Origin: Candidatus Planktophila limnetica
GTDB lineage: Bacteria > Actinomycetota > Actinomycetes > Nanopelagicales > Nanopelagicaceae
Direction: 5' to 3'
Assembly: GCF_002288365.1 (NCBI RefSeq)
Contig: NZ_CP016782.1
Span: 434,001-498,000, forward strand
DNA: 64,000 nt
This document shows positions 1 to 64,000 of this stretch, one piece after another; the stretch's first letter is position 1; every line of letters begins with the position of its first letter. The position numbers and the translations under genes are program-made. The notes beneath the pieces are model-generated. The model worked only from the letters and a program-made list of their open reading frames with translations, searched no databases and was not told where the DNA came from.

Positions 1-49
1 CATCTTAGATGTCACAGGAAAATAACTACACTTTTTTGCCCCTAGGGCG

Positions 50-55
50 TAATCT
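50..55 (+). promoter_or_regulatory. -10 element of leaderless aldehyde dehydrogenase gene
   Basis: TAATCT is followed by six bases and then the ATG at 62. No Shine-Dalgarno sequence precedes the start, so the transcript probably begins at or beside the start codon. The upstream 49 bases show nothing else recognisable. Confidence 0.6.
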
Positions 56-61
56 CGCTCC

Positions 62-1489
62 ATGGAAAAATTGAATAACTTCATAAACGGCAAGAGCGTT
101 GAATCAAAATCTGACAAGAGAACAGATTTAGTTAACCCGGCAACAGGACAGGTTTTCGCCACTGCGCCAAATTCAAATGCAGCAGATGTAGATATGGCGA
201 TGAAAGCCGCAGCCGATGCCTTTCCTATTTGGCGCGAATCCACACCATCAGAGCGTCAACGCGCACTGTTAAAAATTGCCGATGCCATTGAATCTCGTTC
301 AGAAGAACTCGTAAAAATTGAGAGCCAAAATACTGGTAAGCCCATTGGAATTACTACATCTGAAGAAATGCCTCCGATGTTAGATCAGATTAGATTCTTT
401 GCAGGTGCAGCGCGTAACCTTGAAGGAAAGTCTGCGGCTGAATATATGCGCGGAATGACTTCATTTATTCGTCGCGAACCAATTGGTGTGTGTGCTCAAG
501 TAACACCGTGGAATTACCCAATGATGATGGCTGTTTGGAAATGGGCACCAGCAATTGCTGCAGGAAACACAGTTGTACTAAAGCCAAGTGATACAACTCC
601 TGCATCTACTGTGTGGATGGCTCGATTAATGAGTGAATTCTTACCTGCAGGTGTTATCAATGTTATTTGTGGAGAACGTGAAACAGGAGCAGCCCTTGTT
701 GATCACCCAACTCCTGCAATGGTTTCAATTACTGGTTCAGTGCGAGCAGGAATGGAAGTTGCTGGCGCTGCAGCAAAACAATTAAAGCGTGTGCACCTTG
801 AATTAGGTGGAAAAGCACCTGTAGTTGTTTTCAATGATGCAGATTTACCAGCAGCTGCCGAGGCAATTGCATTGGCTGGTTACTTTAACTCTGGTCAAGA
901 TTGCACAGCTGCCACACGCGTGATTGTGCAAGAGGGCGTCTATGAAGAATTCGTAGCGCTGCTTGCAGATCAAGCAAAGAACAACATTGCAATCGGAATG
1001 CCTGATCAAGACGTTCTAGTTGGTCCTGTAAATAATGTGAATCAACTCAAGCGAGTTGTTGGGTTCTTAGAGCGCACGCCATCTCATGCACGCGTCATGG
1101 CGGGTGGATCTCAACTAGATCAACCTGGATTCTTCTTTGCCCCAACCGTTGTGGCAGATCTCAAGCAAGATGATGAGATGATTCAAAGCGAAATCTTTGG
1201 GCCAGTTATTACGGTTCAGAAGTTCAAAGATGAGGCCCAAGCGATCGCTATGGGAAATGGCGTTGATTACGGTTTGGCATCTAGTGTCTGGACCAAGGAC
1301 CATGGCCGGGCAATGCGCATGTCCAAGGCGCTGGATTTCGGAGTTGTCTGGATCAATACGCACATTCCGATGGTCTCTGAAATGCCGCATGGAGGCTTCA
1401 AACGCTCAGGATATGGAAAAGATCTTTCCCAATATGGCTTCGAGGATTACACCCGAATCAAGCATGTTATGACTAATCTAGGCGCATAA
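62..1489 (+). CDS. Gamma-aminobutyraldehyde dehydrogenase (ALDH family)
   Basis: NAD(P)-dependent aldehyde dehydrogenase, 475 aa, the usual family length. Visible catalytic landmarks are the oxyanion Asn151 in PWNYP, Lys174 in VVLKPS, the general base Glu247 in LELGGK and the nucleophile Cys281 in GQDCT. The family includes enzymes that oxidise 4-aminobutanal to GABA (PatD/Prr type) as well as betaine-aldehyde dehydrogenases. The neighbourhood (polyamine ABC transporter, PuuB-like oxidase, agmatinase-family hydrolase, GABA aminotransferase) favours 4-aminobutanal as substrate; this specificity is inferred from context. The start at 62 is set by the -10 hexamer six bases upstream. potD follows after 38 bases with its own SD. 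A soluble cytoplasmic enzyme is expected. Confidence 0.85.
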   Translation: MEKLNNFINGKSVESKSDKRTDLVNPATGQVFATAPNSNAADVDMAMKAAADAFPIWRESTPSERQRALLKIADAIESRSEELVKIESQNTGKPIGITTSEEMPPMLDQIRFFAGAARNLEGKSAAEYMRGMTSFIRREPIGVCAQVTPWNYPMMMAVWKWAPAIAAGNTVVLKPSDTTPASTVWMARLMSEFLPAGVINVICGERETGAALVDHPTPAMVSITGSVRAGMEVAGAAAKQLKRVHLELGGKAPVVVFNDADLPAAAEAIALAGYFNSGQDCTAATRVIVQEGVYEEFVALLADQAKNNIAIGMPDQDVLVGPVNNVNQLKRVVGFLERTPSHARVMAGGSQLDQPGFFFAPTVVADLKQDDEMIQSEIFGPVITVQKFKDEAQAIAMGNGVDYGLASSVWTKDHGRAMRMSKALDFGVVWINTHIPMVSEMPHGGFKRSGYGKDLSQYGFEDYTRIKHVMTNLGA

Positions 1490-1527
1490 GCACACACCCG
1501 AACTACTGCACAAAGGAGCACACCCGT

Positions 1528-2700
1528 ATGGAATCAAAGCGTCGACTTTCACCAGAAGCACGTTCAATAATTAATTCACAAATGTCACGTCGTGCACTGA
1601 TTGCAGGTGCTGGTGGATTGAGTGCTGCTGGGTTACTTACAGCATGTGGTGGGTCATCATCAGGTGGCAGCACAGAAGGTGCTGTGCGTTGGGCAAACTG
1701 GACACTGTATTTAGATTACGACTCAGAGGCACAGTCATATCCAACACTTGAGAAATTTATTGCCGAATCTGGAATTAGCGTTGATTACAAAGAAGATTAC
1801 AACGATAACGATGAATTCTGGGGCAAAGTACAAGGCCAGCTAAAACTCGGTGAAGATATTGGGTATGACATCGTTGCACCAACTGACTGGATGGCTGGTC
1901 GTTGGATTCGCATGGGATACGCACAAGAATTAGATGCAGCAAATATTCCTAATAAGGTAAACATTCTAGATGCGCTCGCGAACGTTAACTTTGATCCAGG
2001 TCGTAAGTCATCTCTTACATGGCAATCAGGCTTTGGTGGTTTTGGTTGGAATAAAGAAAAAGTTCCTGGGGGAGTTAAAACTCTTGATCAACTATTTTCA
2101 AAAGCCAACAAGGGCAAAGTAGAAGTTCTCTCCGAACTTCGCGACACCATTGGAATTATTCTTCAGTACCAAGGCGTAGATCCATCACAGAACTTCACAG
2201 AAGATCAGTACATGAACGCCGTTGATTACTTAGCAAAGATGATTAAAGATGGATTTATTCGCCAAGTTAAGGGAAATGATTACAAGGAAGATTTGATCAG
2301 CGGCGATGCAATTGCCGTTATTGGTTGGTCTGGAGACCTCTTCCAACTTGCGTCAGAAAATGATGGCAAGTTTGAGTTTGCAATTCCAGAATCAGGCGGA
2401 ATGTTGTGGAGTGATAACTTGCTTATTCCATCGACTTCTACCAATAAAGCTAATGCTGAAAAGGTCATTAATAATTACTACGACCCAGCAGTTGCGGCAG
2501 AAGTTGCCGCATACGTAAATTACATCTGTCCTGTAAAGGGTGCACAAGCGGAAATGGAAAAGATTGACCCAGCTCTTGCTGCAAGTCCATTCATCTTCCC
2601 AACCGCAGAAACTCTTCAACAAGTGAAGGTATTCCGCGGATTAACACCAGCGGAGGAAACTTCATTTACAACAGCATTCCAGGAAGCCGCCGGCAACTAA
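1528..2700 (+). CDS. potD: Spermidine/putrescine-binding lipoprotein PotD
   Basis: Extracytoplasmic substrate-binding protein of a polyamine ABC importer, 390 aa. The N-terminus has a twin-arginine-like SRRAL motif (Arg21-Arg22), a hydrophobic stretch and a lipobox ending in LTAC (Cys40), followed by a Gly/Ser linker, so it is probably exported by Tat or Sec and lipid-anchored. The mature part begins with VRWANWTLYLDYD, typical of the PotD/PotF family. An AAGGAG SD lies upstream. Its stop codon overlaps the potA start by one base (TAATG). Ligand preference between putrescine, spermidine and other polyamines cannot be read from the sequence. Confidence 0.88.
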   Translation: MESKRRLSPEARSIINSQMSRRALIAGAGGLSAAGLLTACGGSSSGGSTEGAVRWANWTLYLDYDSEAQSYPTLEKFIAESGISVDYKEDYNDNDEFWGKVQGQLKLGEDIGYDIVAPTDWMAGRWIRMGYAQELDAANIPNKVNILDALANVNFDPGRKSSLTWQSGFGGFGWNKEKVPGGVKTLDQLFSKANKGKVEVLSELRDTIGIILQYQGVDPSQNFTEDQYMNAVDYLAKMIKDGFIRQVKGNDYKEDLISGDAIAVIGWSGDLFQLASENDGKFEFAIPESGGMLWSDNLLIPSTSTNKANAEKVINNYYDPAVAAEVAAYVNYICPVKGAQAEMEKIDPALAASPFIFPTAETLQQVKVFRGLTPAEETSFTTAFQEAAGN

Positions 2701-3839
2701 TGGCCGATGCTTCATCATCAACTCGTGGTGATCTTCGAATTGTTAACGTTACAAAATCTTTCGGAGATTTCACCGCAGTTGATGATTTGACGCTGACCAT
2801 TCCCGAAGGGTCTTTCTTTGCACTGCTCGGTCCATCAGGTTGTGGAAAAACTACAACACTTCGAATGGTCGCGGGTTTAGAAGAACCAACTCAGGGAAGC
2901 ATTCATATTGGCAATACTGACATTACGCATTCACGTCCGTACCAACGTCCTGTCAATACTGTTTTTCAAAACTATGCCTTATTTCCACACCTTTCAATCT
3001 ATGAAAACATCGCATTTGGTTTACGCCGCCGCGGTATCAAAGATGTCAAAGAGGCCGTAGACAAGGTTTTAAACCTTGTAGAGCTACCGCATTTAGCCCA
3101 ACGCAAACCTGTGCAGTTATCTGGTGGCCAACAACAGCGCATTGCACTTGCTCGCGCAATTGTTAATCGACCTGCGTTATTACTTCTTGATGAACCACTG
3201 GGCGCACTCGACCTCAAATTACGTCGACAGATGCAGATCGAACTTAAGTGGATTCAAACTGAAGTGGGCATCACATTCGTGCACGTCACACATGATCAAG
3301 AAGAAGCTATGACTATGGCTGACACGATTGCCGTTATGAATGAAGGAAAAGTTGAGCAGATGGGAACACCTGCCGATCTCTACGATAATCCAAAGACTGC
3401 ATTCGTTGCTAACTTCCTTGGTCAGTCAAATCTGATCGAAGGAAAAATCGATGGAAATGATGGCGATAACTTTGTAGTTGATCTCTTTGGCCAGAAGATC
3501 AAAATCAATAAGAATCGCAGCCATGCAAAAGACTCTTCGGTTCTTGCAGGAATTCGCCCTGAAAAGATTCGTATTCAACCTGCTGGTACAGCGATGTCGG
3601 GAAATGTTCTCACCGGTGGAGTAATTTCTGATGCTTCATACATTGGCGTGAGTACTCAGTACCAAGTTGAAATGCCATGGAAGCAAGAACTTATGGTTTT
3701 TGAGCAAAATGATGATGGCATTGCGCCACTTGAAAAAGGCGATGCAGTAACTCTTTCATGGGAACCAGTCTTTACTTTCGCTCTCGATGGTCGCGAAGAT
3801 GCATTCGCTGGTTCTGAAGTGCATGCGGATGAAGAGTAA
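2700..3839 (+). CDS. potA: Polyamine ABC transporter ATPase PotA
   Basis: ATP-binding subunit of the polyamine importer, 379 aa. Walker A is GPSGCGKTT at residues 44-52, the signature is LSGGQQQR and Walker B is LLLLDEPLGALD, followed by a conserved H-loop in VTHDQEE. The C-terminal third is a TOBE-type regulatory domain, as in PotA/FbpC/MalK-like ATPases. It starts in the potD stop codon and ends in the potB start codon (both TAATG), so the three are translationally coupled. Membrane-associated on the cytoplasmic side. Confidence 0.92.
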   Translation: MADASSSTRGDLRIVNVTKSFGDFTAVDDLTLTIPEGSFFALLGPSGCGKTTTLRMVAGLEEPTQGSIHIGNTDITHSRPYQRPVNTVFQNYALFPHLSIYENIAFGLRRRGIKDVKEAVDKVLNLVELPHLAQRKPVQLSGGQQQRIALARAIVNRPALLLLDEPLGALDLKLRRQMQIELKWIQTEVGITFVHVTHDQEEAMTMADTIAVMNEGKVEQMGTPADLYDNPKTAFVANFLGQSNLIEGKIDGNDGDNFVVDLFGQKIKINKNRSHAKDSSVLAGIRPEKIRIQPAGTAMSGNVLTGGVISDASYIGVSTQYQVEMPWKQELMVFEQNDDGIAPLEKGDAVTLSWEPVFTFALDGREDAFAGSEVHADEE

Positions 3840-4732
3840 TGGCCTTTTTGCACGCAGCGGGTTCTAAAGTAAGTTCCCTAAAAGAGAAGAGATCCTTACT
3901 TCCTTATCTACTGCTTGCACCAGGAATTATCTGGCTCTTTACATTCTTTGTTCTGCCAATTGCTAACCTCGCGCGAACATCTACACAAACTCCAGTTGCA
4001 AATGGTGAGACTGGTTCTTATGAGCAAACATTTAGATTTGCAAATTACATAGATGCATTTATTGATAACAAGGAACAATTCAGCCGTTCGTTCATCTATG
4101 CATTTTTAGCTACAGTTTTAGCTTTAGCCATTGCCTATCCATTGGCATATGGCATTGCATTTAAATCTGGGAAATATAAGAATTTATTGCTTGTTCTAGT
4201 CGTTGCTCCATTTTTCACATCATTTTTGCTCCGTACAATTGCCTGGAAGCAAATTCTTGGAGAAGAAGGCCCTGTCATCGCAGTACTTCGCGGTATACAC
4301 ATCATCGGTGAAAATACATCGCTGACGGCAAGTGCTTTTGCGGTTGTAACGGGAATGACCTACAACTTTTTACCATTCATGACCTTGCCCTTGTATGCCA
4401 GCTTAGAGCGAATAGATCCGCGGACGATGGAAGCAGCGGGAGATCTATATGCCAATGCAATCACAACTTTTAGAAAAGTAACGTTGCCACTATCGATGCC
4501 TGGAGTAGTTGCTGGAACCCTTCTTACATTTATTCCTGCAGCAGGTGATTATGTCAACGCAGCAATTCTGGGAAATCCAAACACCAAGATGCTCGGCAAC
4601 GTAATTGAATCTCGATTCTTTAAAATCGTGGATTATCCAACCGCTGCGGCGCTCTCATTTACATTGATGGCTGCAATTTTGATCTTGGTAACAATTTATA
4701 TCCGCAAGGCCGGAACAGAGGAACTCGTATGA
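3839..4732 (+). CDS. potB: Polyamine ABC transporter permease PotB
   Basis: Inner-membrane permease of the polyamine importer, 297 aa. A first hydrophobic helix lies at about residues 20-45, a long extracytoplasmic loop follows, and several membrane segments lead to the cytoplasmic EAA coupling loop (EAAGDLYANAITTFRKVTLPLSMPG split around residues 200-225) that docks on PotA. The start overlaps the potA stop by one base, and the end overlaps potC by four (ATGA). Confidence 0.9.
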   Translation: MAFLHAAGSKVSSLKEKRSLLPYLLLAPGIIWLFTFFVLPIANLARTSTQTPVANGETGSYEQTFRFANYIDAFIDNKEQFSRSFIYAFLATVLALAIAYPLAYGIAFKSGKYKNLLLVLVVAPFFTSFLLRTIAWKQILGEEGPVIAVLRGIHIIGENTSLTASAFAVVTGMTYNFLPFMTLPLYASLERIDPRTMEAAGDLYANAITTFRKVTLPLSMPGVVAGTLLTFIPAAGDYVNAAILGNPNTKMLGNVIESRFFKIVDYPTAAALSFTLMAAILILVTIYIRKAGTEELV

Positions 4733-5517
4733 AAATTACTTGGTGGTTTCGAAAGAACCTCATACGCGTATACATGGTTCTGGGATTTACCTATCTTTTC
4801 ATTCCGGTTGCATACACATTTGCCTTCTCATTTAACAATGGAGGTAAGAGCAATCTAGTTTGGAAAGGTTTCACTCTAGGAAATTGGCAAAATCCTTGTG
4901 GCGCTCCAGATGTGTGTGTAGCACTCGGCAACTCAATCCGTGTGGGACTAATCTCGACGGTGGCAGCAACGATGCTAGGAACATTAATTGCTTTTGCACT
5001 TGGTCGCCACCAATTCAAAGGTAGATCCACTACGAACACCCTAATTTTCTTACCAATGGCAACACCAGAAGTTGTACTCGGTGCATCCCTACTAGCAATG
5101 TTTTTAAATTTGGGTGTCAATCCAGGATTTTGGCCAGTAGTTATCGCCCACGTAATGTTCTGTATTTCTTTCGTAGTTGTGACGGTTAAAGCGCGCATCG
5201 CATCCCTTGACCCACGTCTTGAACAAGCGGCGATGGATCTTTATGCAAATGAGTTCCAAACTTTTAGAAAAGTTACCTTGCCACTAGTAGCACCAGGAAT
5301 TGCCGGTGCGGCATTACTTGCATTTAGCCTTTCATTTGATGATTTTATTATTACCAACTTTAACTCTGGCACGTTAACAACTTTTCCTAAGTTTGTTTAT
5401 GTTGCATCTGCACGAGGAATCCCTGCACAAGCCAACGTAATTGGTTCTGCAATGTTTTTCTTAGCTTTATTCATCGTAATAGCGGGTCAACTTGTCAGTC
5501 GGAGAAAAGCCCGCTAA
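4729..5517 (+). CDS. potC: Polyamine ABC transporter permease PotC
   Basis: Second permease of the importer, 262 aa, with about six hydrophobic segments and an EAA loop variant (QAAMDLYANEFQTFRKVTLP). The loop is close in sequence to the one in potB, as expected for the PotB/PotC pair. It overlaps potB by four bases and is the last gene of the tightly coupled potDABC run; a 132-base, unusually GC-rich gap follows before the FAD oxidase. Confidence 0.9.
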   Translation: MKITWWFRKNLIRVYMVLGFTYLFIPVAYTFAFSFNNGGKSNLVWKGFTLGNWQNPCGAPDVCVALGNSIRVGLISTVAATMLGTLIAFALGRHQFKGRSTTNTLIFLPMATPEVVLGASLLAMFLNLGVNPGFWPVVIAHVMFCISFVVVTVKARIASLDPRLEQAAMDLYANEFQTFRKVTLPLVAPGIAGAALLAFSLSFDDFIITNFNSGTLTTFPKFVYVASARGIPAQANVIGSAMFFLALFIVIAGQLVSRRKAR

Positions 5518-5530
5518 CCTATGAACAAGC

Positions 5531-5642
5531 CATAGCGAACTACAGATAGATATCTAAATATCTGCACTATGGGGTTAGGACTCCGGAGGACCCGGGCCAA
5601 CTACGATTTGTGATTGAAGGGGTGATTCCGGTTAAGGCCGGA
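5531..5642 (+). promoter_or_regulatory. Structured GC-rich leader before FAD oxidase gene
   Basis: Three predicted hairpins fill the gap. The first has CATAG (5531-5535) with CTATG (5567-5571), and inside it CAGATA (5543-5548) with TATCTG (5559-5564). The second is GGGTT (5572-5576) with GACCC (5589-5593), using one G-U pair. The third is TCCGG (5627-5631) with CCGGA (5638-5642), with TTAAGG in its loop. CCGG at 5583-5586 could instead pair with either strand of the third hairpin. The ATG at 5650 has no good SD except AAGG in that last loop. I compared it by eye with guanidine, glycine, TPP and SAM riboswitch signatures and recognised none. Confidence 0.4.
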
Positions 5643-5649
5643 TAGCGCG

Positions 5650-7062
5650 ATGTCAGACATCGACCCTCATATTCTTAAACATCTCTCTGTAATGCAGCCA
5701 GAACTTTATTGGCTAGATGCTGATCCACTAGAACCAGAACCACATCCAACGTTAATTGGCGATGTGACAACGGATCTTTGCATTGTCGGAGCTGGTTACA
5801 CAGGTCTTTGGACTGCGCTATTAGCAAAAGAGCGTAATCCAGAACGTGAAGTCATCATTGTTGAGCAACGCGAAACTGGATTCGGTGCATCTGGACGAAA
5901 TGGCGGGTTCTGTAATTCATCCCTTACTCACGGATTTCTTAATGGGTATAGCCGTTTTAAAAATGACATGCAAGATCTTGAACGTATGGGGCGCGAAAAC
6001 TTCAATGAAATTGAAGAGACTATTAAAAAATATGGAATTGATTGCGACTGGCAGCGCACAGGAGAACTTCGCATCGCTGTGAAGGATTGGCAATTAGATG
6101 GAATGAAAGAAGAAGCTGAGCTGCGCAATCAATATGGAGATCATGTTGAATTTTTAACACAAGCAGAAGTTCAAGCTCGCGTGAATTCACCAATTTATAA
6201 AGGTGGTTTGTGGGATGCCGATGGCACAGCCCTTGTTGATCCAGCTCGATTGGTATGGGGTTTGGAAAAAGTTTGCCTCAAACTCGGCGTTAAAATCTTC
6301 GAGAATAGCAAAGTAGAGTGGCTAGAACGCACGAGCGATGGAATTATCGTTCACACACCGTACGGAAGTGTTTATGCTGACAAAGTCGCACTTGCTACAA
6401 ATATTTTTAAATCTCTCATAAAGCGTGCACGTAAATATGTTGTGCCGGTTTATGACTTTCAAGTTGTTACAGAACCACTAACGCCCGAACAGTGGAAGGC
6501 AATTGGCTGGGCAGGTAAAGAAGGCTTGTCAGAGGCTGGAAATCAATTCCATTATTACCGCGTAACTTCTGAGGGAGCAATCTTGTGGGGTGGCTATGAC
6601 GCCATCTATCACTTCCGCGGTAAAGCTCGCCAAGAGTATGAAACTGATGCAGAGACGTATGCATATTTAGCTGCGGATTTCTTAGAAACTTTTCCACAAC
6701 TTAAGGGTATTAAATTCACTCACGGTTGGGGCGGAGCAATTGATACATGCTCTCGCTTCTCACCATTTTGGGGACGCGCATATCGAAACCGTGTTGCATA
6801 TGTTCTTGGATTTACCGGTCTTGGCGTTGCATCCACTCGATTTGGTGCGCAGGTGATGTTAGATCTAGTAGATGGCTTAGATACAGAGCGAACTCGCCTC
6901 AAGATGGTTCGCAGAAAGCCACTTCCATTTCCACCAGAACCTTTTAGATTTCTCTTCATTCGTCTGACTCAATGGTCGATTAATTACGCCGATGAGCATG
7001 ACGGCAAGCGAAATCTCTGGCTTAAACTCTTAGATCGCCTTGGTTTAGGTTTCGATTCTTAA
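5650..7062 (+). CDS. FAD-dependent amine oxidase, PuuB/DadA-like
   Basis: Flavoprotein of the DAO superfamily, 470 aa. The N-terminal dinucleotide-binding motif is IVGAGYTG at residues 45-52, followed by the acidic end of beta-2 (IIVEQ) and ASGRNGG, a motif shared by glycine oxidase, sarcosine oxidase and gamma-glutamylputrescine oxidase (PuuB). The C-terminal GFTGLGVASTRFGA is the second FAD-contact region. Context implies oxidation of putrescine or a derivative to the aminoaldehyde used by the dehydrogenase at 62. A glutamylputrescine synthetase (PuuA) is not in this window, so the true substrate (putrescine, gamma-glutamylputrescine, another amine) is open. The ATG at 5650 follows a structured leader. 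Confidence 0.75.
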   Translation: MSDIDPHILKHLSVMQPELYWLDADPLEPEPHPTLIGDVTTDLCIVGAGYTGLWTALLAKERNPEREVIIVEQRETGFGASGRNGGFCNSSLTHGFLNGYSRFKNDMQDLERMGRENFNEIEETIKKYGIDCDWQRTGELRIAVKDWQLDGMKEEAELRNQYGDHVEFLTQAEVQARVNSPIYKGGLWDADGTALVDPARLVWGLEKVCLKLGVKIFENSKVEWLERTSDGIIVHTPYGSVYADKVALATNIFKSLIKRARKYVVPVYDFQVVTEPLTPEQWKAIGWAGKEGLSEAGNQFHYYRVTSEGAILWGGYDAIYHFRGKARQEYETDAETYAYLAADFLETFPQLKGIKFTHGWGGAIDTCSRFSPFWGRAYRNRVAYVLGFTGLGVASTRFGAQVMLDLVDGLDTERTRLKMVRRKPLPFPPEPFRFLFIRLTQWSINYADEHDGKRNLWLKLLDRLGLGFDS

Positions 7063-7073
7063 TTAATTAGAAG

Positions 7074-7079
7074 TATTCT
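7074..7079 (+). promoter_or_regulatory. -10 element of leaderless ureohydrolase gene
   Basis: TATTCT, six bases, then ATG at 7086. There is no SD. This suggests the hydrolase can be transcribed independently of the oxidase gene that ends 23 bases upstream. Confidence 0.55.
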
Positions 7080-7085
7080 CTACCC

Positions 7086-8084
7086 ATGGCAAACTTTGGA
7101 AATATGTATGGCCCTAAATTCACCTTCCTCGGTATTGGTGAATGCGATCTCGATGATCCAAAGACATATCAAGGAGCCGATGTAATAATTATTGGTGCAC
7201 CAATTGATAGCGGAACATCGCATAGATCTGGCGCAAAGTTTGGTCCCCAAGCAATTCGCGGTGGAGATTACTTGCCACATGATGGTGAACGTCCACATAT
7301 GGCACTTCGCACAGATGGACTTAAAGATTTAAAGGTTTTAGATGCTGGAGATTTATTGATGCCTGGTGGAGATTTAAAGAAATCTCTTGAAATGTTGGCA
7401 GTAGCAACCGAAAAAATTTCACGCGCCGGAATCATTCCTGTGATTCTCGGTGGAGACCACTCCATCGCCTCTGCCGATGTTGCAGGTATCGCAGCGCACC
7501 GCGGACTTGGGAAAATTTCGATGATTCACTTTGATGCACACGCCGATACTGGCGATTCACAATTTGGAGCACTTGAAGGACACGGAACACCGATGCGCCG
7601 CCTTATTGAATCTGGTGCGGTTCGTGGCGATAAATTCTTGCAATTAGGTTTACGTGGATATTGGCCAGGGGATCAAACCCTGAAGTGGATGCGCGATCAA
7701 GGTATGCGCAGCTATGAAATGACAGAAATTCATCACCGCGGGTTAAATGTTGTTTTAGATGAATCTTTTGCAACGCTGACCGATCAGTGCGATGGCGTTT
7801 TCTTATCTGTAGATATCGATGTAGTTGATCCAGGCATGGCGCCCGGAACAGGAACCCCAGAACCTGGTGGAATGACTAGTCGCGAATTACTCGAAGCGGT
7901 TCGTCGAATTTGTCTAGAGCTACCAGTAGTTGGAATTGATGTTGTTGAAGTTGCGCCAGCATTTGATAGCGCAGATATCACAGCAATACTTGCTAACCGT
8001 GTTGTTCTTGAAGCATTAAGTGCAATTGCAAAGCGCAAATCAGGTAAGCCTTACTCACCAACTCAGAACTTATTGGACCGCTAG
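7086..8084 (+). CDS. speB: Agmatinase-family ureohydrolase
   Basis: Binuclear manganese hydrolase, 332 aa. The metal ligands of the arginase/agmatinase family are all visible: His125 (GGDHS), Asp150, His152 and Asp154 (FDAHAD), and Asp243 and Asp245 (SVDIDVVDP). Agmatinases cleave agmatine to putrescine and urea; close relatives use guanidinobutyrate, guanidinopropionate or guanidine, and the sequence alone does not separate these. The adjacent polyamine transporter and oxidase make agmatine or 4-guanidinobutyrate the likeliest substrates. It converges on gabT with only four bases between the two stop codons. Confidence 0.8.
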   Translation: MANFGNMYGPKFTFLGIGECDLDDPKTYQGADVIIIGAPIDSGTSHRSGAKFGPQAIRGGDYLPHDGERPHMALRTDGLKDLKVLDAGDLLMPGGDLKKSLEMLAVATEKISRAGIIPVILGGDHSIASADVAGIAAHRGLGKISMIHFDAHADTGDSQFGALEGHGTPMRRLIESGAVRGDKFLQLGLRGYWPGDQTLKWMRDQGMRSYEMTEIHHRGLNVVLDESFATLTDQCDGVFLSVDIDVVDPGMAPGTGTPEPGGMTSRELLEAVRRICLELPVVGIDVVEVAPAFDSADITAILANRVVLEALSAIAKRKSGKPYSPTQNLLDR

Positions 8085-8088
8085 TTAA

Positions 8089-9456
8089 TTAGGCGCTGAC
8101 AAGAGATTCATTGAGAACTGCGGTTATCGCTTCATCAAGAATAGATAAACCTTCTCGCAATAAATCTTCAGGAATAACTAGTGGTGGAATTAAACGAATT
8201 ACGTTCGAATAAGTTCCAGCAGTCAGAATAAGCACACCCTTTTCTTGGCAGTACTTAACAATTTTTCCAAGGGCTGCAGTGTTTGGTTCTGTGCCACCAG
8301 GGATTACTAATTCGATTGCCTGCATTGCTCCACGACCACGGACTTCACCGATGATTGAATGCTTTGCTTTCATTTTATAGAGTTCATCGCTCATGATTGC
8401 GCCGATTTTCTTGGCACGATCTACGAGCTTGTCTTCTTCAATAGTTTTAATTGCTCCTAGCGCTGCGGCGCATGCAACAGGGGAGCCACCATATGTTCCA
8501 CCTAATCCGCTTGCATGAATTGAATCCATGACATCTGCGCGACCAGTAACGGCGGCAAGTGGTAATCCACCCGCAATTCCCTTGGCGGTTGTAATTAAAT
8601 CTGGCTCAAGATTTTCATCTTCTGAAGCAAACATCTGTCCTGTGCGGGCAAACCCTGTTTGAACTTCATCTGCAATAAATAGCGCACCATTATCTTTTGC
8701 GTATTTCGCTAATCCAGGCATGAAACCTTTAGGTGGAATGATAAATCCACCCTCGCCTTGGATTGGTTCGATAACGATTGCGGCAATGTTCTTTCCGCCA
8801 ATTTCTTTATCCATTTTATGAATCACAACGTCGAGCGCATCTTTTTCACACGCTGCTGCTCCGCCTTCCCAGCGATATGGGTAAGCCATGGGCATGCGAT
8901 AAATTTCTGGAGTAAATGGACCAAAACTATCTTTGTATGGCATATTTTTTGCAGTCATACCCATAGTCAAGTTTGTGCGACCGTGATAGCCATGTTCAAA
9001 GACAACAATTGCTTGACGCTTTGTGAATGAGCGAGCAATCTTGACTGCATTCTCCAGTGCTTCTGCGCCAGAGTTAAGAAGCACTGACTTCTTTGCAAAT
9101 TTTCCAGGAGTTAAACGGTTAAGAGCTTCGCAGACTTCAATGTATCCAAGGTAAGGAGCAACCATAAAACAAGTGTGTGTGAATTCAGCTACCTGTCGTT
9201 GAACATTTTCAACAACGTGTGGTGCGCTATTTCCAACGTTAACAACAGCGATACCTGCACCAAGATCAATAATGTGGTTTCCGTCGACATCTACCAAGAT
9301 TCCACCAGCTGCTCGTTCAATGACCGCTGGCATCGACATACCAAGTGATGCTGAAACTGCTGCGGCTCTACGAGCAATAATCTGCGTCGATTTTGGTCCT
9401 GGGATCGCAGTGATGACTTTACGTTTCTGTTCAACTGGCGCAATTGGTGTACTCAT
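8089..9456 (-). CDS. gabT: 4-aminobutyrate aminotransferase
   Basis: Class-III PLP aminotransferase, 455 aa. Asp263 (in ADEVQTGFARTG) contacts the pyridine nitrogen of PLP, and Lys292 (TTAKGIAGGLPLAAV) forms the Schiff base. Family members transfer the amino group of GABA to 2-oxoglutarate, giving succinic semialdehyde. With the aldehyde dehydrogenase at 62 this closes a route from putrescine to the TCA cycle edge, though no succinate-semialdehyde dehydrogenase is seen beside it. A related activity (5-aminovalerate, ornithine) is possible. The start codon is divergent from dxr and has its own -10 hexamer. Confidence 0.85.
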   Translation of the reverse strand: MSTPIAPVEQKRKVITAIPGPKSTQIIARRAAAVSASLGMSMPAVIERAAGGILVDVDGNHIIDLGAGIAVVNVGNSAPHVVENVQRQVAEFTHTCFMVAPYLGYIEVCEALNRLTPGKFAKKSVLLNSGAEALENAVKIARSFTKRQAIVVFEHGYHGRTNLTMGMTAKNMPYKDSFGPFTPEIYRMPMAYPYRWEGGAAACEKDALDVVIHKMDKEIGGKNIAAIVIEPIQGEGGFIIPPKGFMPGLAKYAKDNGALFIADEVQTGFARTGQMFASEDENLEPDLITTAKGIAGGLPLAAVTGRADVMDSIHASGLGGTYGGSPVACAAALGAIKTIEEDKLVDRAKKIGAIMSDELYKMKAKHSIIGEVRGRGAMQAIELVIPGGTEPNTAALGKIVKYCQEKGVLILTAGTYSNVIRLIPPLVIPEDLLREGLSILDEAITAVLNESLVSA

Positions 9457-9462
9457 TTCCCC

Positions 9463-9468
9463 AGTCTA
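9463..9468 (-). promoter_or_regulatory. -10 element of leaderless gabT
   Basis: On the minus strand TAGACT is followed by six bases and the gabT ATG (9456). It lies in the 36-base divergent gap shared with dxr. Confidence 0.55.
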
Positions 9469-9492
9469 CTTTGGCCGTGAGAAGATATCCAC

Positions 9493-10641
9493 ATGAGAGA
9501 CCTGGTGATTCTTGGTTCAACAGGATCTATTGGTGTTCAGGCCCTAGAAATAGTCACTGCTAACCCAGGAAAATTCAGGGTTGTCGGCATCACTTCTGCA
9601 GGAAATAACCCACATGCTCTAATTGAACAAGCCAAGAAATTCGATGTCGGAGTCATCGGCACAATCCATAATGCGGAACTGATACGCGAAGCGCTGCCCG
9701 GCGTGAGCGTCATTGACGGTGCCGATGCAGCTGCACAGGTGGCATCTATTACATGCGATGTAGTTCTCAATGCAATAACTGGCTCGATCGGATTAGCAGC
9801 AACATTAAGTGCCTTAAAAGTTGGAAATCGTTTGGCACTTGCAAATAAAGAATCACTGGTGGCTGCAGGGGATTTAGTTATGTCACTTGCAAAAGAGAAT
9901 CAGATCATTCCTGTGGATTCAGAACACAGTGCACTGTGGCAATGTCTCATGTCAGGTAAATCCACTGAAGTTTCTAAGTTAATTCTTACAGCATCAGGTG
10001 GACCATTTCGTGAGAGAAAAGACCTCTCTTCGGTAACAGTAGATCAAGCATTGGCGCACCCAACGTGGTCAATGGGTCCTGTCATTTCAGTGAATTCAGC
10101 AACACTGGTTAATAAAGCCCATGAAATTATTGAAGCTCACTATTTGTATAAAATGGATTATTCACGAGTAGAAGCGGTCATTCATCCAGAATCAGTAATT
10201 CATTCGATGGTGGAATTTATAGACGGTGCCACAATTGCTCAAGCAAGCCCACCAAATATGAAGGGCCCAATTGCTTATGCACTTAATTGGCCCAATCGCT
10301 TAAGTGCTGCAACGCCAGCAATGGATTGGAAGCAGAAGCATTCATGGAATTTTGAACCCGTGGATCACGAGAAGTTTCCAGCAATTGAGTTAGCCAAACG
10401 CTGCGGCGAACTCGGTGGAGGACTTCCTGCAATATTTAATGCTGCAAATGAAGTAGCAGTGCACGCTTTTCTAAAAGGCTCTATATCATTTACATCAATT
10501 ATGGAGTGTGTAGAGCAAAGCGTTCAACGCCTTGGTGGATCATCCCCAAGTGCGATTCGGGATTTAAGTGATGTCAGCGCTATAGAGCAGGATGCGCAGA
10601 GCGTCGCCCGTGAAGTATTAGAACGAATGGTTTCCTCATGA
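9493..10641 (+). CDS. dxr: 1-deoxy-D-xylulose 5-phosphate reductoisomerase
   Basis: Second step of the MEP isoprenoid pathway: NADPH-dependent conversion of DXP to 2-C-methylerythritol 4-phosphate. Length 382 aa is typical. The N-terminus carries the NADPH motif LGSTGSIG, followed by LANKESLVAAG and the metal/substrate region PVDSEHSA; the flexible loop and active site HPTWSMG are intact. Overlaps rseP by four bases (ATGA). The order dxr-rseP-ispG is conserved in Actinobacteria, and ispG, a later enzyme of the same pathway, is two genes on. Confidence 0.95.
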   Translation: MRDLVILGSTGSIGVQALEIVTANPGKFRVVGITSAGNNPHALIEQAKKFDVGVIGTIHNAELIREALPGVSVIDGADAAAQVASITCDVVLNAITGSIGLAATLSALKVGNRLALANKESLVAAGDLVMSLAKENQIIPVDSEHSALWQCLMSGKSTEVSKLILTASGGPFRERKDLSSVTVDQALAHPTWSMGPVISVNSATLVNKAHEIIEAHYLYKMDYSRVEAVIHPESVIHSMVEFIDGATIAQASPPNMKGPIAYALNWPNRLSAATPAMDWKQKHSWNFEPVDHEKFPAIELAKRCGELGGGLPAIFNAANEVAVHAFLKGSISFTSIMECVEQSVQRLGGSSPSAIRDLSDVSAIEQDAQSVAREVLERMVSS

Positions 10642-11825
10642 AAATTATTGGAATTTTAGCTTTTGTTATTGCACTCCTGCTTTCGGTCATGATTCACGAA
10701 TTTGGTCACTACATCACAGCCAAAAAATATGGCATGCGAGTCAGTGAATTCTTCCTCGGCTTTGGCAAAAGATTGTGGTCCTTCACTCGCGGTGAAACAG
10801 AGTTTGGAATTAAAGCTATTCCTGCTGGAGGTTACTGCCGCATTGAAGGCATGACTGCAACGGATGAGATGCCACCTGGTGAAGAATCCCGAGCGTTTTA
10901 TAAAGCTAATTCAGGCCGCAAACTTATAGTTCTTGGTGCAGGTTCATTTCTGCACTTTGTATTGGGATTCATAATTTTGCTTGTTATTTTCGCAGCAATT
11001 GGAACTGCAAAACCAACTAACACGATTACACAAATTTCACCGTGCGTTCCTAAGGTCAATGCTGCATGTGCTAAAACAGATCCAAGATCGCCTGCGCAGA
11101 TCGCTGGATTACAAGTGGGCGATGTCATCACTTCACTTAACAAAATACCTGTTACTAATTGGGCTAAAGATGTTGAAGTGATTCGATCTTCTGCTGGTAA
11201 AGAACTCCTCATTGAAATTGATCGAAACGGGCAAGTACAGACTTTTTCAATAATTCCTGCAACACGAGTTGTTGAAGGCAAGGAATATGGATTTCTTGGA
11301 ATAGTAAATGGCTACGAGCTAGTCAAAGATGCACCCTTTACATCAATTAAAAATTCAGCACTTGTTTCATGGGAGTTTATGAGTAGCAGTGTGAAAGCAA
11401 TTATTTCGTTGCCATCGAAAATTCCTGCACTGTGGGGTGCCACGGTATCTGGAAGCGAGCGAGATCCAAATGGGCTTGTTGGAATCGTTGGTGTTGCTCA
11501 AGTTTCCGGACAAGCAGTGAGCTCTGAAGGCTTAAGCACTGCAGAACGAATTCAAACATTTTTGTTGATCATTGCAAGCCTAAATTTCTTTGTGGGCGTA
11601 TTTAACTTGCTTCCAATACTTCCACTAGATGGTGGACACATGGCAGTGGCAATAGCTGATGAAATTAGAGCGTTCTTTGCTCGCATTCGAGGAAGAGCTC
11701 GCCCAGAAGGAATTAACGTAAATAAGTTGGCACCAGTGACAATGGTTGTATTCATTGTGCTTGCAGCGTTGACAGTTCTGCTCTTGGCGGCAGACATAGT
11801 CAATCCTGTGCAACTGAATTTATAG
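10638..11825 (+). CDS. rseP: Site-2 intramembrane metalloprotease RseP/Rip1
   Basis: Zinc protease of the M50 family, 395 aa, which cleaves membrane-anchored anti-sigma factors and other substrates within the bilayer. The zinc motif HEFGH is at residues 20-24 in the first membrane helix, a single PDZ domain lies in the middle (around GLQVGDVITSLN), and the third metal ligand is in the LPLDGGH motif near residue 330. Extra hydrophobic segments at about 95-120 and at the C-terminus complete the membrane core. Translationally coupled to dxr. Confidence 0.9.
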   Translation: MKIIGILAFVIALLLSVMIHEFGHYITAKKYGMRVSEFFLGFGKRLWSFTRGETEFGIKAIPAGGYCRIEGMTATDEMPPGEESRAFYKANSGRKLIVLGAGSFLHFVLGFIILLVIFAAIGTAKPTNTITQISPCVPKVNAACAKTDPRSPAQIAGLQVGDVITSLNKIPVTNWAKDVEVIRSSAGKELLIEIDRNGQVQTFSIIPATRVVEGKEYGFLGIVNGYELVKDAPFTSIKNSALVSWEFMSSSVKAIISLPSKIPALWGATVSGSERDPNGLVGIVGVAQVSGQAVSSEGLSTAERIQTFLLIIASLNFFVGVFNLLPILPLDGGHMAVAIADEIRAFFARIRGRARPEGINVNKLAPVTMVVFIVLAALTVLLLAADIVNPVQLNL

Positions 11826-11868
11826 CGCTCATGTCGCAACTTAAAAAGAATTAGGGCAGAATAAAGAC

Positions 11869-13020
11869 ATGGTTGATCTCGGAATTCCATCGGCACCACC
11901 ACAGACCCTTACGCCGCGTCGAAAGACTAAGCAGTTAATGGTTGGCAAAGTTGGTGTTGGTAGTGATTCTCCGGTTTCAGTGCAATCTATGTGCACCACG
12001 TTAACTGCTGATGTCAATGCCACACTTCAACAAATCGCCGAACTCACAGCATCGGGATGTCAGATTGTTCGAGTCGCCGTTCCAAGTCAAGATGACGCAG
12101 ATGCGTTAGCTCAGATTGCTAAAAAATCTCAAATTCCAGTTATTGCAGATATTCATTTTCAACCTAAATATATTTTTGCGGCAATTGATGCCGGGTGCGC
12201 AGCTGTTCGCGTTAACCCTGGCAATATCAAACAATTTGATGACAAAGTAAAAGAAGTTGCTAAGGCTGCCGGGGATGCAGGAATTCCGATTCGAATTGGT
12301 GTAAATGCAGGTTCCCTTGATCCTCGCTTAATTGCTAAATATGGAAAAGCTACTCCAGAAGCACTAGTTGAATCTGCACTATGGGAAGCAAGCCTCTTTG
12401 AAGAGCATGGATTCTCAGATATTAAAATTTCTGTCAAACATCATGATCCCGTGACAATGGTGAATGCATATCGTTTATTGGCATCAAAGTGTGATTATCC
12501 ATTGCACTTAGGTGTTACAGAAGCTGGACCAATTTTTCAAGGAACAATTAAGTCAGCAACCGCATTTGGAATTTTGCTCGCTGAAGGAATTGGAGACACG
12601 ATTCGCGTCTCTTTATCCGCGCCTCCAGTGGAAGAAGTCAAAGTTGGTATTTCAATTCTTGAATCTCTTAATTTGCGTCAGAGAAAACTAGAGATCGTTT
12701 CATGTCCATCATGTGGTCGCGCACAAGTTGATGTTTATACATTGGCTGAAAAAGTTCAAGCAGGATTGCAAGGTATGACAGTGCCACTACGAGTTGCTGT
12801 TATGGGTTGCGTTGTAAATGGTCCGGGTGAGGCTCGTGAAGCAGATCTTGGTGTTGCATCCGGAAATGGAAAAGGACAAATATTTGTTAAAGGCCAAGTA
12901 ATTAAAACTGTTCCAGAAGCACAAATTGTTGAAACACTCATCGAAGAAGCAATGCGCTTAGCCGAAGAAATGGAAGCTGCGGGTGTCGCTTCGGGCGAAC
13001 CATCCGTTGATGTTCACTAA
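11869..13020 (+). CDS. ispG: 4-hydroxy-3-methylbut-2-enyl diphosphate synthase
   Basis: Iron-sulfur enzyme (GcpE) of the MEP pathway, converting methylerythritol cyclodiphosphate to HMBPP, 383 aa. The N-terminal TIM-barrel domain has the [15 protein letters not shown] motif, and the C-terminal domain has the [4Fe-4S] cysteines in SCPSCGR and [10 protein letters not shown]. It lacks the long insert seen in plant enzymes. The ATG at 11869 has a weak -10-like CAGAAT six bases upstream. Confidence 0.95.
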
Positions 13021-13048
13021 CCTCACACAACTCACGCCATCCCTCAGG

Positions 13049-13054
13049 TAGGCT
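13049..13054 (+). promoter_or_regulatory. -10 element of leaderless proS
   Basis: TAGGCT, six bases, then the proS ATG at 13061. No SD. The same hexamer occurs before ffh and the desaturase gene. Confidence 0.6.
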
Positions 13055-13060
13055 CGCACC

Positions 13061-14794
13061 ATGTTGCGAATGTCCTCACTCTTTTTGCGCACATTGCGCG
13101 ATGATCCAGCCGATGCTGAAGTCGCAAGCCACAAACTCTTAGTTCGCGCCGGATACATCAGACGAATTGCAGCAGGTATTTACTCTTGGTTGCCACTCGG
13201 ATACATAACTCTGCGAAACATTGAAAGAGTTGTCCGTGAAGAGATGGATGCTGCAGGATTTCAAGAAGTTCACTTTCCAGCGATGCTTCCAAAAGAGCCT
13301 TATGAAGAGACAAATCGTTGGAGTGAGTACGGACCAGAACTATTTAGACTTCAGGATCGCAAGGGCGCGGATTATTTATTAGGTCCAACCCATGAAGAGA
13401 TGTTTACTCTGATGGTCAAAGGCGAATACTCCTCATATAAAGATTTGCCACTTTCGCTCTATCAAATTCAAACAAAATACCGTGATGAACCTCGTCCACG
13501 AAGCGGAATCATTCGAGGTCGCGAGTTCGTAATGAAAGATTCTTATTCTTTTGATATCGACGATGCTGGTTTGGATCTTTCTTATTCGAAACATCGTGAG
13601 GCATACGTAAAAACGTTTAAGCGCCTGGGTTTGAGCTACAACATTGTCAGTGCAATGGCGGGTGCAATGGGTGGATCTAAATCTGAAGAATTCCTAGCAC
13701 CATGTCCAACGGGTGAAGATACATATGTACTCTGCGAAAAATGTGGTTATGCAGCAAATGTTGAAGCGATGAAAACGCTTATTGATGCACCCGCACATAA
13801 AGATTTCCCGGCACTTGAAGTATTAGATACTCCAAATACGCCAACGATTGATTCATTAGTTGAAGTCCTTAACTCACAATACGGTGGGGGATATACAGGC
13901 GCCGATACTCTAAAAAATGTTATGTTGATGGCAGATAACAAACCAATTGCTGTTTTGGTCCCCGGAGATCGTGAAGTTGATATCAAACGTCTACAAGCGA
14001 ATTTAATCGGCGTATCTGAACTAAGAATTTTCGAAGAAGAAGATTTTGCAAAGCATCCTAAACTTGTTAAAGGTTACATCGGGCCACAAGATGCTAAAAG
14101 TTTTGGAATAACCCTCTATGCCGATCCACGTATTGCTCCAGGAACTGCATGGGTCACTGGTGCTAATAAGAAAAATTGCCATGCACGCAATGTTGTCAAT
14201 GGTCGAGATTTCACACCTGATGCCTATGTTGAATCCGCTGAAGTTCGTGCCGGTGATTTATGTCCATCATGTAAAGAACCTGTAATTATTGATCGCGCAA
14301 TTGAGATTGCACATATTTTTCAATTAGGTCGCAAGTATGCACAAGCATTGAATCTAACGGTTTTAGATCAAAACGGAAAAGCACAAGTAGTAACCATGGG
14401 TTCATATGGCATTGGTGTTTCGCGTGCGGTCGCCGCAGTTGCAGAACAAACACATGATGAAATCGGTCTTTCATGGCCTATTGAAGTTGCACCCGCAAAG
14501 GTACATATCGTTGCAACAGGAAAAGAAGACAAACCCTTTGATGTTGCAGAAAGTATTGGCGTGGAATTAGAAAAATTAGGTATTACAGTTTTGTTAGATG
14601 ATCGCCGAGATCCAAGTGCTGGTGTTAAGTTTAAAGACGCCGAACTAATAGGTATTCCGATAATTATCGTTGTGGGCAAAGCACTTGAACAAGGCAACGT
14701 CGAGATTCGTGTGAGAAAGAGTGGAGAAAAATCCGAAAGTAGCGTTGCAGACGCTGTTAAAAATATCGCATCGATACTTTCAAAGCTTTCGTAA
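13061..14794 (+). CDS. proS: Prolyl-tRNA synthetase
   Basis: Class-II aminoacyl-tRNA synthetase, 577 aa, the length of bacterial-type ProRS with an inserted editing domain. Motif 2 ([21 protein letters not shown]) is at about residues 140-160, the editing insertion spans roughly residues 230-380, and motif 3 ([13 protein letters not shown]) is near 450, followed by an anticodon-binding domain. The start is fixed by the -10 hexamer; a second in-frame ATG lies at 13070. The TauE permease gene begins three bases after the stop codon. Confidence 0.95.
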
Positions 14795-14797
14795 TCC

Positions 14798-15577
14798 ATG
14801 TTTGGTGATATTTCTCAAGCAACAATTTTCTTTCTTATTCTTGCCGCATTTAGTGCCGGATTAGTCGATGCCATTGCAGGTGGCGGTGGCCTCATTCAAC
14901 TTCCCGCACTTTTAATTGGACTACCGCAAGTAAGCACTGTTGAAGTTCTGGGCACTAACAAAGTTGCATCAATTTTTGGCACGAGCGCATCTGCTCTGAT
15001 GTATCGGCGTAGCGTAAAGACAGATGCAAAATTCTTGGCTTCAATGGCAATTCCTGCATTCATCGGATCGGTTTTAGGAGCGCTGAGCGCTTCGAAAATT
15101 CCAACGCAATCAATGCGGCCAATTGTTTTCATCTTGCTTGTAGCTGTTGCAATATATACATGGCGAAAACCAGATCTCGGTGCCATAGAGCTACTTCGCC
15201 ATGACGCAAAGAAGCGTTTTTCAATTTCTGCATTGGCAGGAGTAGTTATTGGTTTCTATGATGGAATTTTTGGACCTGGCACAGGTTCGTTTTTAATGTT
15301 GACTTTGATTTATCTAGGATTCGCATTTTTAAGCGCATCTGCAATTGCCAAGGTGGTTAATGTTTCAACAAACCTAGGTGCAATTCTGGTTTTTGGGTTT
15401 CACGGAGCAATTATTTGGCAGGTGGCACTGGTGTTGGCTATAGCGAACATCGTTGGGGGATTGATGGGAGCGCGCTTGGCAATTAGTGGCGGTTCTACCT
15501 TAATTCGAAAGGTTTTTCTTCTTGTCACTCTTGCACTCATTGTGAAAGTGGGAATAGACACCGTAACGAATTGGTAA
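14798..15577 (+). CDS. TauE/SafE family membrane permease
   Basis: Predicted polytopic membrane protein, 259 aa, about seven to eight hydrophobic segments, with the repeated family motif GxxGxGGGxxxxP (AIAGGGGLIQLPAL near the N-terminus; GFYDGIFGPGTGSF in the second half). The TauE/SafE (DUF81) family includes exporters of sulfite, sulfoacetate and related anions, but most members have no assigned substrate. It sits three bases after proS and probably shares its transcript. Confidence 0.8.
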   Translation: MFGDISQATIFFLILAAFSAGLVDAIAGGGGLIQLPALLIGLPQVSTVEVLGTNKVASIFGTSASALMYRRSVKTDAKFLASMAIPAFIGSVLGALSASKIPTQSMRPIVFILLVAVAIYTWRKPDLGAIELLRHDAKKRFSISALAGVVIGFYDGIFGPGTGSFLMLTLIYLGFAFLSASAIAKVVNVSTNLGAILVFGFHGAIIWQVALVLAIANIVGGLMGARLAISGGSTLIRKVFLLVTLALIVKVGIDTVTNW

Positions 15578-15631
15578 GTTTAGAATTATCAGGTTATTAT
15601 TTACCTACAACTTAATAGAAAGAAGAACAAA

Positions 15632-16105
15632 ATGTCTCTCAGTGAGAAAATAACTGAACTTGTACAACCAGCTGTTGAAAGTGCTGGCTTCTTTCTTGAG
15701 GATGTACATGTACTTTCACCCGGCAGCCACAGAATCATTACGTGTATCGTCGATGGACAGACTCCACTTAACTTAGATCAAGTAACCAGCGTTTCTCGAA
15801 ATATTTCAGAGTTGTTAGACACTGCAGATTTTATGGGCGAAACTGCTTTTACCTTGGAAGTAACTTCACCAGGAGTTGATCGTCCACTCACTCTGCCTCG
15901 CCATTGGCAAAAAAATGTTAAACGCCTAGTTAAAGTTGTCAATCTAGATGGTTCAGTTGTTAGTGGAAGAATTTTAGCCGTAGAAGAATCTCATGTAATT
16001 TTAATCGAAGACATTAAGGGCAAATCAAAAGAACATACTGTTGCGTTTGCAGATGTTAAGCGAGCCACAGTGGAAATTGAATTTAATCGAAAAGGTGATC
16101 TCTGA
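15632..16105 (+). CDS. rimP: Ribosome maturation factor RimP
   Basis: 30S assembly factor, 157 aa, with the family's N-terminal alpha/beta domain (LVQPAVESAGFFLEDVHV) and C-terminal SH3-like domain. The segment TLEVTSPGVDRPL is the hallmark motif. First gene of the rimP-nusA-ylxR-infB-rbfA-truB-ribF translation cluster. A purine-rich GAAAGAAG precedes the ATG. Stop and nusA start overlap by one base (TGATG). Confidence 0.92.
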   Translation: MSLSEKITELVQPAVESAGFFLEDVHVLSPGSHRIITCIVDGQTPLNLDQVTSVSRNISELLDTADFMGETAFTLEVTSPGVDRPLTLPRHWQKNVKRLVKVVNLDGSVVSGRILAVEESHVILIEDIKGKSKEHTVAFADVKRATVEIEFNRKGDL

Positions 16106-17079
16106 TGAATGTAGAGATTGCAGCCCTTACGGAATTAACTTCTGAGAAGAAAATTTCATTTGAGCAGCTAGTCACTGCAATTGAAATCGGTGTTCTTACG
16201 GCATATAACGAAAATCCAGATGCTAAACGTCAGGCACGGGTATCTCTTGATCGCGAAACTGGTGAGATTCAAATACTCGTGCCCACCTTTAATGAAATCG
16301 GAGAGAAAATCTCTGAAGATAGAGATGAACCAGAAGGATTCGCGCGAATAGTAACTTCGACTGCGCGCCAGGTTATCAAGATGAAAATGCGTGAAGTAAA
16401 CGATGCCGACATTGTCGGAGAGTTCACAGCATCCGTCGGTGATGTCGTTTCTGGCATCGTGCAACAAGGCAGAGATCCAAAGATGATTCATGTGAATTTG
16501 GGTCGCGTTGAAGGAAAAATTCCACCCCAAGAACAAGTTCCTGGTGAGATTTATCAACATGGAGATCGCATCAAATGTTTTGTAGTTGAAGTTAAGCAAG
16601 GTTTAAAAGGACCAGAAATAATGCTTTCTAGATCCCACCCAGCACTTGTTAAACAATTATTCGCACTTGAAGTTCCTGAAATTACTGATCGAATTGTTGA
16701 AATTATGGCTGTGGCACGCGAAGCAGGTCATCGCACAAAAATTGCAGTGCGCACACATCGCGCTGGGGTAAGTCCTAAAGGTTCGCTCATTGGGCCTGTT
16801 GGTTCACGTGCACGTGCTGTTATGGATGAGTTACATGGAGAAAAAATTGACATCGTTGATTGGTCAGAAGATCCAGCTGTCTTCGTTGCGCATGCGTTAG
16901 CACCAGCAAAAGTTTCTCGAGTGGAAATTACGGATCTACTTTCACGAAGTGCAAAAGTGACAGTCCCGGATTACCAACTTTCGCTAGCAATTGGTAAAGA
17001 TGGGCAGAACGCTCGCTTGGCCGCCAGACTTACAGGCTGGCGCATAGATATCCATCCGGATACGCCTGCAACTGAGTGA
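16105..17079 (+). CDS. nusA: Transcription termination/antitermination factor NusA
   Basis: RNA polymerase-binding elongation factor, 324 aa. The order is an N-terminal RNAP-binding domain (to about 125), an S1 domain (around VVSGIVQQ to about 200) and two KH domains ([40 protein letters not shown]). It ends right after KH2 and has no C-terminal acidic repeats, as is usual outside Proteobacteria. It begins inside the rimP stop codon. Confidence 0.95.
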
Positions 17080-17134
17080 GAATTTCTACAAAGGAGCGCG
17101 CAAGCGGTACAGTAAGCCTGTTGAATTCGAGTGA

Positions 17135-17392
17135 TTGGCAGAGGCAGTGAGTATCAATTCGATACGAACATGCATAACGTGCCGAAAGCAATCGAGTCCG
17201 ACATCTCTTTTAAGAGTGGTTTGTATTGATGGGGCTCTTGTCCTGGATAACGAAAAATCACTTCCTGGAAGAGGCGCTTGGGTACATCAGAGTTGCTTAG
17301 CAACTGCGATATCTCGGGGCGCATTTAAATACGCACTAAAGCTAACGGAACAACCAAACGAATTGGATGCGAAAGATATGAAACTCAAATGA
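17135..17392 (+). CDS. ylxR: YlxR family RNA-binding protein
   Basis: Small basic protein of the YlxR/DUF448 family, 85 aa from the TTG at 17135; an in-frame GTG at 17147 is an alternative start. The hallmark TCITCRKQ and the later [10 protein letters not shown] are present. YlxR binds RNA and is normally encoded between nusA and infB, as here; reported roles range from gene regulation to influencing the RNase P holoenzyme. Base use and position agree with the neighbouring operon. Confidence 0.88.
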
Positions 17393-17483
17393 GCTCGTTC
17401 AGGTTATGAGGCTTTACAACTAAGGCTCGCATCCCCTAGATCAATATCTAGAAAAAGAGATTGCGGGCCAAGACAGGAGAACT

Positions 17484-20162
17484 GTGTCAAAGGTCCGCGT
17501 ACATGAGTTGGCAAAACAACTCGGTATGGAGAGCAAGGTTGTTCTTGCAAAACTCCAAGAAATGGGCGAATTTGTTCGCTCAGCATCATCAACTGTAGAA
17601 GCACCCGTTGTACGACGTCTCATAGAGATGTATCCGGATGCAAAGCCAGTAGAAGAGAAAAAGCCAGTAAAGAAAGCAGCTGCAAAAAAGGCTGCAGCAA
17701 AAGCTCCCAAGGAAGTTAATCCCGAACTTGCAGCAGAGTTAGCCGCAGAACTCGGCGTTGATCTCGAAGCGCTTAAGGCTTCTCGCGCAGAATCAATTGC
17801 GCCTGCGCAAGTAAACACATCGACACCAAGTTCTGAAACACCAGCACCTGCTGATGCAACTAAGAAGTCAGCAACACCACGTCCTGGTAACAATCCATTT
17901 TCAACTGGTGGCGCAGTTCCACGCCCACCACGTCCTGGTAACAATCCATTTTCAACTGGTGGCGTAGTTCCGCGTCCGCCACAACGTCCAACTGGTGCAC
18001 CAGGTGCACCGCGTTCAGGAATGTCAGGACCACGTCCTGGTTCTGTGCGTCCAGGTTTTGCAGCGCGACCATCTTCACCGCGTCCACCTTCAACAGGTAA
18101 TTTCCCACCACGTACTGGTGCGCCATCTACTGGTGCAGCAAATTCAAGTCCTTATAAAACTACTGGCGGCGGTGCACCTGCTCCAGGTGGTCGTCCAGGT
18201 GGCGGACCAAATCGCGGTGGCGGTCGCGGCGGTGCCGGCGGTGCATTTGGAAAAAATCAAAGTAAGAGCAGCAAGCGCAAACCAAAGAGTAGAAAAGCGC
18301 TGCGCGATGAATTCGACAATATGCAAGCACCACAACTTGGTGGAGCAGTTATTCCTCACGGTGATGGTAAGACTCAGATTCGCATGCGTCGTGGCTCATC
18401 ACTTGCAGACTTTGCAGAAAAAATTGGTGCAGATCCAGCAGCACTCGTTGCAGCACTATTTCACTTAGGAGAAATGGTTACCGCAACTCAATCAGTGGAT
18501 GCTGATACGTTCGAAATTCTTGGTGCACAACTTGGATATCAGATTCAAATTGTTAGCCCAGAAGATGAAGATCGTGAGCTACTACAAGGTTTCGATATCG
18601 ATCTCGGTGAAGAACTTGAAAGTCTTGATCAAGATCGACTAGTTGCTCGTCCACCAGTGGTAACTGTGATGGGTCACGTAGATCATGGTAAAACTCGTTT
18701 GCTAGATGCTGTTCGACAGACCGAAGTTGTTAAGAGTGAAGCTGGTGGAATTACGCAGCACATTGGCGCCTATCAGATTCACCATGATCACAACGGAACC
18801 AACCGTGCGATTACATTTATCGATACACCAGGTCACGAAGCGTTTACAGCGATGCGTGCTCGTGGCGCAAAAGTCACCGATATTGCTGTTCTTGTAGTCG
18901 CAGCCGATGACGGTGTTATGCCTCAGACGATTGAAGCCCTTAACCACGCACAAGCAGCAGATGTTCCAATCGTTGTAGCTGTTAACAAAGTTGATAAGGA
19001 AGGCGCAAATCCTGACAAGGTTCGCCAGCAATTAACTGAGTACAACTTGGTCGCAGAAGAGTACGGCGGAGACACAATTTTCGTAAACGTCTCTGCGAAA
19101 TCAGGTTTGGGAATTGATGCACTCATCGATTCAATTCTTCTCACCGCTGATGCTGCAATTGATCTTCGCGCTATTGCAGATGATGAAGCACGTGGTGTGG
19201 CAATTGAAGCTCACCTCGATCGTGGACGTGGACCTGTTGCAACAGTGCTCGTACAACGTGGAACTCTAAAAGTTGGAGATGCAATCGTTGCTGGTGGATC
19301 ATTTGGTCGTGTTCGAGCAATGCTCGATGAACACGGTGAAAATGTTCTCGAAGCCGGACCATCTCGCCCAGTACAGGTTCTCGGATTTACATCGGTACCA
19401 AGTGCTGGCGATACATTCTTAGTTGCAGATGAAGATAGAACTGCGCGACAGATTGCTGAAAAGCGTCAAGCAGCTGAACGTAATGCCCAGCTCGCAAAAG
19501 CACGCAAGAAGGTTTCACTCGAAGACTTCATGGAGCAATCAAAGATCACAACACTTAACCTTATTCTCAAGGGCGATGTGAGTGGATCTGTGGAAGCACT
19601 CGAAGATGCACTGCTACAACTAGATGTTGGCGCTGAAGTTGATCTTCGCGTTATTCACCGTGGAGTTGGCGCAATTACAAAGAGTGACATCACCCTTGCG
19701 TCAGCATCTACTGCAGTTGTGATTGGTTTTAACGTTAAGCCAGAACCACAAACTGCGGTATTCGCCGATCAAGAAGGCGTTGAAGTTCGCTTCTATTCTG
19801 TGATTTATCAAGCAATTGAAGAGATCGAATTATCACTTAAGGGCTTACTCAAGCCAGAATTTGAAGAAATTGTTCTGGGTAACGCAGAAGTTCGCGACAT
19901 CTTTAAATCAAGCAAGGCTGGAAACATTGCTGGTTCCATGGTTCTAGATGGAATTATTCGCAGAAATGCAAAGGCTCGCTTGATGAGAAATGGTGATGTG
20001 ATCACAGATAACCTGACAATCGATTCGCTCAAGCGCTTTAAAGATGATGCCACTGAAGTCCGTGAAGGATTTGAATGCGGTATTGGTGTTGGAACGCTCA
20101 AAGAAATGCTTGTGGGCGACACAATTCAGGTCTACGAAATGCGCGAGAAGAAGCGAGCATAA
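17484..20162 (+). CDS. infB: Translation initiation factor IF-2
   Basis: Initiator-tRNA-delivering GTPase, 892 aa. An N-terminal IF2N domain ([21 protein letters not shown]) is followed by a long low-complexity linker rich in Pro, Gly, Ala and basic residues (about 50-270), a second IF2N region, and the G domain with GHVDHGKT at 397-404, DTPGHE and NKVD; domains II to IV follow. The start is GTG with SD AGGAGA. A tandem 17-residue duplication lies in the linker (see the repeat feature). rbfA follows three bases after the stop. Confidence 0.96.
17880..17981 (+). repeat. Tandem 51-bp duplication inside infB
   Basis: Two consecutive 51-bp units (17880-17930 and 17931-17981) encode [11 protein letters not shown](A/V)VPRPP twice. 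The first 33 or so bases are identical between copies and the rest carries a few, mostly synonymous, changes. It lies in the disordered linker of IF-2 and preserves the reading frame, as expected of a recent in-frame duplication. Confidence 0.85.
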
Positions 20163-20165
20163 ATC

Positions 20166-20645
20166 GTGGGCACATCGCATCGCAGTCAAAAAGTTGCCGA
20201 CCGCATCAAAGTTGTTGTTGCAGGCCTGCTCGAGGGAAAAATTAAAGATCCTCGACTAGGTTTTGTAACGGTTACTGATGCGCGTGTGACTGGGGACTTA
20301 CAACATGCATCGATTTTTTATACGGTCCTTGGCGATGACGAACAACGTGAATCCACTGCCGCAGCACTTGAAAGTGCTAAAGGAGTAATTCGATCATCCG
20401 TTGGTAAAGACTTAGGCGTTCGGGTAACACCATCAATCGAGTTTTTTCTAGATGGACTACCAGAGAGCGCACTTGCACTTGATTCTTTGTTGGCAAAAGT
20501 TCGTGAGCAAGATGCAGAAGTTTCTAAGCTGCGCAAAGAAGCAAATTATGCGGGCGAATCAGATGCGTATAAAGCACCAAAAATTATTGATAACAGCAAT
20601 AAACCAGCCCCAGTTGATCGCATCACTAACTGGGATGACGTTTGA
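20166..20645 (+). CDS. rbfA: Ribosome-binding factor A
   Basis: 30S maturation and cold-adaptation factor, 159 aa, single KH-like fold. Characteristic segments are RVADRIKVVVAGLLEGKIKDPRLGFVTVTDARVTGDL (split around residues 7-45) and FFLDGLPESALALDSLL. The GTG at 20166 lies three bases after the infB stop. The C-terminal tail after about residue 125 is variable in the family and charged here. The stop codon is just before the truB start. Confidence 0.93.
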   Translation: MGTSHRSQKVADRIKVVVAGLLEGKIKDPRLGFVTVTDARVTGDLQHASIFYTVLGDDEQRESTAAALESAKGVIRSSVGKDLGVRVTPSIEFFLDGLPESALALDSLLAKVREQDAEVSKLRKEANYAGESDAYKAPKIIDNSNKPAPVDRITNWDDV

Positions 20646-20650
20646 AAAAT

Positions 20651-21541
20651 ATGTCTACAACAGATGGGTTTGTAGTTGTAGATAAAGCTGGCGCAATGAC
20701 AAGTCATGATGTTGTATCTGTTGGGCGACGCGTATTGGGTACACGTAAAGTTGGACACGCTGGGACATTGGATCCAATGGCAACTGGCATATTAATTCTT
20801 GGGTTTGGTCACGGAACTAGATTGCTTCAATACATCACCGATGGTGATAAGTCCTATAGAGCAACCATTTCACTCGGGGCCGCAACCGTAACTGATGATG
20901 TCGAAGGCGAAGTAATTTCTCGAGCTAGTGCTTCAGATTTATTGAAAGTCACTGATGAAGAAATCAAAAAGGTTCTATCCGAAATGCGGGGTGTCATTTC
21001 TCAACGTCCGAGTTCTGTCTCTGCAGTTAAAGTAGATGGAAAGCGTGCACATGAGCGAGTAAGAGCGGGTGAAGTATTTGAGTTGGCATCGCGCGAAGTA
21101 ACTATTTCGCAATTAGATGTTACGCAAATTCGCCGCAGTGAAAAAGCTATTGAAATTGATATTGAAGTAACGTGCTCAGCCGGAACATTTATTAGAGCTA
21201 TTGCTCGTGATTTAGGAAATGTACTAAACGTTGGGGGACATCTGACGGTTCTGCGCCGCACCAGAGTGGCATCCTTTGGCGAAGATGTAGCCACGCCATT
21301 TGAGGATTTTAAATCTGGCCAATTTAAGTCTTTGGGATTAGTTGAAGTTGCACGGAGAATTTTTCAGGTTCGTGAGATTGATTTAGTTGAGTCCCAAGAA
21401 CTATCTTTTGGACGCAAAATTTCTGCTTCACCTAGTGCGCAGATTTATGCTGCTATCTCCGAGTCCAATGAATTAATTGCGTTGCTGGAAAATCGAGAAG
21501 ATGGAGCAAAACCAATTGCAGTTTTCGCTCCTGCGAATTGA
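20651..21541 (+). CDS. truB: tRNA pseudouridine(55) synthase TruB
   Basis: Makes pseudouridine 55 in the T-loop of tRNAs, 296 aa from ATG 20651. The catalytic Asp41 is in GHAGTLDPMATG, and the KDKSYR-like motif is GDKSYRATI; VSAVKVDGKRAHE and CSAGTFIRAIARDLG are family signatures. An upstream in-frame TTG (20642) overlapping the rbfA stop is possible, but ATG 20651 gives the expected N-terminus. Overlaps the nominal upstream extension of ribF by a few bases. Confidence 0.93.
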   Translation: MSTTDGFVVVDKAGAMTSHDVVSVGRRVLGTRKVGHAGTLDPMATGILILGFGHGTRLLQYITDGDKSYRATISLGAATVTDDVEGEVISRASASDLLKVTDEEIKKVLSEMRGVISQRPSSVSAVKVDGKRAHERVRAGEVFELASREVTISQLDVTQIRRSEKAIEIDIEVTCSAGTFIRAIARDLGNVLNVGGHLTVLRRTRVASFGEDVATPFEDFKSGQFKSLGLVEVARRIFQVREIDLVESQELSFGRKISASPSAQIYAAISESNELIALLENREDGAKPIAVFAPAN

Positions 21542-21558
21542 AGTGGCAGAATACGTAT

Positions 21559-22446
21559 ATGAGTAAGCGCGTAGTTGCAATTGGTGTCTTCGATGGAGTT
21601 CATCGTGGTCACCAAGAAATTCTCAATCGCGCCAAGGAAATCGCCGACGGTGGATCAGTAATTGCCCTGACATTTGATCCACATCCAGCGACAGTATTTG
21701 CACCAGAGCGTGCACCAAAACTTCTCGTAACTCTTTCAGATCGAGTTGTCTTACTGAAAATTCACAATGCAGATCAAGTAGCGGTCATCAAATTCGATAC
21801 AAAATTTGCGCAGATGTCCCCGCAGGATTTTGTCGAGAACGTTCTTGTGAATCAATTACAAGCCAGCGATATTGTCGTGGGCGAGAATTTTACGTATGGG
21901 CACAAAGCCGAGGGAAATATTGATTCATTGCGAGCAAGTGGTAAATCTAAGAATTTTGACGTACACGTGCTGTCTATCTCTACAGATGAAAATCAAAATA
22001 TTTCATCTTCACGAATTCGTACATTAGTCAAAGATGGTCACGTTGAATCTGCACGTGATTTACTCACCAGACCTCATCGCTTGGATGGAATTGTTATTCA
22101 CGGCGAAGCGCGCGGACGTGAAATCGGATATCCAACTGCAAATTTAGGAAACATCGAAGGTCAATGTATTCCGGCTGATGGCGTATATGCAGGATGGCTT
22201 ACTGTTGGAATAAATCGTTGGCCAGCAGCAATTTCAATTGGCACCAATCCAACATTTGATGGAGATCGCGCTAGAAGTGTTGAAGCGTATGCACTCGATC
22301 AAGTTGGTTTAGATTTATATGATCAAGGAGCAACCATTGAATTTGGTTGGAGATTAAGAGATACCCTCAAATTTGATGGACTTGATCCACTCCTTGAACA
22401 GATGGCAAAAGATTGCCAACGTGCGCGGGAATTGACTGAGGAATAG
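21559..22446 (+). CDS. ribF: Bifunctional riboflavin kinase/FMN adenylyltransferase
   Basis: Makes FMN and then FAD from riboflavin, 295 aa from ATG 21559. The N-terminal nucleotidyltransferase domain has GVFDGVHRGHQ, and the ISSSRIR motif follows near residue 155. The C-terminal flavokinase domain has GREIGYPTANL and the GxNPTF motif (SIGTNPTFDG). A TTG 21 bases upstream is in frame but would add a non-conserved extension. FAD supply is relevant to the oxidase at 5650 and to ThyX, but no link beyond operon membership is implied. Confidence 0.93.
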   Translation: MSKRVVAIGVFDGVHRGHQEILNRAKEIADGGSVIALTFDPHPATVFAPERAPKLLVTLSDRVVLLKIHNADQVAVIKFDTKFAQMSPQDFVENVLVNQLQASDIVVGENFTYGHKAEGNIDSLRASGKSKNFDVHVLSISTDENQNISSSRIRTLVKDGHVESARDLLTRPHRLDGIVIHGEARGREIGYPTANLGNIEGQCIPADGVYAGWLTVGINRWPAAISIGTNPTFDGDRARSVEAYALDQVGLDLYDQGATIEFGWRLRDTLKFDGLDPLLEQMAKDCQRARELTEE

Positions 22447-22477
22447 CCTCGATTTCCTCTATCCACAGCACCGCTGG

Positions 22478-22483
22478 TAACCT
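22478..22483 (+). promoter_or_regulatory. rpsO: Candidate -10 of rpsO
   Basis: TAACCT fits the TANNNT pattern used elsewhere in the window and would place the transcription start near 22490, giving a leader of about 70 bases that ends with the AAAGGAG SD. Confidence 0.35.
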
Positions 22484-22562
22484 ATGCCACGTCCAACGAG
22501 AAAAAGAGTTTCCGTGTGGCAAACCGGCAACCATCGTGGCCCAGTAAAAGGAGATGCAAGAA

Positions 22563-22832
22563 ATGGCATTAACACCAGAAGTAAAGAAAGAAATCGTTGC
22601 TAAATACGGCAACTCCGCTACTGACACAGGAAGCCCTGAAGCTCAGATCGCGTTGTTATCAAAGCGTGTAGATGAAATTACTTTTCACCTTCAAACTAAC
22701 CCACATGATCACCACAACCGTCGTGGTCTTTTGTTATTAGTTGGTCAGCGCCGACGCATTCTTCAGTACCTCTCAAAGACAGACATCAATCGCTACAGAG
22801 CGATTATTGAAAAACTCGGCATTCGCCGTTAA
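22563..22832 (+). CDS. rpsO: 30S ribosomal protein S15
   Basis: Primary 16S rRNA-binding protein of the 30S platform, 89 aa, exact family length. Starts [15 protein letters not shown]; the conserved [15 protein letters not shown] and [18 protein letters not shown] are present. ATG 22563 is chosen over ATG 22554 because the AAAGGAG SD ends about ten bases upstream of the former and abuts the latter. pnp follows, an ancient rpsO-pnp pairing. Confidence 0.96.
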
Positions 22833-22851
22833 TTAGACACAACTACTAGCC

Positions 22852-22961
22852 GCGTGGGCAATGGTCCTCGGTAGTGGTTTCCGGAAAAATTAGTGCATCA
22901 AAATTGCACGTCCGTGAACTTCGATCGAAGATTCATTGTGCTCGACTCGGCTGTAGTCGAG
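22852..22961 (+). ncRNA. pnp leader, Actino-pnp-like RNA motif
   Basis: The 143-base gap before pnp contains GGTCCTCGGTAGTGG followed by TTTCCGG (about 22863-22884), which resembles the Actino-pnp motif known from 5' UTRs of actinobacterial pnp genes; the match is from memory. Three hairpins follow: GTGCA (22893-22897) with TGCAC (22905-22909), the palindrome CTTCGATCGAAG, and CTCGACT (22941-22947) with AGTCGAG (22955-22961). The last ends four bases before the pnp SD. PNPase commonly represses its own mRNA through such leaders. Confidence 0.55.
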
Positions 22962-22975
22962 AATAGGAGCGACCC

Positions 22976-25174
22976 ATGGAGGGTCAAGAGATTCAATCCG
23001 CCGTTGCAGTAATTGATAACGGCAAGTTCGGAAAACGAGAAATTCGTTTTGAAACAGGCCGCCTTGCAAAGCAAGCAGCCGGAGCAGCAGCAGTTTATTT
23101 AGATGATCAGACAATGATTTTCTCAGCAACTACTGCTTCTAAAACACCAAAGGATCAATTTGATTTCTTTCCTTTAACAGTAGATGTTGAAGAGAAGATG
23201 TATGCAGTTGGTCGCATTCCAGGATCATTTTTCCGTCGTGAAGGACGTCCATCAGAAGATGCGATTCTGACTTGCCGCTTAATTGATCGACCATTGCGTC
23301 CATCATTTGTTAAGGGTCTTCGCAATGAAGTTCAAATTGTTGTAACAGTAATGGCGCTAGATCCAGACCACATGTATGACGTGATCGCGATCAATGCTGC
23401 TTCAATGTCAACACAATTAGCAGGTCTTCCATTTTCTGGTCCAATTGGTGGCGTTCGCGTTGCACTTATTGAAGGTCAATGGATTGCATTCCCAAATCAC
23501 TCACAACTTGATAAAGCTGTATTTGATATGGTCGTTGCAGGTCGTGTGACTAAAGATGATGTTGCAATCATGATGGTTGAAGCAGAAGCTACTTCACAGA
23601 CAATTGACTTGATTAAAGGTGGCGCACCAACTCCTACGGAAGAAGTTGTTGCCCAAGGCCTTGATGCTGCAAAACCATTTATTAAGGTTCTTTGCGATGC
23701 ACAATCAAAGCTTGCCAAGGTGGCTGCAAAGCCAACTGCTGAATTCCCAGTCTTCTTGGATTACCAAGACGATGTTTTTGCAGCTGTTGAAAAAGCCGCA
23801 AAGGATCAACTTGCAAAGGCAATGACAATTTCAGGCAAGCAAGAGCGCGAAACAAAGATTGATGAAATTAGTGCCTCCGTTAAAGAGTCAGTAAGTGCAC
23901 AATTTGAAGGACGCGAAAAAGAAGTTCCTGCAGCATTTCGCTCTCTTACAAAGAAATTAGTACGTCAACGCGTATTGCGCGAAAAGATTCGTATCGATGG
24001 ACGTGGATTGCGCGATATTCGCCCACTCTCTGCAGAAGTTGAAGTGATTCCTCGTGTTCACGGTTCAGCAATCTTTGAACGTGGTGAGACACAGATTCTT
24101 GGTATCACAACTCTTAACATGCTTAAGATGGAGCAACAGCTCGATACTCTCAATCCAGAAAATCACAAGCGTTATATGCACAACTACAACTTCCCACCAT
24201 ATTCAACTGGTGAAACAGGTCGTGTTGGAACACCTAAGCGCCGCGAAATCGGTCACGGTGCTCTTGCAGAGCGCGCATTGATTCCAGTTCTGCCAACTCG
24301 CGAAGAGTTCCCTTACGCAATTCGTCAGGTCTCTGAAGCACTTGGTTCAAATGGTTCAACTTCTATGGGTTCAGTTTGTGCATCAACTCTTGCACTATTT
24401 AATGCTGGAGTACCACTTCGTGCGCCAGTTGCAGGCATTGCAATGGGTCTGATTTCAGATGATGTTGATGGCAAAGTTGAATACGTTGCTTTAACAGACA
24501 TCCTTGGTGCAGAAGATGCATTTGGCGATATGGACTTTAAAGTCGCCGGAACTAAGGACTTCGTTACAGCACTTCAATTAGATACCAAGCTTGATGGAAT
24601 TCCAGCATCAGTTCTTGCTGGAGCACTTCTACAAGCAAAAGAAGCGCGTCTTGCAATTCTGGATGTAATGAATGAAGCGATTGACTCACCGGATGAGATG
24701 AGTCCATTTGCTCCACGAATTATTTCTGTGAAAATTCCAGTAGATCAGATTGGTGCAGTGATTGGTCCTAAGGGCAAGATCATTAACCAGATTCAAGATG
24801 AGACTGGCGCAGACATTTCAATTGAAGATGATGGAACTATTTATATCGGTGCAACCGATGGACCATCAGCTGAAGCTGCTCGCGCACAAATTAATGCGAT
24901 TGCTAATCCAACAATGCCTGAGGTTGGCGAACGCTACCTCGGTACTGTTGTAAAGCTTGCAGCATTTGGTGCCTTCATTTCACTTATGCCAGGTAAAGAT
25001 GGCTTGCTCCACGTATCTCAGATTCGCAAGATGCATGGTGGAAAGCGCATTGAAAACCTAGAAGAAGTTATGAAAGTTGGAGACAAGATTCAGGTTGAAA
25101 TTGGTGAAATTGATCCAAAGGGAAAACTTTCGCTTGTTCCGGTCCTTGAAGAAGGCGCGGCTTCAGCCGAATAA
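22976..25174 (+). CDS. pnp: Polyribonucleotide nucleotidyltransferase (PNPase)
   Basis: Phosphorolytic 3'-5' exoribonuclease and polymerase, 732 aa. Two RNase PH domains flank an alpha-helical linker; the second contains the active-site region [13 protein letters not shown] and [14 protein letters not shown] domain ([29 protein letters not shown], split) and an S1 domain ([30 protein letters not shown]) complete the trimeric enzyme. The ATG has a good AGGAG SD six bases upstream. The M16 peptidase gene starts directly after the stop. Confidence 0.96.
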
Positions 25175-27207
<2,033 letters not shown>

Positions 27208-27218
27208 GGGAAAATTAA

Positions 27219-27476
27219 ATGTCAAAAGAACAGATCACTATGTATGGTGCTGACTGGTGCGGAGATTGCCGTCGCTCAAAGAGATTACTCGCCGAATTAG
27301 GGGTGCAATACACACACATTGATGTTGAAGAAGATCTCACTGCGGCCGACAAAGTTCGCGAAATCAACGGCGGCGCTCAATCGATTCCTGTCATTGTTTT
27401 TTCAGATGGGACTCATCTAACAGAACCATCAGATATGGATTTAACAGCTAAATTGAAATCTCTTTCAATAATCTAA
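27219..27476 (+). CDS. Glutaredoxin-like/mycoredoxin-type protein
   Basis: Thioredoxin-fold redox protein, 85 aa, with the redox-active CGDC (MYGADWCGDCRRSK) near residues 13-16 and the cis-proline segment SIPVIVFSDG. Mycoredoxins and NrdH-like proteins of Actinobacteria are of this size; the target is unknown. The GGGAAAAT before the ATG is a weak SD. It converges on azlD with a four-base overlap of stop codons. Confidence 0.75.
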   Translation: MSKEQITMYGADWCGDCRRSKRLLAELGVQYTHIDVEEDLTAADKVREINGGAQSIPVIVFSDGTHLTEPSDMDLTAKLKSLSII

Positions 27477-27781
27477 AGAAAGTTATAGACAGCCGCAGAA
27501 CTAATCGCGGCGCTGAGAACAACAACTGGAAAAGGTGCTTTAAAAATCAGTGCAATAATTGCTGCGGCCAGTCCAACTAAGCGGTGATCAATAACAATGG
27601 CGCTTTTGATTGTCACGCTTTGAACCGCAACTAGTGCGCTTAGAAGCGCTATCGGAATCAGTAAGTTTATTCTCTTAATGAGCGGATGAGATAGAAACTT
27701 CTCAGGAACGCTATGACCGGAAAACTTAAGCGCATAAGCAATTACGCTAGTTCCAATCACACCAAGCCATAACGTATCCAT
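27473..27781 (-). CDS. azlD: Branched-chain amino acid exporter small subunit AzlD
   Basis: Small hydrophobic protein, 102 aa, with about three to four membrane segments, directly downstream of an azlC gene with the start codon abutting azlC's stop. The AzlCD pair exports branched-chain amino acids and analogues in the characterised systems (azaleucine, BrnFE type). No regulator of the family is adjacent. Confidence 0.82.
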   Translation of the reverse strand: MDTLWLGVIGTSVIAYALKFSGHSVPEKFLSHPLIKRINLLIPIALLSALVAVQSVTIKSAIVIDHRLVGLAAAIIALIFKAPFPVVVLSAAISSAAVYNFL

Positions 27782-28455
27782 TATTTGGCAATCCTTAATC
27801 CGGCGATTACTGCGATTACGGCAGTTCCAATAATTGGCAATCCAGCGGGCAAAAATGGTGTTGTGGCTATCGCAAATGCCGCAGCAATAAGTGCTAATAA
27901 CTTATCTGATGAATTTTTTAGTCGTGGCCACACAAGGCCAAGAAATGCTGCCGGCACTGCAGCGTCTAATCCCCAAGCAGAAGGATCGCCCATTGCCTTT
28001 GCACCGAGTGCTCCAGCGAGTGTAAAAAGATTCCAGAAGATGAAAACTCCGAATCCAGTGAGCCAAAATCCTTCGCGCATTGCAGATTCGCCACGCGCTT
28101 CTTGAGAAAGGCTGACACCAGTGGATTCATCAATTGTTATCTGAGCTGCTATCACTCTTTTAAATCCGCGTACTTTAAGAATTGGAGCCATCAGCACTCC
28201 ATATAAACCATTTCTAATTCCTAATAATGATGCGGTTGCAATGCCACTGAGTGCGCCGCCTCCGGCGCCAATTACTCCGATGACTGCAAATTGAGAGGCA
28301 CCAGAGAAAGTAAGAAGTGAGAGTAAGCAACTTTGCAGAACGCTAAATCCATTGGCAACTGCTGCTGCACCAAATGCAACGCCATATGCGCCAACGGTGA
28401 TGGAAACGCTGAGAGAATCGCGAAATGTGGGGGAAGCAACTCTAGACACACCCAT
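27781..28455 (-). CDS. azlC: Branched-chain amino acid exporter large subunit AzlC
   Basis: Membrane protein of 224 aa with the AzlC family features: an N-terminal AFGAAAVANGFSVLQSCLLSLLTFSGASQFA and LLGIRNGLYG, and several further hydrophobic helices. Acts with AzlD as a branched-chain amino-acid efflux permease. Divergent from thyX with a 53-base gap; the ATG has no clear SD. Confidence 0.85.
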   Translation of the reverse strand: MGVSRVASPTFRDSLSVSITVGAYGVAFGAAAVANGFSVLQSCLLSLLTFSGASQFAVIGVIGAGGGALSGIATASLLGIRNGLYGVLMAPILKVRGFKRVIAAQITIDESTGVSLSQEARGESAMREGFWLTGFGVFIFWNLFTLAGALGAKAMGDPSAWGLDAAVPAAFLGLVWPRLKNSSDKLLALIAAAFAIATTPFLPAGLPIIGTAVIAVIAGLRIAK

Positions 28456-28476
28456 ATTCTGTCGTACAAATCCAAC

Positions 28477-28489
28477 GGCGCAAAGCGCC
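28477..28489. promoter_or_regulatory. Short palindrome between azlC and thyX
   Basis: GGCGC, three bases, GCGCC, centred about 14 bases upstream of the thyX -10 hexamer and 28 bases upstream of the azlC start. The position fits an operator for either divergent gene, but the arms are short. Confidence 0.25.
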
Positions 28490-28496
28490 CTCTAGA

Positions 28497-28502
28497 TAAG
28501 GT
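28497..28502 (+). promoter_or_regulatory. -10 element of leaderless thyX
   Basis: TAAGGT, six bases, then ATG 28509; no SD. Confidence 0.6.
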
Positions 28503-28508
28503 CGCACC

Positions 28509-29231
28509 ATGAGCGAGTCCGAGATAGTTTTTAGAAGCGATGTAACCGTAGAACTTGTAAAAGCAAGTGCTAGTGATGCTGATGTTATTTGGGCTGCTCG
28601 TGTATCTACTGCCGGTGAACAATCGATGGAAGAAATTGGCGAGGATCCAGCCCGCTCAGAGGGGCTCATAAATTATTTGGCTCGCGAACGTCATGGCTCA
28701 CCTTTTGAACATACTTCAATGACTTTTTTTATCTCCGCACCTATTTTTGTATTCCGTGAATTCATGCGTCACAGAATTGCTTCATATAATGAAGAAAGTG
28801 GCAGATACCGCGAACTCAAGCCTGTTTTCTATGTTCCAAGTACTGATCGTAAATTGATTCAAGTGGGCAAAACAGGTTCCTATACTTTTGTTGATGGAAC
28901 AACAGAGCAGTACGAAACTTCTGTTAAGGCCATGAAAGACGCGTACGTTGTTGCCTATGAGCAATATCAAAAAATGTTAGATGTCGGTATTGCCCGTGAA
29001 GTTGCTCGCGTAGTTCTTCCGGTAGGACTTTATTCTTCGATGTATGTGAGCATGAACTCACGCGCACTTATGAATTTCTTATCACTTCGTACTGCGCGTG
29101 AAGGTTCTCATTTTCCAAGTTACCCTCAACGCGAAATTGAGATGGTTGCTGAGAAGATGGAAGCTGAATTTGCTAAATTAATGCCGCTTACGCATAAGGC
29201 ATTTGAGAAATCTGGACGCATTGCGCCCTAA
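28509..29231 (+). CDS. thyX: Flavin-dependent thymidylate synthase ThyX
   Basis: Makes dTMP from dUMP with methylenetetrahydrofolate, FAD and NADPH, 240 aa. The ThyX signature RHR-x5-EESGRY is at residues 87-100, and the dUMP/FAD contacts in the C-terminal half (SLRTAREGSHFPSYPQREI) are present. The family is unrelated to ThyA; whether a thyA exists elsewhere cannot be told here. dapA and RNase J follow, as in mycobacteria. Confidence 0.95.
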   Translation: MSESEIVFRSDVTVELVKASASDADVIWAARVSTAGEQSMEEIGEDPARSEGLINYLARERHGSPFEHTSMTFFISAPIFVFREFMRHRIASYNEESGRYRELKPVFYVPSTDRKLIQVGKTGSYTFVDGTTEQYETSVKAMKDAYVVAYEQYQKMLDVGIAREVARVVLPVGLYSSMYVSMNSRALMNFLSLRTAREGSHFPSYPQREIEMVAEKMEAEFAKLMPLTHKAFEKSGRIAP

Positions 29232-29239
29232 CTAGGCGA

Positions 29240-29245
29240 TAGCCT
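29240..29245 (+). promoter_or_regulatory. -10 element of leaderless dapA
   Basis: TAGCCT, six bases, ATG 29252; no SD. Confidence 0.6.
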
Positions 29246-29251
29246 TAGCCC

Positions 29252-30145
29252 ATGACAACGCAAGCGCCATTCGGGCGGCTATCTACAGCGATGGTGACTC
29301 CTTTTAAAAAGGATTTATCTATTGATTGGGATGGCGTTGCAACCTTGGCGCAACACTTACTTTCTACTGGTCATGATGCAATTATCGTTAATGGCACCAC
29401 AGGTGAAGCACCAACAACTAGTGATGATGAAAAAGATCAAATAGTTAAAGTTGTAAAAGATGCTGTTGCCGGAAAGGCAAAAGTTGTAGCGGGTGCCGGA
29501 AATAACGAGACGACGCATTCAGTTGAACAAGCGTTACGTGCACAAAAAGCTGGTGCAGACGGATTACTCGTCGTCACTCCGTATTACAACAAACCACCGC
29601 AAGCTGGAATCGAAGCTCACTTTCGCGCAATTGCAGATGCCACCGACTTGCCAGTGATGATGTATGACATTCCGGGACGCACTGGAATGCAGATAGAACC
29701 TGACACGATTGTTAAATTATCCGAACATCCACGCATCGTGGCTCTCAAGGATGCCAAAGGCGATGTGGCTTCGACATCGTGGGTAATTAAAAGATGCGGA
29801 ATCCCTGTTTATTCAGGAGATGATATTTTGAATTTGCCACTGTTATCTGTTGGAGCAGTTGGTTTTGTTTCAGTGTGTGGACATACTGTTGGAAAAGATT
29901 TACGCGAAATGCTCGATTCATGGTTTGCCGGAAATACTGCTCGTGCACTTGAAATTCATCAAAAATTACTACCAGTCTTCACTGGAACATTCCGCACGCA
30001 AGGTGCGATTTTAACTAAAGCTGCTCTTAATTTGATGGGGCTACCTGGCGGATACACACGCTTACCTTTAGTAGATGCAACTGATGCACAAATTGCACAG
30101 TTGCGTGAAGACTTACGCGCAGGTGGCGTAACTCTTCGCTCATGA
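29252..30145 (+). CDS. dapA: 4-hydroxy-tetrahydrodipicolinate synthase
   Basis: Condenses pyruvate and aspartate semialdehyde in lysine/DAP synthesis, 297 aa TIM barrel. Schiff-base Lys166 (VALKDAKGD), Tyr138 (MMYDIPGRT), and the NGTTGE loop (residues 48-52) are intact. It overlaps rnj by four bases (ATGA), a conserved actinobacterial pairing. Confidence 0.95.
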   Translation: MTTQAPFGRLSTAMVTPFKKDLSIDWDGVATLAQHLLSTGHDAIIVNGTTGEAPTTSDDEKDQIVKVVKDAVAGKAKVVAGAGNNETTHSVEQALRAQKAGADGLLVVTPYYNKPPQAGIEAHFRAIADATDLPVMMYDIPGRTGMQIEPDTIVKLSEHPRIVALKDAKGDVASTSWVIKRCGIPVYSGDDILNLPLLSVGAVGFVSVCGHTVGKDLREMLDSWFAGNTARALEIHQKLLPVFTGTFRTQGAILTKAALNLMGLPGGYTRLPLVDATDAQIAQLREDLRAGGVTLRS

Positions 30146-31824
30146 CACATCCACATCCAGAGCTCGGAACTCCTCCTAAATTAGCGCCAGGTGCACTACG
30201 TATTGTCGCACTTGGTGGCTTGGCTGAAATCGGTCGAAACATGACCGTATTTGAATGCAATGGAAAACTATTAATTGTTGATTGCGGAGTGTTATTTCCT
30301 GAAGAGAATCAACCCGGAATTGATTTAATTCTTCCTGATTTTTCATATATCCGCGATCGACTATCTGATGTCTTGGCAATAGTTCTAACTCATGGACACG
30401 AAGATCACATTGGCGCAGTGCCTTACTTACTTCGCGAACGTGCAGATATTCCGCTTTATGGATCAGCGCTGACTCTTGCGCTAATTACTGCCAAACTAAA
30501 GGAACATAGAATCACGCCTTTAACACGTGAAGTTCGCGAAGGTGGCCAAGAAGACGTTGGACCATTTGATTTGGAATTTGTTGCCGTCAATCACTCAATT
30601 CCAGATGCGTTGGCAATCGTTATCAATACTCCTGCTGGTCGTGTTTTGCACACCGGTGATTTTAAGATGGATCAATTGCCGTTAGATGGACGCATCACTG
30701 ATTTACGAACCTTTGCTCGTTTAGGTGAAGAAGGCGTTGACATGTTCCTGGTGGATTCAACGAACGCTGATGTTCCGGGATTCACAGCCTCTGAACGAGA
30801 AATTATGCCCGTCCTTGATCGCGTCTTTAGATCGACGAAGCGCAGAATAATTGTTGCATCATTTTCATCTCACGTTCACAGAATTCAGCAAGTAATCGAC
30901 ACCGCAGCTATTCATAATCGCAAAGTAGCTTTCATCGGACGTTCGATGGTTCGAAATATGGGAATAGCTAGCGATCTTGGGTATCTCAATATTCCTGGAG
31001 ATATTCTATTTGATGCTAAGGAGCTTGATTCCTACGATGACAATGTTGTTTTAATCTGCACTGGATCACAAGGCGAACCAATGGCTGCGCTTTCTCGTAT
31101 GGCCAATGGTGATCATCAAATTCGAGTTGGCGATGGCGACACAGTTATTTTGGCTTCATCGCTGATTCCTGGAAATGAAAATTCTGTCTTTCGTGTAATA
31201 AATGAGTTAACTCGATTTGGCGCCAAAGTTGTTCATAAGGCAAATGCGATGGTGCACGTTTCAGGACACGCTGCCGCAGGTGAATTGCTCTACTGCTACA
31301 ACATCGTTAAGCCAAAATATGTAATGCCGGTTCATGGTGAATGGCGTCATTTGAAAGCAAATGCTGAGATTGCAATAAACGCAGGGGTTCCGCGCGAGAA
31401 CACAATCGTGATTGAAAATGGTGTTGTTGTTGATTTAGTAGATCATGTTGCCCAAGTTGTGGGCGGCGTTCCATGTGGATTTGTTTTTGTTGACGGCCAG
31501 AGTATTGGCGACATCACAGAATCTTCGCTGAAGGATCGCAGAATTTTAGGTGAAGAAGGTTTCATTTCTGTCGTAGTAGTCATTGATGCACAGAGCGGAA
31601 AAATTGTTGCAGGTCCAGATATTCATGCTCGCGGATTTGCAGAGGATGCATCCTTATTTGATGAAGTAAAAATTGATATTGAAAAAGCACTAGCAGCAGC
31701 TGTTGTCGAAGGAATAAATGGAACTCATCAACTTTCACAAGTTGTGCGTCGAACAATTGGGGGATGGGTTGGCGCTAAGCACCGTCGACGTCCGATGATT
31801 ATTCCGCTAGTAATTGAGGTCTAG
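30142..31824 (+). CDS. rnj: Ribonuclease J
   Basis: Beta-lactamase-fold RNase with endo- and 5'-3' exonuclease activities, 560 aa. The metal motif HGHEDH is at residues 84-89, further metal ligands are in LHTGDFK, and the beta-CASP domain contains GRSMVRNM and the HVSGHA motif. Role: mRNA decay and rRNA maturation. The start lies inside the dapA stop region. Confidence 0.93.
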   Translation: MTHPHPELGTPPKLAPGALRIVALGGLAEIGRNMTVFECNGKLLIVDCGVLFPEENQPGIDLILPDFSYIRDRLSDVLAIVLTHGHEDHIGAVPYLLRERADIPLYGSALTLALITAKLKEHRITPLTREVREGGQEDVGPFDLEFVAVNHSIPDALAIVINTPAGRVLHTGDFKMDQLPLDGRITDLRTFARLGEEGVDMFLVDSTNADVPGFTASEREIMPVLDRVFRSTKRRIIVASFSSHVHRIQQVIDTAAIHNRKVAFIGRSMVRNMGIASDLGYLNIPGDILFDAKELDSYDDNVVLICTGSQGEPMAALSRMANGDHQIRVGDGDTVILASSLIPGNENSVFRVINELTRFGAKVVHKANAMVHVSGHAAAGELLYCYNIVKPKYVMPVHGEWRHLKANAEIAINAGVPRENTIVIENGVVVDLVDHVAQVVGGVPCGFVFVDGQSIGDITESSLKDRRILGEEGFISVVVVIDAQSGKIVAGPDIHARGFAEDASLFDEVKIDIEKALAAAVVEGINGTHQLSQVVRRTIGGWVGAKHRRRPMIIPLVIEV

Positions 31825-31880
31825 AAGTTCTAAACGTTTACTAGTCGGCGCGCCTGCCATCTCGAGAATTGTTCTGCAAT

Positions 31881-31886
31881 TACGAT
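31881..31886 (+). promoter_or_regulatory. -10 element of leaderless ftsK
   Basis: TACGAT, seven bases, GTG 31894; no SD in the spacer. Confidence 0.5.
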
Positions 31887-31893
31887 AAATAGT

Positions 31894-34212
31894 GTGGCTA
31901 AGAAAAAGAACTCTTCATCCAAGCGCTCCAAAGTAGGCAGCGCTCTAGGAAGAGGGCTACAAGGATTATGGCGGGGTATCGCTAAAGCACTAGGTGCCAC
32001 AATTCGATTTATCGCTCGCGGTGCAAAAGATTTAGATCCAACCCATCAGCGAGATGGCGCAGCATTTGCATTACTCATTCTTGCGATAATTGCAGGAGCA
32101 GGTGCATGGTTTCACGCAGACAATGTAATTAGTCGGGCCGTCTATGCATTTATTTATGGAGGATTTGGTCGCATTGGATTTATTGCGCCATTGGTACTAA
32201 TTTATTTTGCAATTAGATTATTTAGAGTTCCAGATGAAAAAGCAGCCACAGGTCGAATTATTGTTGGAACAATTACCTTACTTATTAGCGCAACTGGATT
32301 AGCACATTTGTTAAATGGTTCAGTGGGCACCGGTGCAACTGCAATTCAACATGGTGGTGGATGGATTGGTTATGGAGTTTCAACCCCACTGGTGGCATTA
32401 ATGACTTCGATGCTGACATACCCCGTGTTGATTGTCCTGTTTATTTTTGGAGTTTTAGTGGTTACGGCTACTCCAGCCTCTGAAGTATTTTCTCGTATCT
32501 CTAGTGCATCGCGTTGGATGTGGGATCGCAAACCAACAAGGCGAGTCAGTGATGAAGAGTTTGAAATTTCTGAAACTCCACCATTTGAATCCCCTGTTGT
32601 GGCCCAGTGGAATGCACCAGTAGATGAAGATGACGAAGAGTTAGATGAAGAAGAATTTGACGAGGAATTTACCGTTGCTATGCCTAGGTCAACGACACAA
32701 CAGATTCCAAAGGATGCCAGACCTGTTCAGCTCTTGTTATCCAGTGATTCGCATTATGAGTTGCCACCTGAAGATCTTTTGCGTACTGGACCTGCCGCAA
32801 AGGCCAAGAGCAAAGTTAATGAGAGTGTGGTCGCATCTCTTACTGAGGTGTTTAAGCAATTTGAAATTGATGCAGAGGTAACTGGTTTTATGCGCGGACC
32901 AACAGTTACTCGCTATGAAGTTGAGCTCGGAAACGCGGTTAAGGTCGAACGAATTACGGCCCTTGCTAAGAATATTTCATACGCCGTTGCAAGTAGTGAC
33001 GTCCGAATTCTTTCGCCAATCCCAGGTAAATCAGCTGTTGGAATCGAAATTCCTAATGCAGACCGCGAGATTGTTGCATTGGGCGATGTGATGCGTTCTA
33101 GCGTTGCAGGTCAAGATCACCACCCAATGCTGGTTGCACTGGGCAAAGATGTTGAGGGAAATTTTGTGTGTGCAAACCTTGCCAAGATGCCGCACTTATT
33201 AGTTGCTGGTGCAACCGGCGCTGGTAAATCTTCAATGATTAATGCGATGATCACTTCGATTTTGATGCGTGCCACACCAGATGATGTTCGCCTTGTTCTT
33301 ATCGATCCAAAGCGAGTTGAATTAACAGCATATGAAGGTATTCCACATTTAATTACTCCGATCATCACAAATCCCAAGAAGGCTGCCGATGCGCTTACAT
33401 GGGTAGTTCGCGAGATGGATCTTCGATATGAAGATCTCTCAACTTTTGGCTTTAGACATATAGATGATTTCAATAAAGCAGTTCGAGCAGGAAAAGTTGT
33501 TCCTCCTGAAGGTAGCGATCGAATCGTTGAGCCATATCCCTACTTGCTAGTAATCATCGATGAGTTAGCAGATCTGATGATGATTGCAGCTCGCGAAGTA
33601 GAAGAGTCTGTAGTTCGAATTACACAGCTAGCTCGCTCTGCAGGTATCCACCTAGTCCTTGCAACACAACGTCCAAGTGTTGATGTTGTAACAGGGTTAA
33701 TTAAAGCAAATGTGCCATCGCGACTCTCCTTTGCAACATCATCTCTTGCTGATAGTCGAGTGATTTTAGATAGCCCAGGGGCAGAAAAACTCGTAGGACA
33801 AGGTGACGCACTCTTTATTCCAATGGGTGCAAGTAGAGCGATAAGAATTCAAGGCGCATATGTATCAGAACGTGAAATTGAAGCAGTCACTACACACGTT
33901 AAAAAACAACTATCACCTCGCTATCGCGAAGATGTGACAGCGCCAGTTTCTTCTGCAAAATTAGTTGATAAAGATATTGGCGATGATTTAGATATTTTGT
34001 TACAAGCTGTAGAACTTGTTATCGGAACTCAATTTGGTTCGACATCAATGTTGCAAAGAAAACTAAGAATTGGTTTTGCAAAGGCTGGAAGATTGATGGA
34101 TCTGATGGAGTCTCGTGGAATTGTTGGTCCTTCCGAAGGATCAAAAGCACGGACAGTGTTGGTCAAACCAGATGAACTCGATTCGGTGCTCTCAACCCTT
34201 CGCGATTACTAG
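31894..34212 (+). CDS. ftsK: DNA translocase FtsK/SpoIIIE
   Basis: Septal DNA pump that clears and segregates chromosome ends, 772 aa. A basic N-terminus is followed by about four membrane helices (residues 50-200), an acidic linker (DEDDEELDEEEFDEEF), the motor with Walker A AGATGAGKSS at 438-447 and Walker B (YLLVIIDELADLM), and a C-terminal winged-helix gamma domain (about 700-765) that reads orientation sequences. The start is GTG with basic MAKKKNSSSKRS. The linker is short compared with E. coli FtsK. Confidence 0.95.
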   Translation: MAKKKNSSSKRSKVGSALGRGLQGLWRGIAKALGATIRFIARGAKDLDPTHQRDGAAFALLILAIIAGAGAWFHADNVISRAVYAFIYGGFGRIGFIAPLVLIYFAIRLFRVPDEKAATGRIIVGTITLLISATGLAHLLNGSVGTGATAIQHGGGWIGYGVSTPLVALMTSMLTYPVLIVLFIFGVLVVTATPASEVFSRISSASRWMWDRKPTRRVSDEEFEISETPPFESPVVAQWNAPVDEDDEELDEEEFDEEFTVAMPRSTTQQIPKDARPVQLLLSSDSHYELPPEDLLRTGPAAKAKSKVNESVVASLTEVFKQFEIDAEVTGFMRGPTVTRYEVELGNAVKVERITALAKNISYAVASSDVRILSPIPGKSAVGIEIPNADREIVALGDVMRSSVAGQDHHPMLVALGKDVEGNFVCANLAKMPHLLVAGATGAGKSSMINAMITSILMRATPDDVRLVLIDPKRVELTAYEGIPHLITPIITNPKKAADALTWVVREMDLRYEDLSTFGFRHIDDFNKAVRAGKVVPPEGSDRIVEPYPYLLVIIDELADLMMIAAREVEESVVRITQLARSAGIHLVLATQRPSVDVVTGLIKANVPSRLSFATSSLADSRVILDSPGAEKLVGQGDALFIPMGASRAIRIQGAYVSEREIEAVTTHVKKQLSPRYREDVTAPVSSAKLVDKDIGDDLDILLQAVELVIGTQFGSTSMLQRKLRIGFAKAGRLMDLMESRGIVGPSEGSKARTVLVKPDELDSVLSTLRDY

Positions 34213-34343
34213 TTGTTCATTTTTTGAGACGCGAGAAATTGGGGTGAGATGGACCCTAAAGTGCCATCGGGGCTATTACTCGTAACTTCACGGGGTTACC
34301 ATTAGCGCAAGAGATTCACCACCTAAAATTTTATTGAGGTCAC

Positions 34344-35108
34344 ATGTCACTCGGTTCAGTCATACGTCAGGCTCGCATTGATGCGGGCTTGAGTATTGAC
34401 GATCTTTCAGAGCGCACCAGCATTCGTGGTGGATTGTTAAAAGAAATCGAAAGTGATGACTTCACAAAATGTGGCGGCGAAACTTATGCCCGTGGTCACT
34501 TAAGAAACATTGCCCCTCAGATCAAGATGGATGCAACTTTGCTCCTTGAGTTATATGAGAGTGAACAATCCATGCAACCGCGCCGCATTCAAGAAATGCT
34601 TGCCGAAAATAATGTCATGACTAATCCAGTAGATAAGAAAACAATTTCTTGGAAAACTTTGGCTGGTATTTCTCTCTCAACGTTGGCACTTCTTGGCGCA
34701 GTCCAAATTATTATTTCAAATTCAAAGACAACCACAGTTGAAACAGTTGCGACAGAAACCGCTTCGCCAACTGTTTCGGCGTCTCAAACTCCAGAGGCAC
34801 AACCAACGCAATCTGAAATAGCAACACCTGCGCCATCGCGTGATACTTATTCTTCGGGTAGCGGTGTCTCCGTCAGTGTTTTAGCACCTCGTGGAAAATC
34901 ATGGTTATTTGTTTCGGACTCAAACGGCACAACTTTATATAGCGGTCAAATTCGAAATGGAGAAAAGCTAAATTTCAGTGCGACAACTCGCGTGAGTCTT
35001 AAGGTGGGCAACGCAGGAGCCGTAGATGTCATCGTCAATGGCAAGGCCGCAGAGCAAATTGGTAGCGATGGCGAAGTTGTTTCAGTTTCATATGGGGTTA
35101 CTTCATAA
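34344..35108 (+). CDS. RodZ-like membrane-anchored helix-turn-helix protein
   Basis: 254 aa. The N-terminal HTH (GSVIRQARIDAGLSIDDLSERTSIRGGLLKEIE) is followed by one membrane segment at about residues 108-128, a Ser/Thr/Pro/Ala-rich extracytoplasmic linker, and a C-terminal DUF4115 domain. This is the RodZ architecture (cytoskeleton-linked cell-shape protein), and such a gene sits between ftsK and rimO/pgsA in several Actinobacteria. Planktonic lineages may lack MreB, so a cell-shape role is not certain. SD: GAGG before the ATG. Confidence 0.75.
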   Translation: MSLGSVIRQARIDAGLSIDDLSERTSIRGGLLKEIESDDFTKCGGETYARGHLRNIAPQIKMDATLLLELYESEQSMQPRRIQEMLAENNVMTNPVDKKTISWKTLAGISLSTLALLGAVQIIISNSKTTTVETVATETASPTVSASQTPEAQPTQSEIATPAPSRDTYSSGSGVSVSVLAPRGKSWLFVSDSNGTTLYSGQIRNGEKLNFSATTRVSLKVGNAGAVDVIVNGKAAEQIGSDGEVVSVSYGVTS

Positions 35109-35125
35109 CTTCACGCAATAACCTG

Positions 35126-35131
35126 TAACAT
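35126..35131 (+). promoter_or_regulatory. -10 element of leaderless rimO
   Basis: TAACAT, seven bases, ATG 35139; no SD. The -10 begins 17 bases after the RodZ-like gene's stop. Confidence 0.5.
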
Positions 35132-35138
35132 CACCCCA

Positions 35139-36521
35139 ATGAGTCGCACAGTTGCAGTAGTCACCCTGGGCTGTGCTCGTAATGAAGTGGATTCCGAAGA
35201 GTTAGCTGGTCGTTTAGCAGCCGATGGATGGATCCTGGTTGACGATGTTGAAAAAGCCGAAGTGGCGCTAATCAATACATGTGGGTTTATTGAATCTGCA
35301 AAGAAAGACTCTGTCGATGCGCTTCTTGAAGCTAATTCACTCAAAGGCCATGGAGTAACGCGCGCTGTTGTAGCAGTTGGGTGCATGGCTGAGCGATATG
35401 GGCAAGAACTAGCCGAAGCACTCCCAGAGGCAGATGCAATTTTAGGATTTGATGATTACAAAGATATCTCTGCGCGATTGCAATCAATTGTTTCAGGAAA
35501 TTCTCACACCCCGCATGTGCCTCGTGATCGCAGGTCATTACTTCCGATTGCACCGGTAGATAGAGCAGCGGTTCGAGACGAGCAGTACGCATCCAAAGTT
35601 GGAGCAGGTGGGACTCTCTTTCGTAAACGACTCGGAAATGCGCCGTGGGCACCTTTAAAGATTGCATCCGGTTGTGATCGTCGTTGTTCATTTTGCGCCA
35701 TTCCTTATTTCCGAGGCTCTTTTGTTTCAAGACGCCCAGTTGAAATTCTTGAAGAGGCTACATGGCTCGCCAGTAACGGTGTTTCAGAGTTATTTCTTGT
35801 CAGCGAAAATACAACGTCATACGGTAAAGACTTAGGCGACCTACGTTTAATGGAAACCATACTTCCAGATATCGCGGCAATTTCTGGTGTTGAGCGGGTT
35901 CGGTTGTCATACCTGCAACCAGCAGAGATGCGCCCTTCCTTATTACAAGCCATGGTGGCCACCGATAAAGTTGCTCCATATTTTGATCTCTCTTTTCAAC
36001 ATACAAGTCCATCAGTGTTGCGAGCAATGCGACGATTTGGCGATAGTGAAAAATTCCTGCATCTGATTTCACAAATCAGGGCACTCGATCCGCAAGCAGG
36101 TATTCGCTCCAATTTCATTGTGGGTTTTCCAGGTGAAACACAAGAAGATTTTGATGGACTGGCAGAGTTCATAACACACGCACAGCTAGATGCAGTTGGA
36201 ATCTTTGGCTACTCCGATGAGGACAACACGGAAGCACTGTCTCTCGGAGAAAAACTAGAGGCAGAAGTTATTTCACAGCGGGTGGAAACTCTTTCAACGT
36301 TGGCAGATGAAATGGTTTCAGAGCGCGCGCAGAAGAGGGTTGGCCAGAGCGTTCGAGTATTGATTGAAGATGCAGAGTTACAAGAAGGACGAGCCGCACA
36401 TCAAGGTCCAGAAGTAGATGGGACAACGACTTTTGTTGGCACAGATTACAAAGTTGGAGAGTATGTTGATGGCGTTGTTATAGAAAGCATCGGAGCAGAC
36501 CTGGTGGCCAGAGCGCAATGA
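35139..36521 (+). CDS. rimO: Ribosomal protein S12 methylthiotransferase RimO
   Basis: Radical-SAM enzyme that adds a methylthio group to an Asp of S12, 460 aa. Three domains: an N-terminal MTTase domain with cluster cysteines ([24 protein letters not shown]), a radical-SAM core with [11 protein letters not shown], and a C-terminal TRAM domain. RimO is separated from MiaB-type enzymes by the ARNEVDSE N-terminus. The stop overlaps pgsA by four bases (ATGA). Confidence 0.92.
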
Positions 36522-37063
36522 ACTTACCTGCCTTCTTAACTCCCAATGTGATTACGAGTTTGCGAATCGCTTTCTTACCCGTTGGCGCGTATGCACTCTT
36601 TAAAAATGGTGGCGACGATTCAACGTGGCAAATAATTTCGTGGTGGATATTTTTCATACTCGGACTTAGCGATATTTTGGATGGAAATCTGGCTCGCAGC
36701 AGAAACTCCATAACTGAATTTGGAAAATTCTTAGATCCAATAGCAGACAAAGCCATGATCGGAACCGCCATGGTCTCACTCTCCATTCTTGGACGAATGC
36801 CATGGTGGATCACTATTGTGATTATGGCCCGCGAAATTGGAATTACACTCTTTAGGTTGGCTGTCATTAAGCGCGGCGTCATTCCGGCAAATCGCGGCGG
36901 AAAAATTAAGGCCTTCTTCCAAGGCTTTGGAGTGGGCTTTTATGTCCTTCCGTTAAATGAGAGTTTGTACTGGTTTAGAGATAGCTTCATGGCTGTTGCT
37001 ATTATTTTGACTCTTGCAACGGGATTGCAATACGTGCTCTCTGCATTTAAGACGAATAAATAG
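36518..37063 (+). CDS. pgsA: CDP-diacylglycerol-glycerol-3-phosphate phosphatidyltransferase family
   Basis: CDP-alcohol phosphatidyltransferase, 181 aa, with the full signature DGNLAR-x8-G-x3-D-x3-D ([24 protein letters not shown] split) near residue 50 and about four to five membrane segments. Makes phosphatidylglycerol phosphate in the characterised family members. Order rimO/pgsA/cinA/clgR follows the actinobacterial pattern. Confidence 0.87.
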
Positions 37064-37078
37064 ACTGAAGGGATTTTC

Positions 37079-37570
37079 ATGACAAACGCATCTGAAATTA
37101 CTTCAGCCATGAAAGATGTCATTGCGACTTTAAAGTCTCGAAATGAAACCCTGAGTACGGCAGAATCAATTACTGGTGGGGGATTGGGTTATGCAATAAC
37201 AAGTGTTCCGGGATCATCAGATATTTATGTCGGTGGTTCAATCGCCTATCACAGCGAAGTTAAGCAATCCCATCTTGGGATAAGTGCAGAATTAATCTCA
37301 GCTAAGACTGTCTATAGCGAAGAAGTTGCATTTGCGATGGCAGAGGGAGCTCTTAAAACGTTTAAGACAACGTGGGCCATTGCAACAACAGGAGTAGCTG
37401 GGCCGGATGCCTCTGATGGAGTTATGGCCGGGACCGTATGGGTTGCTATCGCCGGGCCGATCACCCAGAGCATTCAATTGAGCCTAGATGGTGAGCGTGA
37501 AAATATACGAAGTGGGACTGTCGCAAGCGCGATTGGGACCTTTGCGCGTATCCTTAGGTCAAGAGATTAA
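37079..37570 (+). CDS. pncC: CinA C-terminal domain protein, nicotinamide-nucleotide amidase
   Basis: 163 aa, stand-alone CinA C-terminal (PncC) domain that deamidates NMN to NaMN in the characterised family. ESITGGGLG and GSIAYHSEVK near the N-terminus, and ATTGVAGPD in the middle, are the conserved active-site segments. The N-terminal MoCF-like domain of full-length CinA is absent. SD: GAAGGGA upstream of the ATG. Confidence 0.85.
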   Translation: MTNASEITSAMKDVIATLKSRNETLSTAESITGGGLGYAITSVPGSSDIYVGGSIAYHSEVKQSHLGISAELISAKTVYSEEVAFAMAEGALKTFKTTWAIATTGVAGPDASDGVMAGTVWVAIAGPITQSIQLSLDGERENIRSGTVASAIGTFARILRSRD

Positions 37571-37591
37571 CTAGGTGCAAAGGAGTTGGCC

Positions 37592-37855
37592 ATGTTATTA
37601 CGCGTTGCAGTAGGCGCCACTCTTCGTGCTGCCCGCACAGAGCAATCTCGCACACTTCGTGATGTCGCTCGTGATGCACGAGTATCCCTTGGTTACCTCT
37701 CTGAGGTTGAGCGAGGACAGAAAGAAGCATCATCTGAGTTATTGGCAGCTATTTGTTCAGCACTAGGTTTGACACTTTCTACAGTTGTCAGCGATGTTTC
37801 CATGCACATTAAGTCAACAGAAGTTGCAACACTAAGCGTCGTAGACGCAGCATAA
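37592..37855 (+). CDS. clgR: XRE-family regulator ClgR
   Basis: Small helix-turn-helix activator, 87 aa, with the HTH in [36 protein letters not shown]. ClgR activates clp protease and related stress genes in Actinobacteria and is typically encoded after pgsA and cinA, as here. ATG 37592 is chosen because AAAGGAG ends seven bases upstream; the TTG at 37586 is too close. The C-terminal end of ClgR proteins is a Clp degron in some species; here it ends VVDAA, a plausible but unproven one. Confidence 0.85.
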
Positions 37856-37857
37856 CT

Positions 37858-38370
37858 TTGCCTCACTTATACGCACTTCAGGGAGCTGTGGCTTCGCGTT
37901 CTGAGGCTGCACTACTTACTGCGACGAAAGAAATTATCGCAACGCAAGGCATTAAAAATCTTGCCATGATCGATATTGCAGATTTATCTCAAGTTTCTAG
38001 AGCGACTCTCTACAACCATTTTCGCGATAAAGATGCTGTTTTATACTCACTTTTAAGCCGTGAAGTAATTTACCTCTTTAAGAATGCACCAAAAAATCCA
38101 GCAGAGTTACTTGAGTATTTTTCCTGCGCCATCAGCTCTGATGCGGCATTAGCCGGAATGCGCTCGCATGACCCAGCCATTCTTACAAAGATGCTTCTGC
38201 GAAGTGAAGACAAAATTTGGCATGCAATTGATGCATTCTTTGTAACTGCTCTGGGCTCTGAAGTAAAAGCTGCAATCGCAATCTCATGGCTGATCGGACA
38301 AGTTCTTCAACCTTTGACGCCGGAACAATCTCGAGCACAAGGCGCGCAATTAATACATGCGAATCTCTGA
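37858..38370 (+). CDS. TetR-family transcriptional regulator
   Basis: 170 aa with an N-terminal TetR HTH (LLTATKEIIATQGIKNLAMIDIADLSQVSRATLYNHFRDKDAVL, about residues 20-60) and a helical ligand domain. Starts at TTG 37858, two bases after the clgR stop, or at GTG 37888; neither has a strong SD, so translational coupling to clgR is likely. Target and ligand unknown. Overlaps the DUF3046 gene by 14 bases. Confidence 0.75.
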   Translation: MPHLYALQGAVASRSEAALLTATKEIIATQGIKNLAMIDIADLSQVSRATLYNHFRDKDAVLYSLLSREVIYLFKNAPKNPAELLEYFSCAISSDAALAGMRSHDPAILTKMLLRSEDKIWHAIDAFFVTALGSEVKAAIAISWLIGQVLQPLTPEQSRAQGAQLIHANL

Positions 38371-38554
38371 TCTTCGAGAGCGCATCCTTTTAAGTTTTGG
38401 CCCACAATGGGCGCCCTCCTTTAGCGCAGACATTGCGATCTCTGAATTAGGTAGCAAGAGCGTTAATGAGGCGCTTGCAGCCGGCCACGAGCCCGATGAG
38501 ATCTGGAGAGCCGTCTGTAAGGCTCATCCAGAGCAGACCGCCGCACATAGATAA
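38357..38554 (+). CDS. DUF3046 family protein
   Basis: Small actinobacterial protein of unknown function, 65 aa, with the pattern MRxSxLxERI-LSFG and a closing EIWRAVCKAHP. Family members sit next to recA/recX in mycobacteria and relatives, which matches this position just upstream of the recA promoter. Begins 14 bases inside the TetR gene. Confidence 0.8.
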   Translation: MRISDLRERILLSFGPQWAPSFSADIAISELGSKSVNEALAAGHEPDEIWRAVCKAHPEQTAAHR

Positions 38555-38581
38555 CGGCGTGTCGAAGGCTTAATCTGGCGT

Positions 38582-38597
38582 TCGAACAGGTGTTCGT
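38582..38597 (+). promoter_or_regulatory. LexA/SOS box upstream of recA
   Basis: TCGAAC, four bases, GTTCGT: one mismatch (last base) from the actinobacterial LexA palindrome TCGAAC-N4-GTTCGA. It lies about 140 bases before the recA start, so recA is expected to be DNA-damage inducible. A leader hairpin GTCGGT (38669-38674) with ACCGAC (38694-38699) lies between it and recA. Confidence 0.85.
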
Positions 38598-38735
38598 ATA
38601 TCCTTAATCCTGTACAACCAGAGCGGTTCCATCCTCCGCCCACAGCCTTCCTCCAAAGCGCTTGGGCCGTCGGTGGGTCTCCGTACCTTCTGGACCGACA
38701 CCAACGTCAATTGACGTTTCATCGAAAGGAAAGAA

Positions 38736-39824
38736 GTGGCTACTGAAAAAAGTAATGACAAAGCTACAGAAAAAGCACAATCAGATCGTTCCAAAGCCCT
38801 AGACACAGCCCTTGCCCAGATTGAACGTCAGTTTGGTAAGGGTTCGGTTATGAAGATGTCAGAGCGACAGAATCAAATTGTTGAAGTAATTCCAACTGGT
38901 TCTATCGGACTCGACATCGCACTTGGAATTGGCGGCCTACCACGTGGTCGCATCGTAGAAATCTACGGACCAGAGTCATCAGGTAAGACAACACTGACAC
39001 TGCATGCAATTGCTAATGCTCAAAAAGCTGGCGGCATCTGTGCATTTATCGATGCAGAACATGCATTTGATTCTGAGTACGCAAAGAAACTCGGCGTAGA
39101 TATTGATGCACTCCTAGTTTCACAACCAGATACTGGTGAGCAAGCACTTGAAATCATGGACATGCTCATTCGTTCTGGAGCCCTTGATTTAGTTGTCGTT
39201 GACTCAGTTGCAGCTCTTGTTCCACGTGCTGAAATTGAAGGCGAAATGGGAGATTCACATATGGGTCTTCAAGCTCGTTTGATGTCACAGGCACTTCGTA
39301 AAATTACTGGTGCACTTCATCAATCAAAGACCACTGCAATTTTCATTAACCAACTTCGCGACAAGATTGGTGTCTTCTTTGGCTCTCCAGAGACAACAAC
39401 TGGTGGTAAAGCACTTAAGTTCTACGCATCCGTTCGCCTAGACATCCGTCGCATCGAAACACTCAAAGATGGCCAAGACGCAGTCGGAAACCGTACTCGC
39501 GTCAAGGTTGTTAAGAACAAGATGGCTCCACCATTTAAGCAAGCAGAGTTCGACATTATTTACGGCACTGGTATTTCACGCGAAGGCTCACTTATCGATC
39601 TTGGTGTTGATATCGGAATCGTTAAGAAATCTGGCGCTTGGTACACATACGAAGCAGATCAATTGGGTCAAGGTAAGGAAAACTCCCGTGCATTCCTTAT
39701 TGATAATCCAGATCTTGCAAATGAGATCGAAACCAAGATTCGTGCCCACTTTGCAACACCTGTGGAAGTTGATCCAGCACTAGTAGCTGAAATCGATGAA
39801 GCAGCAGCAGAGGTTGATTTCTAA
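38736..39824 (+). CDS. recA: Recombinase A
   Basis: Strand-exchange protein and LexA co-protease, 362 aa. Walker [10 protein letters not shown] at 78-86, Walker B region [17 protein letters not shown], loop 2 [15 protein letters not shown] and the MAW-type motif are intact, and no intein is present. The start is GTG with an AAAGGAAAG SD. An acidic C-terminal tail ([11 protein letters not shown]) is normal. An SOS box lies upstream. Confidence 0.97.
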
Positions 39825-39907
39825 TTAGCCTTGATTTCGTAAAGGTTGAAAGAGGCGAAGGCTCCGACCCTTACTCAGTAGCTCACACAATTGCGCTTAA
39901 TGCACTT

Positions 39908-40327
39908 GTGACCAGAGCGAAGAGTAAGGGCGAGCTTCTCGCTCACCTTAAAAAGCGCGGCATAGAAGATGATGTTGCTCAAGCAACCATCTATAAATTA
40001 ACCGAATCAGGTTTGCTCAATGATCAAGATTTTGCCCAGCAATGGACTGACTCTCGCACTCGTTCGAAGAAGTTATCTAAGCGAACCATTGCTGGCGAGT
40101 TGCGCCAGCGCGGTGTTGATCAAGAGAGCATTGATTTAGCACTAGAGAGCATTACTGATGAGAGTGAGTATCGAATGGCCTTTGAACTCGGCATGCGCAA
40201 ACTCTCTACGATGTCGCGCCAAGAACCAGATGTGCAGATACGCCGCATCGAATCTCTTCTGGCACGTAAAGGTTTTGGATACTCAACTATTTCACGTGTG
40301 ATGCGCGAGCTAGATTTACTTAATTAA
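39908..40327 (+). CDS. recX: Regulatory protein RecX
   Basis: Modulator of RecA filaments, 139 aa from the GTG at 39908, with the repeated three-helix RecX pattern (LAHLKKRGIEDDVAQATIYKLTESGLLNDQDFAQQWTDSR; KRTIAGELRQRGVDQESI). The frame is open upstream to the recA stop and encodes SDPYSVAHTIALNALV directly before the GTG, matching the conserved N-terminus of actinobacterial RecX. The true start is therefore probably upstream, but no ATG, GTG or TTG is in frame there; ATT at 39824 overlaps the recA stop. Converges on ndgR with a four-base overlap. Confidence 0.85.
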   Translation: MTRAKSKGELLAHLKKRGIEDDVAQATIYKLTESGLLNDQDFAQQWTDSRTRSKKLSKRTIAGELRQRGVDQESIDLALESITDESEYRMAFELGMRKLSTMSRQEPDVQIRRIESLLARKGFGYSTISRVMRELDLLN

Positions 40328-41043
40328 TTCTTTTTTGCAAGGTGCTCAGTTAATCGAGCAGCAGTTGCCACCACCGCTGCTGCGTGTACGCGTCCTGGTT
40401 GGCGCCCAAGGCGCTCTATAGGACCGCTAATACTCACGGCTGCAATAACTTTTCCATTTGGTCCACGCACTGGCGCAGATACAGATGTAACACCTGCTTC
40501 GCGTTCTCCAACTGATTGAGCCCACCCACGACGACGATCTGCAGCTAATTGCGCTGCAGTAAATCGTGCATTCGTTAGACCTCTATGAATTTTTTCTGAG
40601 TCTTCCCACGCCAATAAAATTTGTGCAGCAGATCCTGCTTGCATAGTCAGGGCTGAACCAACTGGAACGCTATCGCGCAATCCTGATAAACGTTCTGCAA
40701 CTGCAACACAGATTCGCACATCACCTTGACGTCGATAGAGCTGTGCACTCTCTCCGGTGGCATCTCGAAGTGCTGCCAAAGCAGGTGCTGCAACTGCAAT
40801 TAATCGATCTTCACCGGCGGCACTTGCTAATTCAGCAGAACGTTTACCTAAGATAAATCTTCCTGTTAAATCGCGCGAAACTAATCTGTGGTGCTCAAGG
40901 GCCACGGCTAATCGGTGGGCTGTTGGCCTAGCAATACCTGTTGCTGAAACAAGTTCAGCCAGAGAGTGCGGACCAGATTCAAGCGTGCCTAAAATGGCTA
41001 CGGCTTTATCTAATACGCCGACTCCGCTATTATCTCTATCCAC
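40324..41043 (-). CDS. ndgR: IclR-family regulator NdgR/LtbR
   Basis: 239 aa, N-terminal winged HTH (HSLAELVSATGIARPTAHRLAVALEHHRLV, residues about 22-55) and a C-terminal IclR effector domain. In streptomycetes and corynebacteria the orthologue next to and divergent from leuCD (NdgR/LtbR) controls leucine and other amino-acid genes; the same arrangement is seen here, with a perfect inverted repeat in the shared gap. The start is GTG at 41043. Confidence 0.88.
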   Translation of the reverse strand: MDRDNSGVGVLDKAVAILGTLESGPHSLAELVSATGIARPTAHRLAVALEHHRLVSRDLTGRFILGKRSAELASAAGEDRLIAVAAPALAALRDATGESAQLYRRQGDVRICVAVAERLSGLRDSVPVGSALTMQAGSAAQILLAWEDSEKIHRGLTNARFTAAQLAADRRRGWAQSVGEREAGVTSVSAPVRGPNGKVIAAVSISGPIERLGRQPGRVHAAAVVATAARLTEHLAKKN

Positions 41044-41056
41044 GATACGATATTAG

Positions 41057-41075
41057 CATCTCAATAAATGAGATG
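41057..41075. promoter_or_regulatory. Inverted repeat, candidate NdgR operator
   Basis: CATCTCA, five bases (ATAAA), TGAGATG: a perfect 7-bp inverted repeat in the 49-base ndgR-leuC gap, 13 bases from the ndgR start and just before the leuC SD. Position and symmetry fit an IclR-dimer site regulating both directions. Confidence 0.65.
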
Positions 41076-41092
41076 TCTACAAGGAGTGATGG

Positions 41093-42484
41093 ATGTCCAA
41101 GACGTTAGCGCAAAAGATTTGGGACGAACATATAGTTCGTAGCGCCGCGGGCGAACCAGATCTTTTGTACATCGATCTTCACTTGATCCATGAAGTAACG
41201 AGTCCGCAGGCCTTTGATGGTCTGCGCTTAAGCAAGCGAAGCGTTCGCAGAGCAGATTTAACAATTGCAACTGAAGATCACAATGTTCCTACGCTTAATA
41301 TCGATAAGCCAATTGCAGATCCAGTTTCTAAATTACAAGTCGATACCTTGCGCGCAAATTGCAAAGAGTTTGGCGTTCGTATTCACTCACTGGGAGATGC
41401 CGAACAAGGCATCGTCCACGTTGTTGGCCCACAATTAGGACTGACTCAACCAGGAATGACAATTGTGTGCGGAGATTCGCATACCTCAACTCATGGTGCT
41501 TTTGGCGCTCTCGCATTCGGAATTGGTACAAGCGAAGTCGAACACGTTTTAGCAACCCAGACTCTTCCATTGATCCGTCCTAAAACAATGGCTATCAATG
41601 TCGAAGGAACTCTCAAACCTGGTGTCACCTCTAAAGATATTATCTTGGCGATTATTGCAAAAATTGGCACAGGCGGCGGCCAAGGTTATGTTTTGGAATA
41701 TCGCGGGTCTGCAATTCGCGCACTTTCGATGGAAGCACGTATGACAGTGTGCAACATGTCTATTGAAGCAGGAGCTCGAGCAGGTTTAATTGCGCCAGAT
41801 GAAAAAACATTTGAATACATCAAGGGCAAGCCACACGCTCCAAGAGATTTTGATGCAGCCGTTAAGTACTGGATCACTCTGCAAAGCGATGCAGATGCGA
41901 AATTTGACGTTGAGATAAATCTTGATGCAAACGAACTAGAACCATTTGTTACGTGGGGCACTAACCCAGGACAAGGTTTACCGCTGAATTCTTCGGTTCC
42001 AAATCCTGCAGATATTACGGATGCCGAAGAGCGCGGAGCAGCCGAGCGAGCGCTGACCTACATGGGCCTTACAGCCGGCACACCACTGAAAAAAATAGCG
42101 ATTGACACTGTTTTCTTAGGTTCTTGCACCAATGGACGAATTGAAGATCTTCGCTCTGCAGCAGAAATTCTCAAAGGAAAAAAGATTTCCACATCTCTTC
42201 GTATGCTCGTTGTTCCAGGCTCTGCGCGAGTTCGTTTACAAGCTGAATCTGAAGGCTTGGATAAGGTATTTATTGACGCCGGCGCTGAATGGCGAAATGC
42301 AGGGTGTTCAATGTGTTTAGGCATGAATCCTGATCAACTAGCAGTCGGTGAACGTAGTGCTTCAACATCTAATCGAAATTTCGAAGGCCGCCAAGGCAAA
42401 GGTGGACGCACGCACTTAGTAAGCCCGTTAGTTGCTGCAGCAACAGCGTTGCGTGGAACTCTTTCATCGCCAGCGGATTTGTAA
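41093..42484 (+). CDS. leuC: 3-isopropylmalate dehydratase large subunit
   Basis: Iron-sulfur isomerase of leucine synthesis (2- to 3-isopropylmalate), 463 aa. Cluster cysteines are in FLGSCTNGR and [23 protein letters not shown] and [13 protein letters not shown] are substrate/cluster motifs. ATG 41093 is six bases after an AAGGAG SD; a second ATG at 41089 is out of frame. leuD follows after 12 bases. Confidence 0.95.
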
Positions 42485-42496
42485 GGGAAATACACC

Positions 42497-43096
42497 ATGG
42501 AAAAATTCATTAAGCACACAGGAACCGGCGTCCCGCTTCGCCGAAGCAATGTAGATACAGACCAAATCATTCCGGCCGTCTATCTCAAGCGCGTTACCCG
42601 AAGCGGCTTTGAAGATGGTCTCTTTGCTGCGTGGCGAAATGATCCTGAATTCGTGCTCAACCAAGAAGCCTTTAAGAAGGGCACAGTCCTTGTCGCTGGC
42701 GCAGATTTCGGCACCGGCTCCTCACGTGAGCACGCTGTCTGGGCGCTACAAAATTACGGTTTCAAAGTCGTTATCTCTTCCAGATTCGCCGATATTTTCC
42801 GTGGCAACTCTCTTAAAGGCGGACTGCTGACCATAATCGTTTCTCAAGAAGATGTAGAAGCACTCTGGAGCGCCATTGAAAGCGCGCCAGATACAGCGAT
42901 CACAGTGGATCTAGAAACCCGCACGGTTTCTTATAATTCAATAGTTTTAGAGTTTGCAATCGATGATTACACCCGCTGGCGTTTGATGGAGGGCTTAGAT
43001 GACATCGGTTTAACCTTGAAACAAACTGATTCCATCGATACTTTCGAAAAAACTCGCGCCGATTACAAACCAAAAACTCTTCCAGCACTCAAATAA
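42497..43096 (+). CDS. leuD: 3-isopropylmalate dehydratase small subunit
   Basis: Swivelling domain of isopropylmalate isomerase, 199 aa. Characteristic segments are [18 protein letters not shown] and [33 protein letters not shown] (split), the latter holding the substrate-binding GSSREHA motif. Works as a heterodimer with LeuC. A 238-base AT-rich gap with the hup leader follows; no clear terminator is visible after it. Confidence 0.95.
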
Positions 43097-43276
43097 GATA
43101 ATAAAAGAAGGGTTTTTACGCTTATTTTTAATACGGGTGAGTAGATTGATAAAAACTCTCAACTAAAACTTTAGAGATTTCTACGCATAAAAAGTGAATT
43201 TTTTTGAAGTTTTTTCCAAAATAAAATAATGCGACACGCCTAATGACATATTGGACTCACCCCTATCCGAGAGTTA

Positions 43277-43322
43277 AGTTTTACGTGCGTTAAGCGATTG
43301 CTTAACTTTTAAGCGTAAAACT
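43277..43322 (+). promoter_or_regulatory. Nested leader hairpin before hup
   Basis: A 9-bp outer stem AGTTTTACG (43277-43285) with CGTAAAACT (43314-43322) encloses a 6-bp inner stem GTTAAG (43289-43294) with CTTAAC (43301-43306). The SD AAGGGG starts at the next base (43323). A second GTTAAG at 43273-43278 could replace the inner 5' arm and would break the outer stem. The region upstream (43097-43250) is very AT-rich with nothing else recognisable. Confidence 0.6.
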
Positions 43323-43334
43323 AAGGGGATTTTG

Positions 43335-43769
43335 ATGAATAAGGCCCAATTCATTGCCGCGTTGGCCCCACACTTCAACGACAGCAAGAAGGACGCAGCT
43401 CACGCTGTAGACGTTGTTTTTGACACAATCGTTCGTGCAATGTCACGTGGCGAAGATGTCATGATCAATGATTTCGGAAAGTTTAAGAAAGTAGATCGCA
43501 AGGCTCGCATGGGACGTAACCCGTTCACTGGCGAAACAATCAAGATCAAGGCTTCAAAGAAGGCACGCTTCCTACCTGCAAAGGGACTTAAGGAAGTTAT
43601 TGCTGGCGATCGTAAACTTGGACCAGCTCCAAAGATCGAGCCAAAGGCAGTTGCTAAAGCTGCTCCAAAGAAGGCTGCTAAGAAGACAGCAAAGAAAGCA
43701 GCTCCAAAGAAGAAGGCTAAGAAGAGTGCAAAGCGCGTTGTTAAGAAGACCGCTAAGAAGCGTCGTTAA
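43335..43769 (+). CDS. hup: DNA-binding protein HU with lysine-rich tail
   Basis: Nucleoid protein, 144 aa from ATG 43335 (SD AAGGGG six bases upstream; the TTG at 43332 is rejected). Residues 1-90 are the HU fold, with the DNA arm GRNPFTGETIKIKASKKARF. Residues about 95-144 are a tail of KKAAKK/KKTAKK repeats ending KKTAKKRR, as in mycobacterial HupB, Streptomyces HupS and eukaryotic H1-like tails. Preceded by a structured leader and followed by a strong terminator, so it is its own transcription unit. Confidence 0.93.
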   Translation: MNKAQFIAALAPHFNDSKKDAAHAVDVVFDTIVRAMSRGEDVMINDFGKFKKVDRKARMGRNPFTGETIKIKASKKARFLPAKGLKEVIAGDRKLGPAPKIEPKAVAKAAPKKAAKKTAKKAAPKKKAKKSAKRVVKKTAKKRR

Positions 43770-43781
43770 TTAGCTTTAAAT

Positions 43782-43822
43782 CAAAAGCGCGGGCTCACCA
43801 TTTCGGTGCTCCCGCGCTTTTG
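43782..43822 (+). terminator. Rho-independent terminator of hup
   Basis: A 12-bp perfect stem CAAAAGCGCGGG (43782-43793) with CCCGCGCTTTTG (43811-43822), and an inner CACC/GGTG pairing in the loop. The A/T-rich outer end gives a short U-run, and the stem could work in either direction. Confidence 0.85.
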
Positions 43823-43826
43823 CTAT

Positions 43827-43832
43827 TAGATT
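43827..43832 (+). promoter_or_regulatory. -10 element of leaderless plsC
   Basis: TAGATT, seven bases, ATG 43840; it starts five bases after the hup terminator. Confidence 0.5.
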
Positions 43833-43839
43833 AGCGCCT

Positions 43840-44619
43840 ATGGATAGCGCGCAGATTATTTACGCCCCACCTACAGGCAAACCACTTGGAACAAATCCAA
43901 CCTTTAATTTCTGCGCACGAGTAATGATCCCGCTGCTAAATGCCATCACCAAACGCACCTGGCAAGGCGCTGAAAACATTCCACAATCAGGTCCTGCAAT
44001 TGTAATTAGCAATCACCTTTCTTATGCAGACGTACTTTTCTTTGCGCAATTCTTATTTCAAAATGGGCGAGCTCCACGTTTTATTGGCAAGAGATCAGTT
44101 TTTAATGTGCCCGTCATTGGACGTATTTTGTTAGCAGCAGGTCAGATTCCAGTGGATAGAGAATCAACTCACGCCAGTAAAGCACTCGATCACGCAGTTG
44201 CAGCCCTTAAGGCTGGCCACTTGATTGGAATTTATCCGGAAGGAACGTTGACGCGGGATGAAAATCTTTGGCCAATGATTGCAAAAACCGGAGCAGCACG
44301 CCTTGCCCTTATTACTAAATTACCGATAATCCCAGTAGCTGCCTGGGGAATTGGTGATGTGCTGGCGCCCTATAACAAAATTCCACGCATCTGGCCACGT
44401 TCAAAAATCACTCTGCGGGCCGGCAAGCCAATAGATATGTCGCTTTGGTATGGAAAAGAAGATGACCCAGCAGCACTTGCTGAAGCAACTCTTCACATCA
44501 TGGGAGAATTAACCACGATGCTAGAAGAGATTCGCGGTGAGAAAAGACCCGCACACATATTTGATCCACACACATCGAATTTACCGCGCACGGGTAACTT
44601 TAAGAAAAAGCGCGCATGA
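43840..44619 (+). CDS. plsC: 1-acyl-glycerol-3-phosphate acyltransferase
   Basis: Membrane-associated acyltransferase of phospholipid synthesis, 259 aa. The catalytic HX4D box is NHLSYAD, the second motif is the GKRSVF/FIGKRS region, and the third is YPEGTL. A single hydrophobic stretch precedes the active site. In mycobacteria gpsA lies between such a gene and ddl; here plsC overlaps ddl by four bases (ATGA). Confidence 0.88.
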   Translation: MDSAQIIYAPPTGKPLGTNPTFNFCARVMIPLLNAITKRTWQGAENIPQSGPAIVISNHLSYADVLFFAQFLFQNGRAPRFIGKRSVFNVPVIGRILLAAGQIPVDRESTHASKALDHAVAALKAGHLIGIYPEGTLTRDENLWPMIAKTGAARLALITKLPIIPVAAWGIGDVLAPYNKIPRIWPRSKITLRAGKPIDMSLWYGKEDDPAALAEATLHIMGELTTMLEEIRGEKRPAHIFDPHTSNLPRTGNFKKKRA

Positions 44620-45683
44620 AAAAAGTAATTGCAATTATTTTCGGTGGCCGCTCCAGCGAACATGAAATTTCCTGTGTTTCTGCCGGTGGAGTTTTAGCCG
44701 CCCTTGATAGAAGTAAATATGAACCAATACTGATCGGCATCACTCGAAGCGGTTCGTGGGTTCATGTTCAAGAAGATTTTCCTTTAGAAATTCGAGGGGG
44801 AGTATTACCTGAAGTTCCAACTGATGCCCCTCAAGTTGTTGCAGACATACATGGACTTAGTGTTGATAAAAAACCATTACATGTTGATGTTATTTTTCCA
44901 CTATTGCATGGACCATACGGTGAAGATGGAACCATCCAAGGTTTCTGCGAAATGGCCAATATTGCCTATGTTGGAAGCGGTGTTCTTGCAAGCGCGGTTG
45001 CGATGGATAAATCATTTGCAAAGCCAATTTTTGCATCCCATGGGATGAGTGTTGTTCCAGGCTTTGTTGTGAAAAAGAGTGAGTGGAAATCACTGCGTGC
45101 TCAATTCGAAAAGAGCGCAGTATCATTGGAGTATCCACTCTTTGTAAAACCCGCTCGTGGCGGTTCAAGTCGTGGAACAACAAAAGTAAAGTCAGAAAAA
45201 GACTTCGCTGCAGCCATTGATGAAGCGCACACATTTGACTCCAAAGCCTTGGTTGAAAAGGCAATTCACGGCATTGAAGTTGAATGCGCTGTTCTTGAAA
45301 TTAACGGGTCACCAGAGGCATCAATAGTGGGGTCCATTTCAATAGATCCAAAGTTTGAGTTCTACGATTTTGAAGCTAAATATTTAGATGGTGCTACAAA
45401 AATTGAGCTACCAGCCCTGATTCCTAGCGATGTTGCCGAAGAGATTAGAGCCAAAGCGATTCAAGCATTCAAAGCCTTGGGTTGTTCAGGATTAGCACGT
45501 GTGGATTTCTTCTATGCAACAACAGGTGAAGTATTTATCAATGAACTCAATACGATGCCAGGCTTTACGCAAACCTCAGTATTTCCAAAAATGTGGGCAG
45601 CAACCGGTAAGAACTATGAAAGTATTATTGAAGAGTTAATAAAAACAGCACAGCAAAGAACCAATGGTGTTTTAGAAAATTAG
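44616..45683 (+). CDS. ddl: D-alanine--D-alanine ligase
   Basis: ATP-grasp enzyme making the D-Ala-D-Ala dipeptide of peptidoglycan, 355 aa. N-terminal GGRSSEHEISCVSA, central HGPYGEDGTIQG, the FVKPARGGSSRGTTKV ATP loop and C-terminal INELNTMPGFT (metal and D-Ala binding) are all present. Together with the dap genes it supports a cell wall with meso-DAP or lysine. It converges on the AsnC-domain gene with four bases of overlap. Confidence 0.94.
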   Translation: MKKVIAIIFGGRSSEHEISCVSAGGVLAALDRSKYEPILIGITRSGSWVHVQEDFPLEIRGGVLPEVPTDAPQVVADIHGLSVDKKPLHVDVIFPLLHGPYGEDGTIQGFCEMANIAYVGSGVLASAVAMDKSFAKPIFASHGMSVVPGFVVKKSEWKSLRAQFEKSAVSLEYPLFVKPARGGSSRGTTKVKSEKDFAAAIDEAHTFDSKALVEKAIHGIEVECAVLEINGSPEASIVGSISIDPKFEFYDFEAKYLDGATKIELPALIPSDVAEEIRAKAIQAFKALGCSGLARVDFFYATTGEVFINELNTMPGFTQTSVFPKMWAATGKNYESIIEELIKTAQQRTNGVLEN

Positions 45684-45913
45684 TATGTAACTGGGCAGGT
45701 CAATGTTCGTGTAATGCCAGGTACTGTCTGAACTTTTGACAAAATGACACGACCAAAATCTTCCATGCTTGGTGCTTCAGCTCGCATAATTACATCGTAT
45801 GGACCTGTTACGCCTTCGGCCAATGTCACTCCAGGAATTGCCAAGACGGCAGCTGCAACACTGGAAGCTTTACCCACTTCAGTTTGAATCAAAATGTATG
45901 CCTGAACTGACAT
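45680..45913 (-). CDS. Stand-alone Lrp/AsnC ligand-binding (RAM) domain protein
   Basis: 77 aa from ATG 45913, preceded by AAAGGAG; an upstream in-frame ATG at 45943 lies before this SD. The sequence is one AsnC C-terminal alpha/beta domain (AYILIQTEVGKASSVAAAVLAIPGVTLAEGVTGPYDVIMRAEA, split) and has no DNA-binding HTH. Such proteins bind amino acids and may modulate full-length Lrp relatives; the partner is unknown. Located between ddl and thiL, as in other Actinobacteria. Confidence 0.8.
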   Translation of the reverse strand: MSVQAYILIQTEVGKASSVAAAVLAIPGVTLAEGVTGPYDVIMRAEAPSMEDFGRVILSKVQTVPGITRTLTCPVTY

Positions 45914-45975
45914 GCTCGACTCCTTTTGCTCTTGAGGGGACAACTTATCCCATCTGAACCCGATGCGGCAATGAG

Positions 45976-45981
45976 TATTCT
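45976..45981 (+). promoter_or_regulatory. -10 element of leaderless thiL
   Basis: TATTCT, six bases, ATG 45988; no SD. Confidence 0.55.
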
Positions 45982-45987
45982 TTAGGC

Positions 45988-46914
45988 ATGAATTTCAATG
46001 AGGAGCAGGTAATTTCGGAGATCTCCTCAATCTTTTCGCATTCAAATAAAAGTAACCCAGAGGTAATAGTGGGAATTGGCGATGACGCAGCCGTTGTCAC
46101 AACGGATCATCACTCAGTAATTACAACGGATATGGCTATTGAAGGCATTCACTTCAGGTGTGAATGGTCGAGTGCATACGAGATTGGTTGCAAAATAACA
46201 GTTGCAAATTTGGCGGATATTTATGCAATGGGAGCAGATCCGCGTTATCTCGTTGTTGCTTTAACTTTGACCGGCAACGAAGAACTTTCCTGGATTAAAG
46301 AACTTGCCCAAGGTATTGCAGACACAGCAGCCAAATCTGATTCAGTAGTTGTGGGTGGTGATTTATCGCGAGCCCAACAGATCATGATCTCGATGACTGC
46401 GGTCGGAACTTCGCGATTACACATCACTCGAAGCGGCGCCCAAGTAGGTGATTCGATCTATGTTTCCGCACTACCTGGTTTCTCTCGTGCAGGTTTTGAA
46501 ATACTGTCAAAAAATCTTCCACACTCTCCTGCCTTTGTGCGAGCCCTATCTCAATTCAAATCCCCGGAACTCGACCCCGCACTGATGCGTACTTTTAAAA
46601 GTGCACATGCATTATGCGATGTGAGCGATTCTTTGCTAATTCAAGCAGAACAGATAAGTAAAGCTTCATCGGTTGCATTTGAAATTGATACTAAGAAGAT
46701 TGAAAAAGGTGATGGATTCACTGACCTTGCAGCAGTTGCTCAAAGCATTGGTTGTGATGTGTGGGATTTAATCCTGGCAGGCGGTGAAGATCATGTTCTC
46801 TTGGCCACGGGTGTCAATCTTCCAGGGATTTGCATAGGAAGAGTTATTGAAGGAAGCGGCGTAAAAGTATTAGAAATGAAAAAAGCGCCAGATTCCTGGC
46901 GCCATTTCAATTAA
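45988..46914 (+). CDS. thiL: Thiamine-monophosphate kinase
   Basis: Last step of thiamine diphosphate synthesis, 308 aa. The AIR-synthase-like fold shows VGIGDDAAVV, TTDMAIEGIHF, and ANLADIYAMGADPRYLVVAL, and the metal/ATP motif GGDLSRA. The final codons (KKAPDSWRHFN) coincide with a strong intrinsic terminator serving rpmB on the opposite strand. Confidence 0.92.
   Translation: MNFNEEQVISEISSIFSHSNKSNPEVIVGIGDDAAVVTTDHHSVITTDMAIEGIHFRCEWSSAYEIGCKITVANLADIYAMGADPRYLVVALTLTGNEELSWIKELAQGIADTAAKSDSVVVGGDLSRAQQIMISMTAVGTSRLHITRSGAQVGDSIYVSALPGFSRAGFEILSKNLPHSPAFVRALSQFKSPELDPALMRTFKSAHALCDVSDSLLIQAEQISKASSVAFEIDTKKIEKGDGFTDLAAVAQSIGCDVWDLILAGGEDHVLLATGVNLPGICIGRVIEGSGVKVLEMKKAPDSWRHFN
46879..46902 (-). 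terminator. Terminator of rpmB inside the 3' end of thiL
   Basis: Read on the minus strand: GCGCCAG, GAAT loop, CTGGCGC, then TTTTTT. The stem is a perfect 7-bp match with a tetraloop (46885-46891 with 46896-46902) and the U-run is 46879-46884. It lies 21 bases beyond the rpmB stop and inside thiL codons. Confidence 0.8.
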
Positions 46915-46922
46915 AAATAAAT

Positions 46923-47108
46923 TTAGCGAGTAACTTTTCCAGCCTTCAGACATGATGTGCAAACGTTCTGACGCTTAGGTGTTCCGCCGACAAGGGTACG
47001 AACGCGTTGAATATTTGGATTCCAGCGACGACGAGTCTTCACTTGTGAGTGAGAAACATTATTGCCAAAGCTTGGACCCTTTTTACAGACGTCACATGTT
47101 GCAGCCAT
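46923..47108 (-). CDS. rpmB: 50S ribosomal protein L28
   Basis: 61 aa, exact family length: [21 protein letters not shown] with the CxxC pair and [11 protein letters not shown]. This form keeps one CxxC and Cys56 but not a second CxxC pair. SD AGGGAG precedes the ATG. Divergent from recG; its terminator lies in thiL. Confidence 0.95.
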
Positions 47109-47223
47109 TGCCGAACTCCCTTGTACCGATTTTCTTAGTGATTTACAGAGCGCAAGATTAGCGTGAGCCCATACCTAGACGCCAATCCACGCTCATTTGG
47201 GTTCAACAGTGGACAATGACGCC

Positions 47224-49395
47224 ATGGCAACCCTTGAGAGCAAAGTGAGCAGTGTTCTGGGGGATCGCACGTCGAAAGTTCTGGATAGCACTTTTGGAAT
47301 CAAATCTGTGGGCGATTTATTACGCCACTATCCAAGAAGGTATGCCGTTCGCGGAGAGTTAACAGATATTTCAACGTTACAAGAAGGCGATGAAGTAACA
47401 ATTCTTGCCGAGGTTTTTAGTGCAACTAATCGTCCATTACACGGCCGAAAGGGAAGTATTTTTGAAGTAATAGTCACCGATGGCAAAGCCAAACTCTCCC
47501 TTACCTTCTTTAATCAAGCATGGAGAGAAAAAGATTTAAGAGTGGGCCGCCAAGGATTATTTGCCGGCAAAGTTGGAGTCTTTAAAGGCAAGCGCCAATT
47601 GGCTCATCCTGATTACGAATTGATTCCAGATGGAAATGATGTCGATAGCGCTGTGGATGAATTTGCAGGAAAATTCTTAGCTGTTTATCCAGCCGCAGGA
47701 AAAATGCCATCGTGGAAAATTGCTCAATGCATAGATCTAGCAATCCAAGGTTTAGATGAAGTTCCAGATTTCTTGCCCGATAAAATTCGCGAAAAACATG
47801 GATATCCGACGCTGCATCAAGCGCTCGTTCAGTTGCATAAGCCAGCTGACTTAGATCATGCAGAAATGGCCCGTGAGCGATTAACTTTTGATGAAGCCTT
47901 CTTACTTCAATTAGTTCTGGCCAAGCGAAAAGCGGCGCTGAAATCTTTAGATGCAATCGCTAGACCAGCTGTCGTTGGTGGACTACTACAAGCCTTCGAT
48001 AAGACCTTGCCATTTGAATTAACTGCAGGGCAGAGAGAAGTTGCTGCAGAAATTGAATCTGATTTAAGTCAATCGCATCCAATGCACCGATTACTACAAG
48101 GTGAAGTGGGATCGGGTAAAACTGTTGTTGCGCTGCGCGCCATGCTCACTGTTATTGACAACGGGGGACAAGCAGCGTTGCTGGCCCCGACTGAAGTATT
48201 AGCGGCGCAACATCTGCGCACAATCACAAAGTTGTTAGGGAATTTAGCTCATGGTGGAATGTTGGGTGGAAGTGAAAAAGCCACACAGGTAACTCTTATT
48301 ACAGGTTCTCAGAGTGCGGCTGCTCGAAAAGATGCGCTTGCATTGGCCGCAAGTGGCGCGGCCGGAATTGTGATTGGCACACACGCATTACTTGGAGAAT
48401 CAATCGTATTTAATGATCTTGGATTAATCGTTGTCGATGAACAACATAGATTCGGCGTTGAGCAAAGAGATGCTCTTAAGAACAAAGCACACACACCCGC
48501 ACACTTATTAGTCATGACTGCAACGCCAATTCCACGAACAGTTGCGATGACGGTCTTCGGCGATTTAGATGTGTCAACACTTCGTGAATTACCTTTAGGT
48601 CGCCAACCCATCACAACGCACGTTATTGCTGCTGTAGAAAAACCTGCTCACCTAGAGCGTGCTTGGCAGAGAATTGCAGAAGAAGTAGCCAAAGGTCACC
48701 AGGCATATGTCGTTGCGCCGCGTATTAATGCTACAAATAATGAAGATGCCGATATGGATTTTCTCTTCGGTACTGAAACGCAAAGTATCGCTAGCGTAGA
48801 AGAGCTAGGGCCAATGCTACATAGCGGACCTTTTTCAGGTTTACGTGTAGCCCCGTTACATGGTCGACTTTCAACGGATGTGAAAGATTCAACAATGTCT
48901 GCATTTTCTTCAGGTGAAATAGATGTGCTTGTTTCAACTACCGTTATTGAAGTGGGAGTAGACGTTGCAAACGCAACCGTAATGGTGATTATGGATGCAG
49001 ATAGATTTGGAGTTTCTCAATTACATCAACTTCGCGGTCGAATTGGTCGTGGAACTTCTCCGGGCTTGTGCTTGTTAGTGACCAACGCAATGCCAGAGAC
49101 ACCGGCCAGAGTTCGACTAGATGCAGTGGCTGCAACTCTCGATGGATTTGAGTTATCTAAAATCGATCTTGAACAACGCAGAGAAGGAGATGTTCTAGGT
49201 GCCAATCAGTCAGGCACTCGTTCACATCTGCGCTTATTAAGGGTTTTACGTGATGAAGCACTTATTGAAAGTGCTCGCGAAAGTGCTGGAAAGCTCATTC
49301 AAGAAGATCCAGATCTATCAGGGTTTAAATCTCTCAATGATGAATTAAAGTTACTGGAAACAGATTCTGCGACAGATTTTATAGATAAGGGTTGA
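47224..49395 (+). CDS. recG: ATP-dependent DNA helicase RecG
   Basis: Branch-migration helicase that remodels stalled forks, 723 aa from ATG 47224. The N-terminal wedge/OB domain is followed by a helicase core with GEVGSGKTVVALRA (motif I), VVDEQHRFG (DExH), MTATPIPRT and QLRGRIGRG (motif VI). TTG 47197 and GTG 47209 are in frame but add non-conserved residues; ATG 47224 has a GACAAT hexamer six bases upstream. Confidence 0.93.
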   Translation: MATLESKVSSVLGDRTSKVLDSTFGIKSVGDLLRHYPRRYAVRGELTDISTLQEGDEVTILAEVFSATNRPLHGRKGSIFEVIVTDGKAKLSLTFFNQAWREKDLRVGRQGLFAGKVGVFKGKRQLAHPDYELIPDGNDVDSAVDEFAGKFLAVYPAAGKMPSWKIAQCIDLAIQGLDEVPDFLPDKIREKHGYPTLHQALVQLHKPADLDHAEMARERLTFDEAFLLQLVLAKRKAALKSLDAIARPAVVGGLLQAFDKTLPFELTAGQREVAAEIESDLSQSHPMHRLLQGEVGSGKTVVALRAMLTVIDNGGQAALLAPTEVLAAQHLRTITKLLGNLAHGGMLGGSEKATQVTLITGSQSAAARKDALALAASGAAGIVIGTHALLGESIVFNDLGLIVVDEQHRFGVEQRDALKNKAHTPAHLLVMTATPIPRTVAMTVFGDLDVSTLRELPLGRQPITTHVIAAVEKPAHLERAWQRIAEEVAKGHQAYVVAPRINATNNEDADMDFLFGTETQSIASVEELGPMLHSGPFSGLRVAPLHGRLSTDVKDSTMSAFSSGEIDVLVSTTVIEVGVDVANATVMVIMDADRFGVSQLHQLRGRIGRGTSPGLCLLVTNAMPETPARVRLDAVAATLDGFELSKIDLEQRREGDVLGANQSGTRSHLRLLRVLRDEALIESARESAGKLIQEDPDLSGFKSLNDELKLLETDSATDFIDKG

Positions 49396-49399
49396 TGCC

Positions 49400-49975
49400 A
49401 TGAGAATAATCGCAGGCGTTGCAAAGGGGCGGTCCTTATCAAGTGTTGCTGGCGCAACTAGACCAACTTCTGATCGCGCGCGAGAGGCAATTTTTTCAAC
49501 ACTGACATCTGAGTTCGGTGATTTTCTAGGACTACACGTTTTAGATTTATTTTCAGGATCTGGTGCGATGGGATTGGAAGCTCTTTCTCGTGGGGCTTCT
49601 CTGGTGCATTGTGTAGAAAAGGATGACGCAGCAGCCAAGACAATTTCGACAAACAATGCTTTAGTACAAAAAGCCCAACCTGTTGGAGTTTTCCACCTAT
49701 TTCACATATCAGCGCAAAAATTCGTTGATACACCTGCGCAAAATCAATACCACTTTGTATACATAGATCCGCCTTATGATTTTGCAGATGCAGAACTAGT
49801 TCAGGTCTTAGAGAAACTGCTAGAAAATAATTTCTATAAAGATGGTGCAGTCATCGCAGTTGAGCGGGCATCAAAGTCGCCACAACCTGTGTGGCCACTG
49901 GGATATGAGCCTTCTCGAACAAAGGTCTACGGACAAGCCAGTATTTATTACGCCAATTACGCTAAGAATGGATAA
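49400..49975 (+). CDS. rsmD: 16S rRNA (guanine966-N2)-methyltransferase RsmD
   Basis: SAM-dependent methyltransferase, 191 aa. The SAM motif is VLDLFSGSGAMGLEALSRGA and the catalytic motif IV is YIDPPYD, and PTSDRAREAIFSTL is the RsmD-specific N-terminal segment. Four bases after recG and followed by coaD, a classical rsmD-coaD pairing. Confidence 0.92.
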   Translation: MRIIAGVAKGRSLSSVAGATRPTSDRAREAIFSTLTSEFGDFLGLHVLDLFSGSGAMGLEALSRGASLVHCVEKDDAAAKTISTNNALVQKAQPVGVFHLFHISAQKFVDTPAQNQYHFVYIDPPYDFADAELVQVLEKLLENNFYKDGAVIAVERASKSPQPVWPLGYEPSRTKVYGQASIYYANYAKNG

Positions 49976-49991
49976 GCAAAGAAATCGTTGC

Positions 49992-49997
49992 TAGCGT
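49992..49997 (+). promoter_or_regulatory. -10 element of leaderless coaD
   Basis: TAGCGT, seven bases, ATG 50005; no SD. Confidence 0.5.
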
Positions 49998-50004
49998 TTG
50001 GCCC

Positions 50005-50484
50005 ATGAGACGTGCAGTGTGTCCGGGATCTTTTGACCCAATTACCTATGGTCACTTAGACATTATCGAACGCGCCAGTCGCCATTTTGATGAGGTAATT
50101 GTTGCAGTCCTTGAAAACCGAACTAAATCAAGTTTATTTACTGTCGCAGAACGAATTTCAATGATTACTGAAGTCACTACGAAATACTCCAATGTAAGAA
50201 TAGATTCCTGGAGTGGGCTGCTTGTTGATTATTGCAAATCAAATGATGTGCAATCCATTGTTAAAGGCTTACGCGCCGTTTCAGATTTTGATTATGAATT
50301 ACAGATGGCGCAGGTAAATCTTCAAGGTTCGGGTGTTGAAACAATGTTTATGGCGACTTCTCCAGCTCACTCCTTTTTATCCTCCTCACTTGTGAAAGAA
50401 TTGGCTCATTACGGTGGAGATGTTTCCTCTATGGTTCCATCGAGCATTAACGAAGCACTTAAACGTCGAGTAGCAGGGAAGTGA
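50005..50484 (+). CDS. coaD: Phosphopantetheine adenylyltransferase
   Basis: Fourth step of CoA synthesis, 159 aa, exact family size. The HxGH-type site is PGSFDPITYGHLDII and the second nucleotide motif is the HSFLSSSLVKELA region. The next gene starts three bases after the stop and has a GGGAAG SD. Confidence 0.95.
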   Translation: MRRAVCPGSFDPITYGHLDIIERASRHFDEVIVAVLENRTKSSLFTVAERISMITEVTTKYSNVRIDSWSGLLVDYCKSNDVQSIVKGLRAVSDFDYELQMAQVNLQGSGVETMFMATSPAHSFLSSSLVKELAHYGGDVSSMVPSSINEALKRRVAGK

Positions 50485-50487
50485 TCC

Positions 50488-50970
50488 ATGGATTCGATTG
50501 AGAAATTAACGACTGCCATTTCAATGGTTGAAGAAGCACGCGGCGTTCCATTATCGGCTTCCTGCGTTCTCCATCGTGGTGAAATTTTAGAAATTCTAGA
50601 TGGAGCACGAGCCGCGCTTCCAAATGATTTAGAAGCAGCACGAAAAATTATGGCATCCCGCGACGCGCTCATTGAAGAAGGGCGCTTGAGTTCTGAAGCT
50701 TTGATTGCCAGTGCTCGCGAAGAAGTTTCTCGAATGATCGAACAGACCGCCATCGTTTCTGCTGCACGCGAAGAAGCTCAACATATTTTAGATGATGCGC
50801 ATATGGAAGCAGATGCCGAGCGTGAAGAAGTAGAAAAATACATTGACTCTCGACTTGCAACACTTGAAGTAATTCTTAACAAAACATCAGATGCCGTGGC
50901 TCGTGGTCGTGAAAGACTTGCTGGCGCTGGCGATAAAGATGTTTTATCGCAACTCGCTAACGATAAGTAA
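50488..50970 (+). CDS. SepIVA/DivIVA-like coiled-coil protein
   Basis: 160 aa, almost entirely charged helix. An N-terminal EKLTTAISMVEEARGVPLSASCVLHRGEILEILD motif is followed by a long Ala/Glu/Arg coiled coil, AREEVSRMIEQ to about residue 150. Mycobacterial SepIVA, a septation protein required for polar growth, has the same N-terminal segment and the same place upstream of the DUF177 gene; that equivalence is from memory of the gene order. A cell-division or cell-tip role is inferred. Confidence 0.7.
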   Translation: MDSIEKLTTAISMVEEARGVPLSASCVLHRGEILEILDGARAALPNDLEAARKIMASRDALIEEGRLSSEALIASAREEVSRMIEQTAIVSAAREEAQHILDDAHMEADAEREEVEKYIDSRLATLEVILNKTSDAVARGRERLAGAGDKDVLSQLANDK

Positions 50971-50982
50971 AGTAGTAAAAGC

Positions 50983-51573
50983 ATGACTCGCGAGCATTCA
51001 CCTTTTCGTGTAAACACCCACGAACTACCTCGTCGTGCTGGTGAGATGAAAGAGTATTCAATCGATTTCGACCTGACAGAACCTTTTGGTGTGGAGTTAA
51101 TTAGCGTTCCAGCCGGAGAAGTAATTGAAGTCGATCTCAAGCTCGAATCCGTAACTGAGGGTGTTCTAGCAACGGCAGATGTCTTTGCAACAGCAATGGG
51201 TGAATGCATCCGTTGCCTTGATCCCATTGCGATAGATATTGATAGAAGTTTTCAGGAGCTATTTCGTTACGAAGTTCATCATGAAAAAGGTTCAAAGGGA
51301 TCAAAAAAGCGCCGCCCAAGTGATGATGTGATTGATGACTTAGATGTCGATGATGAGCTATTGATGCAAGGCGATTACATGGATCTAGAAATTCCACTGC
51401 GCGATGCCATTGTTTTAGCGCTACCGGTGAATCCACTCTGTTCAGAGCAGTGTTTAGGTTTATGCCAACAATGCGGGGAGAAGTGGGAACTGCTTCCAGA
51501 GGGACATGCCCATGAACAGATAGATCCGCGGTGGGCAGCCCTTGGTTCACTCGGTGACGGGCCAGAGAAGTAG
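50983..51573 (+). CDS. DUF177/YceD family protein
   Basis: 196 aa, linked to rRNA/ribosome assembly in the family. Conserved segments are the GECIRCLDPI pair and the C-terminal CSEQCLGLCQQCGEKW cysteine cluster. A lysine/aspartate-rich insert (GSKGSKKRRPSDDVIDDLDVDD) between them is longer than usual. The gene precedes rpmF, as in most bacteria. 23S rRNA binding has been proposed for relatives. Confidence 0.85.
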   Translation: MTREHSPFRVNTHELPRRAGEMKEYSIDFDLTEPFGVELISVPAGEVIEVDLKLESVTEGVLATADVFATAMGECIRCLDPIAIDIDRSFQELFRYEVHHEKGSKGSKKRRPSDDVIDDLDVDDELLMQGDYMDLEIPLRDAIVLALPVNPLCSEQCLGLCQQCGEKWELLPEGHAHEQIDPRWAALGSLGDGPEK

Positions 51574-51692
51574 CCTGATATTTGAGCCGATTTTAAGAAT
51601 TCGTACTTTTAGGGGATACTTACGGACATATCCGCACTCCATGCGAGCGCGGTATCTCAGATGAGATTTAAGAAGAGATTAAGGACGCCACC

Positions 51693-51866
51693 GTGCCAGT
51701 ACCAAAGCGAAAGATGTCTCGCTCAAAGACACGTTCACGTCGTAGTCAGTGGAAAACAACTGCAGCAGCTCTAGCGGCATGTCCACAATGCCAGCAACCA
51801 AAATTGCAACACACTGCATGTCCAACGTGCGGAACCTATAACCGCCGTCAGGTTATCGAGGTCTGA
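51693..51866 (+). CDS. rpmF: 50S ribosomal protein L32
   Basis: 57 aa, GTG start at 51693 with an AAGGA SD seven bases upstream. The protein begins PVPKRKMSRSKTRSRRSQW and has zinc-binding CPQC and CPTC pairs, so it is the zinc-containing form. The 119-base leader before it holds a palindrome ATCTCA-GA-TGAGAT (51654-51667) and a GGATA/TATCC pairing of unknown role. rnc follows immediately. Confidence 0.93.
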   Translation: MPVPKRKMSRSKTRSRRSQWKTTAAALAACPQCQQPKLQHTACPTCGTYNRRQVIEV

Positions 51867-51867
51867 T

Positions 51868-52560
51868 CTGTACGCTGATTTAACACAACGCCTCGGTGTT
51901 GACGTTGATCCAAATCTTTTAGCCTTAGCTTTTACTCATCGTTCATTTGCATATGAAAGCGGCGCAAAAGAAACCAATGAGCGCTTGGAATTTCTTGGCG
52001 ACTCAGTTCTAGGTTTAGTAGTCACAGAAGAGTTATATAAACGTTTTCCAGATTTAGATGAGAGCAGATTATCCCCTCTTCGTTCCGGGGTTGTAAACAT
52101 GCGAGCGCTGGCCGATATTGCCCGTGAACTCGATCTTGGTAAGTACATTCGCTTAGGTAAAGGCGAAGAAGTAACGGGCGGCCGAGATAAAAACTCATTA
52201 CTTGCCGATGCCCTAGAAGCATTGATAGGCGCTATTTATCTTCATGCAGGTTTGGCTACAACTGCAACGGTCGTTCAAAAATTAATTGCAACGACTCTGA
52301 CGCAGGCAATGCAGCGTGGTGCCGGTTTAGATGGCAAGACAGCACTGCAAGAACTCACAGCTCAACTTGGTAGCGGCGCTCCCGAATACATTGTTACCGA
52401 AACTGGACCTGATCATGACAAGAGTTTTAGCGCCGATGCCATGGTTGCAGGGGTCTGTATTTCCAGTGGCACCGGAAAGAGCAAGAGAGAAGCAGAGCAA
52501 GTTGCCGCCAGAAGTGCCTATGAAATATTGAAACCTCAAGTTATGGATGACACTAAGTAG
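51868..52560 (+). CDS. rnc: Ribonuclease III
   Basis: Double-strand-specific RNase for rRNA maturation, 230 aa. The catalytic motif is NERLEFLGDSVLGLV, and a C-terminal dsRBD follows (KTALQELTAQLGSGAPEYI ... SKREAEQVAARSAY). The conserved N-terminal helix (LTQRLGVDVDPNLLALAFTHRSFAYE) lies upstream of any ATG, GTG or TTG; the only near-cognate start is CTG 51868, one base after the rpmF stop and six bases after GAGG. Taking the TTG at 51985 instead would delete 39 residues including the HRS motif. So a CTG start is inferred. Confidence 0.9.
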   Translation: MYADLTQRLGVDVDPNLLALAFTHRSFAYESGAKETNERLEFLGDSVLGLVVTEELYKRFPDLDESRLSPLRSGVVNMRALADIARELDLGKYIRLGKGEEVTGGRDKNSLLADALEALIGAIYLHAGLATTATVVQKLIATTLTQAMQRGAGLDGKTALQELTAQLGSGAPEYIVTETGPDHDKSFSADAMVAGVCISSGTGKSKREAEQVAARSAYEILKPQVMDDTK

Positions 52561-52605
52561 AGGCGAAGCCGCCGTGTTACTTCGCTAATTAGCGCGCTCG
52601 CAAGG

Positions 52606-52611
52606 TAGGTT
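52606..52611 (+). promoter_or_regulatory. -10 element of leaderless smc
   Basis: TAGGTT, six bases, GTG 52618; the GTAGG part also resembles an SD, so a short-leader reading is possible. Confidence 0.45.
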
Positions 52612-52617
52612 TACCGC

Positions 52618-55600
52618 GTGTATCTAAAGAGCATCACGCTCAAGGGCTTTAAGTCCTTTGCTTCAGCGACCACCCTGCGCCTAGAACCTGGCATCACGTG
52701 TGTGGTCGGCCCAAATGGTTCAGGCAAATCAAATGTTGTTGATGCCCTGACATGGGTAATGGGTGAGCAAGGTGCAAAATCTCTTCGCGGCGGAAAGATG
52801 GAAGATGTCATCTTCGCTGGCACAAGTGGACGCGCACCCCTAGGTCGCGCAGAAGTTTCAGTCACCATCGATAACGCAGATGGTGCACTCAATATTGATT
52901 ATTCAGAAGTAACAATTTCGCGCATCCTCTTTAGAAATGGTCAGAGCGAGTACCAAATAAATGGTGAAGCTTCACGCTTGTTAGACATTCAAGAATTACT
53001 CAGTGACTCCGGTATTGGTCGAGAGATGCACGTCATCGTTGGCCAAGGTCAGCTAGATGCAATTTTGATGGCAAACCCTGATGAGCGTCGCGGATTCATT
53101 GAAGAAGCAGCCGGAGTTCTTAAGCACCGTAAGCGAAAAGAAAAAGCGCTTCGAAAACTAGATTCCATGCAAGCCAACCTTGCGCGTGTACAAGATCTGA
53201 CTGTAGAACTGCGCAGACAATTACGCCCTCTGGGCAAACAAGCCGAAGTTGCTAAGAAAGCTGCAACGATTCAAGCAGATTTACGCGATGCAAAACTTCG
53301 CTTGCTTGCAGATGATTTCATCTCCATGACTAAGACACTCGATGCTGAAGTGGCAGATGAAACGGCGCTTCGCGAGAGACGATCAATCGTAGATTCAGAG
53401 TTAGACAGAGTACGTGCACGTGAAGAAGCACTCGATGCACAAGCAGCGGTAGATAGTCCACTTCTTATCGCAGCCCAAGAAACTTATTATCAGTTAAATT
53501 CTTTACGTGAGCGATTTAGAGGAACAGCATCTCTTGCACAAGAGCGTTCCCGATTCTTAGCCGAAGAGGCAGAAGAAGCTCGCACCCTTGGCCGCGATCC
53601 AGAAGCACTTGATCGCGAAGCACAAACATTACGATTAGAAGAGTCGCAATTGCGCACGGCAGTTCAGAATTCACATAGCGCCTTAGTTGCTGCAACAACT
53701 GCGCTAGCACAGGCTGAAAATTTGTTAAAGAGTGAAGAAGATAAAGTCGCCGCAGCGATGCGCGCAATAGCTGATTCGCGCGAAGGAACAGCTAGGCAAG
53801 AAGGTCACATTAAATCTCTGCGAGCTCGCTTAGATGCGATTGCCGAAGAAATTGCACGTTTAGAAAAATCACGAAATGACGCACAACATCGTGCAGATGA
53901 AGCATCCCGCGCCTATTCAAGTTTTGAGTTAGAAATTGCCAGTGCTGATTCCGGTGAGTTGGGATTAGATTCTCAATTCGAAAGTGCTAAAGCCAAATTA
54001 GATGCTGGCAAGAAATCGCTCTCTGATCTTGTAGATACTGAACGTGGTACCGAGCGCGAGAAAAATGCGATTGAAGCAAAGCTTGAGGCTCTGCGCATCA
54101 CGTCGAAGAGCAACGACGGTGCATCAGCGCTGCTTTCTAATTCTCGCGGAGTAAAAATTCTTGGAAGCGTGAGCTCTCTGATTTCAATTGAAAAGGGTTA
54201 TGAAAGCGCTGTTGCCGCAGCCCTGGGTTCACTTGCAGATGCGATTGTTGTCCAAGATTTGAACTCAGCGGTGAGTGCGCTAACAACAATGAGATCAGAA
54301 AATCTCGGCCAAGCAGATGTCTTAGTCTTTGATGAAAATTCACGGGCATCAGATTCAATACCTTCAGGATTAACTTCTCTTACTAATTATGTGCAATCTG
54401 GATCGATTGCCGCCCTTATTTCATCTTTGCTCAGCGCAACCGCTGTCGTAGACAGCGCACGGGATGCCTCTGAAGTGTTGCGAAATCACCCAAACATCCG
54501 TGTAGTAACCCGCGATGGCGACATCATCACTTCTACGCGCGCCCGCGGTGGTTCAAAATCTGCTTCATCTCTGATTGAAATTAGCGCACTCATTGCAGAT
54601 CTCACAAGTAAATTAGAAGAAATTATTCACAAAACAGATCGAATTCGTTTTGAAATATCTACTGCAACAACTGAATTGGCATCTCGTCAAAGTGAGTTTG
54701 ATCAGGCACTTGGAAAACTTAATGAATCAGATGCTCGAATTGCTGCCCTTACTGAACAATTAGCCGTTGCCGGTCAAAATGCAAAGTCTGCAGCAGCAGA
54801 GGTGGAAAGACTTGAAGTTTCTATTGCTGAAGCTACTGCAGCAAAATCTCGTGATGAAAATGAATTACACATTGCCTCTAATCAACTATCGATGCAAGGT
54901 GAAACTCCAGAGCCAGATCATGCTCAAGTAGAAGTTTTGCGTGCACATGTCTCTGGTGCTCGAAGCACAGAAGTAGAAGCACGTCTTGCAGTACGAACAA
55001 GTGAAGAAAGAGTTGACTCACTTGCAGCTCGTGCAAAGGCACTTGAAGAAGCGGCACAAGCAGAGCGCGATGCGTCAGAGCGAGCAATATCTAGACGAGG
55101 TGCACGTGCGCGCGGGGCAGTAATTTCACAATCTGTGGCCGAAGCAGCATATGAAGTTTTGATCCACATAGAACGCTCCATTGCAAAGGCTGCAACTGAG
55201 CGCGCTCGACTTGAAGAATCTCGTTCGCAACGTGAAGGTGAAACGTTAACCATTCGTGCTCGTGGTCGCGAATTAGCAACTGAGTTAGAGCAATTAACAA
55301 CTAGTGTGCACCGAGATGAAATTGCTCGAGCCGAACAACGTATGCGTATTGAAGCCCTCGAACTCAAAGCAGTTGAAGAATTAGGTGTTGATACAACAAC
55401 GTTGGTAAGTGAATACGGTCCACAAAATGATGTACCAACTTTTCTTGAAAATGAGGCCGGTGAAATCGTCACCACTGAGTTGATTCCGTATCGTCGTGAC
55501 CAGCAAGAAAAACGCCTTGCAGCGACAGAGCGTTCACTTACTTTGCTTGGAAAGATTAACCCTCTGGCTCTTGAAGAGTACGACGCTCTTGAGGAACGTT

Positions 55601-56154
55601 TAAAATTCCTTGCAGAGCAATTAGAAGATCTTAAAAATACAAAGAAAGATCTCTTGGACATCATTAAAGAAGTTGATGATCGTGTTCAACTAATCTTTAT
55701 GGAAGCATTCCAAGAAACTGCCAAGCACTTCGAAGATATCTTTGCTCGACTATTTCCTGGGGGAGATGGCCGTTTAATTCTTACTAACCCAGATGATTTG
55801 CTTTCAACGGGAGTCGATGTCGAAGCACGTCCACCAGGAACGCGCGTGAAGAGACTCTCATTGTTATCAGGTGGACAAAAATCTCTCGCCGCAGTTGCGA
55901 TGCTTGTGGCGATCTTTAAAGCGCGCCCAAGTCCTTTCTACGTTCTAGATGAAGTTGAAGCAGCACTCGATGATGTAAACCTTGGACGTTTACTCGGCGT
56001 GCTTGAAGAGTTACGCGCAAGCTCACAGTTGATCATCATTACTCACCAAAAGAGAACAATGGAAATTGCTGATGCTTTGTATGGCGTCACCATGCGCGGA
56101 GATGGCGTGACTGAAGTTATATCTCAGCGTCTTCGCGAATCAGAGACTGCTTAG
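52618..56154 (+). CDS. smc: Chromosome segregation ATPase SMC
   Basis: Condensin subunit, 1178 aa. The N-terminal head has Walker A GPNGSGKSN at 31-39; coiled coil to about residue 500; hinge around 510-640 (GVKILGSVSSLI ... GSLADAIVV); return coil; and a C-terminal head with signature LSGGQKSLAAVAM and Walker B FYVLDEVEAALDD. Start is GTG. In mycobacteria fpg sits between rnc and smc; it is absent here. Confidence 0.96.
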   Translation: MYLKSITLKGFKSFASATTLRLEPGITCVVGPNGSGKSNVVDALTWVMGEQGAKSLRGGKMEDVIFAGTSGRAPLGRAEVSVTIDNADGALNIDYSEVTISRILFRNGQSEYQINGEASRLLDIQELLSDSGIGREMHVIVGQGQLDAILMANPDERRGFIEEAAGVLKHRKRKEKALRKLDSMQANLARVQDLTVELRRQLRPLGKQAEVAKKAATIQADLRDAKLRLLADDFISMTKTLDAEVADETALRERRSIVDSELDRVRAREEALDAQAAVDSPLLIAAQETYYQLNSLRERFRGTASLAQERSRFLAEEAEEARTLGRDPEALDREAQTLRLEESQLRTAVQNSHSALVAATTALAQAENLLKSEEDKVAAAMRAIADSREGTARQEGHIKSLRARLDAIAEEIARLEKSRNDAQHRADEASRAYSSFELEIASADSGELGLDSQFESAKAKLDAGKKSLSDLVDTERGTEREKNAIEAKLEALRITSKSNDGASALLSNSRGVKILGSVSSLISIEKGYESAVAAALGSLADAIVVQDLNSAVSALTTMRSENLGQADVLVFDENSRASDSIPSGLTSLTNYVQSGSIAALISSLLSATAVVDSARDASEVLRNHPNIRVVTRDGDIITSTRARGGSKSASSLIEISALIADLTSKLEEIIHKTDRIRFEISTATTELASRQSEFDQALGKLNESDARIAALTEQLAVAGQNAKSAAAEVERLEVSIAEATAAKSRDENELHIASNQLSMQGETPEPDHAQVEVLRAHVSGARSTEVEARLAVRTSEERVDSLAARAKALEEAAQAERDASERAISRRGARARGAVISQSVAEAAYEVLIHIERSIAKAATERARLEESRSQREGETLTIRARGRELATELEQLTTSVHRDEIARAEQRMRIEALELKAVEELGVDTTTLVSEYGPQNDVPTFLENEAGEIVTTELIPYRRDQQEKRLAATERSLTLLGKINPLALEEYDALEERLKFLAEQLEDLKNTKKDLLDIIKEVDDRVQLIFMEAFQETAKHFEDIFARLFPGGDGRLILTNPDDLLSTGVDVEARPPGTRVKRLSLLSGGQKSLAAVAMLVAIFKARPSPFYVLDEVEAALDDVNLGRLLGVLEELRASSQLIIITHQKRTMEIADALYGVTMRGDGVTEVISQRLRESETA

Positions 56155-56172
56155 TTTCGAATTCTGTTTTTT

Positions 56173-57006
56173 ATGGGTATTTTTTCTAAATTCTTATCAA
56201 AAATCAAAGTATCTGATCTACTCCACAAACCAGATCTAGATGAAGCAGAAAATGAACTTATCGCCACAGATTTAGGCGCAGACCTTGCTCGCAGAATTAT
56301 TGAAGAGACAAGAAAAGTAAAGTCGCAAACACCGGAGGAAGCGCTGCAATCTGTTCTCTCATCTCACTTATCTAAAAAACCCCGGCAATTGCTGATACAA
56401 CCTGGTTTAACCACAGTGATGGTTGTTGGAGTCAATGGAACAGGGAAAACAACGACGGTTGCAAAGCTTGCACAAAAATTCTCTCCCCAAGGATTAGTTG
56501 TTTTGGCAGCGGCAGATACTTTTCGCGCCGCAGCAGTTGAACAGTTGCAAACATGGGGCAAGCGAATTGGTCTTGAAGTAATCAGCGGCAAAGAAAATTC
56601 AGATCCAGCATCTGTGGCCTTTGATGCAATCGAAAAATCTCGGAATCTATCGGCATCATTTCTCTTTATTGATACTGCGGGCCGACTTCACAACAAGAGT
56701 GATCTAATGAATGAACTCGGCAAAATCAAACGCGTTATCGAAAAGGTGTCTCCTGTTTCAGAAGTGCTATTGGTAATCGATGCAACAACGGGTCAAAACG
56801 GATTGCAGCAAGCCAAAATCTTTGCAGAGGCGGTTAATGTCACCGGAATAGTTTTGACTAAATTAGATGGCAGCTCCCGTGGCGGTATTGCCCTTGCAAT
56901 TGAGGATGGACTTGATATTCCAATCAAATTCGTGGGCAAGGGCGAATCGATTGATGATTTAACCGAATTTGACCCGATTGCATACATCAAGGGCCTGATT
57001 TCTTAA
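56173..57006 (+). CDS. ftsY: Signal recognition particle receptor FtsY
   Basis: SRP receptor GTPase, 277 aa. N-terminal helical part, then G domain with GVNGTGKTTTVAKLA, AADTFRAAAVEQL, DTAGRLHNK and TKLDGSSRGG. There is no long acidic or membrane-anchoring A domain before the N domain (starts MGIFSKFLSKIKVSDLL), so it is a minimal form. Partner of Ffh at 58835. Confidence 0.92.
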   Translation: MGIFSKFLSKIKVSDLLHKPDLDEAENELIATDLGADLARRIIEETRKVKSQTPEEALQSVLSSHLSKKPRQLLIQPGLTTVMVVGVNGTGKTTTVAKLAQKFSPQGLVVLAAADTFRAAAVEQLQTWGKRIGLEVISGKENSDPASVAFDAIEKSRNLSASFLFIDTAGRLHNKSDLMNELGKIKRVIEKVSPVSEVLLVIDATTGQNGLQQAKIFAEAVNVTGIVLTKLDGSSRGGIALAIEDGLDIPIKFVGKGESIDDLTEFDPIAYIKGLIS

Positions 57007-57162
57007 CCTAGATGTAACACAAGGTCGCACATGGGCGAAAAATGTGATGTGTCTGAAACTTTCCATGCGACTGTGCGTAATGCACATGGGGCACTTTTGC
57101 CCCATCTCAAAGGTGAGAGCCCCACGAATATTTCGCAGTTACAACGTTGAAAGTAGATACCT
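57004..57162 (+). promoter_or_regulatory. Structured amt-glnB leader
   Basis: Four hairpins are lined up: CACAT (57028-57032)/ATGTG (57042-57046), TGTGC (57072-57076)/GCACA (57082-57086), a perfect 8-bp ATGGGGCA (57086-57093)/TGCCCCAT (57098-57105) with a CTTT loop, and CTCA (57106-57109)/TGAG (57114-57117). TGGGGC (57087-57092) can also pair with GCCCCA (57119-57124), giving an exclusive alternative. TAACCT at 57004-57009 is a candidate -10. No known riboswitch was recognised. Confidence 0.55.
57031..57150 (+). CDS. Possible 39-aa leader peptide upstream of amt
   Basis: ATG 57031 has AAGG six bases upstream and reads MGEKCDVSETFHATVRNAHG and on to an SQLQR end, stopping 12 bases before the amt ATG. 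It spans the amt leader hairpins. It matches no family I recognise and could be a chance ORF or a regulatory leader peptide; its best claim is the SD and the position. Confidence 0.3.
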   Translation: MGEKCDVSETFHATVRNAHGALLPHLKGESPTNISQLQR

Positions 57163-58802
<1,640 letters not shown>

Positions 58803-58822
58803 GCGATTGTGCAGGGCTGAAG

Positions 58823-58828
58823 TAGGCT
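58823..58828 (+). promoter_or_regulatory. -10 element of leaderless ffh
   Basis: TAGGCT, six bases, ATG 58835. The same bases form the loop side of an inverted repeat GTGCAG (58809-58814)/CTGCAC (58829-58834). Confidence 0.55.
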
Positions 58829-58834
58829 CTGCAC

Positions 58835-60265
58835 ATGTTTGATGCTCTCTCTGCTCGCTTTGCCAAAACATTTGGCGGACTTCGCGCGAAAGGAAAGATT
58901 TCTTCTTCAGATATTGAATCTGTCATAGAAGAGATCAAAAGCGCACTTCTTGAAGCAGATGTTGCTCAAGAAGTTATCGATCTATTTACCGATCGCATTC
59001 AAAGTCAATCTGCGGCGTTATTGCCAACACTTCAGGCTGGAAGTAATCAAGCGCAGGCGATATTTGACGTTGTTAACTCAGAATTAATTTCAATTCTGGG
59101 TTCTGAAGCAAGGCGCATTCGTTTTTCCAAGAATCCACCGACTGTCCTTATGTTGGCTGGATTACAAGGAGCAGGTAAAACAACGCTTGCGGCAAAGTTA
59201 GCTAAGTTTTATAAAGATCAAGGCAATACGCCACTACTAGTTGCTGCTGATCTACAAAGACCAAATGCGGTAACTCAGCTGCAAGTTTTAGGCCAGCAAA
59301 TTGACGTGCCAGTGTTTGCACCAGAACAAGGAAATGGATCTGGTAACGCCGTCCAAGTTGCACGTGATGGAGTCGCATTCGCGCAATCAAAACTTTATAA
59401 CATGGTAATCGTTGACACAGCAGGTCGACTGGGTGTTGACGATGAACTGATGGATGAAGCTATTGCGATAAGAAATCAGATTAAACCTGATGAAATTCTC
59501 TTCGTTATTGACGCGATGATTGGTCAAAGTGCTATTAATACAGCGCGTGCTTTCGAACAAGGTGTTGGCTTTGATGGGTTAGTTTTAACAAAACTAGATG
59601 GCGATGCACGTGGTGGTGCAGCCCTTTCTATTACAGAAATTATCAAGCGCCCGATCATGTTTGTTTCAACGGGTGAAAAAATCAGTGATTTCGATCTTTT
59701 CTATCCAGATCGCATGGCTTCTCGAATACTTGGATTAGGCGATGTTGCCACGTTAGCTGAACAGGCAAAGAAAGCACTGAACCCTGAAACGAGTGCAAAG
59801 CTTGAGGAAAAGTTTGCACGAGGTGATGACTTCACATTAGAAGATTTCTTGGAACAGCTTGAAGCGATGGCAAAGATGGGATCCATGGGCAAGCTTCTTT
59901 CAATGCTGCCAGGTGCTGCTTCAATGAAAAAACAGATTGAAAACTTTGATGAAAGTGAAATCACTCGAACAAAGGCAATCGTGCAATCGATGACTCCGCA
60001 CGAAAGGCGTGACATTAAAGTTCTCAACGGGACCAGACGTTCACGAATTGCTCGTGGCAGTGGTCGCGCAGTTTCAGAAGTTAATTCACTGGTTGAAAGA
60101 TTTAGCGCAGCACAAAAGGCTATGAAACAGATGCGTAGCGGAAATGTTCCGGCCGGAATGCCGGCGGCAATGGGCGATATGAGGAGTGCGAAACCAGCAG
60201 TTGCACACAAGAAGAAGTCGAAGTCCGGTAACCCCGCCAAAAGGGCTGCAGAAGAGCGCGAGTAG
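58835..60265 (+). CDS. ffh: Signal recognition particle protein Ffh
   Basis: SRP54 GTPase, 476 aa. N domain, G domain with GLQGAGKTTLAAKLA, LLVAADLQRPNAVTQL, DTAGRLGVDDELM and TKLDGDARGGAAL, and a methionine-rich M domain (MGSMGKLLSMLPG ... RSRIARGSGRAVSEVN) that binds 4.5S RNA and signal peptides. A basic C-terminal tail rich in Lys (KKKSKSGNPAKRAAEERE) extends beyond the M domain. No 4.5S RNA gene was recognised in the window. Confidence 0.95.
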   Translation: MFDALSARFAKTFGGLRAKGKISSSDIESVIEEIKSALLEADVAQEVIDLFTDRIQSQSAALLPTLQAGSNQAQAIFDVVNSELISILGSEARRIRFSKNPPTVLMLAGLQGAGKTTLAAKLAKFYKDQGNTPLLVAADLQRPNAVTQLQVLGQQIDVPVFAPEQGNGSGNAVQVARDGVAFAQSKLYNMVIVDTAGRLGVDDELMDEAIAIRNQIKPDEILFVIDAMIGQSAINTARAFEQGVGFDGLVLTKLDGDARGGAALSITEIIKRPIMFVSTGEKISDFDLFYPDRMASRILGLGDVATLAEQAKKALNPETSAKLEEKFARGDDFTLEDFLEQLEAMAKMGSMGKLLSMLPGAASMKKQIENFDESEITRTKAIVQSMTPHERRDIKVLNGTRRSRIARGSGRAVSEVNSLVERFSAAQKAMKQMRSGNVPAGMPAAMGDMRSAKPAVAHKKKSKSGNPAKRAAEERE

Positions 60266-60304
60266 GCCTTAATTTCGCTTCCTGCGTATCTGATGGCAAG
60301 ATTA

Positions 60305-60321
60305 GCCCCCTGTGACGGGGC
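60305..60321 (+). terminator. GC-rich hairpin between ffh and rpsP
   Basis: GCCCC (60305-60309), seven-base loop, GGGGC (60317-60321), with a further CCC run at 60328. It lies 40 bases after the ffh stop and 102 before the rpsP start, in a 158-base gap with no other visible feature. No U-tract, so it may be a leader element instead of a terminator. Confidence 0.35.
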
Positions 60322-60423
60322 CCTCTACCCCCGAAACATCCAAGTCCATCGCTTGGCCAAAATGATTGCGCACCCCGCTGCGATCGAGTTGGCACGGCAT
60401 ACATTTACAGGAGCACAAGTTAC

Positions 60424-61002
60424 TTGGCTACAAAAATTCGCTTAATGCGCATGGGAAAAATTCGCACACCCTATTTCCGTATTGTTGTTACAGATTCACG
60501 TAAAGCTCGCAATGGTTTATCCATTGAAGAGATTGGCCGTTACGCACCTGGTCAAGAGCCATCACTGATCGAAGTTAATTCTGAACGTGCTCTTTACTGG
60601 CTAGGTACTGGCGCACTTCCAACAGAAGCCGTAGAGGCAATTTTAAAAGTTACTGGTGATTGGCAAAAGCACAAGGGTCTTCCTGGAACAGAAGGAACTC
60701 TTAGAGTTGCAGCACCAAAGCCACACAAGAGCGTTGCTTACGAAGCAGCTGTGAAGCAAGCAATGGATGAGCCAAAAGAAGGCGCAACAACTTTAAAGAA
60801 GAAAGCACAAGAAAAGTTGGCTGCAAAAGCTAATCCAGTTGTTGTAGAAGAAGCACCAGTTGCAGAAGCACCAGTTGAGGTTGTAGCAGAAGAAACTCCA
60901 GTTGCAGAAGCACCAGCAGAAGCAGTTGTTGAAGAGAGCCCAGCACCAGAAGTTGTTGCAGAAGTTACTCCAGAGGCAACTCCAGAAGCGGCTGCTGAAT
61001 AA
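60424..61002 (+). CDS. rpsP: 30S ribosomal protein S16 with long acidic C-terminal tail
   Basis: S16 assembles early in the 30S 5' domain. Residues 1-about 95 are the conserved fold ([30 protein letters not shown] ... [13 protein letters not shown]). The remaining about 95 residues are a linker plus a low-complexity Ala/Glu/Pro/Val tail with repeats of PVAEAP; S16 is normally 80-130 aa, so this 192-aa protein is long. The start is TTG at 60424, with AGGAG ten bases upstream. Confidence 0.95.
60850..60999 (+). repeat. Low-complexity Ala/Glu/Pro repeat in rpsP
   Basis: The 3' third of rpsP encodes short imperfect repeats of the form (P)VAEAP and VVEE/VVAE, with the DNA string CCAGTTGCAGAAGCACCAG occurring twice (around 60856 and 60898). 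It reads in frame throughout. Confidence 0.7.
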
Positions 61003-61004
61003 CA

Positions 61005-61244
61005 ATGATGGATGAAGCACTCGAACATCTTGTAAAAGGGATCGTCGATAATCCTGAAGATGTTGTTGTTAAAGAAAAAACACATCGTCGCGGAACCACA
61101 CTTGAAGTACGAGTAAATCCTGAAGACATTGGCAAAGTTATTGGTCGAAATGGCCGTACAGCTAAAGCTCTTCGCACTGTTGTCAGCGCAATAGCTGGTC
61201 GTACAGTGCGCGTCGATCTCATCGAGACCGACGAGGCTCGTTAA
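61005..61244 (+). CDS. khpA: KH-domain RNA-binding protein KhpA
   Basis: 79 aa, single KH domain with the GxxG loop in IGKVIGRNGRTAKALRTVV. Located between rpsP and rimM, its usual position. In Firmicutes KhpA pairs with KhpB (Jag) and affects cell division; function in Actinobacteria is less clear. The start ATG is two bases after the rpsP stop. Confidence 0.9.
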   Translation: MMDEALEHLVKGIVDNPEDVVVKEKTHRRGTTLEVRVNPEDIGKVIGRNGRTAKALRTVVSAIAGRTVRVDLIETDEAR

Positions 61245-61257
61245 CAACTTTTCGACG

Positions 61258-61761
61258 ATGCGTTTACTCGTGGGCCGTATTGGTCGCGCTCACGGAATTC
61301 TTGGTGAAGCGACAATCGAAGTTCGAACTGACGATCCAGATGTTCGCTTTGCCGTTGGCGCAACTGTCAATACAGATAAGCATGGCGATCTGACAATAGT
61401 TTCCGGTCGTGTTCATAATGGAATTTTGCTCTTAGGTTTTAAGGGCATTACAACACGCAATCAAGTTGAAGAACTACGAAATGAAATGCTGTACTCCGAT
61501 GTCGATATCGATGCATCAACGGGGGATGACGATGAGTATCACGTTCTACAACTCATCGGCTGTATTGCATATCTCGAATCAGGTGAAAAATACGGAGAAA
61601 TTTCTGACGTAATTAATTTACCGGGTCAAGATTTGTTAGCAGTTCAAACCGGCCAAGGTGAATCTCTTATTCCATTTGTGCACCAATTAGTGCCAGAAGT
61701 AGATGTTAAAAACAAACGAATAGTAGTTATTCCGCCTACGATTTCAGGGGAGATAAAATGA
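61258..61761 (+). CDS. rimM: 16S rRNA processing protein RimM
   Basis: 30S 3' domain assembly factor, 167 aa. N-terminal VGRIGRAHGILGEATIEVRTDDPDVRF and C-terminal PRC-barrel domain with INLPGQDLLAVQ and LIPFVHQLVPEVDVKNKRIVV. It overlaps trmD by four bases (ATGA). Confidence 0.92.
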   Translation: MRLLVGRIGRAHGILGEATIEVRTDDPDVRFAVGATVNTDKHGDLTIVSGRVHNGILLLGFKGITTRNQVEELRNEMLYSDVDIDASTGDDDEYHVLQLIGCIAYLESGEKYGEISDVINLPGQDLLAVQTGQGESLIPFVHQLVPEVDVKNKRIVVIPPTISGEIK

Positions 61762-62441
61762 GATTAGATGTTGTAACAATATTTCCAGAATACCTATCTC
61801 CACTGAAGTTATCTTTACTTGGCAAGGCTCAGGAAGAAGGATTACTTGAGATAAATATCCATGATTTACGTGCGCACGCAACGGATAATCATCACAGCGT
61901 TGATGACACTCCTTATGGCGGCGGCGCCGGCATGGTTATGAAAGCTGAAGTATGGGGATCAGCCCTTGATCCATTGTTGGTTAACGATGTGGATCTAATT
62001 ATTTTGACACCAGGTGGAAAGCGTTTCAACCAACGAATGGCAGAACAATTCTCTCAGTGCTCGCAATTAGTTTTTGCGTGTGGCCGATATGAGGGCATTG
62101 ATGATCGCATTCGCCAGTATTACTCCCAGAATAAATTTGCAGACAAGGGTGTTCGCGTTCACGAAGTTTCTATTGGCGATTATGTTTTGGGTGGGGGAGA
62201 AGTAGCGGCAATGGTGATGATTGAAGCCATCACCCGCTTGCTTCCAGGAGTTCTGGGCAATCCTGAATCAATTATTGAAGAGTCACATATGCACGAAGGA
62301 TTTGCAGAACATCCTGCATTTACCAAACCACAAACGTGGCGAGATATCGCAGTACCTGAGATTTTGCTCAGTGGAAACCACGCACAAATTGCAGCATGGC
62401 GCGCACAATCTGCAAAAGATAGAGCCGAAAAGAATTTCTAA
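61758..62441 (+). CDS. trmD: tRNA (guanine37-N1)-methyltransferase TrmD
   Basis: SPOUT methyltransferase that protects against frameshifting, 227 aa. The knot motifs are GRYEGIDDRI and SIGDYVLGGGEVAAMVMIEA; DDTPYGGGAGMVMK is the N-terminal motif. In most bacteria rplS follows; here the desaturase does. Confidence 0.95.
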   Translation: MRLDVVTIFPEYLSPLKLSLLGKAQEEGLLEINIHDLRAHATDNHHSVDDTPYGGGAGMVMKAEVWGSALDPLLVNDVDLIILTPGGKRFNQRMAEQFSQCSQLVFACGRYEGIDDRIRQYYSQNKFADKGVRVHEVSIGDYVLGGGEVAAMVMIEAITRLLPGVLGNPESIIEESHMHEGFAEHPAFTKPQTWRDIAVPEILLSGNHAQIAAWRAQSAKDRAEKNF

Positions 62442-62466
62442 CTCGCGCGTAACGCTTTTCGTGCCG

Positions 62467-62472
62467 TAGGCT
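62467..62472 (+). promoter_or_regulatory. -10 element of leaderless desaturase gene
   Basis: TAGGCT, seven bases, ATG 62480; no SD. Confidence 0.55.
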
Positions 62473-62479
62473 TTATTCC

Positions 62480-63448
62480 ATGTCCGAAGAGTCTGCAAGT
62501 ATCCAATCCCGACTTATTCGTGACCTCGAACCAATCGTTGCCGTAGAACTTGAGCGACATCTAGCGATTCAAAAAAATTGGTACCCACACGAATATGTCC
62601 CTTGGAGTGAAGGTCGCGATTTTGCGGGTCCACTCAATGGTGATGCGTGGGAGGCAAAAGATTCTCGGTTGAGCTCAGTTGCTCAAGATTCACTTATTCT
62701 AAATTTATTAACTGAAGATAACCTGCCGAGTTATCACACCGAAATCACTCTCTCAATGGGCAGAGATGGCGCATGGGGCAACTGGATAGAACGCTGGACT
62801 GCCGAAGAAGGTCGTCACGCAATTGTGATTCGCGATTATTTGATGGCAACACGTGGTGTTGATCCTTATGAGTTAGAGGATTTACGAATGGCCCACATGT
62901 CACTGGGTTATCAGACACCTTATGAAAATGACATGCTGCACACAATCGCCTACGTTTCCTTTCAAGAATTAGCGACCCGAATTTCTCACCGTAATACCGG
63001 AAAAATTTCTGAGGATCCAATTGCAGAAGGCATGATGCAGCGAATTGCATTGGATGAAAATCTCCACATGATTTTTTACCGTAATACTCTCAAAGCAGCA
63101 CTTGATCTAGAACCTAATGCAGCGATGCGAGCAATTGCAGATGTTGTAACAAATTTTGATATGCCCGGTGCCAACATGCCTGGGTTCGGTCGCAAAGCTG
63201 TTCAGATTGCTCTTGCTGGAATTTATGACATGCAGCAACATTTGGAAGAAGTAATTGCCCCTGTGCTTCGTGCGTGGGAAGTCTTTGAAAGAAATGATCT
63301 ATCTGGTGACGGCCTGGTAGCCCGCGATGAACTCAATGCATTTTTGACAAAAACCACGGAAGAATCAAATCGTTTTAATGAAAAACGTGAACATCACTTT
63401 GAGCGACTCATTGCTCGTGGACAAGAGCCAATTCGCATTCAAAAATGA
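62480..63448 (+). CDS. Acyl-[acyl-carrier-protein] desaturase, DesA family
   Basis: Ferritin-like di-iron enzyme introducing a double bond into acyl-ACP chains, 322 aa. Diiron ligands appear in WTAEEGRHA (ExxRH type) and in DENLHMIFYR, with an earlier Glu in LLTEDNLPSYHTE. Mycobacterial DesA1/DesA2 and plant stearoyl-ACP desaturases share this arrangement. Near the C-terminus residues 273-284 form a perfect EF-hand-like loop (DLSGDGLVARDE). The stop overlaps the next gene by four bases. Confidence 0.87.
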   Translation: MSEESASIQSRLIRDLEPIVAVELERHLAIQKNWYPHEYVPWSEGRDFAGPLNGDAWEAKDSRLSSVAQDSLILNLLTEDNLPSYHTEITLSMGRDGAWGNWIERWTAEEGRHAIVIRDYLMATRGVDPYELEDLRMAHMSLGYQTPYENDMLHTIAYVSFQELATRISHRNTGKISEDPIAEGMMQRIALDENLHMIFYRNTLKAALDLEPNAAMRAIADVVTNFDMPGANMPGFGRKAVQIALAGIYDMQQHLEEVIAPVLRAWEVFERNDLSGDGLVARDELNAFLTKTTEESNRFNEKREHHFERLIARGQEPIRIQK

Positions 63449-64000
63449 GTAAACGAGTAATATTTATCGAACACGACCACGTCAGTGAAGGTGGTCCAAT
63501 TTGGCACCAATTCAAAGTTCGTGGATTTGAAATAACTAGATTTGTTATTGTTGATAAAGAACATCAAAAGAGTCCAAATGTTTCGGTGCAGTGGCCGGAC
63601 TTACTTTCTTTCGATGTTGTCGTTGTCATGGGCGCGCCGTATGCCGCCTATGGAGATGACGTCGTTGGTAATTGGCTAATGCCAGAATTAGAAAAAATGA
63701 AAGAAGTGCACAACGCAGGGATTCCAGTACTCGGAATTTGTTTTGGTGGACAACTCATGTCACGCGTTCTAGGTGGCACAGTTTCACGATCCCCTCACGC
63801 CGAACTTGGTTGGTATGACATCCAAAGCAAAGATGTGGCACTCATTCCAAATGGTCCATGGTTTCAATATCACTGGGATCGCTTCACGCTACCGCCAGAT
63901 GCAACCTTGATTGCAGATAATGAATTATGCCCTCAAGCCTTTTCATTTGGGCGTACGTTAGGTCTGCAATTTCATCCAGAGATTGATGCACATGTTCTGG
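63445..64000 (+). CDS. Class-I glutamine amidotransferase-like protein (truncated by window end)
   Basis: Partial, 185 codons seen, running off the window. The nucleophile elbow is VLGICFGGQ with the catalytic Cys, and the later His is in LQFHPEIDAH. This is the GMP-synthase-like stand-alone GATase family (YfeJ type), which can hydrolyse glutamine or act on gamma-glutamyl compounds. The ATG overlaps the desaturase stop (ATGA). Given the polyamine genes elsewhere, a gamma-glutamyl amide hydrolase role is possible but unsupported. Confidence 0.8.
   Translation, partial: MSKRVIFIEHDHVSEGGPIWHQFKVRGFEITRFVIVDKEHQKSPNVSVQWPDLLSFDVVVVMGAPYAAYGDDVVGNWLMPELEKMKEVHNAGIPVLGICFGGQLMSRVLGGTVSRSPHAELGWYDIQSKDVALIPNGPWFQYHWDRFTLPPDATLIADNELCPQAFSFGRTLGLQFHPEIDAHVL

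Follow-up and report, generated by a model that had tools for sequence, protein, structure and literature searches.

In genes 25 and 38 of phage T4, a hairpin brings a distant Shine-Dalgarno (SD) sequence near the start codon, shortening the SD-AUG distance from 27 to 11 nt in gene 25 and from 22 to 5 nt in gene 38, according to the portion of the source drawn on here (PMC3014915). Leader RNAs have also been described for genes of polyamine metabolism. The relevant section of the report on the spermidine riboswitch presents it as a variant of the SAM-I riboswitch that controls synthesis genes via transcription termination (PMC10853860). In the part of the survey covering the odc1 motif, this element appears as one hairpin with a pseudoknot, accompanied by UUG starts and an 11-codon upstream open reading frame (uORF), and the potE motif is given there as present only in Veillonella, about 200 nt from its gene and with poor covariation support (PMC8632094).

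The leader analyzed here lies in a stretch of DNA of 64,000 nt (the window), in the gap (5518-5649) between a potC-like permease gene (4729-5517) and an FAD oxidase gene (Table 1). The window belongs to the Nanopelagicaceae, the freshwater acI Actinobacteria, which are among the commonest lake bacteria, and, to our knowledge, the regulation of these genes in such streamlined genomes is hardly known. We regard this leader as a new class, narrow in its distribution and unusual in its platform. As with the two T4 genes, a distant SD would be brought near the AUG by a hairpin, from about 24 to 8 nt, but unlike those structures, which the consulted portion of the source treats as initiation enhancers, the leader has a conserved 5' domain able to pair with the split site (PMC3014915). 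It shares with the spermidine riboswitch, as characterized in that section of the report, the connection of a leader RNA to polyamine metabolism, but it precedes an oxidase gene and lacks a SAM-I or other Rfam match as well as a terminator (PMC10853860). Like the odc1 motif, it is a structured leader in which the ribosome-binding site for a polyamine gene is embedded; unlike that motif, as outlined in the survey excerpt, it consists of two 5' hairpins and a bridging hairpin and has no conserved uORF. The potE motif is comparable as a weak riboswitch candidate preceding a putrescine gene, and it is the description of potE in the same excerpt alone that sets the oxidase leader apart from it (PMC8632094).

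Screening with all 4227 models of Rfam 15 yielded no match to the leader. On positions 5500-5700, the best matches had E values of 0.66 or worse and were on the other strand, and among ten diverged loci, only two tRNAs and one match opposite a tRNA were detected. Across the whole window, the sole Rfam match at gathering level is an Actino-pnp RNA at 22860-22937 (59 bits, E 1.9e-10). No description of the oxidase leader was found in the literature searched, for which journal coverage was incomplete, and these organisms were not named in a term search of the accessible text of two RNA motif surveys. The preliminary description had proposed an undescribed structured RNA, with a significant Rfam hit or a lack of conservation set beforehand as refutation tests; given the lack of an Rfam match and the strong conservation documented below, this proposal stands.

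Table 1. Features of the oxidase leader and adjacent elements (window coordinates).
Feature	Position	Strand	Basis or remark
Promoter-like TTGTCA (5492-5497), 17-nt spacer, TAACCT (5515-5520)	5492-5520	+	-35-like hexamer read by eye
Hairpin 1: P1 (5530-5537 with 5565-5572), P2 (5543-5548 with 5559-5564)	5530-5572	+	Covariation
Hairpin 2: P3 (5574-5579 with 5597-5601), at its tip P4 (5582-5586 with 5592-5596), loop AGGAC	5574-5601	+	Comparison
Core ACUCCGGAGGACCCGGG, almost invariant; can pair internally (P4) or with 5620-5631 (Palt)	5580-5596	+	Alignment, alternative folds
Shine-Dalgarno sequence GGGGUGAU	5619-5626	+	Pairing with the 16S 3' terminus of this genome, GCTGGATCACCTCCTTTCT
Hairpin 3 (P5), after the Shine-Dalgarno sequence and before the start codon	5627-5642	+	97.1% of cells paired
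Possible hairpin P6 (CGAUGU CAG ACAUCG) with start codon 5650-5652	5648-5662	+	93.9% of cells paired
FAD oxidase gene, DAO family, 470 aa, putative regulated gene	5650-7062	+	Pfam PF01266; follows 104/108 distinct cores

The neighbors of the oxidase in the window include aminobutyraldehyde-dehydrogenase-like, PotD-, PotA-, PotB- and agmatinase-like proteins and a GABA transaminase, so that the gene sits in a putrescine/agmatine breakdown cluster, a context that is no proof of substrate. Comparison of a structure model (pLDDT 79.6) assigned the oxidase to the fold class of glycine/sarcosine/proline-type FAD enzymes at low identity, the nearest solved folds being glycine and sarcosine oxidases and similar enzymes (14-19% identity); a single-sequence search against the PDB and a search against PHROGs returned no match. 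The amine sensing suggested in the preliminary description would be plausible only in view of the polyamine operon around the window gene and the fold class of the oxidase. Stand-alone oxidases in other genomes adjoin unrelated genes, for example, corA, ettA and pstS, which provide no clue to a ligand. Oxidase paralogs with 44-46% identity were found in four genomes (G297, G301, G312, G315), each with one covariance-model match per genome.

The minimum-energy fold of 5518-5660 contains three main hairpins, in agreement with the initial reading of the sequence and backed by comparative evidence, and the CCGG blocks noted at that stage as competing are indeed able to pair in several ways. The folding energy of the single sequence is no better than that of shuffled sequences (z -0.58 and -0.70), so the structure is shown by conservation rather than by energy; the fold of the opposite strand likewise does not stand out from shuffles (z -1.16). 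The GC-richness attributed to positions 5531-5649 holds for the 3' 78 nt (59% GC, top 1%) but is modest for the stretch as a whole (50% vs 45% in the window), with 12.8% of the segments of the same length being as GC-rich. The gap itself was correctly delimited, but the element extends further, with promoter-like hexamers upstream and a possible start-codon hairpin reaching 5662.

Covariation in homologous leaders, the check proposed at the outset, was evaluated in alignments made in different ways. Alignment A1 excludes L025 and L026. Alignment A2 (72 distinct leaders minus 13 near-duplicates, 59 rows) was produced with MAFFT and not fitted to the structure, though the structure was read off it, whereas A3 was fitted to a covariance model, which matched all 90 chosen loci. 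In A2, 17 of the 36 pairs change on both sides and 92.9% of cells pair (58 distinct rows), with a covariation score of 0.252 vs 0.140 in shuffles (0/500) and at most 0.091 when partners were slid; in A3, both-side changes occur in 18/36 pairs and 94.5% of cells pair (82 distinct rows). P1, P2 and P3 covary. In hairpin 1, both-side changes that preserve pairing in A3 occur in 12 of the 14 pairs (cells paired: 95.9% in P1, 96.7% in P2), and the same holds for 3/5 pairs of P3 and 2/6 pairs of P5; P4 is almost invariant and hence without covariation. Because P4 and most of P5 hardly vary, covariation speaks neither for nor against these two helices. An unguided mutual-information scan of all column pairs ranked P1 and P2 pairs in the six top places; a P3 pair ties for the next rank with non-pairing columns, and more non-pairing columns score similarly. 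In L064, P3 consists of six pairs with different letters. A single leader among the 82 distinct A3 rows, L108 (2877-3015), has an altered P4 (CCCGAG); its P5 is also altered (CCAGC/GCUGG) and still paired, whereas P4 and Palt each lose one pair.

The possible start-codon hairpin P6 is less clear. AUC at codon 4 and CG before the AUG are each found in 84/90 loci, and orthologs without the leader keep the same codons; because the CATCG half is thus also kept in the absence of the leader, the support for P6 is ambiguous. In the genus represented by L072-L076, the start context of the oxidase is different (GGAG...CCC AUG), and the start-codon hairpin is lost.

The SD had previously been sought in the AAGG of the last hairpin loop. 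This assignment did not survive comparison with the 3' end of the 16S rRNA, which in this genome terminates in GGATCACCTCCTTTCT and with which GGGGUGAU pairs far better: across 82 leaders, the mean energy of the SD-16S duplex is -13.8 kcal/mol vs -4.3 for the loop and 3' strand of P5. We rejected AAGG as the SD for its weaker 16S pairing and its absence from the L024 loop; L024 and L053 carry GAGGUGAU in place of GGGGUGAU. From the end of the SD to the AUG, 22-26 nt intervene, of which the folded P5 leaves 6-9 unpaired (8 in 67/90 leaders). This arrangement quite probably constitutes a split ribosome-binding site bridged by P5. A uORF was considered as well and rejected: linker lengths fall into all three classes modulo 3 (43/27/12 of 82), so that no conserved uORF can span the linker.

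The leader is real and conserved, as judged by sequence comparison within and beyond the family. Of 100 relatives compared by BLAST, 24 have it. A covariance model based on 59 leaders matched 128 of 296 Nanopelagicaceae genomes (all searched members of the order belong to this family, that of the window), with E < 1e-8 in 118 and E values of 2e-6 to 6e-5 in the other ten; five of these weaker matches that were read (L110, L111, L114, L115, L116) represent a truncated form. In a class-wide survey of 345 genomes, 23 matched at E <= 0.01, of which 20 are inside the Nanopelagicaceae, including all those with E < 1e-8; the three weak matches outside the family (E 0.005-0.007) were treated as noise. 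A pattern combining the core with GGGGTG occurred in 19/394 class genomes, every one in the Nanopelagicaceae. A slightly stricter core pattern retrieved 113 stretches from a collection of 84,980 species, and the matches listed are named as actinobacteria, including Candidatus Planktophila, Candidatus Nanopelagicaceae and some implausibly named MAG records. Seven such records carrying the acI leader (L168, L176, L184, L194, L196, L198, L225) are titled Bifidobacterium breve or Streptomyces griseus and are probably mislabelled. A pattern match in a Streptomyces isolate genome (L203), with no oxidase downstream, was dismissed as chance. Viral contigs yielded 0 matches to the leader.

The association of the leader with the oxidase is close. 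The oxidase gene comes directly after 104 of 108 distinct cores; another three run into a contig end, two of them within the first codons of the oxidase, and the last is the chance match in Streptomyces. In several genera, the oxidase and its leader are found away from pot genes, and in all nine genomes picked for a stand-alone oxidase, the potC ortholog (59-81% identity) is located elsewhere. The leader stays with the oxidase where this gene has left the potABC operon and is therefore an element of the oxidase rather than of the operon. The covarying P1-P3 and the near-invariant 17-nt core span orthologs down to 65-66% protein identity, and in an oxidase tree of 74 rows, full leaders are present in all main branches with losses nested among them (for example, L104 without a leader vs its sister L105 with one). 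The parts follow in the order P1-P2 hairpin, P3-P4 hairpin, linker, SD, P5 and AUG. Comparative sequence analysis establishes conserved, covarying P1-P2 and P3-P4 hairpins and a strong SD, P5 and AUG with constant spacing, an arrangement linked to a single gene.

Upstream of the leader, the potC stop codon TAA (5515-5517) forms part of the -10-like box. A TAnnnT box ends 5-12 nt before P1 in 77/77 leaders, compared with a mean of 13.3 and a maximum of 21 in shuffles; 77 of the 90 leaders were kept for this test, those with less than 60 nt upstream or with identical upstream sequence being left out. This shuffle control is generous because the potC stop codon supplies TA where potC precedes. 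The box is also present in 14/14 followed-up leaders in whose locus no potC was seen (L064, L066, L072-L077, L079-L081, L090, L094, L108). A promoter at the potC stop codon would start the RNA at the foot of P1.

The family also provides a natural deletion series. Among 60 orthologs (L057-L116), 45 have a full leader, P1-P4 are missing from seven and the whole leader from six; one is cut by a contig end (L065), and one that is masked by N (L095) is counted as unknown. The seven leaders without P1-P4 (L100, L101, L110, L111, L114, L115, L116), which the oxidase tree places among full leaders, keep the linker, SD, P5 and AUG. P1-P4 are therefore separable from the initiation module and, on the basis of these deletions, look like a separable control domain. 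The six orthologs without any leader indicate that it is dispensable. In L103 and L104, the leader and SD are wholly lost and a TAAACT box lies less than 20 nt before the AUG; the oxidase mRNAs of these two may be nearly leaderless. The full, truncated and absent forms of a defined RNA element in close relatives make the role of the leader directly testable.

The core offers a second pairing. Its CCGGAG-G-ACCC is the complement of GGGU-GA-UUCCGG, which comprises SD bases and the P5 5' strand (the pairing termed Palt), and this capacity to pair with the ribosome-binding site suggests a translational switch. All eight central Palt pairs are possible in 79/82 leaders. The P4 fold is favored over Palt by 3.9 kcal/mol on average (extremes -4.2 and 13.0; 4.7 in the window), with mean ensemble probabilities of 0.65 for P4 and 0.08 for Palt, and three leaders (L020, L091, L096) fold into Palt by default. 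No Palt pair (0) changes on both sides, and the complementarity is only mildly unusual against shuffles (p 0.022 and 0.090). The CCGG of P5 is kept in truncated leaders devoid of the core and hence need not be kept for switching.

In the mechanism that we propose, P4 and P5 would form in the ON state, leaving the SD free, and P5 would fold away the extra distance such that about 8 nt separate the SD from the AUG. For the OFF state, we envisage an opened core that pairs instead with the P5 5' strand and the SD bases GGGU, hiding the SD and destroying the P5 bridge. The balance between the two states would be shifted by a metabolite sensed by P1-P4; the most likely ligand would be an amine linked to the oxidase, for example, putrescine, agmatine or some other substrate, and it would turn the switch ON. 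We see an even chance that the element is the 5' leader of an independent oxidase transcript working as a translational switch, and we are evenly divided on whether the leader has a metabolite ligand; the switch itself we consider less likely than not. Occurrence with one gene in one family would be an unusually narrow range for a metabolite riboswitch and counts against the switch reading. The most specific form of the proposal, a new riboswitch class restricted to the dominant freshwater Actinobacteria, in which the ligand of an amine-catabolic enzyme would control a split ribosome-binding site through a switch sequence that hides the SD and unfolds the bridging hairpin, appears rather unlikely to us. 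Finding a ligand might also show what the orphan oxidase acts on.

Several features would also fit a constitutive leader, in which mRNA protection would fall to the 5' hairpins and strong initiation to the split site, without any sensing: P4 is dominant on average, the SD is about half open in the ensembles predicted for the window's close relatives, and SD and P5 are retained even without P1-P4. The near-absolute 17-nt core and the covarying P1-P3, however, exceed the needs of protection, and the clean loss of P1-P4 in some lineages also argues against this explanation, which we consider unlikely.

Occurrence with one gene only, and movement with that gene, resembles leaders bound by their own product, and the oxidase or another protein could bind P3-P4 and repress translation. 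The GGA-containing pentaloop AGGAC on a fixed stem is, in our view, presumably similar to a CsrA-type site. The CsrA gene, however, is absent from the genome (0/1 genome searched; a control search was positive in 3/14 known genomes), which ruled out the leader as a CsrA target, and the oxidase is an ordinary DAO-fold enzyme in which no RNA-binding domain was found. Autoregulation is accordingly an improbable account of the leader.

In part of the leaders, two competing folds have similar energy, as would be expected of an RNA thermometer or salt sensor in which the SD is opened by melting. In the favored fold, however, the SD is already partly free, and a melting hairpin would presumably not need an invariant core, which makes such a sensor highly improbable.

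The chance that the element is a transcription terminator or the 3' end of the potDABC operon, the other possibility raised in the preliminary description, is close to nil: although it directly follows potC in many genomes, there are 0 intrinsic terminators (a GC-rich stem followed by a U tract) in 5300-5900, leaders precede oxidases without an upstream pot gene, the promoter-like TAnnnT lies just upstream of each leader examined, and the element holds the oxidase SD at a fixed spacing to the AUG.
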